Positions 1-45,978 of a stretch of 45,978 nt of DNA are shown piece by piece. The position numbers and the translations under genes are program-made. Origin of the DNA: Clostridiales bacterium (lineage in GTDB: Bacteria > Bacillota > Clostridia > Oscillospirales > Oscillospiraceae); contig JALFUW010000086.1 of NCBI GenBank assembly GCA_022786995.1, forward strand, positions 1 through 45,978, read 5' to 3'. The notes beneath the pieces are model-generated. The model was not told the DNA's origin, did not search any database, and worked only from the letters and a program-made list of their open reading frames with translations. Within the stretch, counting starts at the first letter, position 1, and each line of letters opens with the position of its first letter.

Positions 1-14
1 AGAATTGAAGTTTT

Positions 15-128
15 TAATATGAAGATCATAATGAGACGAGATTCTATGATTTTCTATCTCGAAAATCATAGAATCGACAACGCCGTCAGGCGGTGTCTTC
101 TCAATAAAATTAAATAATTTTATTGAGA
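15..128. repeat. Cluster of three inverted repeats at left end of mobile-element debris
   Basis: A perfect 15-bp inverted repeat (40-54 with 61-75, loop of 6) is followed by a short GC hairpin near 80-96. A perfect 14-bp inverted repeat with a 2-nt loop then spans 99-128. The 16 bases at 15-30 recur at 11486-11501, where they again precede an imperfect inverted repeat of similar layout. The function is unknown. Clustered inverted repeats beside relaxase debris would fit the end or transfer region of a mobilizable element, but this is inference. Confidence 0.6.
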
Positions 129-354
129 AATAGTATCAGAACATATTATCGTCAGGAGTGCCTTCGATGTGGTCCAGCTGCTTTGCCCTCATTGGAAAGA
201 ATGGACATATTCCGACTGTTCGGTTACAATTAATGCGGAATGAGACAAATCTTGATTCAGAAATATTTTTCAAAAATTTTTGTAGCGATTGGAAACAAAT
301 GCGATTCTGGTGCCCATATATTATGGGGGGAATCTATTGCACGAGGTGATGAAT

Positions 355-729
355 ATGGAAAAGAGCAACTCTTATAGCTTTTATGTAGTGCTGGCGGATG
401 GGATCATGGAGATTCCGCAGGAAAGCAATCTGTCCTGGATAATGCTGTTTTATGCGCTTCCGAAGGAACTGGTTGAGAAGCGTCCGGCGTATCTGGAGCT
501 TCCACGGAACATTCACCAACTGTTGCATTCCGAGGAGTATCGCAAGGAGATTTATGAGCAGAGAACCATTGGAAACCATGCCCGATGTGATGGATGCCAA
601 GCAGCTTCCACAGCTTGTCTTACTTTTTGCGGCGTTACTTCCCCTGCGGTGTCCGATTGCAGTGTTTTCAGATATTGCACCGCAGCCAGGCCAAGGAGCT
701 TTATCGTATTTCCGTTATCATCCAGATAG
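355..729 (+). pseudogene. Hypothetical protein fragment in element debris
   Basis: Open reading frame of 124 residues beginning MEKSNSYSFYVVLADG, preceded by a good ribosome-binding site (GAGGTG, 6 nt before ATG 355). The first 75 or so residues look like real coding sequence (balanced composition, charged helical stretches). The rest, after about position 580, is Cys- and Ser-rich and lies opposite an unrelated minus-strand coding fragment. The gene therefore appears to be a 5' part fused to foreign sequence. I do not recognise the family. Its setting, between inverted repeats and a repeated element end, suggests a cargo gene of a decayed mobile element. Confidence 0.45.
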
Positions 730-797
730 CTGACATAGGAAAAGGTGGTGGGGATGTAGGCCATCACCAGTGACAGCACCAGCGAAAAGGTAAGGGG
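552..797 (-). pseudogene. C-terminal fragment of an unidentified membrane-associated protein
   Basis: The minus-strand frame opens after a stop codon near 799 and reads a hydrophobic stretch (LVLSLVMAYIPTTFSYVSYL), then a charged helical segment ending around position 590 (GEVTPQKVRQAVEAAW). There is no start codon with a ribosome-binding site, and the remaining residues to 552 overlap the plus-strand fragment. This looks like an internal or C-terminal piece of a larger gene left by rearrangement. The family is not recognised. Confidence 0.4.
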
Positions 798-799
798 TC

Positions 800-994
800 A
801 AAGCATATTTTCAATGGGCAGCACCTGTAATCACTTACGGATGCTGCCCATTTTTTGTTTTGCCAGTATTGTAAAATATCACCGTCGGTAGTATGATATA
901 GGCTATAGTCCACAAAACGGATAAAAACACTATGTGCGATACACCGAAAAACCACGTATCAAAGGGAACAGGGGAAAGTCATCCTTGACAAATC
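800..994 (+). repeat. Diverged element end, copy 1 (partner at 11898-12089)
   Basis: About 195 bases align along their whole length with 11898-12089, including a shared terminator hairpin near the start and the closing segment with TTGACAAATC. By eye about one position in five differs, plus small indels. The two copies lie about 11 kb apart in the same orientation. They most likely mark the right end of the same family of mobilizable or conjugative element, each remnant having decayed separately. Confidence 0.75.
814..856 (+). terminator. Rho-independent terminator in element end, copy 1
   Basis: Stem ATGGGCAGCA/TGCTGCCCAT (814-823 with 842-851) followed by a run of T. The same stem occurs at 11912-11952, directly after the stop codon of the relaxase-like fragment. 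It is therefore probably the native terminator of the element's last gene. Confidence 0.75.
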
Positions 995-1002
995 GCGTAC
1001 CA

Positions 1003-1332
1003 TCAGCCATCACTGACATTGTTGATGGTGGCTTTTTTGCGTTTCGGGAATTTGTTTTGCCGTTTCACTCTGGTGCCGGTTTTGCTTTGGTGATTCATGG
1101 CATCCTCATACAGCTCAATAAATTCCTTTTCCCGGAGTGTCAGAGGTGCTTGCGCATCCCGCTTTTGAATCAAATGCTGGTACAGCTTTATCTGGAGAGA
1201 CGGGAAGTACAAGAGCTCTTTGTGCTCCATCTTCAAATCCCTGACAATCCTGGACAGGAAATCATTTCCGGTGAGATTGTGCATTTCGTTTGGGCAGTCG
1301 CAGAGGATATTCAGAAACTGCCCTCTGTACAA
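1003..1332 (-). CDS. Hypothetical protein, probably truncated (109 aa)
   Basis: The minus-strand frame overlaps the 3' end of the P-loop kinase gene. The product is charged and helical (for example REKEFIELYEDAMNHQ) and ends in a Lys/Arg-rich tail (KRQNKFPKRKKATINN). The first codon available is TTG at 1332 with no convincing ribosome-binding site, and the frame starts where the kinase gene ends. It is therefore probably a 5'-truncated piece of an element gene fused to the kinase locus at about 1330. The family is not recognised. Confidence 0.4.
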   Translation of the reverse strand: MYRGQFLNILCDCPNEMHNLTGNDFLSRIVRDLKMEHKELLYFPSLQIKLYQHLIQKRDAQAPLTLREKEFIELYEDAMNHQSKTGTRVKRQNKFPKRKKATINNVSDG

Positions 1333-1919
1333 AAGCCGGTGAGAGAACCCATCAGCCGAGGGAAGTCCAGTTCGCTCAGATCCGTCACATCCACCTCCAG
1401 CACCGGGCCGTTGGCCTGAAAGCGGGTATATCCCCGGGCCGCGATATCGTCCAGAAACTGCTCATAGCTTTTTCTTGTGGGGTTTTCCTGGGGGGCTCCC
1501 GGCGGCTCCGGGTAGCAGTCGTTGACCACATGGCCCCGGTGCCGGGTGTCGGATAGATCCCGGGCGGCAAACCGCCGGTAGATGACCTCCGGGTCACCTG
1601 TGAGGCGAACCGTCACGGCGGTATAGTGATGGGTTTCCAGCAGTGCCATAATCCCGGGAATGGAAGCGTCCTCAAAATTATTTTCCAGAATAAACGGTTT
1701 TCCCGCTTTCATCAGCTGGGCCGCGGCGTAGTACAGAATGTGCATGGCCGCTGTGCCCAGCTGAACCTTTTCTGCCCGGCTGTGAAAGCCCAGATCGTCA
1801 AACAGCACCTCCTTGATGGAGTCCTTGGACAGCATTGGAATTCCCAGAGACTCCGAAATCCTGACGGCGATGGTGCTCTTGCCGCTGGCGGGCATACCGG
1901 CAACCAGAATGCAGTACAT
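1311..1919 (-). CDS. P-loop kinase-like ATP-binding protein
   Basis: A 202-residue protein with a Walker A motif GMPASGKST at residues 8-16. It has the layout of small AAA-type kinases (zeta-toxin, CMP- and gluconate-kinase-like), with a probable lid region containing RRFAARD. These enzymes phosphorylate small metabolites or nucleotides. The substrate cannot be read from this sequence. The gene lies just downstream of the response-regulator gene on the same strand (11 bp gap) and may be co-transcribed with it. The last dozen residues (MGSLTGFCTEGSF) look unlike a native C-terminus and coincide with the edge of mobile-element debris, so a small 3' truncation is likely. Confidence 0.75.
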   Translation of the reverse strand: MYCILVAGMPASGKSTIAVRISESLGIPMLSKDSIKEVLFDDLGFHSRAEKVQLGTAAMHILYYAAAQLMKAGKPFILENNFEDASIPGIMALLETHHYTAVTVRLTGDPEVIYRRFAARDLSDTRHRGHVVNDCYPEPPGAPQENPTRKSYEQFLDDIAARGYTRFQANGPVLEVDVTDLSELDFPRLMGSLTGFCTEGSF

Positions 1920-1930
1920 GGCGTTTCCTC

Positions 1931-2674
1931 CTAAAAACGAAATGAAAGACTGTCCTGATACTCCGAGGGTGTTTTCCCGGTGATTTTCTTGAAGGTGTTG
2001 GAAAAATAGCCAATGTCCCGGTAGCCCACCTGTTCCGCCACCTCGTAGACCTTCACCCGGCAGTCCTTCAGCAGCTCCGCCGCCTTGTGGATGCGGTAGC
2101 GGGTCAGATATCCCAGAAGCGTGCTGCCGGTTTCCTTCTTGAAGGTGTGGCTCAGATGACCCTCGCTGATGTTCAGGCTCTGGGCCACGGAGCTGACGCT
2201 GATATCCGGCTCCTGATAGTGGTTCTTGATGTACTGGATTGCTTCGGAGACATAGCGGTTGCCGCTGCCGGTTTTCGGCTCCGGCAGCACTGTCTGCTTC
2301 GGTGCCAGCTTTGCCTGCACCCGCTGCACCGCCTTTTCCAGATCACCGTCATGGAAGGGCTTGAGCAGATAGTCCACCGCTTCCAGACGCAGGGCGGTCT
2401 GAACGTAGGAAAAGCTGTCGTAGGCGGTCAAGATGATGACATGCGTGGTTTTTCCTGCCTGTCGGAGCCGTTCCAGCATTTCGATGCCGTCCATCTGGGG
2501 CATTTTCAGGTCGGTGATGATGAGGTCCGGGTCGCATTTTTCTGCCTTCTCCAACCCCTCCGCGCCGTTGGCGGCTTCGCCAACCACCACGCAGTCCAGG
2601 GCTGCCCAGTCCACCGTCAGCACGATGCCCTTGCGAATCAGTTCTTCGTCCTCCACGATGAGTACTTTCAGCAT
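1931..2674 (-). CDS. Response regulator, YesN/AraC type
   Basis: A 247-residue DNA-binding response regulator. The N-terminal receiver domain (about 1-120) has acidic residues E8-D9-E10, the phospho-acceptor D55 (LIITDLKMP) and K105 (YLLKPF). The C-terminal AraC-type double helix-turn-helix spans about 143-241 and ends in a GYRDIGYFSNTFKKITGKTP-like signature. The start was set at the ATG 2674 that opens the receiver domain. It overlaps the end of the kinase gene by 7 bp, showing translational coupling. It is expected to be phosphorylated by the adjacent histidine kinase and to activate the divergent transporter operon at 5581, whose promoter has a poor -35 box. That target is inferred from position. 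Confidence 0.93.
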   Translation of the reverse strand: MLKVLIVEDEELIRKGIVLTVDWAALDCVVVGEAANGAEGLEKAEKCDPDLIITDLKMPQMDGIEMLERLRQAGKTTHVIILTAYDSFSYVQTALRLEAVDYLLKPFHDGDLEKAVQRVQAKLAPKQTVLPEPKTGSGNRYVSEAIQYIKNHYQEPDISVSSVAQSLNISEGHLSHTFKKETGSTLLGYLTRYRIHKAAELLKDCRVKVYEVAEQVGYRDIGYFSNTFKKITGKTPSEYQDSLSFRF

Positions 2675-4368
2675 TCTTCTTCCTCCCTTCGGCGCAGGGG
2701 CAGCCGCGCCCGGACTCTCGCGCCGCTGCCGGCGGGGTTGTTGTCCAGATACAGGCCGTAGCGCTCCCCGTAGTGCTTTTTCAGAATGGTGTCCACGTTG
2801 TATAGTCCCAGATGGTGTCCGCTGGGCGCGGACTCCCGGCGGTAAGGATGGCCGATCATATCCGGCGGCAGGCCGTGACCGTTGTCCGTGACGGTAATGA
2901 GCAGGTCTTCCCCCTCTTGCGCTGCCTCCACGAGGATGACGCTGTCGGAAATCCCTTCCAGGCCGTGGAGAATGGCGTTCTCCACAATGGGCTGCAAAAT
3001 CATTTTGGGAACCATGCAGGTTTCCAGCTTCTCCGGCAGGCTGACCAGAAAGCTGAACTGGTCGGACAGCCGGATTTTTTGTATTTCCACATACCGGTTC
3101 AGCACCTCCACCTCCCGGCTCAGAGGCACAAATTCCTCGGCAGAGATACAAAACCGCAGAATATCCGCCAGATTCGTGGACATTAGGGCCACCTGGGGGA
3201 CATGGTTAATCTTACTGATCCACTTCATGGTGTCCAGGGTGTTGCACAGGAAATGGGGATTCAGCTGAGCCTGCAGCATCCGTACCTGGGCCTGATTCAG
3301 CTCCCGCTGATTTTCCACCAGCTCCTGCCGGTTGGCCTTCAGGGCCAGAACCATGTGATTAAAGCCTGCTGCCAGCTGACCCAGCTCATCCTCCCCGTCC
3401 CGGGAGACGTGGACGTCCAGATCGTCCTGCTCCAGCCGGGAGAAGGCCTTCAGCAGCCGCCCGATGGGCTGGGAGATCCGGCGGCTCAGAGGCAGGCAGA
3501 GCACCGCGGAAATCACAATGCCCATCAGAACACAGATAAAGCTGACGGCGTGGAGCAGCTTCATGGTGCTCTGAGTAAACATCTGGGGCTGACGCAGTAC
3601 CAGATACAGGCCGGTGGGCGGATGCTCCTGAATTAGTAGGCGGTATTCCTCCGTCTCCGCGCCGGGATTGCCGTTCCGCAGCAGTTGGCCACGCAGGGAA
3701 TCCGCCAGCTCCTCCTTCATGCCGCTCTGGCTGGCGTAGACCGGGTGCCAGTACCGATTTAGAATCAGAACCTCGTTGGAACTGCCGTATTTCCCGACGA
3801 AGAGCTTTTGAAAATTCTCCTCGGACAGTTCCATCACCAGATAGCCCAGCGGTTCTCCCTGAGGATTTTTCAGCAGCGCCGCGCCCTGCAGCAGGGTTTT
3901 GCCGCCGTCCATGGGCGCCTGATACACCGCCTGCCCGCCGGCATTTTTCGCCGCGAACAGGACGCCCCACCGGGTGGAAAGAGTGGTGCCTGCTGTAACG
4001 CTGCCGGTGGAATAGCGCAGACTGCCCCGCAGATCATACAAAGAGTAATCCGCCAGATCCCGGCTGCCCTCAGTGGCCAGGAACAGGGCGGTATTGATTT
4101 GGGTGTCCTCCCGGCTGGTAACGGCCCGGGGCAGCAGGCGGCTTTCTTCCAACGCTCGGGCTGCCCCCGGCAGGGCGTCGCTGATCCGATCCAGGGCGGT
4201 CATCAGGTGGGCGGTCTGGGTCTGGGCGTCGGTGTCCAGCTGCTTCGTCATCTGAATCCGGGAAATTTGGGACAGCATGGTGGAGCAGATAATCATGGGC
4301 ACCAGGGAGGCGATCAGGAAAGAAAGCAGCAACCGGTTTCGAAAGGAACGGCTCTGAGGTCGAGTCAT
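2668..4368 (-). CDS. Sensor histidine kinase, YesM/LytS type
   Basis: A 566-residue membrane sensor kinase. TM1 lies at about 13-31, followed by a large extracytoplasmic sensor domain (about 34-268), TM2 at about 272-293 and a HAMP linker at about 294-348. The His_kinase domain has the phospho-acceptor H372 in QAQLNPHFLCNTLD. The ATPase domain has an N box around N464 (IVENAILHG) and a DNGHG motif at 495-499. The start at ATG 4368 has a GGAGGTG ribosome-binding site and overlaps the stop of the binding-protein gene as ATGA. Coupling to a binding protein upstream and a regulator downstream suggests that the lipoprotein presents ligand to this sensor. Confidence 0.93.
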   Translation of the reverse strand: MTRPQSRSFRNRLLLSFLIASLVPMIICSTMLSQISRIQMTKQLDTDAQTQTAHLMTALDRISDALPGAARALEESRLLPRAVTSREDTQINTALFLATEGSRDLADYSLYDLRGSLRYSTGSVTAGTTLSTRWGVLFAAKNAGGQAVYQAPMDGGKTLLQGAALLKNPQGEPLGYLVMELSEENFQKLFVGKYGSSNEVLILNRYWHPVYASQSGMKEELADSLRGQLLRNGNPGAETEEYRLLIQEHPPTGLYLVLRQPQMFTQSTMKLLHAVSFICVLMGIVISAVLCLPLSRRISQPIGRLLKAFSRLEQDDLDVHVSRDGEDELGQLAAGFNHMVLALKANRQELVENQRELNQAQVRMLQAQLNPHFLCNTLDTMKWISKINHVPQVALMSTNLADILRFCISAEEFVPLSREVEVLNRYVEIQKIRLSDQFSFLVSLPEKLETCMVPKMILQPIVENAILHGLEGISDSVILVEAAQEGEDLLITVTDNGHGLPPDMIGHPYRRESAPSGHHLGLYNVDTILKKHYGERYGLYLDNNPAGSGARVRARLPLRRREEEEC

Positions 4369-5378
4369 GACGGCACCTCCCCAAGCAGGAAGGACCATTC
4401 CGACAGCAGCCGCTCCCGGTTCTGGCTGGCCCATTCTACATCGTAGGACACCATGTTCAGGGTGGACAGCGGAGGCAGGGAGGGGTCCGCGGGAATGTCC
4501 GCCCGGACCGTCCGGCGGCAGAACCGCTGACCCACCATGGACTGTACATCGGTGCTGACGGTGAAATCCAGAAACAGTCTGGCGTTGTCCCCGTGGGGCG
4601 CGCCCTTCACCAGCGCACTGCCGTCGGGGACACAGGAAGTGCCGTCGGACGGGTAGACCAAAGCGATGTCCTCCCCGGCGGCGATATGTTGGAGGGCAGT
4701 CTCCTCCAGCGTGATGCCCACCAAGGCGCTTCCGTCAGCGACTGCGGTCAGCACCGCGCCGGAGCTGTCCAGCTGCTTTCCATCCAGCGCAGTGCACAGC
4801 CGAGTCAGGCTATCCTCCATCCCACCGCCCGTCTGAAGCCGGGTCACCAGCGCCGTATAGGAGGAACCGGATATCTGGGGGTCGGCAAAGGCGATTTTTC
4901 CCCGAAAAGCCGGGGATTCCAGATCCTTCCAGCTCGTTAAGGACTCCGGGGCCACCAGTTTGGTATTGTACACCAGCACCACGGGCAGGGCGGAAAAAGG
5001 CGTCCAGCAGCCGGACTCCGCCTGAAACTGCTCGGAGATACCGGCGGCCTCCCGACAGATATAGGGGCTGAAGCAGTCCTGATAGGACTCGAGGCTCTCC
5101 ACACCGCCGCCGAACATCACGTCCGCCTTTGGCGCGTCCGCTTCCTGCTGGATGCGCTGGAGCAGCTCATTGGTGCCGCCGCTGACCACGTCCACCCAGA
5201 TGCCTGTGCGCTCCTCAAATTCCCGGATAATGGGAGTGTAGACCTCCTCTTTATGGGAGGTGTAGACCACCAGCCGCTGAGCCTCTCCGGGGGTACAGGG
5301 AAGCGGCTCCGGCTGCTTTGCGGTGCAGCCTGCCAGCAGGGGAAGGAGCAGGACCAGAATCAGAATTTGTTTTTTCAT
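4365..5378 (-). CDS. Extracellular solute-binding lipoprotein, iron(III)/AfuA-type, sensor-associated
   Basis: A 337-residue lipoprotein with a signal peptide and lipobox LLAGC (Cys18). It then has the type 2 periplasmic-binding fold of the FbpA/AfuA family (LVVYTSHKEEVYTPIIREFEERTGI near the N-terminus; GTNELLQRI). ATG 5378 was chosen over ATG 5384 because GGAG sits 8 nt before it but only about 2 nt before the upstream ATG. It is first in an operon with a histidine kinase and response regulator, not with its own permease. It therefore probably senses ligand for the kinase, as PgtC does for PgtB in enteric bacteria. Fbp-family proteins bind ferric iron or phosphorylated sugars; the ligand here is not known. 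Confidence 0.85.
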   Translation of the reverse strand: MKKQILILVLLLPLLAGCTAKQPEPLPCTPGEAQRLVVYTSHKEEVYTPIIREFEERTGIWVDVVSGGTNELLQRIQQEADAPKADVMFGGGVESLESYQDCFSPYICREAAGISEQFQAESGCWTPFSALPVVLVYNTKLVAPESLTSWKDLESPAFRGKIAFADPQISGSSYTALVTRLQTGGGMEDSLTRLCTALDGKQLDSSGAVLTAVADGSALVGITLEETALQHIAAGEDIALVYPSDGTSCVPDGSALVKGAPHGDNARLFLDFTVSTDVQSMVGQRFCRRTVRADIPADPSLPPLSTLNMVSYDVEWASQNRERLLSEWSFLLGEVPS

Positions 5379-5580
5379 AGGCATATCTCCGCTATGCTTT
5401 GAATGAAGTGACTAAATTATAGCACATCGGCGTTCTGATTTCATCATATTTTACAATGAAAGCAGAAATGTGCAAAAAATATCAGGTTTGTCCCGTTTCT
5501 TTTTGTGCGATTCGCCATTACACTATAAGCACAGGCAGGGAACAAGACCTGCCGCCCACAAAATTTGAGGAGGAACTGAA
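5379..5580. promoter_or_regulatory. Divergent promoter region between sensor operon and transporter operon
   Basis: The 200-bp spacer is AT-rich relative to its flanks. On the minus strand a perfect TATAAT (5416-5421) precedes the sensor operon with only a weak -35. On the plus strand, TATAAG near 5523-5528 precedes the lipoprotein gene without a good -35 at 17 bp. Weak -35 elements are typical of promoters needing an activator, here plausibly the AraC-type regulator at 1931-2674. No operator repeat is obvious by eye. Confidence 0.5.
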
Positions 5581-6987
5581 ATGAAACGTATCGTAGCAAT
5601 GCTTCTGGTTCTGTGTATGGCTCTGGGTCTCGCGGCCTGCGGCCAGAAGGCCCCCGAGGCCACGGCAGCTCCCGCCGCCCCCGCCGCTCCCGCGGACACC
5701 GCAGCCCCCGCTGCTCCTGCGGAACCCGTTGCGGAGGAAAACCTGACGGAAACCCAGAAAATCATCAAGGAAGCTCAGACCATGACCCTCGAGGAGTTGG
5801 CCAAAAAGGCCATCGAGGAGTCCAACGGCAAGATGTTCTACGGCGTGGGCAACTCCAGCCGCGGCAAGAGCGCCCTGCCTCTGTTCATCGCCTACTTACA
5901 GACCATCGACCCCAGCTACAACATGGAGTTCGAGTGGCAGCAGCCCAAGAACAACAAGATCTTCGATCAGCTCACCGCTGACTCCCTGAAGGACACCGGC
6001 ACCTTCGCCATGACCCTGATTCAGGACGGCAACCAAATCGAGAGCAAGATGGTTCAGACCGGTATTCTGGACACCTTCATCCCCAAGGACTGGGCCGAAG
6101 CCAACGGCACCACTGCCGAAGAGTACAAGGGCTTCCTGGCTCTGCAGACCCTGAACAAGGTCTTCATGTACAACAACACCGGCAGCAAGACTTATGACAA
6201 CTGCTGGGACTTCGTCGCCGAGGGCGAGCATGGTCTGTACATGGACATCGACTCCGAGATCGTCGGCAAGAACTTCCTGTATATGCTCACCGAGGACACC
6301 TACGCCGGCTGGCTGAAAGAAGCTTACAACGCCCTGCCCGCCGAGGAGCAGGCCTACTTCCAGCCCACTATAAAGGCCATGGAGTCCGAGGCCGCTGATC
6401 TGGGCCTTGGCCCCGACGGTGCCTACGCGCTGGCTTGGATCAAGCTGTGGGTAGAGAGCTACAACGCCCAGACCGATGACGGCCCCATCTGCAACACTCT
6501 GGTCGATAAGAGTGCTACCGATCAGTTTGGCCTGCTGGTTTACTCCAAGCTCCGCTCCGTTGAGGAATCCAACTCTGTCTCCGTGAACAACGTCAACGTT
6601 GCCGCTTACACCGACGGCTATCAGGGTATTGGCGGCTACGGCTACTGCCACTACCTGTTCGTCACCGACAACAGCCCCCTGCCTTGGACTGCCTGTGCCT
6701 TCATCGCCTACATGACCTGCACCGAGGACGGCTTCTCCGCCTGGGGCAAGGACATGGGCGGCTACTCCTCCAACCCCAAGGTTGCTGAGGCTACCGAAAA
6801 CACCCGTCACCATCAGACCGGCGGTTACGTGGACGGCGTCAGCGTCTACGAGGCCAAGAACGACCGGGGTTACGACTGGTGGACCACCGACGGCAAGCTG
6901 GTTCTGGAAGATCCCGAGTACTGCGCTTCCGTTGCCTTCACCGTAGGCAGCTGGATCGAAATGCTGACCAAGTACAGCGCAGGCTAA
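5581..6987 (+). CDS. ABC transporter solute-binding lipoprotein with Ala/Pro linker
   Basis: A 468-residue lipoprotein. The signal peptide has lipobox LAAC (Cys20), followed by a low-complexity Ala/Pro-rich linker (about residues 24-50) that tethers the binding domain off the membrane. The rest (about 55-468) is rich in aromatic residues and carries no catalytic motif, as expected of a type 2 binding protein. It starts at ATG 5581 behind GAGGAGG and is followed by its own permease and ATPase genes, so it is the uptake receptor of the system. It is about 120 residues longer than typical FbpA/AfuA proteins. Codon use is strongly biased (GCC, GGC, AAC), suggesting high expression. Confidence 0.88.
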   Translation: MKRIVAMLLVLCMALGLAACGQKAPEATAAPAAPAAPADTAAPAAPAEPVAEENLTETQKIIKEAQTMTLEELAKKAIEESNGKMFYGVGNSSRGKSALPLFIAYLQTIDPSYNMEFEWQQPKNNKIFDQLTADSLKDTGTFAMTLIQDGNQIESKMVQTGILDTFIPKDWAEANGTTAEEYKGFLALQTLNKVFMYNNTGSKTYDNCWDFVAEGEHGLYMDIDSEIVGKNFLYMLTEDTYAGWLKEAYNALPAEEQAYFQPTIKAMESEAADLGLGPDGAYALAWIKLWVESYNAQTDDGPICNTLVDKSATDQFGLLVYSKLRSVEESNSVSVNNVNVAAYTDGYQGIGGYGYCHYLFVTDNSPLPWTACAFIAYMTCTEDGFSAWGKDMGGYSSNPKVAEATENTRHHQTGGYVDGVSVYEAKNDRGYDWWTTDGKLVLEDPEYCASVAFTVGSWIEMLTKYSAG

Positions 6988-7019
6988 ATTCCAGAGAAAT
7001 TTCAGTCAAGTAACAAAGA

Positions 7020-7060
7020 CGGCGCCTCTGGATCTGCCCAACAATCGATCCGGAGGCGCT
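7020..7060 (+). terminator. Stem-loop between binding-protein and permease genes
   Basis: A 13-bp stem (about 7022-7034 with 7047-7059, one G-T pair) followed by TTCCCTTTCCC rather than a T run. Such intercistronic hairpins commonly cause partial termination or protect the upstream message, giving excess binding protein over permease. That role is inferred from position. Confidence 0.65.
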
Positions 7061-7083
7061 TCCCTTTCCCAAAAGGAGGTTCC

Positions 7084-8913
7084 ATGAAAACAACCGCCAG
7101 CCGCCCCGCCAGCCGCCTCACCATCGGGCTGAATAAGACGAAAACCTTCTTTTCCAAGCCCTATAACGTGATCCTGTTACTGATGGGCATTGTCTTTACC
7201 GTTACCACCGTCGCCCCCATTTTGGCCATCATTCAGGACACCCTGAAAATTCACCCCGGCACCATCGATGCCCACCTGACCGGGCAGGTGTCCGGCTATA
7301 CCCTCGTCAACTACATCGACCTCTTTACCAGCCGGATGGCAAAAACCAACCTGTGGACGCCCCTGCTGAACACCCTCCTGCTGGCAGTGGGCACCTGTAT
7401 CGTGTCCATTCTATTCGGCGGCATTGTGGCTTTCCTCGTCACCCGCACCAACATGGCATGGCGCAAGTACATCAGTTCCATCTTCATTTTCCCCTATATC
7501 ATGCCACAGTGGACGCTGGCCGTGGTGTGGCAGAACCTTTTTAACTCCAACGCCGTCACCGGCACCTCCAACGGTCTTCTCGCAGCCCTGTTCGGCATCG
7601 AGATGCCCATGTGGTGGTGCAAGGGTCTGTTCCCCAGTATGGTGGTGCTGGGCCTGCACTACGCCCCCTTTGCCTACATTCTTATCGGCGGCATTTTCCG
7701 CAACATGGACGCGAACCTTGAGGAAGCCGCCACCATTCTGGACACCCCCAAGTGGAAGATCATGACCCGCATCACCCTGCCCATGGTCAAGCCCGCCATT
7801 CTGTCCACCATTCTGCTGGTCTTCGGCAGTGCCATGGGTTCCTACCCCGTGCCCCATTATCTGGGCCTCAGCACCCTGTCCACCAAGTACGTCTCCATGA
7901 ACTCCAAGTACACCGGCGAAGCTAGCATCCTTGCCATCATCATGATGATCTTCGGCGTGGCCATCATGATGCTGAATCAGCTGTCTCTCACCAGCCGGAA
8001 GAACTACACCACCGTCACCGGCAAATCCGGTCAGATCTCCAAGATCAATCTGGGTAAATCTGGCAAGTACATCATCGCCCTGATTCTGGTGATCCTGACC
8101 TTCTTCACCAGCATTTTTCCCATCGTCTCCTTCGCCTTCGAGACGTTCCTGCCCAACCCCGGCGACTACTCCTTCCTGTACACCGGCGATACCAGCAACC
8201 TGACCACCAAGTGGTGGGTCACCAGCGAAAACGTCACCGAGAACGGTATGTACGGCCAGAAGGGCATCCTCCACAACGAGACCATCTGGCACGCCTTCCG
8301 GGGCACCATCTACGTCAGCGTGTGCTGCGCCCTGCTGGCGGGCACCATCGGCACGCTGGTTGGCTACGCGGTGTCCAAGAACCGGCGAAGTAAATGGGCG
8401 AATTATGTCAACTCAATGGCCTTCCTGCCATACCTGATGCCCTCGCTGGCAGTCGGCGCGGCCTTCTTCATTCTGTTCTCCACGGAGAAGCTGAACCTGT
8501 TTAACACCTACACCCTGCTGATCATCGTGGGCACCATCAAGTACATCCCCTTCGCCAGCCGCAGTTCCCTGAACTCCATGCTGCAGCTGTCCGGCGAGAT
8601 CGAGGAAGCCGCCATCATTCAGGACATCCCATGGATCAAGCGCATGACCCGCATCATCATCCCCATCCAAAAATCCTCCATCATCAGCGGCTACCTGCTA
8701 CCCTTCATGACCTGCCTGCGGGAGTTGAGCCTGTTCATGCTGCTGTGCGTACAGGGCTTCATCCTGTCCACCACGCTGGATTACTTCGATGAAATGGGCC
8801 TGTATGCCTTCTCCAGCGGCATCAACCTGATCCTCATCATCACCATTCTGGTGTGCAACACCCTTGTCAACAAAGTCACCGGCGCAAGCCTGGATAAAGG
8901 AATCGGAGGTTAA
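7084..8913 (+). CDS. ABC transporter permease, two fused domains (FbpB/AfuB type)
   Basis: A 609-residue inner-membrane protein with two BPD_transp_1 permease domains in one chain. Each ends in an EAA-type coupling loop: EEAATILDTPKWKIMTRI in the first half and EEAAIIQDIPWIKRMTRI in the second. About 12 membrane segments are apparent. A hydrophilic loop around residues 355-400 separates the halves. The fused architecture is characteristic of Fe(III)- and sugar-phosphate-type importers. It starts at ATG 7084 behind AAAAGGAGG and is followed after 3 bp by the ATPase gene, so the two are co-translated. Confidence 0.92.
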   Translation: MKTTASRPASRLTIGLNKTKTFFSKPYNVILLLMGIVFTVTTVAPILAIIQDTLKIHPGTIDAHLTGQVSGYTLVNYIDLFTSRMAKTNLWTPLLNTLLLAVGTCIVSILFGGIVAFLVTRTNMAWRKYISSIFIFPYIMPQWTLAVVWQNLFNSNAVTGTSNGLLAALFGIEMPMWWCKGLFPSMVVLGLHYAPFAYILIGGIFRNMDANLEEAATILDTPKWKIMTRITLPMVKPAILSTILLVFGSAMGSYPVPHYLGLSTLSTKYVSMNSKYTGEASILAIIMMIFGVAIMMLNQLSLTSRKNYTTVTGKSGQISKINLGKSGKYIIALILVILTFFTSIFPIVSFAFETFLPNPGDYSFLYTGDTSNLTTKWWVTSENVTENGMYGQKGILHNETIWHAFRGTIYVSVCCALLAGTIGTLVGYAVSKNRRSKWANYVNSMAFLPYLMPSLAVGAAFFILFSTEKLNLFNTYTLLIIVGTIKYIPFASRSSLNSMLQLSGEIEEAAIIQDIPWIKRMTRIIIPIQKSSIISGYLLPFMTCLRELSLFMLLCVQGFILSTTLDYFDEMGLYAFSSGINLILIITILVCNTLVNKVTGASLDKGIGG

Positions 8914-8916
8914 ATC

Positions 8917-10539
8917 ATGCCTGAAATCAGATTAGAGCATATCACCAAGCGCTGGGGCAAGTTCTATGGTGTGGACGACCTGAATCTGGTCATTGAAAAT
9001 AACGCGTTTGTCACCCTGCTGGGCCCCTCCGGCTGCGGCAAGACCACCACCCTGCGGATGATCGCGGGGCTGGAGACACCCACTAGCGGACGCATCACCA
9101 TCGGCGACACGGTGGTATTCGACAGTGAGCTGGGCATCAACATCCCCGCCAACAAGCGGAAGGTAGGCTTCCTCTTCCAGAACTATGCCCTGTGGCCCAA
9201 CATGACCGTCTACCAGAATATTTCCTTCGGCCTGTCAAACATCAAGGAGGAAATGCCAAAGATCAGCTTTGAGGCGAAAAACGCCGCCCGTCTGGCCCAG
9301 ATCCTCAAAAATCCTCAGGATGTGGTAAAGACTCTTGAGGAATGCCGGGATAAAAACGGCAAGCTGGACGAAAAGAAGGCAATCATCAAGCTGATCGATA
9401 CCTACACCATCTCCCAGTACACTGCCAAAAAGCTGTTCGGCTATCATTTGGAGCAGGGTAAGGACGTGTCCGCCGAGGTAAAGGCTCTGGAAGAAAAGGT
9501 GGAAGCCGCCCGAAAGGCTCAGCCTTTCAACGAGAACTTTGAGCTTCTCAAGGACGGCAAGGTGGAAACCGCTGTGCGCAAGCTGACCAAAGAAGAGATC
9601 GACCTGTCCGTGCGCCGGGTGTCCCGCATCGTCAAAATCAGTATGTTCATGGACCGCTATCCCGCGGAGCTGTCCGGCGGTCAGCAGCAGCGTGTGGCAA
9701 TTGCCCGGACCCTGGCTCCTGAACCCAGCGTGCTGTTCATGGACGAGCCGCTTTCCAATCTGGATGCCAAACTGCGTCTGGAAATGCGCTATGAATTGCA
9801 GCGGCTCCATGTGGAGACTGGCTCCACCTTCGTCTACGTCACCCACGATCAGATGGAGGCCATGACCCTGGCAACGCAGATCTGCCTGATGAACAACGGT
9901 GTCCTTCAGCAGTATGCCGCGCCGCTGGAAGTTTACAATCACCCTGCCAATCTTTTTGCGGCAGACTTCGTTGGCAACCCCTCTATCAATTTCGTGGAGG
10001 CCAAGGGCTGGCAGGGGCCTGAGGGCAGCATTGAGCTGACGCTGCTGGACGGACACAAGGCAGTTTTCACCCCCGAGCAGCCATTGCAGCTGCCCCAGTG
10101 GTTCCACCGGCGGGACGAGGAGCTGGAAGCCCAGGCGCAGGCTCTGAAGGCCCGTGCGGGAGAGAGCGGCTACGTGGAAAAGAGCAACAAGGACGAGACC
10201 TTCCGCTACCACATCGCCAGAGTCAACGACGAGGACGACGGCATCCACGAGGAGCCGGTGCTCACCAACGAGGATCTGGTGCTGGGTATCCGCCCGGAGT
10301 TCCTGTCCATCACCGGCGGCGGAAATGTGGAGTGCGAGATTTACGGTGCCATGCCCACCGGCATGGAATCCACCGTCAAGGTGCGCATCGGAGAGTATTT
10401 GCTCACCGGCGTGGTCTTCGGCAGCACCCTGTTTACCATCGGAAGCAAACACCTGCTGGATATCACCGGCAGCAGCGTGATGCTCTTTGACCGGTCAAGC
10501 GGCCGGCGCATCACCTCCGGCACCCTGAAGCTGCTGTGA
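8917..10539 (+). CDS. ABC transporter ATP-binding protein with large helical insertion
   Basis: A 540-residue ATPase of the MalK/FbpC family. Walker A GPSGCGKTT is at 36-44, the Q-loop Q88, signature LSGGQ at 252-256, Walker B LFMDEP at 273-278 and the switch H310. A C-terminal TOBE-type regulatory domain follows (about 350-540). In family members about 45-60 residues separate the Q-loop from the signature motif. Here about 160 do, because of a charged helical insertion at roughly 110-228. All catalytic motifs are intact, so the protein should hydrolyse ATP for the permease encoded just upstream. The C-terminal domain is also expanded, with a highly charged stretch near 404-450. The stop overlaps the next start (GTGA). 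Confidence 0.92.
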   Translation: MPEIRLEHITKRWGKFYGVDDLNLVIENNAFVTLLGPSGCGKTTTLRMIAGLETPTSGRITIGDTVVFDSELGINIPANKRKVGFLFQNYALWPNMTVYQNISFGLSNIKEEMPKISFEAKNAARLAQILKNPQDVVKTLEECRDKNGKLDEKKAIIKLIDTYTISQYTAKKLFGYHLEQGKDVSAEVKALEEKVEAARKAQPFNENFELLKDGKVETAVRKLTKEEIDLSVRRVSRIVKISMFMDRYPAELSGGQQQRVAIARTLAPEPSVLFMDEPLSNLDAKLRLEMRYELQRLHVETGSTFVYVTHDQMEAMTLATQICLMNNGVLQQYAAPLEVYNHPANLFAADFVGNPSINFVEAKGWQGPEGSIELTLLDGHKAVFTPEQPLQLPQWFHRRDEELEAQAQALKARAGESGYVEKSNKDETFRYHIARVNDEDDGIHEEPVLTNEDLVLGIRPEFLSITGGGNVECEIYGAMPTGMESTVKVRIGEYLLTGVVFGSTLFTIGSKHLLDITGSSVMLFDRSSGRRITSGTLKLL

Positions 10540-11186
10540 TCCGGGGACTGTTATTCGATCTGGATGGAGTGCTGGTCAACACCAACCCCCTCCACGCCCG
10601 GGCGTGGCAGGAGCTTGCCGAAGAATTGGGAATTCCCTTCACTCCGGCAGACCAAGAGGCCTTTCTGGGCATCAGCCGGGCACAGTGCCTGGAAATTCTG
10701 CTGAAAAAGGGAAACCGCTCCCTTTCGGAATCGGAAAAAGAGAGGCTGTGCACCCGGAAAAATGACCGCTACCGGGAGATGATTGGCACTTTGACCCCGG
10801 CGGCGCTGCTGCCGGGCGTGTCGGAATTCTTACGCGCTGCCCGGGCCGAGGGATACCGGACAGCTCTTGGCAGTGTCAGCAAAAATGCGGAGTTTGTCCT
10901 GAAAAAGCTGGAAATTACGGCGTTTTTTGACGCCGTCATCGACGGCACGAGAATTGTAAACGGCAAGCCCAACCCGGAGGTGTTCCTCAAAGGAGCGGAG
11001 GCTCTGGGACTCCCACCTGAGCAGTGCCTGGTTTTCGAGGACTCAGCCGCAGGTATCGAGGCCGCCCACCGGGGCGGAATGAAAGCCATCGGCATCGGAA
11101 CGGCCCGGCTGCTCCCGTCGGCAGAGCTGACCATCCCAGGCTTCTCCGGCGTAATGCCGGACGCGCTTCTGGCGCAGTTGCTATAA
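10536..11186 (+). CDS. pgmB: HAD-superfamily phosphatase / beta-phosphoglucomutase-like
   Basis: A 216-residue HAD hydrolase. Motif I is DLDGVLVNT, with nucleophile D8 and acid D10. Motif II lies in the GSVSKN segment, the motif III Lys in NGKPNPEVF and the motif IV acidic pair in VFEDSAAGIEAA. The alpha-helical cap (about 16-85) is of the beta-phosphoglucomutase type. It starts at GTG 10536, overlapping the ATPase stop, so translation is coupled to the transporter. In this family the enzyme interconverts beta-glucose 1- and 6-phosphates or dephosphorylates sugar phosphates. Its place at the end of an Afu/Fbp-type operon is consistent with import of a phosphorylated sugar, which is inference. 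Substrate choice cannot be read here. Confidence 0.85.
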   Translation: MIRGLLFDLDGVLVNTNPLHARAWQELAEELGIPFTPADQEAFLGISRAQCLEILLKKGNRSLSESEKERLCTRKNDRYREMIGTLTPAALLPGVSEFLRAARAEGYRTALGSVSKNAEFVLKKLEITAFFDAVIDGTRIVNGKPNPEVFLKGAEALGLPPEQCLVFEDSAAGIEAAHRGGMKAIGIGTARLLPSAELTIPGFSGVMPDALLAQLL

Positions 11187-11332
11187 CACTTTTATCAGAT
11201 TGATACCGTGTATCGGGGAACCTCTGAACAGTTCTGTTTCGGCTGGACAGCGACTCTTTAGTCCCAGCTGTGCAGCTCAAAAAATGGGAAAAATATTCGC
11301 ATTTTCATACTGACTTTCATTCGTGAGGATGG

Positions 11333-11371
11333 AAATATTACTGTGAAAGCTCCGCATTCACAGTAATATTT
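11333..11371. repeat. Perfect 15-bp hairpin downstream of the HAD gene
   Basis: AAATATTACTGTGAA (11333-11347) is exactly inverted at 11357-11371 with a 9-nt loop. There is no T run after it. A second nested structure follows at about 11381-11417, with outer arms CAGCAC/GTGCTG and inner arms GCCCC/GGGGC. These lie between the HAD operon and the relaxase remnant and may belong to the mobile element. Confidence 0.6.
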
Positions 11372-11485
11372 CAAACAAATGCCAGCACCTCGCCCCTTGC
11401 GGGGCAACCTGTGCTGATGCATATAAATTCCAATACGCCAAAGTCTTTCATAAATGGTAGCGCACTGCGAAAGCGCATGGGAATT

Positions 11486-11552
11486 TAATATGAAGATCAT
11501 AAAGCGACGGGTATCCATGATTTTTCATTCCGAAAATTACGGATGCCAGATT
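11486..11552 (+). repeat. Left-end inverted-repeat motif, copy 2 (partner at 15-75)
   Basis: The 16 bases 11486-11501 are identical to 15-30. They are followed by an imperfect inverted repeat (about 11510-11526 with 11532-11547) in the same position as the perfect one at 40-75. With the matching right ends (800-994 and 11898-12089), this indicates two remnants of one element family. Confidence 0.6.
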
Positions 11553-11871
11553 GGAACAGGAGCATGCCGAAACCTATGCCCAGTTCAAATCCATCCGGGA
11601 GGATTCTCAGCAGCTTTGGAAAATTAAGGCAACACCGCATAATGGGGCAAGGAGATTCGGCGTGAGATTTTGACCCAAGCGAAAGTATGGAAAATGCGGA
11701 AATACTGGATGTATTTCCCATTTTTCATACTGCACGATTGGGGCAAAAGATCCGCCGAAGCCCGCAGCTCCCATTGTGCGGTGTTGCCTTAAATTCTATG
11801 TGGACTCTGCCCGCAAGAATTTTGAACAGGCGCAGCAGCACACATCTCCAAAACAGGAACAGGGAATCTGA
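11527..11871 (+). pseudogene. C-terminal remnant of a probable MobA/MobL-type relaxase, interrupted by a MITE
   Basis: The frame opens after a TGA just before 11527. It reads a charged helical relaxase-like C-terminus (LEQEHAETYAQFKSIREDSQ) up to about 11627, where the MITE begins. After the MITE it resumes as FYVDSARKNFEQAQQHTSPK and stops at 11869-11871. Removing the MITE with one TTAA copy joins the halves exactly in frame as WKIKFYVD. The stop is followed at once by the element's terminator. The relaxase assignment rests on the style of the sequence and its neighbours and is not certain. The N-terminal catalytic domain is missing. Confidence 0.55.
11628..11788. mobile_element. 161-bp palindromic MITE with TTAA target duplication
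   Basis: The terminal inverted repeats are about 19 bp with one mismatch (GGCAACACCGCA at the left, its complement at the right). TTAA flanks both ends (11624-11627 and 11789-11792). The interior is itself a long imperfect palindrome folding about 11705, so the whole element can form one hairpin. It has no coding capacity. Precise removal with one TTAA restores the interrupted reading frame, which identifies it as an insertion and fixes its borders. Confidence 0.85.
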
Positions 11872-11897
11872 TTCCTTTATTCTGTCAGAAAAGGGAC

Positions 11898-12089
11898 AAA
11901 GCATAATTTCAATGGGCAGCATCTGTAATCTAACAGGTGCTGCCCATTTTTTATTTTGCTGATATTGCAAAAACTGCCTTTGGTAGTATGAGATAGGCAA
12001 TAGCACACAAGAAGAATAAAAGCACTTTGTGCGACACGCCGAAAAACCACGCATCAAAGGACACAGGGAAGAATTATCCTTGACAAATC
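11898..12089 (+). repeat. Diverged element end, copy 2 (partner at 800-994)
   Basis: Same sequence family as 800-994, in the same orientation, starting about 26 bases after the relaxase-like stop. It contains the shared terminator and a conserved tail ending in TTGACAAATC. The rest of the 11187-12209 interval holds the structures listed separately. I see no intact gene in it. Confidence 0.75.
11912..11952 (+). terminator. Rho-independent terminator after relaxase-like fragment
   Basis: Stem ATGGGCAGCA/TGCTGCCCAT with a T run, 40 bp after the stop codon at 11871. It is identical in stem to the hairpin at 814-856. Confidence 0.8.
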
Positions 12090-12209
12090 CCGTGCCAGTG
12101 GGCACACTGGCGTGGGAATCCGTTCTCCATCAAAAATGCCGGTCATCGGCATCGGGTTGGGATTTGGATTGCCACACCAGTCTGCGGACTGGTTCGCAAT
12201 GACATGCAA

Positions 12210-12731
12210 TTATTCGTTCTTTTCCTCCGTCAGGGCTTCCAGATACTTTTCTAAGTAAACCTTCTGCACGGCGGCGATGATGCAGGTGTACAGGAGGCGT
12301 TTCCCATCAGAACTGGTCTCCGGGAACATATCCGCCGTGTCCGTCAGCTCAAAGGTGAACAGCAAAAGACTTTCAAATTCCCGGACAAAATAGTCGTAGG
12401 CCCTTTGCAGGGCGTAGGACTGCCGCTGAAGCCGCAAAAAAGCGTCCAGCGCGTCCAGAGACAGCACGCTCTTACAAATGGCAATGAAGATCAGATAGGC
12501 GATCTGATCCCGGCTGTACTGCTTTTTCACCGGGCTGGCGATCAAACCTTTTTTCACATAGTTGCTGATCATGGAGCCGGTGAGGGCCATGTCTCCCAGA
12601 GGGGAAACACAGCCGCTGATATATTTCGCGGCCTGTTCCAGATACAGGCCCACGTCGGGAATCTCGTGGTACCGGGGCAGATGAAGGTCCCGGAGAGATT
12701 CCGCGATGCGCTGTTTGGTTTCCTGATTCAT
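12210..12731 (-). CDS. DUF1836 family protein (MerR-like HTH)
   Basis: A 173-residue protein matching the DUF1836 pattern. It has an N-terminal helical region with a winged HTH-like segment (ALTGSMISNYVKKGLIASPV, about 52-71) and an all-helical C-terminus. Members are presumed transcriptional regulators and often sit beside degV genes in Firmicutes, as here. ATG 12731 was chosen over the GTG three codons upstream because AAGGTG is spaced 6 nt before it. It has its own consensus promoter (12749-12777), divergent from that of degV. No ligand is known. Confidence 0.85.
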   Translation of the reverse strand: MNQETKQRIAESLRDLHLPRYHEIPDVGLYLEQAAKYISGCVSPLGDMALTGSMISNYVKKGLIASPVKKQYSRDQIAYLIFIAICKSVLSLDALDAFLRLQRQSYALQRAYDYFVREFESLLLFTFELTDTADMFPETSSDGKRLLYTCIIAAVQKVYLEKYLEALTEEKNE

Positions 12732-12748
12732 GTTTATCACCTTGGGAC

Positions 12749-12777
12749 ATTATACCGAAAAGCGCCGGGAATGTCAA
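12749..12777 (-). promoter_or_regulatory. Sigma-70 promoter for the DUF1836 gene
   Basis: On the minus strand TTGACA (12777-12772), a 17-bp spacer and TATAAT (12754-12749) form a perfect consensus. The predicted transcript start is only about 10 bp ahead of the ribosome-binding site. Confidence 0.88.
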
Positions 12778-12804
12778 TACGAAAAAACTTAACATAAGAT
12801 TTCC

Positions 12805-12833
12805 TTGACAATGTCTCAAGATGTTGATACAAT
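12805..12833 (+). promoter_or_regulatory. Sigma-70 promoter for degV
   Basis: TTGACA at 12805-12810, 17-bp spacer, TACAAT at 12828-12833. It is back-to-back with the DUF1836 promoter, the -35 boxes being 27 bp apart, so a regulator bound between them could control both genes. Confidence 0.88.
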
Positions 12834-12875
12834 GATTACAAGTTATTGAAAAACCGATGAAAGAGAGATGTCATC

Positions 12876-13736
12876 ATGCATTTTCGAATTGTAACAGACT
12901 CTTCCTCCAATGTGCTGTCCCGCCCCGGCGAGGACTATGGCTGCGTGCCCCTGAAAATTGTGGCGGGGCAGGAGTATGTGGACGTTCCCGGCCTGAACAT
13001 CACTCAGATGGTGGAAGATCTGAAGGTGTACAAGGGAAAAACCGGCTCCTCCTGCCCCAACGTGGGCGAGTGGCTGGAGGCCTTCGGCGATGCCGAGTTC
13101 GTGTTCGGCATCACCATCACCAAGCACCTGTCCGGCAGCTATAACGCCGCCCGTCAGGCGGCGGACACCTATATGGAGGAGCATCCCGGCCGCCGTGTGT
13201 ACCTGTTCGACTCCCTGTCCGCCGGCCCGGAGCTGATGATGATTGCCGACAAAATCCGCCAGTGCGAGGCCGAGGGGGACGATTTTGACACCACCATCGC
13301 CAAGGTTCTGAATTACCACAACCACACCCATACCATTTTCTGCCTGGAATCCATGAACAATCTGGCCCACAACGGCAGGGTGCCCCTGACCGCTGCCAAG
13401 CTGGCGGGAATGCTGGGCATCCGGGTCATCGGAGAGGCCCACGGCGGTCAGATCGTGGCCATCCACAAGCCCCGTGGGGCGAAAAAAGCGCTGCACGCCA
13501 TGGTGCAGACTGTGAAGGAGCGGGGCTTCCGGGACGGCGGCCTGATCCGCATTGCCCACTGCTTTGCTGAGGATGTGTCGCAGGAATTCATGGCTCTCAT
13601 CCGGGAGGAATTCCCCCACGCCCGCTTTATTCTGGAACCCGCCAGCGCCCTGTGCAGCTACTACGCCGAGGTGGGCGGCTATATCGTGGGCTTCGAGGGT
13701 GCCTTCAACACCCATAACGACAACACCAAATATTGA
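12876..13736 (+). CDS. degV: DegV family fatty-acid-binding protein
   Basis: A 286-residue protein with the DegV two-domain fold. It has the N-terminal TDSSSN motif (residues 7-12), the TSSC-like segment GSSCPNVGEW and the GSYNAARQA helix. DegV proteins bind a fatty acid and, as FakB, present it to the fatty acid kinase FakA for phospholipid synthesis; others are of unknown role. No fakA-like gene is in the window. It is transcribed from the promoter at 12805 and followed by a palindromic repeat and a small gene. Confidence 0.92.
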   Translation: MHFRIVTDSSSNVLSRPGEDYGCVPLKIVAGQEYVDVPGLNITQMVEDLKVYKGKTGSSCPNVGEWLEAFGDAEFVFGITITKHLSGSYNAARQAADTYMEEHPGRRVYLFDSLSAGPELMMIADKIRQCEAEGDDFDTTIAKVLNYHNHTHTIFCLESMNNLAHNGRVPLTAAKLAGMLGIRVIGEAHGGQIVAIHKPRGAKKALHAMVQTVKERGFRDGGLIRIAHCFAEDVSQEFMALIREEFPHARFILEPASALCSYYAEVGGYIVGFEGAFNTHNDNTKY

Positions 13737-13741
13737 TACCA

Positions 13742-13768
13742 GTAGGGGCGGGTCATTGACCCGCCCGT
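13742..13768. repeat. REP-like palindrome, GGCGGGTCA-type
   Basis: GGGCGGGTC/GACCCGCCC inverted around a 3-base centre (13746-13766), preceded by GTAG. It belongs to the same motif family as the paired palindromes at 20325-20474. It also resembles a terminator for degV, since CTTTTTGG follows about 6 bp later. Confidence 0.7.
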
Positions 13769-13793
13769 TGGCTTTTTGGCAGGGAGGAGAATT

Positions 13794-13991
13794 ATGTCCC
13801 AACGGGAAGAAAACTTTGAGAAAATGCTGGCCTTTGTCCGGCAGAAATACGCCGATACGGTGGCGAAAATGGAAGAACTGAAGGCGGCGGACAAGACAAA
13901 ATCCGCAACCTTCCGGCAGCTCATGGGCGATAAGCTCATGTATCAGAACATGTTGATGCTTTATAAGCTGTATGGTCTGATTGAAGAATAG
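13794..13991 (+). CDS. Small helical protein of unknown function (65 aa)
   Basis: A 65-residue, charged, Met-rich product that looks entirely alpha-helical with heptad character (FEKMLAFVRQKYADTVAKME). The start is ATG 13794 with a strong GGGAGGAG site 7 nt upstream, which rules out the longer frame. There is no signal peptide or membrane segment and I do not recognise a family. It may share the degV transcript. The good ribosome-binding site and the composition support a real gene. Confidence 0.7.
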   Translation: MSQREENFEKMLAFVRQKYADTVAKMEELKAADKTKSATFRQLMGDKLMYQNMLMLYKLYGLIEE

Positions 13992-13995
13992 AACA

Positions 13996-14030
13996 GCAAA
14001 AAGCAGGACGGGTTCCGAAACCCGCCCTGC
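13996..14030 (-). terminator. Terminator of hisS
   Basis: On the minus strand a stem (GCAGG.CGGGTT paired with AACCCG.CCTGC, one mismatch, 14003-14030) is followed by TTTTTGC, just after the hisS stop codon. It lies between convergent genes and could also serve the small plus-strand gene. Confidence 0.8.
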
Positions 14031-14035
14031 AAAGC

Positions 14036-15391
14036 TTATTTCTCCAGGATTACCGCGCAGTCGGTTTCCGCCAGCGCGTTTTTGATATAGGCGGCGGCAT
14101 CGGCGGGGGTGAGCTTCACCTGCTCGCCGGTAGCCATATTTTTCACGGAGCACACGCCCTCGGCGATTTCGTCCTCGCCCAGAAGCACGGCGAAGGGAAC
14201 CTCCAGCTTGTTGGCGTAGGCCATTTTCTGCTTGAACTTCTTCTGCTCGCCGTACAGCTGCACCCGCAGGCCGGCGGAGCGGATGGTTTCGGCTACCGCA
14301 ATGGCGGCGGCGGGATTGTCCGTCATGGGCAGCACCAGTGCATCGGCAGGCGCGCTGGGCAGGGCGGGATTCAGCAGGCCCTGTTCGTCCAGAACGTAGA
14401 AAAGACGGGTCAGGCCGATGGAGATGCCCACGCCGGGCAGGGGCTTGTCGATGTAGTAGCCCGCCAGATTGTCGTAGCGGCCGCCGGAGCAGACGGAGCC
14501 GATCTCCGGGTGGTCAAGCAGGGTAGTCTCATAGACGGTGCCGGTGTAGTAGTCCAGGCCCCGGGCGATGGTCAGATCCACGGCGAAATTCGCTTCCGGC
14601 ACGCCGAAAGCGGACAGATTTAAGGTGACGGCCTTCAGCTCGGCAAGGCCCTGATCGAACATCTCATTGCGCCCGGCGTAACCCTCCAGTGCGGCAAGCA
14701 CCTCGGCATTGGTGCCGGTGATGGCGATGAATTTAAGAATCTCGTCCGCCTGTTCGTCTGTCAGACCGCAGTCCTCCAGCAGAATGACCTTGACCTTGTC
14801 CGCACCGATCTTGTCCAGCTTGTCCACGGTGCGCATAATGTCGCCGCTTTTTTCGCTGAGACCCAGCATGGCGTAGAAGCCGTTCAGAATTTTGCGGTTA
14901 TTGACCCGAATCTGGAACCGGCTCAGGCCGAAGCCCCGGAAGACCTTGTAGATGATGGCGGGAATTTCCGCCTCATTCAGAATGTCCAGCTTGCCGTCGC
15001 CGATGATGTCGATGTCCGCCTGATAGAATTCCCGGAACCGGCCCCGCTGAGCACGCTCCCCCCGGTAGACCTTGCTGATCTGGAACCGCCGGAAGGGGAA
15101 GGCCAGCTCGTTATAATGGAGCGCCACATATTTTGCCAACGGTACCGTCAGGTCGAACCGTAGGGCCAGGTCGCTGTCGCCCTTGGTGAAGCGGTAGATC
15201 TGCTTCTCGGTCTCGCCGCCGCCCTTTGCCAGCAGAATCTGGGCATCCTCGATGACGGGGGTGTCCAGAGGGGCAAAGCCATAGGAAGCGTAGGTGGTGC
15301 GCAGAATTTCCGCCATTTTCTCAAAACGCAGCTGCTTGCCGGGCAGCAGCTCCATAAAGCCGGACAACGTCCGGGGCTTGATAATATCCAT
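14036..15391 (-). CDS. hisS: Histidyl-tRNA synthetase
   Basis: A 451-residue class II aminoacyl-tRNA synthetase that attaches histidine to tRNA-His in the cytoplasm. Motif 2 covers about 104-130 (YRGERAQRGRFREFYQADID), the histidine-specific HisA motif is LDYYTGTVYE at 279-288, and motif 3 is around 319-331 (PGVGISIGLTRLF). A C-terminal anticodon-binding domain spans about 355-451. ATG 15391 (MDIIKPRTL) was chosen over the upstream in-frame codons because GGAA lies just ahead of it and upstream residues are translated repeat sequence. The first domain begins in the usual way with GFMELLPGKQLRFEKM. Confidence 0.96.
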   Translation of the reverse strand: MDIIKPRTLSGFMELLPGKQLRFEKMAEILRTTYASYGFAPLDTPVIEDAQILLAKGGGETEKQIYRFTKGDSDLALRFDLTVPLAKYVALHYNELAFPFRRFQISKVYRGERAQRGRFREFYQADIDIIGDGKLDILNEAEIPAIIYKVFRGFGLSRFQIRVNNRKILNGFYAMLGLSEKSGDIMRTVDKLDKIGADKVKVILLEDCGLTDEQADEILKFIAITGTNAEVLAALEGYAGRNEMFDQGLAELKAVTLNLSAFGVPEANFAVDLTIARGLDYYTGTVYETTLLDHPEIGSVCSGGRYDNLAGYYIDKPLPGVGISIGLTRLFYVLDEQGLLNPALPSAPADALVLPMTDNPAAAIAVAETIRSAGLRVQLYGEQKKFKQKMAYANKLEVPFAVLLGEDEIAEGVCSVKNMATGEQVKLTPADAAAYIKNALAETDCAVILEK

Positions 15392-15417
15392 ATTGCGTTG
15401 TTCCTTTCTGTATCGAA

Positions 15418-15495
15418 TAGAGTGGAGAGTACAGAGTGGAGAGTGGAGAAACCGTTCCCCAAAACTCTTCACTCTTCACTCTCCACACTTCACGC
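15418..15495. repeat. Heptamer-type foldback repeat between mgsA-like and hisS genes
   Basis: Left arm of repeated AGTGGAG units (15419-15450) and right arm of their complements, CTCTTCACTCTTCACTCTCC (15465-15484) and on. It folds back into a hairpin. Its design matches the islands at 18068-18241 and 28297-28393 but with a different unit. Confidence 0.65.
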
Positions 15496-15909
15496 TTAAA
15501 ATCTGTTTTTACTGTGCAGCATTTCCCGCCAATCCAGATCGCCCCGCTGCAGGCCCATAATGAGCATTTCGGCGGAGGCCAGGTTGGTGGCGATGGGCAC
15601 ATTCTGCTTGTCACAGTGCCGGATGGTCTCGATCATCTGGCTGTCGTCCCAGGGCTCGGTGGTGTTGGGGTCTGTGAACAGCAGAACCAGATCGATCTCG
15701 TTGTAGGCAATCCGGGCGTTGATCTGCTGGTGGCCGCCCTGCTTGTGGGACAGGAGCAGGGTGATGGGCAGGCCGGTGTTGTCGGCGATGAGTCTGCCGG
15801 TGGTGGCGGTGGCGAAGAGGTTGTGCTTTGCCAGCACGCTCTTGTAGGCGGTGCAGAACTGAACCATCAGTTCCTTCTTCTTGTCGTGAGCGAGAAATGC
15901 GATGTTCAC
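15496..15909 (-). CDS. mgsA: Methylglyoxal synthase-like protein with altered active site
   Basis: A 137-residue protein with the MGS-like fold and clear family landmarks: AFLAHDKKKELM, ATATTGRLI, GGxQQ, LLFTDP and PVATN-like PIATNLASAE. MgsA converts dihydroxyacetone phosphate to methylglyoxal and phosphate. However, the residue matching the catalytic Asp71 of E. coli is His60 (GGHQQ instead of GGDQQ), and the His98 position is Trp87 (EPWDD instead of VPHDP). D80 is kept. It may be inactive, altered or a phosphate-sensing relative. The start is GTG 15909 with AAGGAG 7 nt upstream. The gene lies in an apparent run with the MinD-like gene. Confidence 0.82.
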   Translation of the reverse strand: MNIAFLAHDKKKELMVQFCTAYKSVLAKHNLFATATTGRLIADNTGLPITLLLSHKQGGHQQINARIAYNEIDLVLLFTDPNTTEPWDDSQMIETIRHCDKQNVPIATNLASAEMLIMGLQRGDLDWREMLHSKNRF

Positions 15910-15949
15910 AGCTGTCACTCCTTCTTTATATGTCAAAGCGTTGATTTTC

Positions 15950-16690
15950 TTATCGTAAGGCAATCGGTTCGTGGAAGCCCTGAATCCGTCGGGCAATCCG
16001 GCGGCAGGCCTTGGCGGCGGGGCAGCGGGGGGAATATTGCAGCAGGGGCCGTCCAAAGGAGGCCGCCAGCGTTACACAGGGGTCTTCCGGCACGATGCCC
16101 GCCAGCGGCAGACCGGCGCTGTCCATCACGTCGTCGATGGTGGTGCGCAGGGTGCTGAGCATCTCCCGATCCACCCGGTTGACGATGAGCCGCACATCCA
16201 GCTTGCCCTGCAGCTCCAGAAGCTCGCCCACCCGGGCGGCGTCCCGGACAGAGGCAGGGCCGAAGCCAGTAACCAGCAGGAAGCGGTCGGCGGCGGAGGA
16301 AACCAGCCGGAAGCCGGCATCTACGCCTGCCGGAGCGTCCAGCAGAATCAGGTCGAATTCCCGCCGGGCCTGCCGAAGCATGGCGCGGAAGGATTCGATG
16401 TCAATCCTTTCCACGGGGCAGTTCATAGGGGCGGTGAGGAAACACAGGTCGGGATACTTCGGGTGCCGGGCGGCGCTGCTCAGGGGATAATTGCCGCCGG
16501 CCACATCCAGAAAGGACAGGGCGGCACCTTCCGTCAGCCCCAGAGAAATGTCCAGATTCCGCAGACCCACGTCGCAGTCTACGGACAGGACTTTCCTTCC
16601 GGCCTCGGCAAGAGCGCAGGCCAGCCCCGCGCAGACGGAGGTTTTTCCGGTTCCGCCCTTGCCGGACAGCACAGCCAACACTTCCCCCAA
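15950..16690 (-). CDS. MinD/ParA-like P-loop ATPase
   Basis: A 246-residue ATPase with the deviant Walker A motif SGKGGTGKTS near the N-terminus, a switch I-like DCDVGLRNLD and a Walker B-like LILLDAPAGVD. It closely resembles MinD, which oscillates or localises at the membrane to position the division site, but no minC or minE lies nearby. The C-terminus carries a basic helix (ACRRIARRIQGFHEP) that could bind membrane. I favour the TTG start at 16690 because GGAGGAG is 7 nt upstream; an ATG at 16711 would add seven residues. It ends 40 bp before the mgsA-like start, so the two are probably co-transcribed. Confidence 0.85.
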   Translation of the reverse strand: MGEVLAVLSGKGGTGKTSVCAGLACALAEAGRKVLSVDCDVGLRNLDISLGLTEGAALSFLDVAGGNYPLSSAARHPKYPDLCFLTAPMNCPVERIDIESFRAMLRQARREFDLILLDAPAGVDAGFRLVSSAADRFLLVTGFGPASVRDAARVGELLELQGKLDVRLIVNRVDREMLSTLRTTIDDVMDSAGLPLAGIVPEDPCVTLAASFGRPLLQYSPRCPAAKACRRIARRIQGFHEPIALR

Positions 16691-16895
16691 GCCTGATCTC
16701 CTCCATCCCATAGTTTATCCCCATTATACAGAGAATTCGCACAAAATGCAAGGGGAAAAATACCGTTTTTGAAAAGTTTTTCATCAAAATAAACAAAAGT
16801 TATGCCGTTCATAGGCGTTTCACAACGAAAAGGGCCGCTTCCTCCCGGTATTCGGGGCAGGGGGACAAAATTTGCGGGGCAGCCGCAAAAAAGGG

Positions 16896-16924
16896 TTGCA
16901 CCCCAGAAGAAACTGAGCTATAAT
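16896..16924 (+). promoter_or_regulatory. Sigma-70 promoter for pta
   Basis: TTGCAC at 16896-16901, 17-bp spacer, perfect TATAAT at 16919-16924, about 50 bp before the pta start. Confidence 0.88.
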
Positions 16925-16974
16925 TAAATGGTAAAAAACGGGCGTATGCCCGATAAAACGGAGGAATGATTCCC

Positions 16975-17973
16975 ATGTTCAATGCTATGATCGAAACTTT
17001 GAAGGCGAATCCCCGCAAGATCGTATTTACCGAGGGCCACGACGCCCGTATTCTGGAGGCAACCTCCCGTCTGGTGGAGGGCGGCTTCCTGACCCCCATC
17101 CTCATCGGCAACGTGGACGAGGTCAAGGCCAATGCTGCCAAGGGCGGCTTCAACATTGAGGGCGTCGAGATCATCGATCCCCTGACCTATGACGGCATGG
17201 ATGCCATGGTCGAGAAGATGGTGGAGCTGCGCAAGGGCAAGATGTCTGCTGAGGACTGCCGCAAGGCTCTGTCCAAGGGTAACTACTTCGGCACCATGCT
17301 GGTGAAGATGGGCTACGCCGACTCCCTGCTGGGCGGCGCTACCTACTCCACCGCCGACACCGTCCGTCCCGCTCTGCAGCTGGTGAAGACCAAGAAGGGC
17401 GCCCATCTGGTGTCCTCCTGCTTCATTCTGGTACGGGGCGACGAGAAGCTGGCCATGGGCGACTGCGCCATCAACCTGAGCTACGAGGATTCCGTTGACA
17501 AGGACGGCAACGTGACCCTGACCGCCGCTCAGAAGCTGGCTGAGGTTGCCATCGAGACCGCCAAGACCGCCAAGGTCTTCGGCATCGACCCCAAGGTTGC
17601 CATGCTGAGCTTCTCCACCAACGGCTCCGGCAAGGGCGGCACCGTGAAGCTGAGCCATGACGCCACCGCCGTTGCCAAGGAAATGGCTCCCGATCTGGCC
17701 ATTGACGGCGAGATGCAGTTCGACGCGGCTGTGGCTCCCGAGGTCGGTCAGCTGAAGTTCCCCGGCTCTCCTGTGGCCGGCTACGCCAACACCTTCATCT
17801 TCCCCACCATCGAGGCCGGCAACATCGGCTACAAGATTGCCCAGCGTCTGGGCGGCTTCGAGGCCTACGGCCCCATCCTGCAGGGTCTGGCCGCTCCCAT
17901 CAACGACCTGTCCCGTGGCTGCAACGCCGACGAGGTCTACAAGATGGCCATCATCACCGCCGCTCTGGTTTGA
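16975..17973 (+). CDS. pta: Phosphate acetyltransferase
   Basis: A 332-residue cytoplasmic enzyme interconverting acetyl-CoA and acetyl phosphate, the step before acetate kinase in acetate fermentation. The PTA family pattern is clear throughout: VFTEGHDARILEA near the N-terminus, the GGATYSTADTVRPALQ segment, MLSFSTNGSGKG and QFDAAVAPEV, ending with GLAAPINDLSRGC. The second ATG (16975) was chosen because GGAGG is 10 nt before it and abuts the first ATG. Codon use is highly biased, as in abundant metabolic enzymes. It has its own strong promoter and a terminator at 18008-18038. No ackA is within the window. Confidence 0.95.
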   Translation: MFNAMIETLKANPRKIVFTEGHDARILEATSRLVEGGFLTPILIGNVDEVKANAAKGGFNIEGVEIIDPLTYDGMDAMVEKMVELRKGKMSAEDCRKALSKGNYFGTMLVKMGYADSLLGGATYSTADTVRPALQLVKTKKGAHLVSSCFILVRGDEKLAMGDCAINLSYEDSVDKDGNVTLTAAQKLAEVAIETAKTAKVFGIDPKVAMLSFSTNGSGKGGTVKLSHDATAVAKEMAPDLAIDGEMQFDAAVAPEVGQLKFPGSPVAGYANTFIFPTIEAGNIGYKIAQRLGGFEAYGPILQGLAAPINDLSRGCNADEVYKMAIITAALV

Positions 17974-18007
17974 GTCGGCAGGGCGATTATTACATCAGTC
18001 AATCATG

Positions 18008-18038
18008 AACAGGCCGTCTCACCCGGGACGGCCTGTTT
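18008..18038 (+). terminator. Terminator of pta
   Basis: 11-bp stem AACAGGCCGTC/GACGGCCTGTT with an 8-nt loop. Only TTTC follows, so it is a strong hairpin with a weak T tract. Confidence 0.75.
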
Positions 18039-18067
18039 CAGTGAAAATAAGGAATATTGTTCTTTGA

Positions 18068-18241
18068 GTTGACAGTGAATAGTTGACAGTTGACAGTTGT
18101 GGTATCCCTTCGGGATGGATAAAAAAGAAATCAAATACCAGGCCTGTGATGTTCTGTTGAAGAAAATCGTCATATTTGATTTTATTGTATTGTCCTGCAG
18201 GGACTCGTTAACTGTCCACTGTCCACTGTCAACTATCAACT
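18068..18241. repeat. Foldback island with TTGACAG heptamer arms
   Basis: The left arm (18068-18099) repeats GTTGACA units. The right arm (18208-18241) carries the complementary AACTGTC and CACTGTC units. The two enclose about 108 bp of AT-rich non-coding DNA. The arms can pair into a long stem. It lies between the convergent pta and rubrerythrin genes. The unit differs by one or two bases from that at 28297-28393. Confidence 0.75.
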
Positions 18242-18264
18242 GTATTCCTCGTGCATATACGAAC

Positions 18265-18287
18265 GCGCCGCGGCCATGCCGCGGCGC
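18265..18287 (-). terminator. GC-rich terminator hairpin of the rubrerythrin gene
   Basis: GCGCCGCGGC and its perfect inverse around a 3-nt loop, extended by imperfect flanking arms (about 18252-18298) containing GCATA/TATGC. It lies 12 bp after the rubrerythrin stop. Confidence 0.75.
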
Positions 18288-18298
18288 TTTGCGTATGC

Positions 18299-18841
18299 TT
18301 AGTAGTTCTCTGCGTGAACCTCAAAATAGCTCTGGGGATGGGCGCAGGTGGGGCAGATCTCGGGGGCGGCGGTGCCTACCACGATGTGACCGCAGTTGCG
18401 GCACTCCCAGACCTTGACCTCGCTCTTTTCGAAGACCTTGGCGGTCTCCACGTTCTTGAGCAGGGCACGGTAGCGCTCCTCGTGGTGCTTTTCGATGGCG
18501 GCAACCAGACGGAACTTGGCAGCCAGCTCGGGGAAGCCCTCCTCCTCGGCGGTCTTGGCAAAGCCGGCGTACATATCCGTCCACTCGTAGTTTTCACCCT
18601 CGGCGGCGGCCAGCAGGTTTTCGGCGGTGGAGCCGATGCCGTCATGCAGTTCCTTGTACCACATCTTGGCGTGCTCCTTCTCGTTGTCGGCGGTCTTCAG
18701 AAACAGTGCGGAAATCTGTTCAAAGCCGTCCTTTTTGGCCTTGGAAGCGAAATAGGTGTACTTGTTTCGGGCCTCGGACTCACCGGCAAAGGCGGCAGCC
18801 AGGTTCTTCTCAGTTTGGGTTCCAGCGTATTTGTTAGCCAT
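18299..18841 (-). CDS. rbr: Rubrerythrin
   Basis: A 180-residue cytoplasmic non-haem iron protein that reduces hydrogen peroxide in anaerobes. The N-terminal ferritin-like four-helix domain carries the di-iron ligands in [24 protein letters not shown] and [15 protein letters not shown] motifs. The C-terminal rubredoxin domain has Cys pairs CRNCG and CPTCA. The start is ATG 18841 behind AGGAGG. It is preceded by a good promoter at 18889-18917 and a short GC hairpin in the leader. It stands alone, as is common, and indicates an anaerobic lifestyle. Confidence 0.95.
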
Positions 18842-18888
18842 AACGGTATCCTCCTGTTGTGCGGGGCAGCCCCCCGCAAGATGGGTTT

Positions 18889-18917
18889 ATTTTAACCGAT
18901 ATCGCCGGAAAAAGCAA
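18889..18917 (-). promoter_or_regulatory. Sigma-70 promoter for rubrerythrin
   Basis: On the minus strand TTGCTT (18917-18912), 17-bp spacer, TAAAAT (18894-18889). A hairpin GCGGGG/CCCCGC lies in the leader at about 18861-18877. Confidence 0.75.
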
Positions 18918-18955
18918 GAAGAATATGACATATGTCTCAAATGATGGCCTGGAGC

Positions 18956-20140
18956 TTACATATATACCTCCACCGTCACAGGAATATCGGCTGAGGGCTT
19001 TTCCTCAAGGCAGGTGAAGGTGATGCCGCCATCTGTGCGCTTGGCGAAGCTGACGGCGGCGCTGGCCTCCTTCACCGCCAGATTGCGTGTTATGTCGTTG
19101 TAGTACAGCGGATAGGCCTGGGTCAGTTTATCCTCCGTCAGATTGGAGATGGGGATAAACTGGGTGTAAGGCGCACTGGTGCCTGCCCAGTCTTCAACGG
19201 CCAGCAGAAAGGAAACAAATCTGGTTTTCACAGCCTGCGTTGCCCCGGTGACGGCAGCGGCGGCCTGGGCGTCCACATAGCCCTTGTCCGCGGCGTCGGA
19301 ATCCTCCGTGGGGTCGGGCAGGCCGGTGAGCCTCTGACCGCCCATATCGAGCTGCCCCTGAACGGTGCCGCCTACGCAGGGCAGGGCGCCCACTGCTTCC
19401 GCCGTAAGGGGAATGTTCCCGGTATCGTCCGGGCCGACGCCGCAGACGGAAACCACCGTGCCGTCCCCGTCCGCGCCGTTGCGGCTGACGCTGTAGGTGA
19501 TCACATCGCCGGAATCGTAGTGGGCTGTGGTGCGGCTCCAGACAAATTCCCTAGCGGAACAGCTGGGGAGAACCTCACTCCACACGCCTGTGGGAATCTG
19601 CCGGTAATCCTGACTGATCTGGAAGGCCACCTCCTGTCCCAGCAGCACCGGGCCGGGGCCTGCAGGGCCTGTAAACTCCCCGCTGTCCTTGGCCAGACGC
19701 AGGTACTCGTCCAGCTTCTCTTCCAGCCATTGCAGACGGCAGTAGTCCTCGACCTGGGGTGCTTCCGCTGCCGGATTGACCTGCACCTGCACCTGAAAGG
19801 GGAAGGTGGTCAGCTGGTTCAGGCTCTCATCGTGAAACACCAGACACGCACGTACACACCCCGGCACGCTGAGCATCTGGGCAGAGAGAAGGACGGCGGC
19901 GGTGCTGCCGCTGACGGTGACGGCGGCGCTGCCGTCGGGAAGCCGGTCATAGCTGCCCCGGGTACGGTCGGGCTTTTCGTAGCCGATGGCGGCGGTGGCA
20001 CCCTCCGGGGGCTGCCAGGGCTGACCGTCGCAGAACAGGGAAATTTCTACTGCCCGGGTCTGACCATCGTGCTGCATGGCCGGAACTGTCTGTGTACCCG
20101 GACGGTTCAGGTCGACGTCGATTTTCGTTTGAATCTGCAT
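18956..20140 (-). CDS. Orphan phage baseplate/tail-fibre-like protein (BppU N-terminal domain)
   Basis: A 394-residue protein whose N-terminus (about 1-130: IDVDLNRPGTQTVPAMQHDG, then an IgG-like beta-rich stretch) fits the BppU N-terminal domain of phage baseplate upper proteins. A coiled-coil segment follows (WLEEKLDEYLRLAKDS) and then a short collagen-like run (GPAGPGP). After that come tail-fibre features, including DMGGQRLTGLPDPTEDSDAA, the repeat type that precedes fibre tips. The start is ATG 20140 with AGGAGG 8-9 nt upstream. There are no other phage genes around it. It may be a prophage relic or a domesticated fibre. The binding target is unknown. Confidence 0.75.
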   Translation of the reverse strand: MQIQTKIDVDLNRPGTQTVPAMQHDGQTRAVEISLFCDGQPWQPPEGATAAIGYEKPDRTRGSYDRLPDGSAAVTVSGSTAAVLLSAQMLSVPGCVRACLVFHDESLNQLTTFPFQVQVQVNPAAEAPQVEDYCRLQWLEEKLDEYLRLAKDSGEFTGPAGPGPVLLGQEVAFQISQDYRQIPTGVWSEVLPSCSAREFVWSRTTAHYDSGDVITYSVSRNGADGDGTVVSVCGVGPDDTGNIPLTAEAVGALPCVGGTVQGQLDMGGQRLTGLPDPTEDSDAADKGYVDAQAAAAVTGATQAVKTRFVSFLLAVEDWAGTSAPYTQFIPISNLTEDKLTQAYPLYYNDITRNLAVKEASAAVSFAKRTDGGITFTCLEEKPSADIPVTVEVYM

Positions 20141-20324
20141 GAAAATAACCTCCTGTGTTGTTGTTGAAAGCCGGATTGGCTTCCCTGCCATTGTACGAAA
20201 GAGAAGGGGTTCTGTCGTAAAAATAATGGGGGAACAGAAGCTGCCGCAACGGTTGACGTTCCGGCGGCACTCTGGTATAATTCAGATTAGTCTATGCAAA
20301 TGCGGTAAAGGAGAATTTATCTTA

Positions 20325-20474
20325 GTAGGGCGGGGTCATGACCCCGCCGACGCAGTATCGTCAATCAGCAATTTACGTTGAATGGTATTTGGTGAGTAAA
20401 TACCAGACAAATCCCTTTTAACCAACGCAAGGCAATAGACCAACCTGATCGGCGGAGTCATGACTCCGCCCTAC
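20325..20474. repeat. 150-bp MITE-like element with palindromic GTAGGGCGG ends
   Basis: Two perfect 20-bp palindromes (20329-20348 and 20451-20470) sit at the ends, each flanked outwardly by GTAG/CTAC, so the ends are inverted repeats of each other. The interior has a further hairpin, GGTATTT/AAATACC (20384-20404). It is non-coding and related to the single palindrome at 13746-13766. Another hairpin, CTCAGATAAA/TTTATCTGAG (20479-20504), follows directly. The rest of the gap 20141-20642 shows no gene. Confidence 0.75.
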
Positions 20475-20642
20475 GAAACTCAGATAAAGAACAATTTATC
20501 TGAGCAGTCCTGGTCGAGCAGGCCCAATGGCGTAATGATCACCGCCAGCGTTGGTAACGCATTGCCCGCGCTGGCTCCCCGCTAAAGAATAATTATCTTA
20601 ACGAAGGGCATTCCTACAGCAAAATGTTAAGGAGACGTGGAT

Positions 20643-21740
20643 ATGGAAGCGGTATTTCCCGAAATTCAGAAGCGGTTCGGCTTTGGTATGATGCGCCTGC
20701 CCATGGTGGGCGATCTGGTGGACATTCCCCAGACCACGCAAATGGTGGACGCCTTTCTGGCGGCGGGATTTAACTATTTCGACACGGCCCACGGCTACAT
20801 CGGTGGCCAGAGCGAGCAGGCTGTCAGAACCTGTCTGACTTCCCGGTATCCGCGGGATCGGTACATTTTGACCAACAAGCTGTCCAATAACTTTTTTGAA
20901 AAGCAAGAGGACATTCGGCCCCTGTTTGAAACCCAGCTGGAAGCCTGCGGGGTGGATTATTTCGACTTCTACCTGATGCACGCCCAGAGCGCAGAGCGGT
21001 TTGAAAAATACCGGCGCTGCCGAGCCTATGAGACGGCGCTGGAGCTGAAAGCGGAGGGGAAGCTTCGCCATCTGGGCATCTCCTTCCACGACAGCCCTGA
21101 AGTTTTGGAGACCATTCTGACGGCCTACCCCCAGATTGAGGTGGTGCAGCTTCAGTTCAACTACTTAGACTACGATGACCCCAGAGTGCAGTCCTTCGGC
21201 TGCTATGAGGTCTGCCGGAAGCACGGAAAGCCGGTGTTCGTCATGGAGCCGGTGAAGGGCGGCTCTCTGGTGAAGCTTCCCGAGCAGGCCCAGCGGATTT
21301 TTGACGGTCTGGGCAGCGGCTCCAACGCCAGCCTTGCCATCCGCTTCGCCGCGGGATTTCCGGGGAACCGCACGGTTCTGTCCGGCATGAGCACGCTGGA
21401 GCAGCTGGAAGAAAACGTGGCGTTTATGAAGGACTTTCAGCCGCTGTCCCCCCAGGAACAGGCGGCGGTAGAGCAGGTGCGGAGCGTCCTGCGGGGTCAG
21501 GGGCTGATTCCCTGCACCGGCTGCCGCTACTGCACCGAGGTCTGCCCCATGGAAATTCCGATCCCCGATCTGTTTGCCTGCCTCAACGACAAGTGGCGTA
21601 CAGGCGCGGCGGATACCTCCAATATCGGCGGAGGGAAGCCCGGCGACTGTCGGCGGTGTGGTAAGTGTGAAGAAATCTGCCCCCAGCAGCTGAATATCCG
21701 AGGACTGATGCTGTCCGTCCGTGGTGAGTTAGGCCTATAA
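20643..21740 (+). CDS. Aldo/keto reductase with C-terminal ferredoxin domain
   Basis: A 365-residue oxidoreductase. The TIM-barrel aldo/keto reductase part (about 1-285) has the tetrad in FDTAHGY (D47, Y52), TNKL (K79) and LMHAQ (H113). A C-terminal 4Fe-4S region has Cys 291, 294, 297, 301 and Cys 336, 339, 342, 346, enough for two clusters. Such proteins are widespread in anaerobes, but their substrate is generally unknown; electrons may pass from ferredoxin rather than NADPH. ATG 20643 was chosen because AAGGAG is 8 nt upstream and too close to the GTG at 20637. It is monocistronic or leads into the hydrolase gene 30 bp later. Confidence 0.92.
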   Translation: MEAVFPEIQKRFGFGMMRLPMVGDLVDIPQTTQMVDAFLAAGFNYFDTAHGYIGGQSEQAVRTCLTSRYPRDRYILTNKLSNNFFEKQEDIRPLFETQLEACGVDYFDFYLMHAQSAERFEKYRRCRAYETALELKAEGKLRHLGISFHDSPEVLETILTAYPQIEVVQLQFNYLDYDDPRVQSFGCYEVCRKHGKPVFVMEPVKGGSLVKLPEQAQRIFDGLGSGSNASLAIRFAAGFPGNRTVLSGMSTLEQLEENVAFMKDFQPLSPQEQAAVEQVRSVLRGQGLIPCTGCRYCTEVCPMEIPIPDLFACLNDKWRTGAADTSNIGGGKPGDCRRCGKCEEICPQQLNIRGLMLSVRGELGL

Positions 21741-21770
21741 ACCCAAACCCCTTTGGTAAAGGAGACCCCA

Positions 21771-22940
21771 GTGAAACGAACAAAGAAAATACTGATTCTG
21801 CTGGCGGCAGTCGGGGCCATGTGCGGTGTGGTAGCCGGTTTTCTGCCGGCATTTCAGGATGCCTTCACCGTGAAGCCACATCGGACGGTGAGCTTGCCCA
21901 CGGAGACGGTGTATTACGCTCCATTGGAAACGGAGGAGACAACGGAAGCTGCCACGGAAGCACTGCCGGAGCCTACGGAAACGGTGGCGGTTGTAACAGA
22001 GCCGGAGCCGGTATCGGTGGAGAATGAGCGAACGCACTATGATGCCGTACCCAATTTCTACGAAACGGACTACCCGGATATCCGCTATGGCACCGGCTCC
22101 TTCGCGGAGAACGGCAGTGGCATAACCAGCGTTGCCATGGTGGCAAGCTACCTGACGGGCTATGAATACCGGCCTGACCAGCTGGCCCAGTGGTTTGCCT
22201 GCTATACCGGCAATCAGATACAGACCCTTGAACATGTTTCGGAGGAACTGCGGCTGCCCTGCCGGCGGGCGGAGAATTTCCACGTCGCCCGGCAGGCACT
22301 CCGGGACGGCAAGGTTGTCATTGCCCTGATGGGAAGCAGCTCCGTCTTTACCACCGGGCAGCACTTTATCGTGCTGACGGGGATCAACGAGGCGGGAAAA
22401 ATCACCGTTAACGACCCAAATCGGAATAATTACGAGCTGTGGAATCTGCAAAAGTCCTTCGCGGAAGGGTTCCGGGAGGGGGATATTCTCTGCGGCTATC
22501 AGGGGGCGTGGATTTACGATCCGGCCCAGATGCCGGAGGAGCCGTTCCACTATGAGGATCCCGCCCCCGCCGAGGGGCCAAGGTACCCCGACCTGACAGT
22601 AAGCGACGAGGACACGGAGCTTCTGGCGAAGCTCATCTGGGCGGAGGCCCAGGGAGAGCCTTTCGAAGGCCAGCAGGCCATTGCCGAGGTGGTCATCAAC
22701 CGGGTGGCGGCGGATAACTTTCCGGGAACTGTCCACGACGTGCTCTACGCGCCGGATCAGTTCAAGGCGATCGGACAGATTTATGCCGCCAAACCCACCC
22801 ATGTGCAGTATGAGGCCATCCGCCGGGCACTGTACGGCCCCCATGTGGTGCCGGAGGATGTGGTGTTCTTCAGCACCGGGGCCGTGAATGAAAACGTATG
22901 GGGAACCATCGGCAAACATACCTTCTGCCATCAGTGGTAG
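21771..22940 (+). CDS. Cell-wall hydrolase: C39-like domain plus SleB (Hydrolase_2) domain
   Basis: A 389-residue exported protein. It has one N-terminal membrane anchor or signal (about 6-28), then a Thr/Glu/Pro-rich linker (about 40-85). A C39-like papain-fold domain follows (about 90-250; GSGITSVAMVASYLTG, and GQHFIVLTGINEAGKITVNDP carrying the His). The SleB-type lytic transglycosylase domain (about 287-389) has the acidic IWAEAQGE motif and AIAEVVINRV. The C39-like domain has Ser116 where the catalytic Cys is expected. SleB-type domains cleave cortex or vegetative peptidoglycan. The start is GTG 21771 with GGAG 6 nt upstream. Confidence 0.88.
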   Translation: MKRTKKILILLAAVGAMCGVVAGFLPAFQDAFTVKPHRTVSLPTETVYYAPLETEETTEAATEALPEPTETVAVVTEPEPVSVENERTHYDAVPNFYETDYPDIRYGTGSFAENGSGITSVAMVASYLTGYEYRPDQLAQWFACYTGNQIQTLEHVSEELRLPCRRAENFHVARQALRDGKVVIALMGSSSVFTTGQHFIVLTGINEAGKITVNDPNRNNYELWNLQKSFAEGFREGDILCGYQGAWIYDPAQMPEEPFHYEDPAPAEGPRYPDLTVSDEDTELLAKLIWAEAQGEPFEGQQAIAEVVINRVAADNFPGTVHDVLYAPDQFKAIGQIYAAKPTHVQYEAIRRALYGPHVVPEDVVFFSTGAVNENVWGTIGKHTFCHQW

Positions 22941-22960
22941 ATGAAAAGGAGAGATTTTCC

Positions 22961-23443
22961 ATGCTTGAGCAGTTAAAGGAGCGTTACCGGCAGTATGACG
23001 AGGAAGCCACGCTGGTGCGCAAAAAGGCTTCCCCCGCCGATGGCCTGTTCGGCTTCGGCAATGACCCAAAAAACCATCCCTGCCATGAGCTTTTCTACGA
23101 GGATATCGGCAAGTGGACAAAGGCTTTTCTGGAGACCCGGCCTGACGCTGCTGATGCGCTGACAGCGGCCCGGTTTCTCATTGAAGCGCCGAAGACCTGC
23201 GGTAGCCGGGAAAGCTACTGGATGATGTACGCGGCTCAGGGCTGGTGCCGGGAGCTGGTGAACCGGCTGGACGCGGACGGCTGCGCGGAGCTCAGGACGC
23301 TGTTTGATGAACTGTATCCCAAGCGGGACAGAATGCCGGTGCAGCAGGAACTGTATAAGGCTCTGAAGAAAGGAACTGGCAGAATAGGCAATTCTGTCCC
23401 GTCGATCTTTGGGAAGTTGCACGAAAAGAAGCCTGTACGATAA
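22961..23443 (+). CDS. Hypothetical protein (160 aa), probable cytoplasmic helical protein
   Basis: A 160-residue protein starting at ATG 22961 behind AAAAGGAGAG. It is mostly alpha-helical, with conserved-looking Cys and Trp residues (NHPCHELFYEDIGKW, ESYWMMYAAQGWCREL) and a basic C-terminus. There is no signal peptide, membrane segment or motif that I recognise. It begins 20 bp after the hydrolase stop, so it is probably in the same transcript. A promoter for the next gene starts just past its end. Confidence 0.8.
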   Translation: MLEQLKERYRQYDEEATLVRKKASPADGLFGFGNDPKNHPCHELFYEDIGKWTKAFLETRPDAADALTAARFLIEAPKTCGSRESYWMMYAAQGWCRELVNRLDADGCAELRTLFDELYPKRDRMPVQQELYKALKKGTGRIGNSVPSIFGKLHEKKPVR

Positions 23444-23450
23444 ATTGGAA

Positions 23451-23480
23451 TTGACAGAATTGTGCGGGATATTGTATGAT
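23451..23480 (+). promoter_or_regulatory. Sigma-70 promoter for the YczE-like gene
   Basis: TTGACA at 23451-23456, 18-bp spacer, TATGAT at 23475-23480, giving a leader of about 30 nt before the start at 23517. Confidence 0.8.
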
Positions 23481-23516
23481 ATATTGGATTAGACGCCGAA
23501 GGGATTGGGTGAGCCG

Positions 23517-24146
23517 ATGAAGGATTTGCGGATATGGATAAAGCGGGTGATCCTGCTGCTGATTGGCCTGACCATCGCCCATCTGGGCGTGACCCTGTTC
23601 CTGCTGGCGGATCTCGGCTCCGATCCCTTCAACGTGCTCATTCAGGGTCTGTTCCGCTTTCTGCCCTGGCCCGGCTTTATGACCCACGGATATGTCCATA
23701 TGGGCGTATCCTTCCTGATCATTCTGGTGCTGCTGGTGGTGGACAGAAGCTATATCCGCATCGGCACCCTGCTGTGCATGTTCCTGGGCGGGCCGATCAT
23801 TGATGTGTTCACGATTTTGCTGGGCGGCCTGATCAACGCCCAGTCTGCCATGGCTCTGCGGCTTGTGGCGCTGGTGGCGGGCTGCGTGATTCTGGCCTTC
23901 GGTATGACCATCGTCATCCAGTCCAAGGCAGGCACCGGCCCCAACGATCTAGTGGCGGTGGTCATCAGCGACAAGACCCGGTGGAAATTCGGCGTGGTTC
24001 GAATCTGCGTGGATGTGTGCTTCGCTCTGGCGGGCTTCCTGCTGGGAGGGACCGTGGGCCTTGGCACCATTATCTGCGCCTTCTTAGTGGGGCCTGCCGC
24101 ACAGATCTTCATGCCGCTTTCCGGGAAGATCTGCGCAGGCGTTTGA
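23517..24146 (+). CDS. YczE/YyaS/YitT family membrane protein
   Basis: A 209-residue integral membrane protein with about five or six hydrophobic segments. It carries the family's internal repeat signature: ADLGSDPFNVLIQGL in the first half and SKAGTGPNDLVAVVI in the second, each a small-residue turn followed by Asn. The function of this family is unsettled; members are near transporters or regulators in Firmicutes. ATG 23517 (MKDLRIWIKR) is preferred to the TTG four codons upstream. It has its own promoter and may read through into the transketolase genes 45 bp later. Confidence 0.85.
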   Translation: MKDLRIWIKRVILLLIGLTIAHLGVTLFLLADLGSDPFNVLIQGLFRFLPWPGFMTHGYVHMGVSFLIILVLLVVDRSYIRIGTLLCMFLGGPIIDVFTILLGGLINAQSAMALRLVALVAGCVILAFGMTIVIQSKAGTGPNDLVAVVISDKTRWKFGVVRICVDVCFALAGFLLGGTVGLGTIICAFLVGPAAQIFMPLSGKICAGV

Positions 24147-24191
24147 ATTGTCAATCCCTCTGCCCCAGGGCGGAGTGATGAATAAGTAAGT

Positions 24192-25058
24192 ATGAAAGAG
24201 GAAGTGATTGTTTTGACTCCGAACGAGAAAAAGCAGCTGCAGATCACTGCCTGCAAGGTGCGCATGGGCGTCATCGACGCGACCCATGGCGCCAAGGCCG
24301 GTCACCCCGGCGGCAGTCTGTCCGCGGCGGATATGTTTACCTATCTGTATTTCAAGGAAATGAACATCGATCCTAAGAATCCCAAGGCGGATAACCGGGA
24401 TCGCTTTGTCCTGAGCAAGGGCCACACCGCTCCCGGCCTGTACTCCGCGCTGGCCTACCGGGGCTTCTTCCCCGTGGAGGATCTGGTGACCCTGCGTCAC
24501 ATCGACTCCTACCTGCAGGGCCATCCCAACATGAACACCGTGCCCGGTGTTGACATGTCCACCGGCTCTCTGGGTCAGGGCATCTCCTGCGCCGCCGGTA
24601 TGGCGCTGGGCCTGAAGCATCAGGGGAACCCCGCCCGGGTCTACACCCTGCTGGGCGACGGCGAGATTCAGGAGGGCCAGGTCTGGGAGGCCTGCATGCT
24701 GGCTGCCCACTACAAGCTGGACAACTTCTGCGTCATCGTTGACAACAACGGCCTGCAGATCGACGGCAACGTTGCCGACGTGATGAGCCCCTATCCCATC
24801 GTGGACAAGCTGGAAGCCTTCGGCTTCAAGGTAGTTGCCATCGACGGCCATGACTTTGACCAGATCGAGGCCGCTTTCAACACCGCCCGGGAAACCAAGG
24901 GCCAGCCCACCGCCATCGTCATGAAGACGGTGAAGGGCAAGGACGTGTCCTTCATGGAGAACAACGCCGGCTGGCACGGCAAGGCACCCAATGACGCCGA
25001 GCATGAGCAGGCCATTGGCGAGCTGAAGGCGATTCTGGCAGAACTGGAGGGCAAGTGA
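24192..25058 (+). CDS. Transketolase, N-terminal (thiamine-diphosphate-binding) subunit
   Basis: A 288-residue subunit of a split transketolase that moves two-carbon units between ketoses and aldoses in the pentose phosphate pathway. HPGGSLSAADMFTYLYF near the start, the SKGHTAPGLYSALAYRG segment and the thiamine-diphosphate motif GDGEIQEGQVWEA...NN (Mg2+ binding) are present. Splitting into two genes is usual in clostridia. The ATG 24192 lacks a close ribosome-binding site. The TTG at 24213 has GAGGAA about 10 nt upstream and matches the usual family N-terminus (TPNEKKQL), so the true start may be there. The C-terminal subunit follows after one base. Confidence 0.94.
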   Translation: MKEEVIVLTPNEKKQLQITACKVRMGVIDATHGAKAGHPGGSLSAADMFTYLYFKEMNIDPKNPKADNRDRFVLSKGHTAPGLYSALAYRGFFPVEDLVTLRHIDSYLQGHPNMNTVPGVDMSTGSLGQGISCAAGMALGLKHQGNPARVYTLLGDGEIQEGQVWEACMLAAHYKLDNFCVIVDNNGLQIDGNVADVMSPYPIVDKLEAFGFKVVAIDGHDFDQIEAAFNTARETKGQPTAIVMKTVKGKDVSFMENNAGWHGKAPNDAEHEQAIGELKAILAELEGK

Positions 25059-25059
25059 T

Positions 25060-25998
25060 ATGGCAGACGTAAAGAAGATCGCGACCCGTGACAGCTACGG
25101 CAACGCCCTGGCGGCGCTGGGTGCTGAGCATGAGAATCTGGTGGTGCTGGATGCCGATCTGGCTGGCGCTACCAAAACCGGCGTTTTCAAGAAGGCCTTC
25201 CCCGACCGGCACTTTGACTGCGGTATCGCGGAAGCCAACATGATCTGTGTGGCGGCGGGAATGTCCACCACCGGACTGGTTCCCTTCGCTTCCTCCTTCG
25301 CCATGTTCGCAGCGGGCCGGGCCTTTGAGCAGGTTCGCAACTCCATCGGCTACCCCCACCTGAACGTGAAGATCGGCGCCACCCACGGCGGCATCTCCGT
25401 CGGTGAGGACGGCGCCAGCCATCAGTGCTGCGAGGACTTCGCCCTGATGCGCTCCATCCCCGGCATGGTGGTCATGAGCCCCGCCGACGATGTGGAAGCC
25501 AAGGCCATGGTCAAGGCCGCTTATGAGTACGAGGGCCCCGTTTACATGCGCTTCGGCCGGGCCGCTGTGCCCGTTGTCCACGAGGAAGGCTTTGACTTCC
25601 AGATCGGCAAGGGTGAAGTCCTGCGGGACGGCACCGACGTTGCCATCATCGCCAACGGCCTGATGGTTTATGAAGCCATCGTGGCGGCGGAAACACTGGC
25701 TGCCAAGGGTATTAATGCCATGGTCATCAACATGGCCACCATCAAGCCTCTTGACGAGGAGTTGGTTCTGGCCGCGGCAAAGAAGTGCGGCAAGGTCATC
25801 ACCTGCGAGGAGCACTCCGTCATCGGCGGTCTGGGCGAGGCTGTGTGCAGCCTGCTGTCCGAGAAGCTGCCCACCCCGGTGCGCCGCATCGGCGTTAACG
25901 ACGAGTTCGGCCACTCCGGCCCCGCCGGCGCCCTGCTGAAGGCCTTCGGTCTCAGCGCGGAGCACATTGTTGAAGTCGCTGAGGAACTGTGCAAGTAA
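25060..25998 (+). CDS. Transketolase, C-terminal (pyrimidine-binding) subunit
   Basis: A 312-residue partner of the preceding gene. The pyrimidine-binding domain (about 1-165) carries the glutamate-bearing motif CGIAEANMICVAAGMS that activates thiamine diphosphate, followed by a C-terminal domain with CEEHSVIGGLGEAV. Both subunits are needed for activity. The start is ATG 25060, with GGAGG at the end of the upstream gene spaced 9 nt away, so translation is coupled. A clear terminator follows at 26011. Codon bias is strong. Confidence 0.94.
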   Translation: MADVKKIATRDSYGNALAALGAEHENLVVLDADLAGATKTGVFKKAFPDRHFDCGIAEANMICVAAGMSTTGLVPFASSFAMFAAGRAFEQVRNSIGYPHLNVKIGATHGGISVGEDGASHQCCEDFALMRSIPGMVVMSPADDVEAKAMVKAAYEYEGPVYMRFGRAAVPVVHEEGFDFQIGKGEVLRDGTDVAIIANGLMVYEAIVAAETLAAKGINAMVINMATIKPLDEELVLAAAKKCGKVITCEEHSVIGGLGEAVCSLLSEKLPTPVRRIGVNDEFGHSGPAGALLKAFGLSAEHIVEVAEELCK

Positions 25999-26010
25999 TG
26001 TAAACCAAGA

Positions 26011-26046
26011 ATCCCACAGGCAGAAAAAGCCTGTGGGATTTTTTGC
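26011..26046 (+). terminator. Terminator of transketolase operon
   Basis: ATCCCACAGGC/GCCTGTGGGAT stem with a 6-7-nt loop and a TTTTTT tail. The following stretch 26047-26390 shows no gene; its right half becomes AT-rich and contains several ATGCA motifs of unknown meaning. Confidence 0.88.
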
Positions 26047-26390
26047 GCCGGAGGAGGAATATGGGGGGAGGATACGCCCTGAATGCCCATGGGCTTTTGG
26101 ATTGCGCCGCCATACAGGAAAGCGTCGGCGTAGGGGCCTTTTGGATGAGCTGTATGCGCTGCCCGGATGCGCTGCCGCGGCAAGGGGGACGGTTTCCACA
26201 AAACGCGCATTTTTGTCCATAGAGTGGATACAGGGGTGAAAAAGAACAAATTATGCATCAACTTTCAGCATATGCAGGAAAATGCCGAAAATGTGCCGTC
26301 AATTTTTATACAAATGAATCTGCGGTTTTTTCGGTTTTTATGCAATAAATAGAAATTACGGTCAGAGCCGCTTCCGTGCGTATTTCCTGT

Positions 26391-26419
26391 TTGACAGTGC
26401 TAACGCGGAGGTTTATAAT
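26391..26419 (+). promoter_or_regulatory. Consensus promoter of the opp operon with about 95-nt leader
   Basis: TTGACA (26391-26396), 17-bp spacer, TATAAT (26414-26419), a perfect match. The leader to 26519 contains a small hairpin ACCCG/CGGGT (26475-26491) and ends in GAGAAAGGAAA. I do not recognise a riboswitch in it. Confidence 0.9.
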
Positions 26420-26519
26420 GTGGGATATAGCAAAATAGCCTGATTTTCCTATGGAATTCAGGGTGCTTTGCCGAACCCGCAGACCACGGGTGACTATCTA
26501 AGAGAAAGGAAAATGAAAC

Positions 26520-28223
26520 ATGAACATGAAACGAATCGTTGCGCTGGTTCTGGCAATGGTCATGGTGCTGGGCCTGGCTGCCTGCGGCGGCTCCAGCGCT
26601 CCCGCTGCCACTGCCGCTCCCGCGGCTGCCGGTGACGCGGCTCCTGCCGACACCGCCGCTGCTGCCGACGGTGACAAGGTTCTGAACGTGATGGTCGAGG
26701 TCGAGGTTGAGAGCCTGGATCCTCAGGTCGCCACCGACGGCACCAGCTTTGAGGTCATCGCCAACTACACCGACGGCCTGACCCAGATGGACGCCGACGG
26801 CGCTGCCGTTCCCGCCATTGCCGAGAGCTGGGATGTGAGCGAGGACGGCACCGTCTACACCTTCCACCTGCGGCAGGATGCCAACTGGTCCAACGGCGAG
26901 CCTGTGACCGCTGACGACTTCATCTTCGCCTGGCAGCGGGCCGTTGATCCCGCTCTGGCTTCCGAGTACAGCTATATGTTCAGCCAGATCGGCCAGGTCA
27001 AGAACGCCGCCGCCATCATCGCCGGCGAGATGGACAAGAGCGAGCTGGGCGTCAAGGCCATCGACAGCAAGACCCTGGAGGTCACGCTGGAGGTTCCCGT
27101 CAGCTACTTCCTGAGCCTGATGTACTTCCCCACCTTCTATCCTGTCAATCAGGCTTTCTTTGAGGGTCTGGCCGACGGCACCTTCGGCACCAGCCCCGAG
27201 ACGGTTCTGAGCAACGGCGCTTTTGTGCTGACCAGCTATGAGCCCGCCGCTCTGAGCTTCTCCCTGACCAAGAACCCCGACTACTACGATGCTGACAAGG
27301 TTCAGCTGGACGGCCTGAACTACCAGGTCATCAAGGACAGCCAGCAGGCTTACATGAGCTATCAGAACGGCGATCTGGACATCGTCATGCTGTCCGGCGA
27401 TCAGGTTGAGCAGGTTGAGGGTGACCCCGAGCTGACCATCACCGGTGCTGGCTACCTGTGGTATCTGACCCTGAACATGGACAAGGTTCCCGCTCTGGAC
27501 AACCAGAATATGCGTCTGGCCCTGAGCAACGCTGTGAACCGTGCGTCCATCGTTGGTGATGTGGTGAAGGACGGCTCCGTTGCCACCTACACCGCTGTTC
27601 CTCCTCAGTTCGCTGCCGGCCCCGATGGCTCCGACTTCTCCGCTGACCAGACCATGTTCAGCGACGTCTGCGCCGACGATGCCGCCAAGGCTGCCGAGTA
27701 CTATGAGGCTGCCAAGGCTGAGCTGGGCACCGACACCTTCGAGTTCGATCTGCTGGTTGAGGATCAGACTGAGACTCAGAACGTGGCCGCCGTTATCAAG
27801 GATCAGGTTGAGAAGGCTCTGCCCGGCGTGACCCTGAACATCAAGGTCGAGCCCAAGAAGCAGCGCGTTGCCGACATCCAGGATGGCAACTATGAGGTCT
27901 GCCTGACCCGCTGGGGCCCCGATTACGCCGATCCCATGACCTATCTGGGTATGTGGGTCACTGACTGTGACAACAACTACGGCCTGTGGAGCGACGCTGA
28001 GTTCGATGCCATCATCGCAGACTGCACCACCGGCGCCTACATCACCGATGCCGAGGCCCGCTGGAATGCCATGTACGACGCAGAGAAGATCGTGATGGAT
28101 CAGGCTGTCATCGTTCCCATGTACACCAAGGCCAACGCCAACATGATCAAGACCGGCGTGGAAGGCATTGAGTTCCACCCCGTGGCTCTGAACCGTGTTT
28201 ACAAGAACACCGTGAAGGGCTAA
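26520..28223 (+). CDS. oppA: Oligopeptide ABC transporter substrate-binding lipoprotein
   Basis: A 567-residue lipoprotein of the SBP_bac_5 family. The signal peptide has lipobox LAAC (Cys22) and is followed by an Ala/Pro-rich linker (about 26-50). The binding fold shows family landmarks: ESLDPQVATDGTSFEVIAN, AESWDVSEDGTVYTFHLR, WSNGEPVTADDFIFAWQR, and DYADPMTYLGMW towards the C-terminus. It captures peptides outside the membrane for OppBCDF. It is the first gene of the operon, and a hairpin at 28240-28267 after it probably limits read-through, so that OppA is made in excess. The start is ATG 26520, with AAAGGAAA 8-9 nt upstream. Confidence 0.95.
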   Translation: MNMKRIVALVLAMVMVLGLAACGGSSAPAATAAPAAAGDAAPADTAAAADGDKVLNVMVEVEVESLDPQVATDGTSFEVIANYTDGLTQMDADGAAVPAIAESWDVSEDGTVYTFHLRQDANWSNGEPVTADDFIFAWQRAVDPALASEYSYMFSQIGQVKNAAAIIAGEMDKSELGVKAIDSKTLEVTLEVPVSYFLSLMYFPTFYPVNQAFFEGLADGTFGTSPETVLSNGAFVLTSYEPAALSFSLTKNPDYYDADKVQLDGLNYQVIKDSQQAYMSYQNGDLDIVMLSGDQVEQVEGDPELTITGAGYLWYLTLNMDKVPALDNQNMRLALSNAVNRASIVGDVVKDGSVATYTAVPPQFAAGPDGSDFSADQTMFSDVCADDAAKAAEYYEAAKAELGTDTFEFDLLVEDQTETQNVAAVIKDQVEKALPGVTLNIKVEPKKQRVADIQDGNYEVCLTRWGPDYADPMTYLGMWVTDCDNNYGLWSDAEFDAIIADCTTGAYITDAEARWNAMYDAEKIVMDQAVIVPMYTKANANMIKTGVEGIEFHPVALNRVYKNTVKG

Positions 28224-28239
28224 TCACCGATGCAATGAC

Positions 28240-28275
28240 GCAGCGGCTTTGCTCCCAAAGCCGCTGCGCTTTTTC
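28240..28275 (+). terminator. Hairpin terminator/attenuator between oppA and oppB
   Basis: Perfect 12-bp stem GCAGCGGCTTTG/CAAAGCCGCTGC with a 4-nt loop and a GCTTTTT tail, 16 bp after the oppA stop. It is strong enough to end most transcripts. Confidence 0.85.
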
Positions 28276-28296
28276 CAATCGCCCGCCTTTGCTAAT

Positions 28297-28393
28297 CAAT
28301 TTACAATTGACAATTGAAAATTGACAATTACGGTTTTTTCCTGCATCCCGGAAAACGCCAAAATTGTCAACTGTCAACTGTCAATTGTCAATT
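28297..28393. repeat. Foldback island with ACAATTG heptamer arms inside the opp operon
   Basis: The left arm repeats TTGACAATTGA-type units (28297-28330). The right arm carries their complements (28361-28393), around a 30-nt centre. It forms a long AT-rich hairpin between the oppA terminator and oppB. Same design as 18068-18241. Confidence 0.75.
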
Positions 28394-28430
28394 CGATTCG
28401 CCCTTTGCAACCGGAAAGGAGAAACCAAAC

Positions 28431-29375
28431 ATGAAAAAATACATATTAAAACGTGTTTTGATTTCCGTCTTCACCCTGCTGGCCATCACGCTGGTGCTGT
28501 TTATTCTGCTGCAGCTGATGCCCGGCTCTCCCTTCAACGACGAGAAGCTGTCCGACGATCAGCGTGCTGTGCTGTTTGAAAAGTACGGTCTGGACAAGCC
28601 CATCATCGTGCAGTTCGGCAAGTATGTTGCCAATCTGTGTAAGGGTGATTTCGGAGTCAGCTACACCATCAGTAAGAATACCCCCATCAGCCAGCTGATT
28701 CAGACCCGTCTGCCGGTGTCCATCAAGGTGGGCGGCCAGGCGGTGGCACTGGGTGCGCTGGTGGGTCTGATTCTCGGCATCGTCGCCGCCCTGAAGCACA
28801 ACACCATCTGGGATAACATAAGCACGCTCATCAGCGTTATCGGCGTGTCGGTGCCCAGCTATGTGTTCGCGCTTGCCTTAAGCTACACCTTCGGCTTCAA
28901 ATTAAAAATTTTCCCCATGCTTTACGCCGACAAGACGCCCTTCGCCTCCTCGGTGCTTCCCAGCATCGCCCTGTCCATGTTTACCATGGCCAGCATCGCC
29001 CGGTTCACCCGGACGGAAATGCTGGAAATCCTCGACAGTGACTTTATGCTGCTGGCGGAGAGCAAGGGCATCACCGGCTGGCGGCTCATTGTCCGTCATG
29101 CCCTGCGCAATGCCCTCATTCCCATCATCACCGTGCTGGCTCCCCTGATCGTTGACCTCATGACCGGCTCTCTGGTGGTAGAAAAAATCTTCTCCATTCC
29201 CGGCGTGGGCAGCCTTCTGGTTACGGCGATTCAGTCCAATGACTACAACGTGGTCATTGCCCTGAGCTTCATCTACTCCGCCATGTATATCGGAATCATG
29301 CTGGTGGTTGATATTCTCTATGGTATTATCGATCCCCGAATCCGGGTGGCAAAGGACGGTGGCAAGAAGAAATGA
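28431..29375 (+). CDS. oppB: Oligopeptide ABC transporter permease OppB
   Basis: A 314-residue membrane permease with the usual OppB/DppB layout. TM1 directly follows the MKKYILKRVLI start, then comes a periplasmic segment with the LMPGSPFNDEKLSDDQR signature. A six-helix permease core follows, with the EAA loop (ESKGITGWRLIVRHALRNAL). It forms the membrane channel with OppC. ATG 28431 has AAAGGAG 9 nt upstream; the longer frame upstream is translated repeat DNA. The stop overlaps the oppC start (ATGATG). Confidence 0.95.
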   Translation: MKKYILKRVLISVFTLLAITLVLFILLQLMPGSPFNDEKLSDDQRAVLFEKYGLDKPIIVQFGKYVANLCKGDFGVSYTISKNTPISQLIQTRLPVSIKVGGQAVALGALVGLILGIVAALKHNTIWDNISTLISVIGVSVPSYVFALALSYTFGFKLKIFPMLYADKTPFASSVLPSIALSMFTMASIARFTRTEMLEILDSDFMLLAESKGITGWRLIVRHALRNALIPIITVLAPLIVDLMTGSLVVEKIFSIPGVGSLLVTAIQSNDYNVVIALSFIYSAMYIGIMLVVDILYGIIDPRIRVAKDGGKKK

Positions 29376-30442
29376 TGTTTGGAAAGAAAAAGCCTGCCCC
29401 CGTGCCGCAGGCGCCGGAATACACCTTTCAGGAGGATGATTTCCGGCTGAAAAACGACACCGCGGGTGTCAATATTGACAATAACTTTGCCTCCCAGAGC
29501 TACTGGAAGGATGTCTACAAGCGCTTCATCAGCAACAAGGGCGCATTGGTGGCGTTGATGCTCATTGTCATCATCACCTTCTTTGCCATTGTCGGCCCCG
29601 GCATGAACCAGTATTCCTACGCCGAGCAGAATCTGGCGGAGAAGAACTTTGCCCCCCGTGTCCCGGGGCTTGAAAAAATGGGCATTTTTGACGGCAACGA
29701 GAAAATGACCACCTCCTCCGGCTACAAGATCGTCAACGGCTACGAAAAGAAGGGCGCTGACGATGTATACTACTGGTTCGGCTCCGACACCCTGGGCCGG
29801 GACATCTGGACGCGCGTCTGGCAGGGCACCCGTGTGAGCCTTGGCATCGCGCTGGTGTCCGCCGTGATCAACATGACCCTGGGCATGTGCTACGGCCTGA
29901 TTTCCGGCTACTTTGGCGGCGTGGTGGACAGCGTCATGCAGCGCTTCGCGGAGATCAACAACGGCATCCCCCGGCTTGTCATCTGCACACTGCTGCTCAT
30001 GGTGCTCAAGCCCGGCTTCGGCACCATCGTGCTGACGCTGGTTATCACGGAGTGGATCGGCATGAGCCGAATCGCCCGGGCGGAAATGCTGAAACTCAAG
30101 GAGCAGGAATTTGTCCTCGCCAGCCGGACGCTGGGCGCGGGCCACTTCCGCATCATTTTCAGCGCGGTGCTGCCCAATATCATCGGTCAGATCATCACCC
30201 AGCTGATGTTCAGCATTCCCACCGCCATTTTCACCGAGGCCTTCCTGAGCTTCGTGGGTCTGGGCATTCCCGTGCCCCAGTGCTCTCTGGGCAGCCTGAT
30301 CAGTGACGCTTTCAACAGCTTCACAACCCATCCCTACCAGATCATCCCCCCCATCGCGGTGCTTGCCATCCTGATGCTCAGCTTCAATATGCTGGCGGAC
30401 GGCCTGCGGGAAGCCTTCGATCCCAAAATGAAAGATATGTGA
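29372..30442 (+). CDS. oppC: Oligopeptide ABC transporter permease OppC
   Basis: A 356-residue permease with a long cytoplasmic N-terminus (about 1-55) and TM1 at about 57-80. A large periplasmic loop with FGSDTLGRDIWTRVWQGTRVS follows, then the BPD_transp_1 core with the EAA loop (ASRTLGAGHFRIIFSAVLPN). It partners OppB. The loop between TM1 and the core (about 80-130) is long. It begins inside the oppB stop codon region and ends 10 bp before the oppD start. Confidence 0.95.
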   Translation: MMFGKKKPAPVPQAPEYTFQEDDFRLKNDTAGVNIDNNFASQSYWKDVYKRFISNKGALVALMLIVIITFFAIVGPGMNQYSYAEQNLAEKNFAPRVPGLEKMGIFDGNEKMTTSSGYKIVNGYEKKGADDVYYWFGSDTLGRDIWTRVWQGTRVSLGIALVSAVINMTLGMCYGLISGYFGGVVDSVMQRFAEINNGIPRLVICTLLLMVLKPGFGTIVLTLVITEWIGMSRIARAEMLKLKEQEFVLASRTLGAGHFRIIFSAVLPNIIGQIITQLMFSIPTAIFTEAFLSFVGLGIPVPQCSLGSLISDAFNSFTTHPYQIIPPIAVLAILMLSFNMLADGLREAFDPKMKDM

Positions 30443-30452
30443 GGTGCGTGCA

Positions 30453-31523
30453 ATGGAACGAGAAAAAGTACTGACTGTGCGTGACCTGAGCATCACCTTC
30501 ACCACCACCGCCGGCCCCGTCCACGCCATCCGGGGTGTCAATCTCGACCTGTACCGGGGCGAGACTCTGGCCATCGTGGGTGAGTCCGGCTCCGGCAAGT
30601 CCGTCACTGTGAAGGCCGCCATGGGCATCCTGGCGAAAAACGGCACCGTGGACAGCGGCAGCATCGAATTTACCTACCACCACGACGACGGCAGCAAGGA
30701 GACTGTGGACATCCTGAAAATGAAGAAGAATGACATTCGCCGGCACATCAACGGCAAGCGGATTGCCATGATTTTCCAGGATCCCATGACCAGCCTTGAC
30801 CCCACCATGCCCATCGGCAAGCAGATTATGGAGGGCATGATCTGGCACTACAAGACCCCCAAGGCCGAGGCCTACAGGAAGGCCGTGGAGCTTCTGAAAG
30901 AGGTGGGCATCACCGACGCCGAGGAGCGGATGAAGAACTACCCCCACCAGCTCTCCGGCGGTATGCGGCAGCGGGTGGTCATCGCCATCGCCCTGGCCTG
31001 CGACCCGGAGCTGCTGATCTGCGACGAGCCTACCACCGCACTGGACGTGACCATTCAGGCGAAAATTCTGGAGCTGATTCAGCGGATTCAGAAGGAGCGG
31101 AACATTTCCGTCATCTACATCACCCATGATCTGGGCGTTGTGGCAAAGGTCGCGGATTTTGTCAACGTTATGTACGCCGGGCGCATTGTGGAGACCGGCA
31201 CCATCGATGAAATTTACTACGAGCCTGCCCATCCCTACACCTGGGGCCTGCTCAGCGCCATGCCGGATCTGGACACCGACGACGACCGGCTGTACACCAT
31301 CCCCGGTTCTCCCCCGAACCTGCTGCATCCTGTGCCCGGTGATGCCTTCGCCCCCCGGAACGTGTACGCCCTGAACATCGATGACCGGGCAGAGCCGCCC
31401 ATGTTCAAGCTCTCCGACACCCACTACGCGGCCACCTGGCTGCTGGACCCCCGGGCGCCCAAGGTGGAGATGCCCCCGGAGCTGAAAGCCCGTATCCAGC
31501 GAATGAAGAAGGAGGCAAAGTGA
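30453..31523 (+). CDS. oppD: Oligopeptide ABC transporter ATPase OppD
   Basis: A 356-residue ATPase. It has Walker [10 protein letters not shown], signature LSGGMRQR, Walker [13 protein letters not shown], the switch His in YITHDLG and the C-terminal oligo_HPY region ([15 protein letters not shown]). This tail carries a Cys-poor variant of the usual iron-sulfur-binding extension. It powers peptide import with OppF. ATG 30453 was chosen because GAGGTG is 6 nt upstream, whereas the GTG at 30444 overlaps that site. Confidence 0.95.
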
Positions 31524-31524
31524 T

Positions 31525-32454
31525 ATGAGTGAAAAACAGCCTCTTTTGCAGGTCAAAGACCTCAAGCAGTATTTTAAGGTCAATTCCGGCTATACCGTTC
31601 GGGCTGTGGACGGGGTCAGCTTCGACATCTACCCCGGCGAGACCTACGGCCTTGTAGGTGAGTCCGGCTCCGGCAAGTCCACCATCGGCCGCAGCATCAT
31701 CCGGCTTTACGAGCCTACCGCCGGTCAGATTCTCTTTGACGGCAAGGACATCAGCGGCAAGCTGGACAGGCACGCGACAGAAGTCCTGCGCACCCAGATG
31801 CAGATGATTTTTCAGGATCCCATGGCCTGCTTAAACCCCCGGAAAAAGGTGGGTGAGATCATTGGTGAGGGTCTGGACATCCACCACCTGTATTCCTCTC
31901 GCGCTGAGCGCAAGGAAAAGATCGACCGCATTCTTGCGAAGGTGGGTCTGGCTCCCGAGCACGCCGACCGATACCCCCACCAGTTCTCCGGCGGTCAGCG
32001 GCAGCGTGTAGGCATCGCCCGGGCGCTGATTATGGATCCCAAGCTGATCATCGCCGACGAGTGCATTTCCGCCCTGGACGTGTCCATTCAGGCCCAGGTT
32101 GTGAATCTGATGAAGGACATTCAGCAGGAGACCGGCACGGCCTACCTGTTTATTGCCCACGATCTGTCCATGGTCAAGTATATTTCTGACCGCATCGGCG
32201 TGCTGCATCTGGGCCACATGCTGGAAACCGGCACTACGGAGGAGATTTTCTCCAATCCCGTGCATCCCTATACCAGAAGCCTGCTGTCTGCCATTCCCAG
32301 CCCCAACCCCAGAGTGGAGAAGACCCGGGTGGCTGAGAGCTACGACTACGCTGCCTCTGGAATTGACTACCACGCCGGAACCATACACACCCTGGAGGGC
32401 ACCCATCAGGTGCTGGGCACCGATGAAGAGATCGCCCGCTGGACGAGCCGATGA
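31525..32454 (+). CDS. oppF: Oligopeptide ABC transporter ATPase OppF
   Basis: A 309-residue ATPase with Walker [10 protein letters not shown], signature FSGGQRQR, Walker B LIIADECISALD, the switch His in FIAHDLS and the C-terminal oligo_HPY motif (HPYTRSLLSAIPSPNP). It is the partner of OppD in the cytoplasmic dimer. Its Walker B has CIS where most have PVS or PTT, as in some OppF proteins. It starts one base after the oppD stop. A terminator follows at 32483-32522. Confidence 0.95.
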   Translation: MSEKQPLLQVKDLKQYFKVNSGYTVRAVDGVSFDIYPGETYGLVGESGSGKSTIGRSIIRLYEPTAGQILFDGKDISGKLDRHATEVLRTQMQMIFQDPMACLNPRKKVGEIIGEGLDIHHLYSSRAERKEKIDRILAKVGLAPEHADRYPHQFSGGQRQRVGIARALIMDPKLIIADECISALDVSIQAQVVNLMKDIQQETGTAYLFIAHDLSMVKYISDRIGVLHLGHMLETGTTEEIFSNPVHPYTRSLLSAIPSPNPRVEKTRVAESYDYAASGIDYHAGTIHTLEGTHQVLGTDEEIARWTSR

Positions 32455-32482
32455 GATATTACGCCATCATGTAAATAGAATC

Positions 32483-32522
32483 AGCCCTCAGCACCGCACT
32501 TCCGATGCTGGGGGCTTTCCTT
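32483..32522 (+). terminator. Terminator of the opp operon
   Basis: AGCCCTCAGCA paired with TGCTGGGGGCT (one mismatch) around an 11-12-nt loop, followed by TTCCTTTC. Confidence 0.75.
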
Positions 32523-32554
32523 TCGTATTTTTCTATCTTCCCGTTGGTTTTCGG

Positions 32555-32614
32555 TTGACGCTGATTTTGCGATGTGCTATGATAGTGGCGTTGGGGCGGC
32601 TTGTGTGGCCGCCC
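32555..32614 (+). promoter_or_regulatory. Promoter and leader hairpin of the EamA gene
   Basis: TTGACG (32555-32560), 17-bp spacer, TATGAT (32578-32583). A GGGCGGC/GCCGCCC hairpin (32594-32614) begins within a few bases of the predicted start of transcription and is followed by TCTTTCGCAATTTTT before the gene. It could act as a 5' stabiliser or weak attenuator. Confidence 0.7.
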
Positions 32615-32644
32615 TCTTTCGCAATTTTTGGAGGCGTTTTTACA

Positions 32645-33718
32645 ATGACTACAAAACGAACTGCCATTACCTGCGCCATTCTGGCGGCAGCCCTCTATGC
32701 CATCAATCTGCCTCTGTCGAAGCTGCTGCTGACGGCCGTTTCACCTACCATGCTGGCGGCGCTCCTGTATCTCGGCGCGGGGATTGGCCTGTACCTGTTC
32801 ACGGGCCGGAAGAAAGTGGACAATCCCTTGACACGATCGGAGCTGCCCTATACCGTCGGGATGGTCGTGCTGGATATCGCCGCGCCGATTCTTTTGATGT
32901 TCGGCCTCCGGCATACCGGCTCCGCCAACGCGTCCTTGCTGAACAACTTTGAGATTGTGGCAACCTCGCTGATTGCCCTGCTGGTGTTCCGGGAAGTGCT
33001 GTCCAGACGGCTGTGGCTGGCAATCGTGCTGGTGACGCTGGCCAGCATCCTAATCTCCTTTGAAGGTGAGGGAGCGTTCCAATTCAACTGGGGATCCCTG
33101 CTGGTTCTGGGGGCGGCTGTCTGTTGGGGTTTTGAAAACAACTGCACCCGCATGCTCAGCGCCAAAAGCTCCGTGCAGATCACAACCATCAAAGGTATTT
33201 TTTCCGGCCTTGGAAGTCTGGTGATTGCTCTGTGCATCGGCGAGGCAGTACCGGGCATCCTGTGGATTGGGGCCTCTCTTTTGCTGGGGTTCGTAGCCTA
33301 CGGCCTGAGCATAAACTTTTATATTATGGCCCAGAAGGAGCTGGGGGCGGCGAAAACCAGCGCCTACTACGCCATCGCGCCCTTTCTCGGCGTGGCCCTC
33401 AGTATGCTGATTCTGGGGGAACGGCCTACTCGCTCCTTCTACCTCGGGTTTGCCATCATGGCTGCGGCTACATGGCTCATGGTCAGCGATACCATTTCCC
33501 TGCAGCACACCCACCTGCATACCCATGTTCATACCCATGCTCACAGCCATGGCGGCGTGGCGCACACCCACGAGCATACCCACATCCATGCCCATACCCA
33601 TGTGCATGGTGAGAATGAGGGCATCCATGAGCATTCCCACAGGGCTCTGGAAGGGCACGACCATACACATCAGGAAAACAGGAGTGAATTGTTGGATGAT
33701 AGAGACAGTCTCCTTTGA
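32645..33718 (+). CDS. EamA/DMT-family transporter with His-rich C-terminal tail
   Basis: A 357-residue membrane protein. About ten transmembrane segments in two EamA repeats fill residues 5-283. The cytoplasmic C-terminus (about 286-345) is extraordinary: 22 His residues, mostly alternating (HTHLHTHVHTHAHSHGG), as in zinc-, nickel- or cobalt-binding tails. EamA proteins export metabolites or amino acids; a metal-binding tail suggests that the cargo or its control involves a transition metal, which is inference. The start is ATG 32645, with GGAGG 14 nt upstream (rather far). The last 23 bp overlap the rhodanese gene. Confidence 0.88.
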   Translation: MTTKRTAITCAILAAALYAINLPLSKLLLTAVSPTMLAALLYLGAGIGLYLFTGRKKVDNPLTRSELPYTVGMVVLDIAAPILLMFGLRHTGSANASLLNNFEIVATSLIALLVFREVLSRRLWLAIVLVTLASILISFEGEGAFQFNWGSLLVLGAAVCWGFENNCTRMLSAKSSVQITTIKGIFSGLGSLVIALCIGEAVPGILWIGASLLLGFVAYGLSINFYIMAQKELGAAKTSAYYAIAPFLGVALSMLILGERPTRSFYLGFAIMAAATWLMVSDTISLQHTHLHTHVHTHAHSHGGVAHTHEHTHIHAHTHVHGENEGIHEHSHRALEGHDHTHQENRSELLDDRDSLL

Positions 33719-34019
33719 AGAAGGAAAGCGGATTCTGGATACCTGCCCGGGTAGTATCCTACTGGACGTCCGCACGGAGGATGAATACGCCGTCGGGCAT
33801 GCGGCAGGCGCGAAGCTGCTGCCGCTGGACGAGATGGAGGAAGCCGATGTGATGGATATTCTGCCGGATCTGTCCGCGCCGGTGCTGCTCTATTGCCGCA
33901 CCGGGCGGCGTGCTTCTCTGGCAGCCGCAAAGCTGGATGATCTGGGGTATACCAAAATCTACAATTTAGGAGGCCTGAATGGCTGGCCCTATGGAATGGA
34001 ATACGGAGTGCTGTCATGA
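33696..34019 (+). CDS. Rhodanese-like sulfurtransferase
   Basis: A 107-residue single-domain rhodanese. LLDVRTEDEYAVGHAAGA contains the CH2-A-like region, and the active-site loop is CRTGRR with Cys67, followed by NLGGLNGW. Such enzymes carry persulfide sulfur in the cytoplasm for sulfur transfer or detoxification. It overlaps the EamA gene by 23 bp, so the two are translationally coupled and probably act together. The start is ATG 33696, with AGGAG 11 nt upstream. A GC hairpin follows the stop. Confidence 0.9.
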   Translation: MIETVSFEEGKRILDTCPGSILLDVRTEDEYAVGHAAGAKLLPLDEMEEADVMDILPDLSAPVLLYCRTGRRASLAAAKLDDLGYTKIYNLGGLNGWPYGMEYGVLS

Positions 34020-34023
34020 ATTG

Positions 34024-34049
34024 GGGGCACCTCGCGGGGTAGGTGCCCC
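34024..34049 (+). terminator. Hairpin after rhodanese gene
   Basis: GGGGCACCT/AGGTGCCCC stem with an 8-nt loop, then GCTTTC. Probably a terminator with a weak tail. Confidence 0.65.
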
Positions 34050-34118
34050 GCTTTCAACCGATCAGTAACGGAAAAAGGACGGGCAATGGCGAATACAGTA
34101 GCCTTGGAGGTGACGCGT

Positions 34119-34316
34119 ATGCTCGCAGCCGTTTGGCTGATGCTCAGTACGCTTTTGTATTCCCTGCAATTAAGCACCGGATCCTTTCCAAAGCCCCTGA
34201 CAGAGGAGGAAGAACGCCGCTATCTGGAGCTGGCGAAAAATGGCGACCTAGAGGCAAGAAATGTCCTGATCGAACGAAATCTGCGCCTGGTGGCCCATAT
34301 CATGAAGAAGGGATAA
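34119..34316 (+). pseudogene. sigK: Truncated sporulation sigma factor SigK (N-terminal 65 aa)
   Basis: The product begins with a hydrophobic pro-sequence ([18 protein letters not shown]), as in pro-Sig[21 protein letters not shown] and [17 protein letters not shown] then match the first conserved block of SigK. It ends with Gly-stop where intact proteins continue into the core-binding and -10 recognition domains. ATG 34119 has GGAGGTGA 5 nt upstream, better than ATG 34086. In several spore formers sigK is split by an excisable skin element within the coding sequence. Here this may be such a 5' half or a dead fragment; the 3' part is not in the window. Confidence 0.8.
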
Positions 34317-34493
34317 TGCCCGCGGAGAGTTTTTCTGGGACAAGCCAGGAAGATCTGAATTTACCTATTGTGGAAAGAAAACGAGCATTTTCTGGAACGG
34401 AATGTTAGAACTTTCTCGACGGGATTTGATATGGCCTTCTGCAATGTAACAAAATGGGAAAAAATACAAGTTTATTACATGAATGTAGCAAAC

Positions 34494-34522
34494 TTGACGC
34501 TCAGAAATATGCGTATTATGAT
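34494..34522 (+). promoter_or_regulatory. Sigma-70 promoter for the PRiA4/SEC-C gene
   Basis: TTGACG (34494-34499), 17-bp spacer, TATGAT (34517-34522). Between the sigK stop and this promoter (34317-34493) I see no gene. Confidence 0.82.
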
Positions 34523-34614
34523 AGATGTGTAAGAGGGCGGCACACTTTCAGAGCCGTGAAATCTTCCTGCGGCGGAAGCAGACGCTTTGCTGGAGTAGAG
34601 AAAGGATAGAGATA

Positions 34615-35913
34615 ATGGGAAGCTATGTAATCAGCGTATCCGTGGGCACAGGTTGTTACCGCCATATTCAGATATCTCAAAAGGCATCCCTGTTTCGGCT
34701 CCATGAGGCGATTCTGGAGGCCTTTGAATTTGAGGACGATCACGCCCACGCCTTTTTTATGGACAACAGAATATGGAGCCAGTATGATGCCTATTACTCC
34801 ATGAAGATGGATGGGGCTGATCGGCTGACAAAAAGCAGAAAGCTGGAAAAGCTGAATCTGAAAAAGGGCAGCCAGTTTAAGTATGTGTTTGATTTTGGCG
34901 ACGAGTGGCGCTTCCAGTGCAAGGTACTGCGGGAACTGGAAGAGGACACGAAAACACCTTTGGTGATCCGTAGCGTGGGGGAATCCCCGGAGCAATACCC
35001 GGATTGGGAAGAATACGAAGATGAGGATGAGGACGATATTCCTGACTCACTCACACAGGAAGAAATTGAAGAGCTGTATGCGCAGATTCCGCTGACCCGG
35101 GAGGAGATCGACCGCATCCACCAATATATGGACGCTGCGGCGAATCTGTATGGCCTGATCTCTCTGGACGAACTGTACAAGCTTTACAACAGCCAGAACA
35201 CAAACGTGGATGTGCTGCCTTTTCTTATGGCGGTGGGTGTGATTGACGAGGAAGAAGGCAACGGTTTTGCTGTTATTGATTGGTCGAGCAATCCCCGGGC
35301 AACAGCAGAAGAATCCATGAAAAACTGCGAAATCGTTTCGGATTATCTGTTCGTGGAAGATCCGGAGAAGGACATCCGGGAACTGCGCTATGCCCAGAAG
35401 GGAAAACCGCTGAAAATCCTTCCCAAAGAGGAATTTCTGCGATTCGCAGACAGCAGCTACTTCCCGGAAACGCCCCAGCGCGGCGCGATGATAAGATACC
35501 TGCGCAAGCTTACGTCCTCCCTGCCGGAAAGCGCTGAGGAGTATTGCGACTGCATTCAGCGAGTCGTTGTCATTGATGCACCATTGCAGGAAGTTCTGAT
35601 CCTCATGAAAGGGGAAGGTCTGACATCCAACAAGAATTGGGATTTGGAAGAATTTGCCTTGTTATTTCAGGATCTGAACAACCACACCCACAAGCACGTC
35701 AACAGGGGCAACACACCGGATGAACTGTTTTCACAGTCAGCACGGGGCTTGCGGCTTCGTCAGCGGCTTGCGCCAGAGAATCAGATGTCTTTCTTTGAAG
35801 AGCCACCCCGGAAGCCAAAGCTGACCATCGTAGGCACCCCTTCCCGCAATGGCCCCTGCCCCTGCGGCAGCGGCAGAAAGTATAAGAACTGCTGTGGGAA
35901 AGAGAAGAAATGA
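34615..35913 (+). CDS. PRiA4 ORF3-like / SEC-C motif protein
   Basis: A 432-residue protein. The N-terminus (about 1-125) fits the plasmid pRiA4b ORF3-like domain (VISVSVGTGCYRHIQIS, FEFEDDHAHAFFMD, FDFGDEWRFQCKV). An acidic linker follows, then a mid-region of unknown type (about 150-390). The C-terminus has a zinc-binding SEC-C motif, PCPCGSGRKYKNCCGK. These domains occur together in accessory proteins of mobile regions; the biochemical role is unknown. The start is ATG 34615, after AAAGGATAGA. The next gene starts 11 bp after the stop and is frameshifted. Confidence 0.82.
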   Translation: MGSYVISVSVGTGCYRHIQISQKASLFRLHEAILEAFEFEDDHAHAFFMDNRIWSQYDAYYSMKMDGADRLTKSRKLEKLNLKKGSQFKYVFDFGDEWRFQCKVLRELEEDTKTPLVIRSVGESPEQYPDWEEYEDEDEDDIPDSLTQEEIEELYAQIPLTREEIDRIHQYMDAAANLYGLISLDELYKLYNSQNTNVDVLPFLMAVGVIDEEEGNGFAVIDWSSNPRATAEESMKNCEIVSDYLFVEDPEKDIRELRYAQKGKPLKILPKEEFLRFADSSYFPETPQRGAMIRYLRKLTSSLPESAEEYCDCIQRVVVIDAPLQEVLILMKGEGLTSNKNWDLEEFALLFQDLNNHTHKHVNRGNTPDELFSQSARGLRLRQRLAPENQMSFFEEPPRKPKLTIVGTPSRNGPCPCGSGRKYKNCCGKEKK

Positions 35914-35924
35914 GGGAAAAGACA

Positions 35925-36474
35925 ATGACAGAGCTGGAAATCATGCAGCGGGCGAAGATGTATATGGACAAGCTGGCCCAGGGAATTGACCCGATTTCGG
36001 ATCAGGAGATGCCCGAGGACTCCGTGCTGAACAATGTCCGGCTGGCGAGATGCTTTTTCTATGTGTCCGGGGTGTTGGATCAGGTCATTGCGTGCGGCGG
36101 CAATGTGAAGAAAACGCCAAAGAAAGACTTCTTATGTTACAGAGGAAGAACTGTGCCGTGTGGCTGTGTCGCAGGAGCCGATTCGGATCACGCAGTTTGT
36201 TGACCGCATAATGGACGTGATCAACGACCCGGATCGGAAGAAGCTGAAGACAACAACGATTACCGATTGGCTGATTGAAAAAGGCTTTATGTCGAAACAG
36301 ACGGACGCGGACGGAAAGTCCAAACGCCTTCCAACGGCTATGGGGGAGCAGATCGGACTGACCGTCAAACTCCGGGAAGGACAGTACGGAACCTATCAGG
36401 TGGTCTGCTATTCCGAGGATGCCCAGCGGTTCCTGCTGGATCATTTGCAGGAGATGTTGCAGGCAGAAAAGTAG
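35925..36474 (+). pseudogene. Hypothetical accessory gene broken by a frameshift near 36130
   Basis: Two overlapping frames make one protein. The first gives MTELEIMQRAKMYMDKLAQG to KKTPKKDF. The second continues VTEEELCRVAVSQEPIRITQ to the C-terminus QEMLQAEK at 36474. The join around 36130-36136 needs one base less (or two more), and no slippery heptamer is evident, so mutation or sequencing error is more likely than programmed frameshifting. The product would be about 180 residues, helical and charged. It lies directly after the SEC-C gene. The family is not recognised beyond that. Confidence 0.72.
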
Positions 36475-36496
36475 CGGTACGGATGTGAATAAGGAC

Positions 36497-36531
36497 AAGC
36501 CCGGCAGGTGATTGACACTTGCCGGGCTTGA
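36497..36531 (+). terminator. Strong hairpin closing the accessory operon
   Basis: 14-bp stem (36497-36510 with 36516-36529, one G-T pair) with AAGCCCGGCA arms and a 5-nt loop, 22 bp after the last stop. The stretch 36532-36754 beyond it has no supported gene. Confidence 0.8.
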
Positions 36532-36754
36532 ATGCTGTATGGATGGCTGCTGAACTTTTGCTTTTGCATCTCTATTTGGTTTTTGTGTATTATCATCAAG
36601 GGTTCTGTTCTTGCCAATCTCAGACAGTACGTCCAAAATGTAGGTCTTACCCTGAAATCCGATGCGGGAAGAATGAATTTTATCTGATTATACCCGATTT
36701 ATTGGACATATTGTGTGCTATTTTCACCACAAGGATAGCAAGAACAGCAGAAGA

Positions 36755-36836
36755 GGGGCAGAGCCTTCACCCTGCCCGTCTGACTGCCATCACTTTTTTT
36801 GTTACTATTTCAATCCACAGACCCTGGGTGTCTGAC
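36755..36836 (-). ncRNA. Candidate CreR-like crRNA: degenerate repeat, pseudo-spacer, hairpin
   Basis: On the minus strand, 36836-36807 is a 30-nt CRISPR-repeat-like sequence. It starts GTC and ends in GTGGATTGAAAT, identical to the last 12 bases of the array repeats, while the stem is replaced by AGAC/GTCT. A 22-nt pseudo-spacer follows (36806-36785), then a second GTCAGAC-led segment with an 8-bp hairpin (about 36778-36755). A promoter lies exactly upstream (36871-36843). The pseudo-spacer matches 36900-36879 in the cas3 upstream region. By analogy with CreR RNAs, it would guide Cascade to its own promoter without cleavage. The match is seen; expression and function are inferred. Confidence 0.72.
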
Positions 36837-36842
36837 AGGTAC

Positions 36843-36871
36843 AGTATGGCATAGTACATAAAAAATGTCAA
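36843..36871 (-). promoter_or_regulatory. Promoter of the crRNA-like element
   Basis: On the minus strand TTGACA (36871-36866), 17-bp spacer, CATACT (36848-36843). The expected start, 6-8 nt downstream, falls on the first bases of the degenerate repeat at 36836. Confidence 0.7.
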
Positions 36872-36878
36872 GAAAATT

Positions 36879-36900
36879 TGTTATCACTATTTTTATTACT
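36879..36900 (-). promoter_or_regulatory. Target site matched by the pseudo-spacer, in the cas3 upstream region
   Basis: On the minus strand this site agrees with the pseudo-spacer at 18 of 22 positions, starting at spacer position 1. The mismatches are at 6, 12, 19 and 20. The three bases 5' of the protospacer are CTT rather than the canonical I-C TTC. The site lies between the divergent crRNA-like and cas promoters. Confidence 0.7.
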
Positions 36901-36913
36901 AAGCGTCAAGAGA

Positions 36914-36942
36914 TTGAATCTCATCGAATTATGTGATATGCT
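36914..36942 (+). promoter_or_regulatory. Likely promoter of the cas operon
   Basis: TTGAAT (36914-36919), 17-bp spacer, TATGCT (36937-36942), about 45 bp before the cas3 start. A second -10-like TATACT (36944-36949) lacks a matching -35. Confidence 0.6.
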
Positions 36943-36988
36943 TTATACTGTAACAAAAATAACGATTCGGCGAAAGCAGGTGGTGCGT

Positions 36989-39388
36989 ATGCACATGGCA
37001 CACATACGGGAGGATGGAAAAATCCAAACTGCGGCAGAGCACTCCCGCAGTGCCGCAGAATTTGCGGCCAAATCCCTGAGACCCATTGGCATGGGGACAA
37101 CGGCGTTCCTTGCGGCGCTGCTCCATGATTTTGGCAAATTCAAGGAGGAATATGACCGCTATCTGGAAGAGGCCGTAGCGGGTACGGCTGTGCGGGGAAG
37201 TGTCAATCATACCTTCGCAGGAGTTCGATTTGTTCTGGAGCAATGGCACAGCAGCGACGGGATAGGCTATGATGAGGTTACGGCGGAGCTGCTGGCCTAT
37301 GCCATCGGTGCCCACCACGGCTTATTTGACTGTATGGACGCCCGGCAGAACAGCGGCTTTCAGCACCGGCAGAAAAAAGAGGGGATCGGCTATGCGGAAG
37401 CCCGCAGTGACTATCTGGAACAGTGCGCGGATTTGGAAGAGCTGAACTTGCTTTTTCGTGAATCTGTTCAGGAGACAACCGTGCTGCTGATTCAGATGGC
37501 CTCATTATCCCAGCAGCAGGATGACGAGGAGGCCAACCGGGAAACCGCGTTTTATGTCGGTCTTCTCCAGCGAATGCTGCTGTCGGCTGTGATTGAGGGA
37601 GATCGCAGAGACACGGCGCAGTTCATGAACGCAGATGCGTTCCCAAAGTGGCCGGAGGATATGCGAGGCATCTGGGCAGACCGCCTTGCTTTTATGGAAC
37701 AAAAACTTGGCACGCTTCCACGGGAGCAGCCAATCGATCAGGCACGGCACACAATCTCAGACACCTGTGCCTCCTTCGCCCGCCAGTCGGGAGGCGTTTG
37801 TCGGCTAAATGTTCCCACCGGCGGCGGAAAGACGCTTTCCGCTCTGCGGTTCGCATTGACTCACGCGAAACAGTGGAACAAAACCCGGATTATTTTTACA
37901 TCTCCGCTGCTTTCCATACTGGATCAGAATGCCGGGATTCTACGCCGTTTCATTGGCGATGATTCCCTGATTCTGGAGCACCATTCCAATTTGGCAGAGC
38001 CGGAAAACAAACCTGAGCGACTGCGGGAATTGGAACTTCTGACGGACACATGGGAAGCACCGGTGATCATTACAACGCTGGTTCAACTGCTGAATACCTG
38101 CTTTTCCGGGAAAACCAGTGCAATCCGTCGATTCCATTCTCTGTGTAACAGCATTATCATCCTGGATGAGGTTCAGACGGTACCGAATAAAATGCTGACG
38201 CTTTTTAATCTGACGGTGAATTTTCTGTCAGAGATATGCGGCGCGACGATTGTGCTCTGCTCTGCCACCCAGCCGAGTCTGGAAAAAGTGCAGCATCCGC
38301 TGAAGTGTACGCCCCCGGAGATGGTTCCCTGGCAGGGGACGCTGTGGAGCGTATTCAAGCGAACGGAAATACAAAACGCGGGACAATATCGGTTGCACGA
38401 GATTCCACAGCTGATTGAGCAGGTGCTGTCCGATTGTGACAGTTTGCTGGTGGTGTGCAACCGAAAGGACGAAGCGGCGTTTCTGCTGGAGGAGCTGCGG
38501 AATGCACCCTGTCGGCGCTTCCACCTGTCTGCGGCAATGTGTCAGTCGCATCGTCAAGAAACCCTGCATTCGCTACAGGCCGCTTTGGAGACAGCTCGTT
38601 CCGGCGGTGAGAAGGTGCTCTGTATTTCTACGCAGGTAATTGAGGCAGGCGTGGACATTTCCTTCCAGCAGGTCATCCGGCTTGCCGCCGGAATGGACAG
38701 CGTGGTTCAGGCGGCCGGACGGTGCAACCGGCACGCGGAATCCCGGAAGCCCGCCCCGGTTCGGATTGTGCTGTGCGCCGATGAACGATTGGAATACCTG
38801 GAGGATATTGACCGGGGGAAAAAAGCGACAGTGTCTCTGCTGAGTGCTTTTGCGGATCACCCGGAATGGTTCCAGAATGACTTGTCCGGGCAGAAGGCCA
38901 TCGGATTTTATTATCATCAGCTGTACGGCTCCATGAATCCGGGTTATCAGGATGATGTAATCCCGGAATACGGCTCTGTCTACCGGCTTCTTGCGGACAA
39001 TCCCAAATTTGCGAATGCGCAATGCCCGATGGCGGCGCGTTATTACCTGCGCCAGGCCTTTCAGCTTGCGGGCAAGCTGTTTCAGGTGTTTGATGAGAAC
39101 ACCACGGACATCCTCGTCCCCTACGGGAAAGGCCGGGATATTCGGGAATATCTGATTTCTGCCGCCAAAACATATGGAGAACGGGATTGGCAGACCATCC
39201 GCAGGAATATCAACGAGGCAAAAAAGTATTCCGTATCCGTCTACCAGCATCAGTTTGCGCAGCTGGAAAAACTGGGAGCGGTCATGCCTCTGTTTGAGGA
39301 CAGTGTCTATGTTCTGTCCGATGGGTTTTACGATGAGAATATTGGCCTTTCCATTCAGAAAGGTAAAACAGGCTTTCAGGGGGTGTAA
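36989..39388 (+). CDS. cas3: CRISPR-associated nuclease/helicase Cas3 (type I-C)
   Basis: A 799-residue effector nuclease that unwinds and degrades DNA recognised by Cascade. The N-terminal HD nuclease domain has H18, the pair H46-D47 with GK (LLHDFGK) and H109-H110. The superfamily 2 helicase follows, with Walker A PTGGGKT (276-282), DEVQ box (393-396), the motif III-like CSATQPS and a C-terminal helicase half (QAAGRCNRH). ATG 36989 has AGGTGG 5 nt upstream; the longer upstream frame runs through the regulatory region and is not supported. It is the first gene of the operon, followed after 2 bp by cas5. Confidence 0.95.
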   Translation: MHMAHIREDGKIQTAAEHSRSAAEFAAKSLRPIGMGTTAFLAALLHDFGKFKEEYDRYLEEAVAGTAVRGSVNHTFAGVRFVLEQWHSSDGIGYDEVTAELLAYAIGAHHGLFDCMDARQNSGFQHRQKKEGIGYAEARSDYLEQCADLEELNLLFRESVQETTVLLIQMASLSQQQDDEEANRETAFYVGLLQRMLLSAVIEGDRRDTAQFMNADAFPKWPEDMRGIWADRLAFMEQKLGTLPREQPIDQARHTISDTCASFARQSGGVCRLNVPTGGGKTLSALRFALTHAKQWNKTRIIFTSPLLSILDQNAGILRRFIGDDSLILEHHSNLAEPENKPERLRELELLTDTWEAPVIITTLVQLLNTCFSGKTSAIRRFHSLCNSIIILDEVQTVPNKMLTLFNLTVNFLSEICGATIVLCSATQPSLEKVQHPLKCTPPEMVPWQGTLWSVFKRTEIQNAGQYRLHEIPQLIEQVLSDCDSLLVVCNRKDEAAFLLEELRNAPCRRFHLSAAMCQSHRQETLHSLQAALETARSGGEKVLCISTQVIEAGVDISFQQVIRLAAGMDSVVQAAGRCNRHAESRKPAPVRIVLCADERLEYLEDIDRGKKATVSLLSAFADHPEWFQNDLSGQKAIGFYYHQLYGSMNPGYQDDVIPEYGSVYRLLADNPKFANAQCPMAARYYLRQAFQLAGKLFQVFDENTTDILVPYGKGRDIREYLISAAKTYGERDWQTIRRNINEAKKYSVSVYQHQFAQLEKLGAVMPLFEDSVYVLSDGFYDENIGLSIQKGKTGFQGV

Positions 39389-39390
39389 TT

Positions 39391-40122
39391 TTGAAAACGA
39401 AGTATCCGAATATTGTGGAATTTCAGGTAACCGGCGAGTATGCGTTGTTTTCCGATCCCATTATGCGGCTGGGCGGAGAAAAATGCAGCTACCAGATACC
39501 GACCTATGAGGCACTGAAGGGCATTTTGTCGTCTGTGTACTGGAAGCCTACGCTGATCTGGCGGATTCTGGATGTGCGGATCATGAATCCCATCCAGACC
39601 GAGGTCAAGGGGATTCGCCCCATCAAATACGGCGGCGGCAATGACCTTGCTTACTATACATACCTGAAAAACTGCCGCTATCAGGTTCGTGCCTGCTTTG
39701 ACTGGAACGACAACCGCCCGGAACTGGCTCAGGATCGGAACGAAAACAAGCACCATCAAATCGCGCTGCGAATGATTGAAAAAGGCGGGCGACGGGATGT
39801 TTTCCTGGGAACCAGAGAGTGTCAGGGGTATGTGGAGCCCTGCGTATTCGGAAGCGGAAAGGGCGCCTATGACGATCTGCCGGAGCTGAGTTTTGGCCTG
39901 ATGTATCATGGAATCACCTACCCCGATGAAGCCTATTCCGAGCAGACAAAGGGGCGGATGACTGCCAGATTCTGGTATCCCGTTATGAAAAACGGAATCA
40001 TTCATTTTTTGCCGCCGGAACAGTGCCCGGGGCAGAAACCGCTGCGGGCAATGGAAATGAAGTCATTTTCCACTGATCTGGGGAATTTCAGCGGCCTCAG
40101 GGAATTTGGGGAGGTGGAGTGA
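39391..40122 (+). CDS. cas5: Cas5d (Cas5c), pre-crRNA endonuclease and Cascade subunit
   Basis: A 243-residue RAMP protein of the I-C type. The early FQVTGEYALFSDPIMRLGGE motif and IPTYEALKGILSSVYWKP segment are typical of the Cas5 N-terminal ferredoxin fold. In type I-C there is no Cas6. Cas5d cuts each repeat transcript just below the hairpin and stays on the 5' handle, which here ends in GGATTGAAAT. The start codon appears to be TTG 39391 with GGGGGTG about 5 nt upstream. It ends directly against cas8c. Confidence 0.94.
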   Translation: MKTKYPNIVEFQVTGEYALFSDPIMRLGGEKCSYQIPTYEALKGILSSVYWKPTLIWRILDVRIMNPIQTEVKGIRPIKYGGGNDLAYYTYLKNCRYQVRACFDWNDNRPELAQDRNENKHHQIALRMIEKGGRRDVFLGTRECQGYVEPCVFGSGKGAYDDLPELSFGLMYHGITYPDEAYSEQTKGRMTARFWYPVMKNGIIHFLPPEQCPGQKPLRAMEMKSFSTDLGNFSGLREFGEVE

Positions 40123-41928
40123 ATGGGTCTGATGAAGCAGGCGTACGAAACCTACTGCGCTCTGGAGAAGAAATACGCCGGCAGATATTGCGATGAAATG
40201 AAGGAGCCGCTGGTGCCGGTGTCCCACCAGATTGCCAACGCGGATATTGAAATCACCCTGAATGCAGACGGAAAGCTGCTGAACGCTGCCATGATGGACA
40301 AGGCTCACGCTGCTGTCATCATTCCTGTGACGGAGCTGTCGGCAGGAAGGACGGGAGATACTTCCTGCGCGCACCCCCTGTGCGACCAGATTCGCTTCCT
40401 GACACCCCTGTATCCGGAAAAATACGCGGCATATCTGACACAGCTTCACGCATGGGAAAATTCCGCTTTTCAGCACCCAAAGCTCCATGCAGTTGCGCGG
40501 TATGTTGAAAAAGGAACCGTTCTGGATGATTTGGAGCAATTTGGTCTGATTGCGCGAAACGACGACGGACTTCCCGTGAAAGAAAAGCAGATGGTGTGCT
40601 GGCGGGTGGAATCCGGCATCAGCGGTGAGATGCCGGAATGCTGGAAGGACAGAACGCTGTTTCAGTCATTTATCGATTACTATGCTTCCACGCAGGACAG
40701 GGAAACAGCGTTTTGCATGGTGTCGGGTCAATGCGCCGCCCTTGCTAGTCAACACCCCAAGAAAATCGTTACAGCCAACGGAAACGCCAACGCAAAATTG
40801 ATTTCCGCAAATGATTCCAGCGGATTTACCTATCGCGGCAGGTTTACGGACGACAAGCAGGCTGTAACCGTCAGCTACGACGCCTCGCAGAAGGCGCACA
40901 ACGCGCTGCGCTGGCTTGCAGCCAATCAGGGCGTCAATCTTGGCGGAAGAACCTTTCTGTGCTGGAATCCTCATGGAGTTGCCCTGCCGGAGATCAGTGT
41001 GCCGTTTATGCGAAGAAGCGCAGAAAGGCAAATTCAGTATTCCGACTATCGGAAAGCGTTGGCAGAAACCCTGATCGGATGGCAGGAGCGGATTCCGGCG
41101 GACACGGAAGCAGTGATCGCGGCCTTTGATGCTGCCACCTCCGGGCGGCTCTCGCTGACCTACTACGGCGAGCTGATGGTCTCGGACTTTCTGGAACGGC
41201 TTCACGACTGGGACGCGATCTGCTGCTGGTGGAACGGACCCTATGGGATTCAGTCTCCGCACCTTTACCAAATTGTCGGCTGCGCGTTTGGAACGCTTCG
41301 GATTTCCAAAAATCAGGCGCAGTTTGAGACGGACGACAGAGTGATGCGCCAGCAGATTCAGCGTCTGATTTCCTGCCGCGTGGACAGGGGAAAAATGCCG
41401 TCGGACATTGCCCGGGCGGTGATGGCAAGGGCATCCAATTTACAAATCATCCCGGAAGCCGGAACGCGGGAGAAGGTACTGTTCACGGCCTGCGCGGTGC
41501 TTCGGAAATATCACTATGACAGGAATCAGGAGGAATGGAATATGGCATTGGAACCAGAGAAACGAGACATCAGTTACCAGTACGGACGGCTTCTCGCGGT
41601 GTTTGAGAAGATTGAGAAGGACACCTATGACAACGAGAACAGGGAAACCACAGCGATTCGGATGCAGGCTGTATTCGCCAAACGCCCCCGGTACGCCAGC
41701 CGTATCATCTGGGAGCAGCTGAAAAAGGCATATTATCCCAGACTCAGAGCTTCCAGCAAGGCGTTTTATGATCGTTTGATCGGAGAAATTATCAACGAGA
41801 TTTCGGAATGCCCCGGAAACGCTCAGGAGAGTGCCTTGCAGGATACTTACCTGTTTGGCTACTATTTACAGAAAAATGAGCTTTACCGCTCCAAAACCGA
41901 AGAAATGAATCAGGAGGAAGAAGTATGA
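40123..41928 (+). CDS. cas8c: Cas8c (Csd1), large subunit of type I-C Cascade
   Basis: A 601-residue large subunit that recognises the PAM and opens target DNA. The N-terminus (MGLMKQAYETYCALEKKYAG), the WRVESGI segment and the ALRWLAANQG motif are characteristic of Csd1 proteins. In type I-C an internal start within cas8c commonly yields the small subunit Cas11c from its 3' part. A candidate internal ATG with AGGAGGA at 41525-41543 begins MALEPEKRDISYQYGRLLAVF and would give a product of about 129 residues. That fits known Cas11c placement. The start ATG 40123 follows AGGTGGAG. The last 4 bases overlap cas7. Confidence 0.94.
   Translation: MGLMKQAYETYCALEKKYAGRYCDEMKEPLVPVSHQIANADIEITLNADGKLLNAAMMDKAHAAVIIPVTELSAGRTGDTSCAHPLCDQIRFLTPLYPEKYAAYLTQLHAWENSAFQHPKLHAVARYVEKGTVLDDLEQFGLIARNDDGLPVKEKQMVCWRVESGISGEMPECWKDRTLFQSFIDYYASTQDRETAFCMVSGQCAALASQHPKKIVTANGNANAKLISANDSSGFTYRGRFTDDKQAVTVSYDASQKAHNALRWLAANQGVNLGGRTFLCWNPHGVALPEISVPFMRRSAERQIQYSDYRKALAETLIGWQERIPADTEAVIAAFDAATSGRLSLTYYGELMVSDFLERLHDWDAICCWWNGPYGIQSPHLYQIVGCAFGTLRISKNQAQFETDDRVMRQQIQRLISCRVDRGKMPSDIARAVMARASNLQIIPEAGTREKVLFTACAVLRKYHYDRNQEEWNMALEPEKRDISYQYGRLLAVFEKIEKDTYDNENRETTAIRMQAVFAKRPRYASRIIWEQLKKAYYPRLRASSKAFYDRLIGEIINEISECPGNAQESALQDTYLFGYYLQKNELYRSKTEEMNQEEEV
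41542..41928 (+). CDS. Possible internally initiated small subunit Cas11c
   Basis: Same frame as cas8c. ATG 41542 is preceded by AGGAGG (41527-41532), with about 9 nt between it and the start. The product would be about 128 residues of helical, charged character, matching the size of Cas11c, which several type I-C systems make by internal translation. The ribosome-binding site is stronger than chance would suggest inside a coding region. Confidence 0.6.
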   Translation: MALEPEKRDISYQYGRLLAVFEKIEKDTYDNENRETTAIRMQAVFAKRPRYASRIIWEQLKKAYYPRLRASSKAFYDRLIGEIINEISECPGNAQESALQDTYLFGYYLQKNELYRSKTEEMNQEEEV

Positions 41929-42773
41929 GAACCTTACAGAACAAAATCGACTTTGTGGCACTGGTCAGTGTCAACCGCGCCAACAGCAACGGCGATCCCC
42001 TGAGCGGCAATCGTCCCCGGACGGATTCGGATGGCTACGGCGAAATCTCGGATGTGTGCATCAAGCGGAAAATCCGCAACCGAATGCAGGATCTGGGGCA
42101 CTCCATTTTTGTCCAGTCGGAGGATCGGTGCGATGACGGCTTCGGCAGCCTCAGCGAGCGGGCATCCGCGGCCATGAAGGGCATCAAGGATCGGGAGGCG
42201 TACGCCGCCCATGCCTGTGAAACCTGGCTGGATGTCCGCACCTTCGGACAGGTGTTTGCTTTTAAGGATGCAAAGGGCGTATCTGTGGGCGTTCGGGGGC
42301 CGGTATCCATCCATCAGGCGTCCAGTATCTCTACGGTGGACATCGAGTCTATTCAGATTACCAAGAGTGTGAATGGCGAGAAGAAGGGTAAGGACGAAAA
42401 TCGAGCCTCTGATACCATGGGCATGAAGCACTTCGTCCGTTTTGGCCTTTATGAAATCAAAGGCTCCATCAATGTCCAACTGGCGGAGAAAACCGGTTTT
42501 ACCGAGGAAGATGCGGAAACGGTCAAGGAATGTCTGAGAACCCTGTTTGTAAACGATGCATCTTCCGCCCGACCTGACGGATCCATGGAGGTGGTAAAGC
42601 TGTTCTGGTGGAAGCATAATTGCAAGGATGGGCAGTATTCTTCCGCAAAGGTACATCGTTCCGTTAAAATTGCCCTGAAGGATGACAGCAGGATTCCTCA
42701 GAGCGTGGAGGACTATGCCATCACCCTGGAACCCCTTGCCGGCCTGGAACCTGAAATCATCGATGGATTATAA
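41925..42773 (+). CDS. cas7: Cas7 (Csd2), backbone subunit of type I-C Cascade
   Basis: A 282-residue Cas7 family RAMP protein that polymerises along the crRNA spacer. NKIDFVALVSVNRANSNGDPLSGN at the N-terminus, CIKRKIRNR and DVRTFGQVFAF are signatures of Csd2. Six or seven copies are expected per Cascade and flip out every sixth base of the guide. That is relevant to the pseudo-spacer match upstream of cas3. It overlaps cas8c as ATGA and its 3' end overlaps cas4 by 11 bp. Confidence 0.95.
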   Translation: MRTLQNKIDFVALVSVNRANSNGDPLSGNRPRTDSDGYGEISDVCIKRKIRNRMQDLGHSIFVQSEDRCDDGFGSLSERASAAMKGIKDREAYAAHACETWLDVRTFGQVFAFKDAKGVSVGVRGPVSIHQASSISTVDIESIQITKSVNGEKKGKDENRASDTMGMKHFVRFGLYEIKGSINVQLAEKTGFTEEDAETVKECLRTLFVNDASSARPDGSMEVVKLFWWKHNCKDGQYSSAKVHRSVKIALKDDSRIPQSVEDYAITLEPLAGLEPEIIDGL

Positions 42774-43425
42774 GGAAGAGGACTTCCTCCAGCTGTCCGG
42801 TTTACAGCATTTCAAGTTTTGCAGGCGTAGATGGGCACTGATTCACATTGAGCATCAGTGGGCGGAAAATTATCGAACCATTGACGGCGCAATTCTGCAC
42901 CAAAATGCCCACGACACGGCGTTTCAGGAAAGCCGGGGTGACCGACTTATCACCCGTGGGGTGAGCATCTATTCCGCAGAGCTGGGGGTATCCGGGCAAT
43001 GTGATGTTCTGGAATATCATCGGGGAAGCACAGGAATCCCACTGCCCGGGAAGGACGGTCTTTGGCAGCCCTACCCGGTGGAGTATAAGCGGGGCAAGCC
43101 CCGGGAGGATACCGGGGACGCCCTTCAGCTGTGCGGACAGGCCATGTGTCTGGAAACCATGCTGTGCTGTGAGATTTCGGAGGGCGCGCTGTATTATGGC
43201 GAAATTCGGCGGCGAGAGCGGGTTGCCTTTACCCCGGAGCTGCGCGCGCAGGTCAGGCAGTTGCTTGCGCAGATGCACGATCTCTATCAGCGGGGCTACA
43301 CCCCCAAGGTAAAGCCTGCGAAAAGCTGCAACGCCTGCTCCATGAAGGAGCTATGTCTGCCGAAGCTGATGAAAAACCGATCTGTGACGGCCTATCTTAA
43401 AGCCGCAATGGAGGATGCGCCATGA
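42763..43425 (+). CDS. cas4: Cas4 exonuclease
   Basis: A 220-residue RecB-family nuclease that trims and orients new spacers by PAM together with Cas1-Cas2. One iron-sulfur Cys is at C20 (HFKFCRRRW) and the other three in the C-terminal CNACSMKELC. The nuclease core includes SGQCDVLEYH and PVEYKRGKP with the QxxxY-like QLCGQAMCLE motif. ATG 42763 lies inside the end of cas7, and its stop overlaps the cas1 start (ATGA), so the adaptation genes are translationally chained. Confidence 0.95.
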   Translation: MDYKEEDFLQLSGLQHFKFCRRRWALIHIEHQWAENYRTIDGAILHQNAHDTAFQESRGDRLITRGVSIYSAELGVSGQCDVLEYHRGSTGIPLPGKDGLWQPYPVEYKRGKPREDTGDALQLCGQAMCLETMLCCEISEGALYYGEIRRRERVAFTPELRAQVRQLLAQMHDLYQRGYTPKVKPAKSCNACSMKELCLPKLMKNRSVTAYLKAAMEDAP

Positions 43426-44453
43426 AGCAGCTTCTGAACACTCTGTTTGTCACCTCTGAGGACATTTACCTGTCGCTGGAGGGGGAAAATGTGCTGGCAA
43501 ACCGGGACAGGGAAGTGATTGCCCGGTATCCCTTGCATACCCTGCAAACCATCGTCAGCTTCTCCTATTCCGGGGCGTCCCCGGCCCTGATGGGAGCCTG
43601 CGCCGAGAAGGGAATCGGGCTGGCATTCTGCACACCAAGAGGAAGGTTTCTGGCGCGGGTCTGCGGGGAAAGCAGCGGAAATGTCCTGCTGCGCCGGGAA
43701 CAATACCGAATTGCCGATGACAGCCAACGAAGCTGCGCCATTGCCAGAACCATGATCTTTGGAAAACTCAGCAACTGTGCCGCAAGCGTTCAACGGACGC
43801 TGCGGGATCATGCCCTGAGGGTAACAGATAACGGTCTGGAGGAGGCTGTCCGGCAAATCAAAGAGCTGCTTCCTCAGGCTCTGTCGGTTTCGGAGCTGGA
43901 TACCCTGAGAGGACTTGAGGGGGTTGGTGCAGCGGCTTATTTCGGTGTGTTTGACCATCTGCTGCTGAATCGGAAGGAGGATTTCTTTTTCCATGGACGC
44001 AACCGGCGGCCGCCTCTTGACCGGGTGAATGCCATGCTGTCCTTTGCCTACAGCCTTTTGGCACATGACTGCGCCAGTGCGCTGGAAAGCGTTGGGCTGG
44101 ATGCCTATGTGGGATTTCTTCACCGGGATCGTCCCGGACGGGAATCTCTGGCACTGGATTTGATGGAGGAGCTGCGTCCCTGCATGGCAGATCGGTTCGT
44201 GCTGACTTTGGTCAACAACCGCATGATCCGCCCGGAAGACTTTCAAGTTCAGGACAGCGGAGCCGTGCTGCTCACCGATGACGGAAGAAAGAAATTCTTG
44301 AAGGCATGGCAGGAGCGGAAGCGAGACACCCTGACACACCCGTACCTGAACGAGAAAATGAGCTGGGGGCTGATTCCCTATGTTCAGGCACTGTTGCTTG
44401 CACGGTATCTCAGAGGAGATCTGGACGCTTACCCACCTTTTTTGTGGAAATGA
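43422..44453 (+). CDS. cas1: Cas1 integrase (type I-C)
   Basis: A 343-residue integrase that inserts new spacers at the leader end of the array. Metal ligands E166 (LRGLEGVGAAAYFG), H234 (GFLHRDRPGR) and D246 (ESLALDLMEE) are all present. The N-terminal beta-domain and helical C-terminal domain are of normal length. It starts in the cas4 stop and is followed by cas2 after 4 bp. Nothing suggests loss of function. Confidence 0.96.
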   Translation: MKQLLNTLFVTSEDIYLSLEGENVLANRDREVIARYPLHTLQTIVSFSYSGASPALMGACAEKGIGLAFCTPRGRFLARVCGESSGNVLLRREQYRIADDSQRSCAIARTMIFGKLSNCAASVQRTLRDHALRVTDNGLEEAVRQIKELLPQALSVSELDTLRGLEGVGAAAYFGVFDHLLLNRKEDFFFHGRNRRPPLDRVNAMLSFAYSLLAHDCASALESVGLDAYVGFLHRDRPGRESLALDLMEELRPCMADRFVLTLVNNRMIRPEDFQVQDSGAVLLTDDGRKKFLKAWQERKRDTLTHPYLNEKMSWGLIPYVQALLLARYLRGDLDAYPPFLWK

Positions 44454-44457
44454 AGAT

Positions 44458-44748
44458 ATGCTGGTATTGATTACTTACGATGTAAATACAGAAGATGCCG
44501 CCGGAAGAAAGCGTCTGCGGCAAATCGCTAAGAAATGTGTGGATTATGGGCAGCGGGTGCAGAACTCAGTCTTCGAGTGCCTGTTGGATGCCGGACAATG
44601 CCGCAGCTTGCAGGCAAAGCTGGTATCTATCATGGACCCGGAAAAGGACAGCCTGCGTTTCTACTATCTGGGAAACCAATATGAAAAGAAGGTGGAGCAC
44701 TTTGGTTGTAAAACCACTTATCTGCCGGAGGAGACCCTGATTTTGTAG
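44458..44748 (+). CDS. cas2: Cas2
   Basis: A 96-residue ferredoxin-fold protein that joins two Cas1 dimers in the adaptation complex. It opens MLVLITYDVNTEDAAGRKRL, with the conserved Asp8 at the end of the first strand, and carries YGQRVQNSVFEC. ATG 44458 was chosen over the longer frame beginning inside cas1. It is the last gene of the operon, 170 bp before the first repeat. Confidence 0.95.
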   Translation: MLVLITYDVNTEDAAGRKRLRQIAKKCVDYGQRVQNSVFECLLDAGQCRSLQAKLVSIMDPEKDSLRFYYLGNQYEKKVEHFGCKTTYLPEETLIL

Positions 44749-44917
44749 CGCGAAGCGTAAGTGTACAGAGAATCCCGGGAGGTTCGCACGGCCTTTTCGG
44801 GAATCTGTGAAGAGGATACCTGCTTTAGAATCGGTTTGGCATGGCTTTTCCGGGGTTGTGCCTGACAAAATTGATATCTTCGCCAAAGATGCGGCCGGGA
44901 ATTTGTGCATCTTTGCT
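44749..44917 (+). promoter_or_regulatory. CRISPR leader
   Basis: 169-bp non-coding stretch between cas2 and the first repeat. An 8-bp inverted repeat, AAAGATGC/GCATCTTT (44885-44892 and 44907-44914), ends 3 bp before the first repeat. Another imperfect one (about 44779-44808) lies further up. No clear promoter was recognised by eye. Confidence 0.75.
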
Positions 44918-45978
44918 GTCGCTCCCCCCACGGGGAGCGTGGATTGAAATCACCGTGGAAGCGAAGACCGCCAACGAAATCAAGAGTCGCTCCCCCCACG
45001 GGGAGCGTGGATTGAAATAATGACAAAGACAGGGCTGTTATAATAAACACGAGTCGCTCCCCCCACGGGGAGCGTGGATTGAAATTTTCAAGGGAGCTTT
45101 TCTCATCATTGACAAGCGGTCGCTCCCCCCACGGGGAGCGTGGATTGAAATCGTCGTCTCGTCCCGGATTTCCGTGTACAGTTCAGTCGCTCCCCCCACG
45201 GGGAGCGTGGATTGAAATATAATCAGTTCGTCAAATGCGGATGTGGTCCACAGTCGCTCCCCCCACGGGGAGCGTGGATTGAAATATCCTCGGAAGCACC
45301 GGCAGCGCCGCGGGCCTCCGTCGCTCCCCCCACGGGGAGCGTGGATTGAAATGGTGAAATGCCTGTATATAAGCACCAGTTGTACGGACGCTCCCCCCAC
45401 GGGGAGCGTGGATTGAAATAAGAACACCACTATCAGCCATAATACCAGAACCAGTCGCTCCCCCCACGGGGAGCGTGGATTGAAATCTGAAAATGAGTTT
45501 CAACATTTCTATCCATTAAAGTCGCTCCCCCCACGGGGAGCGTGGATTGAAATACTTTTCGCCCGGAAGCCGCCCGCCGCCGTCTGTGTCGCTCCCCCCA
45601 CGGGGAGCGTGGATTGAAATAATTTTATGGCTAAGTCTGAAAAAGGAGACTGGGTCGCTCCCCCCACGGGGAGCGTGGATTGAAATAACGGTTTTCTTAA
45701 AAAGTAGGGGTGTGGGGGCGGTCGCTCCCCCCACGGGGAGCGTGGATTGAAATTTATAATATTTTCGCGTGAATGTCTCGATAGCAAAGTCGCTCCCCCC
45801 ACGGGGAGCGTGGATTGAAATCGTCATGCTGGAATCTCCCCGAATCTGCCCCCAGGTCGCTCCCCCCACGGGGAGCGTGGATTGAAATTGTAGATTTGGT
45901 GGTAGAGAATTAAGTTTATACTGGTCGCTCCCCCCACGGGGAGCGTGGATTGAAATAATTCTGATTGATGACCTTGAT
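44918..45978 (+). CRISPR. Type I-C CRISPR array, at least 16 repeats, incomplete at window end
   Basis: Sixteen 33-bp repeats (GTCGCTCCCC...GTGGATTGAAAT, hairpin GCTCCCC/GGGGAGC) start at 44918, 44986, 45053, 45119, 45186, 45253, 45320, 45387, 45454, 45521, 45588, 45654, 45721, 45789, 45856 and 45924. Spacers are 33-35 bp and all different. Fifteen are complete and the sixteenth runs off the window. All repeats look identical except the eighth, where position 2 is A instead of T. The orientation is leader-proximal at cas2, as expected. No spacer obviously matches elsewhere in the window. Confidence 0.97.

Follow-up and report, generated by a model that had tools for sequence, protein, structure and literature searches.

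A putative CreR-like single-repeat guide RNA beside the cas genes in type I-C CRISPR-Cas loci of Bacillota

The type I-C locus

The window (the whole stretch of DNA that was analysed, 45,978 nucleotides) contains a complete type I-C operon on its plus strand. The operon consists of cas3 (36989..39388), cas5c (39391..40122), cas8c (40123..41928), cas7 (41925..42773), cas4 (42682..43425), cas1c (43422..44453) and cas2 (44380..44748), all of them above the NCBIfam cut-offs. The frames of cas4 and cas2 are given as in the list of open reading frames, and their true starts may be later. An array search found a CRISPR array of 16 repeats GTCGCTCCCCCCACGGGGAGCGTGGATTGAAAT on the same strand at 44918..45978, i.e., up to the window end. 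Two short frames lie just upstream (36160-36474 on the plus strand and 36085-36636 on the minus strand); neither has an NCBIfam match.

The cas3 promoter was read on the plus strand as TTGAAT (36914-36919), 17 bases and TATGCT (36937-36942) with TG before it. This reading is based on an alignment with TTGAAA-17-TATACT of a close relative, L007. The site is weak by consensus and below the threshold of the promoter scan, and a simple promoter search over 34 loci chose another site as the cas3 promoter of the window.

The lone repeat and its guide

On the minus strand upstream of cas3 there is a lone degenerate repeat, GTCAGACACCCAGGGTCTGTGGATTGAAAT (36836-36807). The initial annotation of this DNA had claimed that the remnant keeps the exact last 12 bases of the array repeat, and indeed its final 12 bases are identical to those of the 16 array repeats. 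The last 11 bases, TGGATTGAAAT (36817-36807), are the same as the handle of the array repeat; 11 bases is the handle length of type I-C crRNAs. The Cas5c cut is expected between 36818 and 36817. A 5-bp stem (CAGAC/GTCTG) stands immediately 5' of the handle, and of the 13 bases 5' of the handle, six agree with the array repeat.

The remnant is followed on the same strand by a putative guide. Its positions 1-17 occupy 36806-36790, and the longer pseudo-spacer extends to 36785. The 22 bases 3' of the remnant are identical to 36900-36879 (minus strand), upstream of cas3, at 18 positions, with mismatches at positions 6, 12, 19 and 20. When type I Cascade pairs its guide with a target, each sixth base of the duplex is flipped out by Cas7. 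We refer to positions 1-5, 7-11 and 13-17 of the guide as read positions. All 15 of them match the target of the 17-base guide (36900-36884, minus strand), which leaves mismatches only at positions 6 and 12. The PAM side (36903-36901, minus strand) is CTT here and TTC in the close relatives L006 and L007.

Neither 5,000 dinucleotide shuffles of the 152 bases at 36837-36988 nor 5,000 shuffles of the pseudo-spacer produced an identity of 18/22; the best shuffle over both sets gave 17. The second-best place for the pseudo-spacer in the whole window has 16/22. The initial annotation had described both this 18/22 match and the pairing of the seed positions, and both descriptions stand.

The handle together with the first guide bases has one exact copy in the window's genome, which is 89% complete. 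Of the repeat sequence, GTCAGAC alone recurs 3' of the guide (at 36784), and a hairpin is predicted at this place across the family of elements; a mini-array with an intact second repeat was therefore rejected. An Rfam search of 36700-37000 gave no family match, the one hit being at chance level (E 0.21; 19 bits, where the gathering score is 100). Neither the window's exact handle-plus-guide pattern nor relatives of Cas3 were found in viral contigs.

Predicted promoter and fold of the guide RNA

A promoter scan predicted a minus-strand promoter for the guide RNA with the -35 hexamer TTGACA (36871-36866) and the -10 hexamer CATACT (36848-36843), the latter with TG before it and at a spacing of 17 bases. 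L006 and L007 have TTGACT at the place of the -35 hexamer and the same -10 hexamer. From the promoter-like TTGACA-17-CATACT at 36871-36843, the start of transcription is predicted at about 36836, which is the first base of the repeat. A 3' hairpin is predicted at 36791-36743 (minus strand). Its place is terminator-like; it has no good T-run, and a terminator scan of the window listed no terminator there.

In the fold prediction, the 97-nt RNA forms a short repeat hairpin, then leaves guide positions 1-15 single-stranded, and then forms a long hairpin (-35.5 kcal/mol, z -2.70, with 1 of 200 shuffles as good). The repeat stem of the window alone is no more stable than that of shuffles (z 0.38).

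Guides and targets in close relatives

The same locus is present on two MAG contigs, designated L006 (JALFAD010000011.1, Cas3 90%) and L007 (JALFLH010000023.1, Cas3 88%). The sequence around the L006 element is also found in G030, a genome of the window's genus. The guides of both relatives differ from the guide of the window, and their targets have changed along with them: all 15 read positions match the target in L006, with mismatches at 6 and 12, and in L007, with a mismatch at 12, and both targets lie beside TTC. The initial annotation had proposed to look in related genomes for co-variation of the pseudo-spacer and its target; it is found in both relatives.

The target with its PAM lies about 10 bases from the -35 of cas3 as read in the window, versus 2 bases in L006 and L007. 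The longer distance is due to an insertion between the target and the cas3 promoter, which amounts to 9 bases relative to L006 and 8 relative to L007.

Survey of type I-C loci

We searched further type I-C loci with a fixed rule. An antisense element had to lie on the minus strand and to have at least 9 of the 11 bases of the locus's own repeat handle. Its guide had to match a target at no fewer than 13 of the 15 positions 1-5, 7-11 and 13-17, with TTC, TTT, CTC or CTT as a PAM. The target had to be located from 450 bases before to 60 bases after the start of cas3 or cas5 (or just after cas3 if cas5 was unmapped). Candidates whose guide contained an N were discarded.

The first set includes 109 oriented I-C loci. 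These are the window, L006, L007, 20 loci from the window's family (the best 20 of 66 non-own places in a Cas3 search of 300 genomes of the family), six plasmid loci (L059-L064, from six of nine plasmid records) and 80 loci from the order (80 of 82 new places in a Cas8c search of 394 genomes of the order). The second set includes 80 of 99 new places, mostly the higher-scoring ones, from a Cas8c search throughout the phylum (Bacillota). The rule was fixed after viewing the first set and was then applied to the second set with an enlarged map of cas3 and cas5. A related locus, L008, was left out of the element comparison, since it has no match for positions 36512-37540 of the window.

By this rule, antisense elements are present in 34 of the 109 loci of the first set and in four of the 80 further Bacillota loci, all four with TTC; both sets together give 38 of 189. 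Shuffled guides gave no element in 20 runs on either set. Forty permuted handles that agree with the common handle at no more than 5 of 11 positions, applied to the 189 loci, gave zero loci in 38 runs and one locus in two. An earlier control with 60 unscreened permutations of the handle averaged 0.78 loci and reached 24 at most, the latter presumably through a permutation close to the true handle. A match of at least 13/15 was reached by 49 of 460 candidates (both strands) versus 69 of 4,311 candidates of 12 unscreened permuted handles. Self-targeting array spacers were rejected as the source of the pattern, since only 2 of 4,222 array spacers have a target such as the rule describes. For loci with an element whose array handle is unlike GTGGATTGAAA, the handle of the element fits the locus's own array better in four cases of four.

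The 38 elements are spread over 11 families (the family of L007 not counted), seven of which belong to the window's order. The low rate elsewhere in the phylum, four of 80 loci, suggests that the element characterizes one order more than type I-C systems in general.

A stem of at least 4 bp that ends at the expected Cas5 cut was found in 31 of the 38 elements, in 24 different sequences. The mean repeat stem over the family is 4.2 bp versus 2.1 bp in shuffles. Guide positions 28-35 have a mean pairing of 0.87-0.95 in 34 elements versus 0.57-0.64 in shuffles.

Five loci are below the threshold, at 12/15 with an allowed PAM (L042, L059, L064, L117 and L140). Among them L117, with TTC and a place before cas5, may carry a real element. 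On the sense strand the same criteria gave five more putative elements near cas3 (L106, L173, L191, L206 and L207) among 595 candidates. The L106 candidate (about 1450-1485, with its target at 1662) lies before cas3; its repeat closely resembles that of the array, and its guide matches a TTC-flanked site at 14 of 15 positions. It could be a young element.

Guide-target pairing across the family

Over the 38 pairs, guide positions 1-5 match the target in 37, 38, 38, 38 and 38 pairs, positions 7-11 in 38, 36, 36, 36 and 38 pairs, and positions 13-17 in 37, 35, 37, 33 and 23 pairs. Position 6 matches in 8 pairs, and positions 12, 18 and 19 match in 7 pairs each. Identity at positions 6, 12 and 18 is at the level of chance, and positions 6 and 12 played no role in selection by the rule; the initial annotation had taken these two to be unread, and the family agrees with it. 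The match fades at position 17, before the third flipped base.

As a check on selection, targets were also chosen with one block omitted and with no nearby gene required. The block omitted from selection still matches, with per-position frequencies of 0.93-0.96 for positions 1-5 (n=28), 0.92-1.0 for positions 7-11 (n=26) and 0.97, 0.87, 0.93, 0.77 and 0.53 for positions 13-17 (n=30). Positions 6 and 12 remain at 0.15-0.31 in this check, and position 18 likewise stays at the level of chance. Guides match their own targets at 14.2 of 15 positions on average versus 5.5 for crossed pairs. The 34 guides of the first set are mostly unrelated to each other, as 5 of 561 pairs share at least 13 of 17 positions. 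The PAM is TTC in 28 of the 38 pairs, TTT in seven, CTT in two (including the window) and CTC in one.

With three matched blocks of five bases and with positions 6, 12 and 18 free, the family thus carries the footprint of reading by Cascade, a pattern that is not expected of an antisense RNA or of a relic.

Of the 38 targets, 25 precede cas5, 12 precede cas3 and one directly follows cas3, nearness to cas3 or cas5 being a part of the rule. The target is on the minus strand in 32 pairs and on the plus strand in six. In a simple promoter search over 34 loci, some targets are located a few bases 5' of the best -35, and others cover the -10 or come directly after it. The gap between cas3 and cas5 is 243-1009 bases in the 25 loci that have the element there, and its median is 56.5 bases in loci without an element (n=140). 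Among loci in which the rule finds no element, 17 have a gap of 245-1135 bases and may hold diverged elements or other inserts.

Proposed function and alternative explanations

We propose that the single repeat and the 17-base guide make up a CreR-like RNA, which through type I-C Cascade would repress its own cas operon without triggering Cas3; we put the probability of this at about 0.87. The initial annotation had suggested CreR-like autorepression in a type I-C system, and the suggestion gains support from the co-variation in L006 and L007 and from the 34 of 109 and four of 80 loci with an element, against none with shuffled guides.

The mechanism would be as follows. The element would be transcribed away from cas3, from its predicted promoter, and Cas5c would cut the transcript below the short stem. 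The processed RNA would join the type I-C Cascade, which would then pair with some 17 bases of the cas promoter or fewer; judging by general knowledge of type I systems, these are probably too few for an attack by Cas3. Bound Cascade would keep RNA polymerase off the cas promoter, and more Cascade would mean more repression. Array crRNAs or anti-CRISPR proteins that sequester Cascade would lift the repression. We infer each of these steps, i.e., transcription, cutting, loading, binding, repression and relief, from the sequence. With CTT on the PAM side of the window's target, repression may be weaker there than in the relatives. This PAM side and the insertion of 8-9 bases leave the strength of the window's copy uncertain. 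Further points that weigh against the proposal are the weak cas3 promoter of the window, the fixing of the rule on the first set with only four of 80 loci in the second, the window's repeat stem with a stability no greater than that of shuffles, and the handle of L025, for which there is no matching target.

Three other explanations have to be weighed. The guide RNA might load Cascade and nevertheless serve mainly as a sink for it, or limit its own divergent promoter. Indeed, the -35 of the guide's own promoter starts 12 bases past the PAM-distal end of the 17-base target, and full-length Cascade on the target of the window would likely reach it. However, a sink does not need a matched target at all. 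The targets, moreover, stand before cas5 or cas3 (25 and 12 of 38, with one after cas3, although nearness is a part of the rule), and many are over or beside a promoter-like site of a cas gene. We regard such a main use as improbable. Still less probable is an ordinary antisense RNA that pairs with the leader of the cas mRNA without Cascade. The 32 of 38 targets on the minus strand would suit it, because the corresponding guides are complementary to the sense of the cas mRNA, but the other six targets are on the plus strand, and in the window, L006 and L007 the target is upstream of the cas3 promoter as read. Mismatches at every sixth base and a TTC or TTT PAM are not features of antisense pairing either.

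The degenerate repeat, with its 6/13 match before the handle in the window, could also be what is left of a decayed and functionless array, the guide matching by chance. This is the least probable explanation, as none of the two sets of 5,000 shuffles reached 18/22, guides and targets co-vary in relatives, stems differ in sequence and yet stay paired, and the promoter-like site is kept in L006 and L007.

Beyond the window, it is likely, though somewhat less so than the CreR-like reading itself, that one clade of Bacillota uses dedicated single-repeat guide RNAs, with a role in regulation and not in immunity, to control its type I-C systems. In these guides, positions 1-5, 7-11 and 13-17 would be held matched to the locus's own cas3 or cas5 promoter, and positions 6, 12 and 18 would drift freely. 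If this is true, RNA-guided self-control of CRISPR systems extends to subtype I-C. The family would also be a natural record of the way in which type I-C Cascade reads its target and of the shortest match that can hold a promoter without calling Cas3; the 34 mostly unrelated pairs of the first set are a natural experiment that shows which guide positions Cascade reads. The element would explain the cas3-cas5 gap of 243-1009 bases in the 25 loci. Two predictions follow: type I-C immunity would be buffered against changes in crRNA supply and against anti-CRISPR proteins, and much shorter guides could suffice for type I-C repression tools.

Relation to known systems

CreR RNAs are cas-regulating RNAs of mini-CRISPRs, and passages of PMC13131331 report them for types I-B, I-E and V-A. 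According to a passage in a review (PMC12737573), their repression is lifted when crRNAs or anti-CRISPR proteins take Cascade away. Three features of CreR are found here: a degenerate repeat in a crRNA-like element beside cas genes, a partial match of the guide to the cas promoter region, and genes for the cognate effector complex, which is the repressor (a predicted one in our case). The differences from these descriptions are the subtype, I-C, where Cas5c stands in for Cas6; a single repeat followed by a hairpin, with no evident second repeat; and a 17-base guide in three five-base blocks directed to a cas3 or cas5 promoter, where repression is a matter of prediction.

Other relatives of the element differ more. 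CreA of CreTA, as described in parts of PMC9458426, has degenerate repeats, a partial match to a promoter and, in haloarchaea, a TTC PAM, and it uses Cascade as a repressor. The I-C family shares the repeats, the partial promoter match and the TTC PAM (CTT in the window), but CreA silences the gene of a toxin RNA, whereas the promoter matched by the I-C elements belongs to cas3 or cas5. Racr, a phage-encoded RNA anti-CRISPR presented in a portion of PMC10651486, likewise has a solitary repeat, but it is a viral decoy, whereas the element described here is chromosomal, is located beside a complete I-C operon and has a matched target in its own cas region.

The likeness extends beyond type I. 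In scaRNA/Cas9 and in the tracrRNA-based autorepression of type II-A, a short guide turns the effector into a transcriptional repressor. The effector is used in the same manner there, but these are type II systems with a single-protein effector; scaRNA is also treated in a section of PMC9458426.

The ability of type I-C Cascade to repress is documented in PMC10865793. The Cascade of Neisseria lactamica without Cas3 is a working repressor, and a TTC-PAM guide over the -10 lowered the transcript about tenfold. In this engineered CRISPRi both TTC and TTT served as a PAM, and in E. coli a single repeat with its spacer was enough, no second repeat being needed. It thus resembles the proposed element in the repressor, the PAM and the single repeat with a spacer, and differs in being man-made, with a full-length spacer and with Cas3 omitted. 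In the structure of type I-C Cascade, according to passages of PMC7684278, the 5' handle of the crRNA is clamped between Cas5c and one Cas7, and there is no stem-loop at its 3' end. A kept handle in a repeat that otherwise drifts would be in line with this clamp. The same passages call I-C one of the most prevalent subtypes.

Among the matches listed in our literature search, titles and abstract starts contained no I-C case of CreR. The terms "type I-C" and CreR came together in one review only among these matches, in two mutually unrelated passages. A survey of CRISPR-derived RNA regulatory elements is said to have assigned most crRNA-like elements to type I, and I-C cases may be among them. 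Within the literature as searched, what would be new relative to CreR is the subtype I-C, Cas5c, one repeat with a hairpin, and the two places in the operon.

Observations on other loci

Locus L025 (G147) has a lone handle GTGGATAGAAAC 223 bases before cas3, similar to the one at the same place in L026; no matching target is within reach of it.

The I-C locus L008 (JAQXPK010000075.1, 9275-11534) is related to that of the window and is broken. It shares the window's sequence up to 36511 and has no match for 36512-37540, which holds the element, the promoter and the start of cas3, or for 38590-39403, the rest of cas3; cas5c follows directly.

None of the six plasmid I-C loci L059-L064 has an antisense element by the rule. 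On two of them, from Lysinibacillus plasmids (L062 and L063, about 8165-11578), cas5c, cas8c and cas7c are listed without cas3, cas4, cas1 and cas2 in the gene table of PLSDB, which is incomplete, and the repeats after cas7c differ from copy to copy. These loci possibly encode a nuclease-less type I-C Cascade on plasmids.
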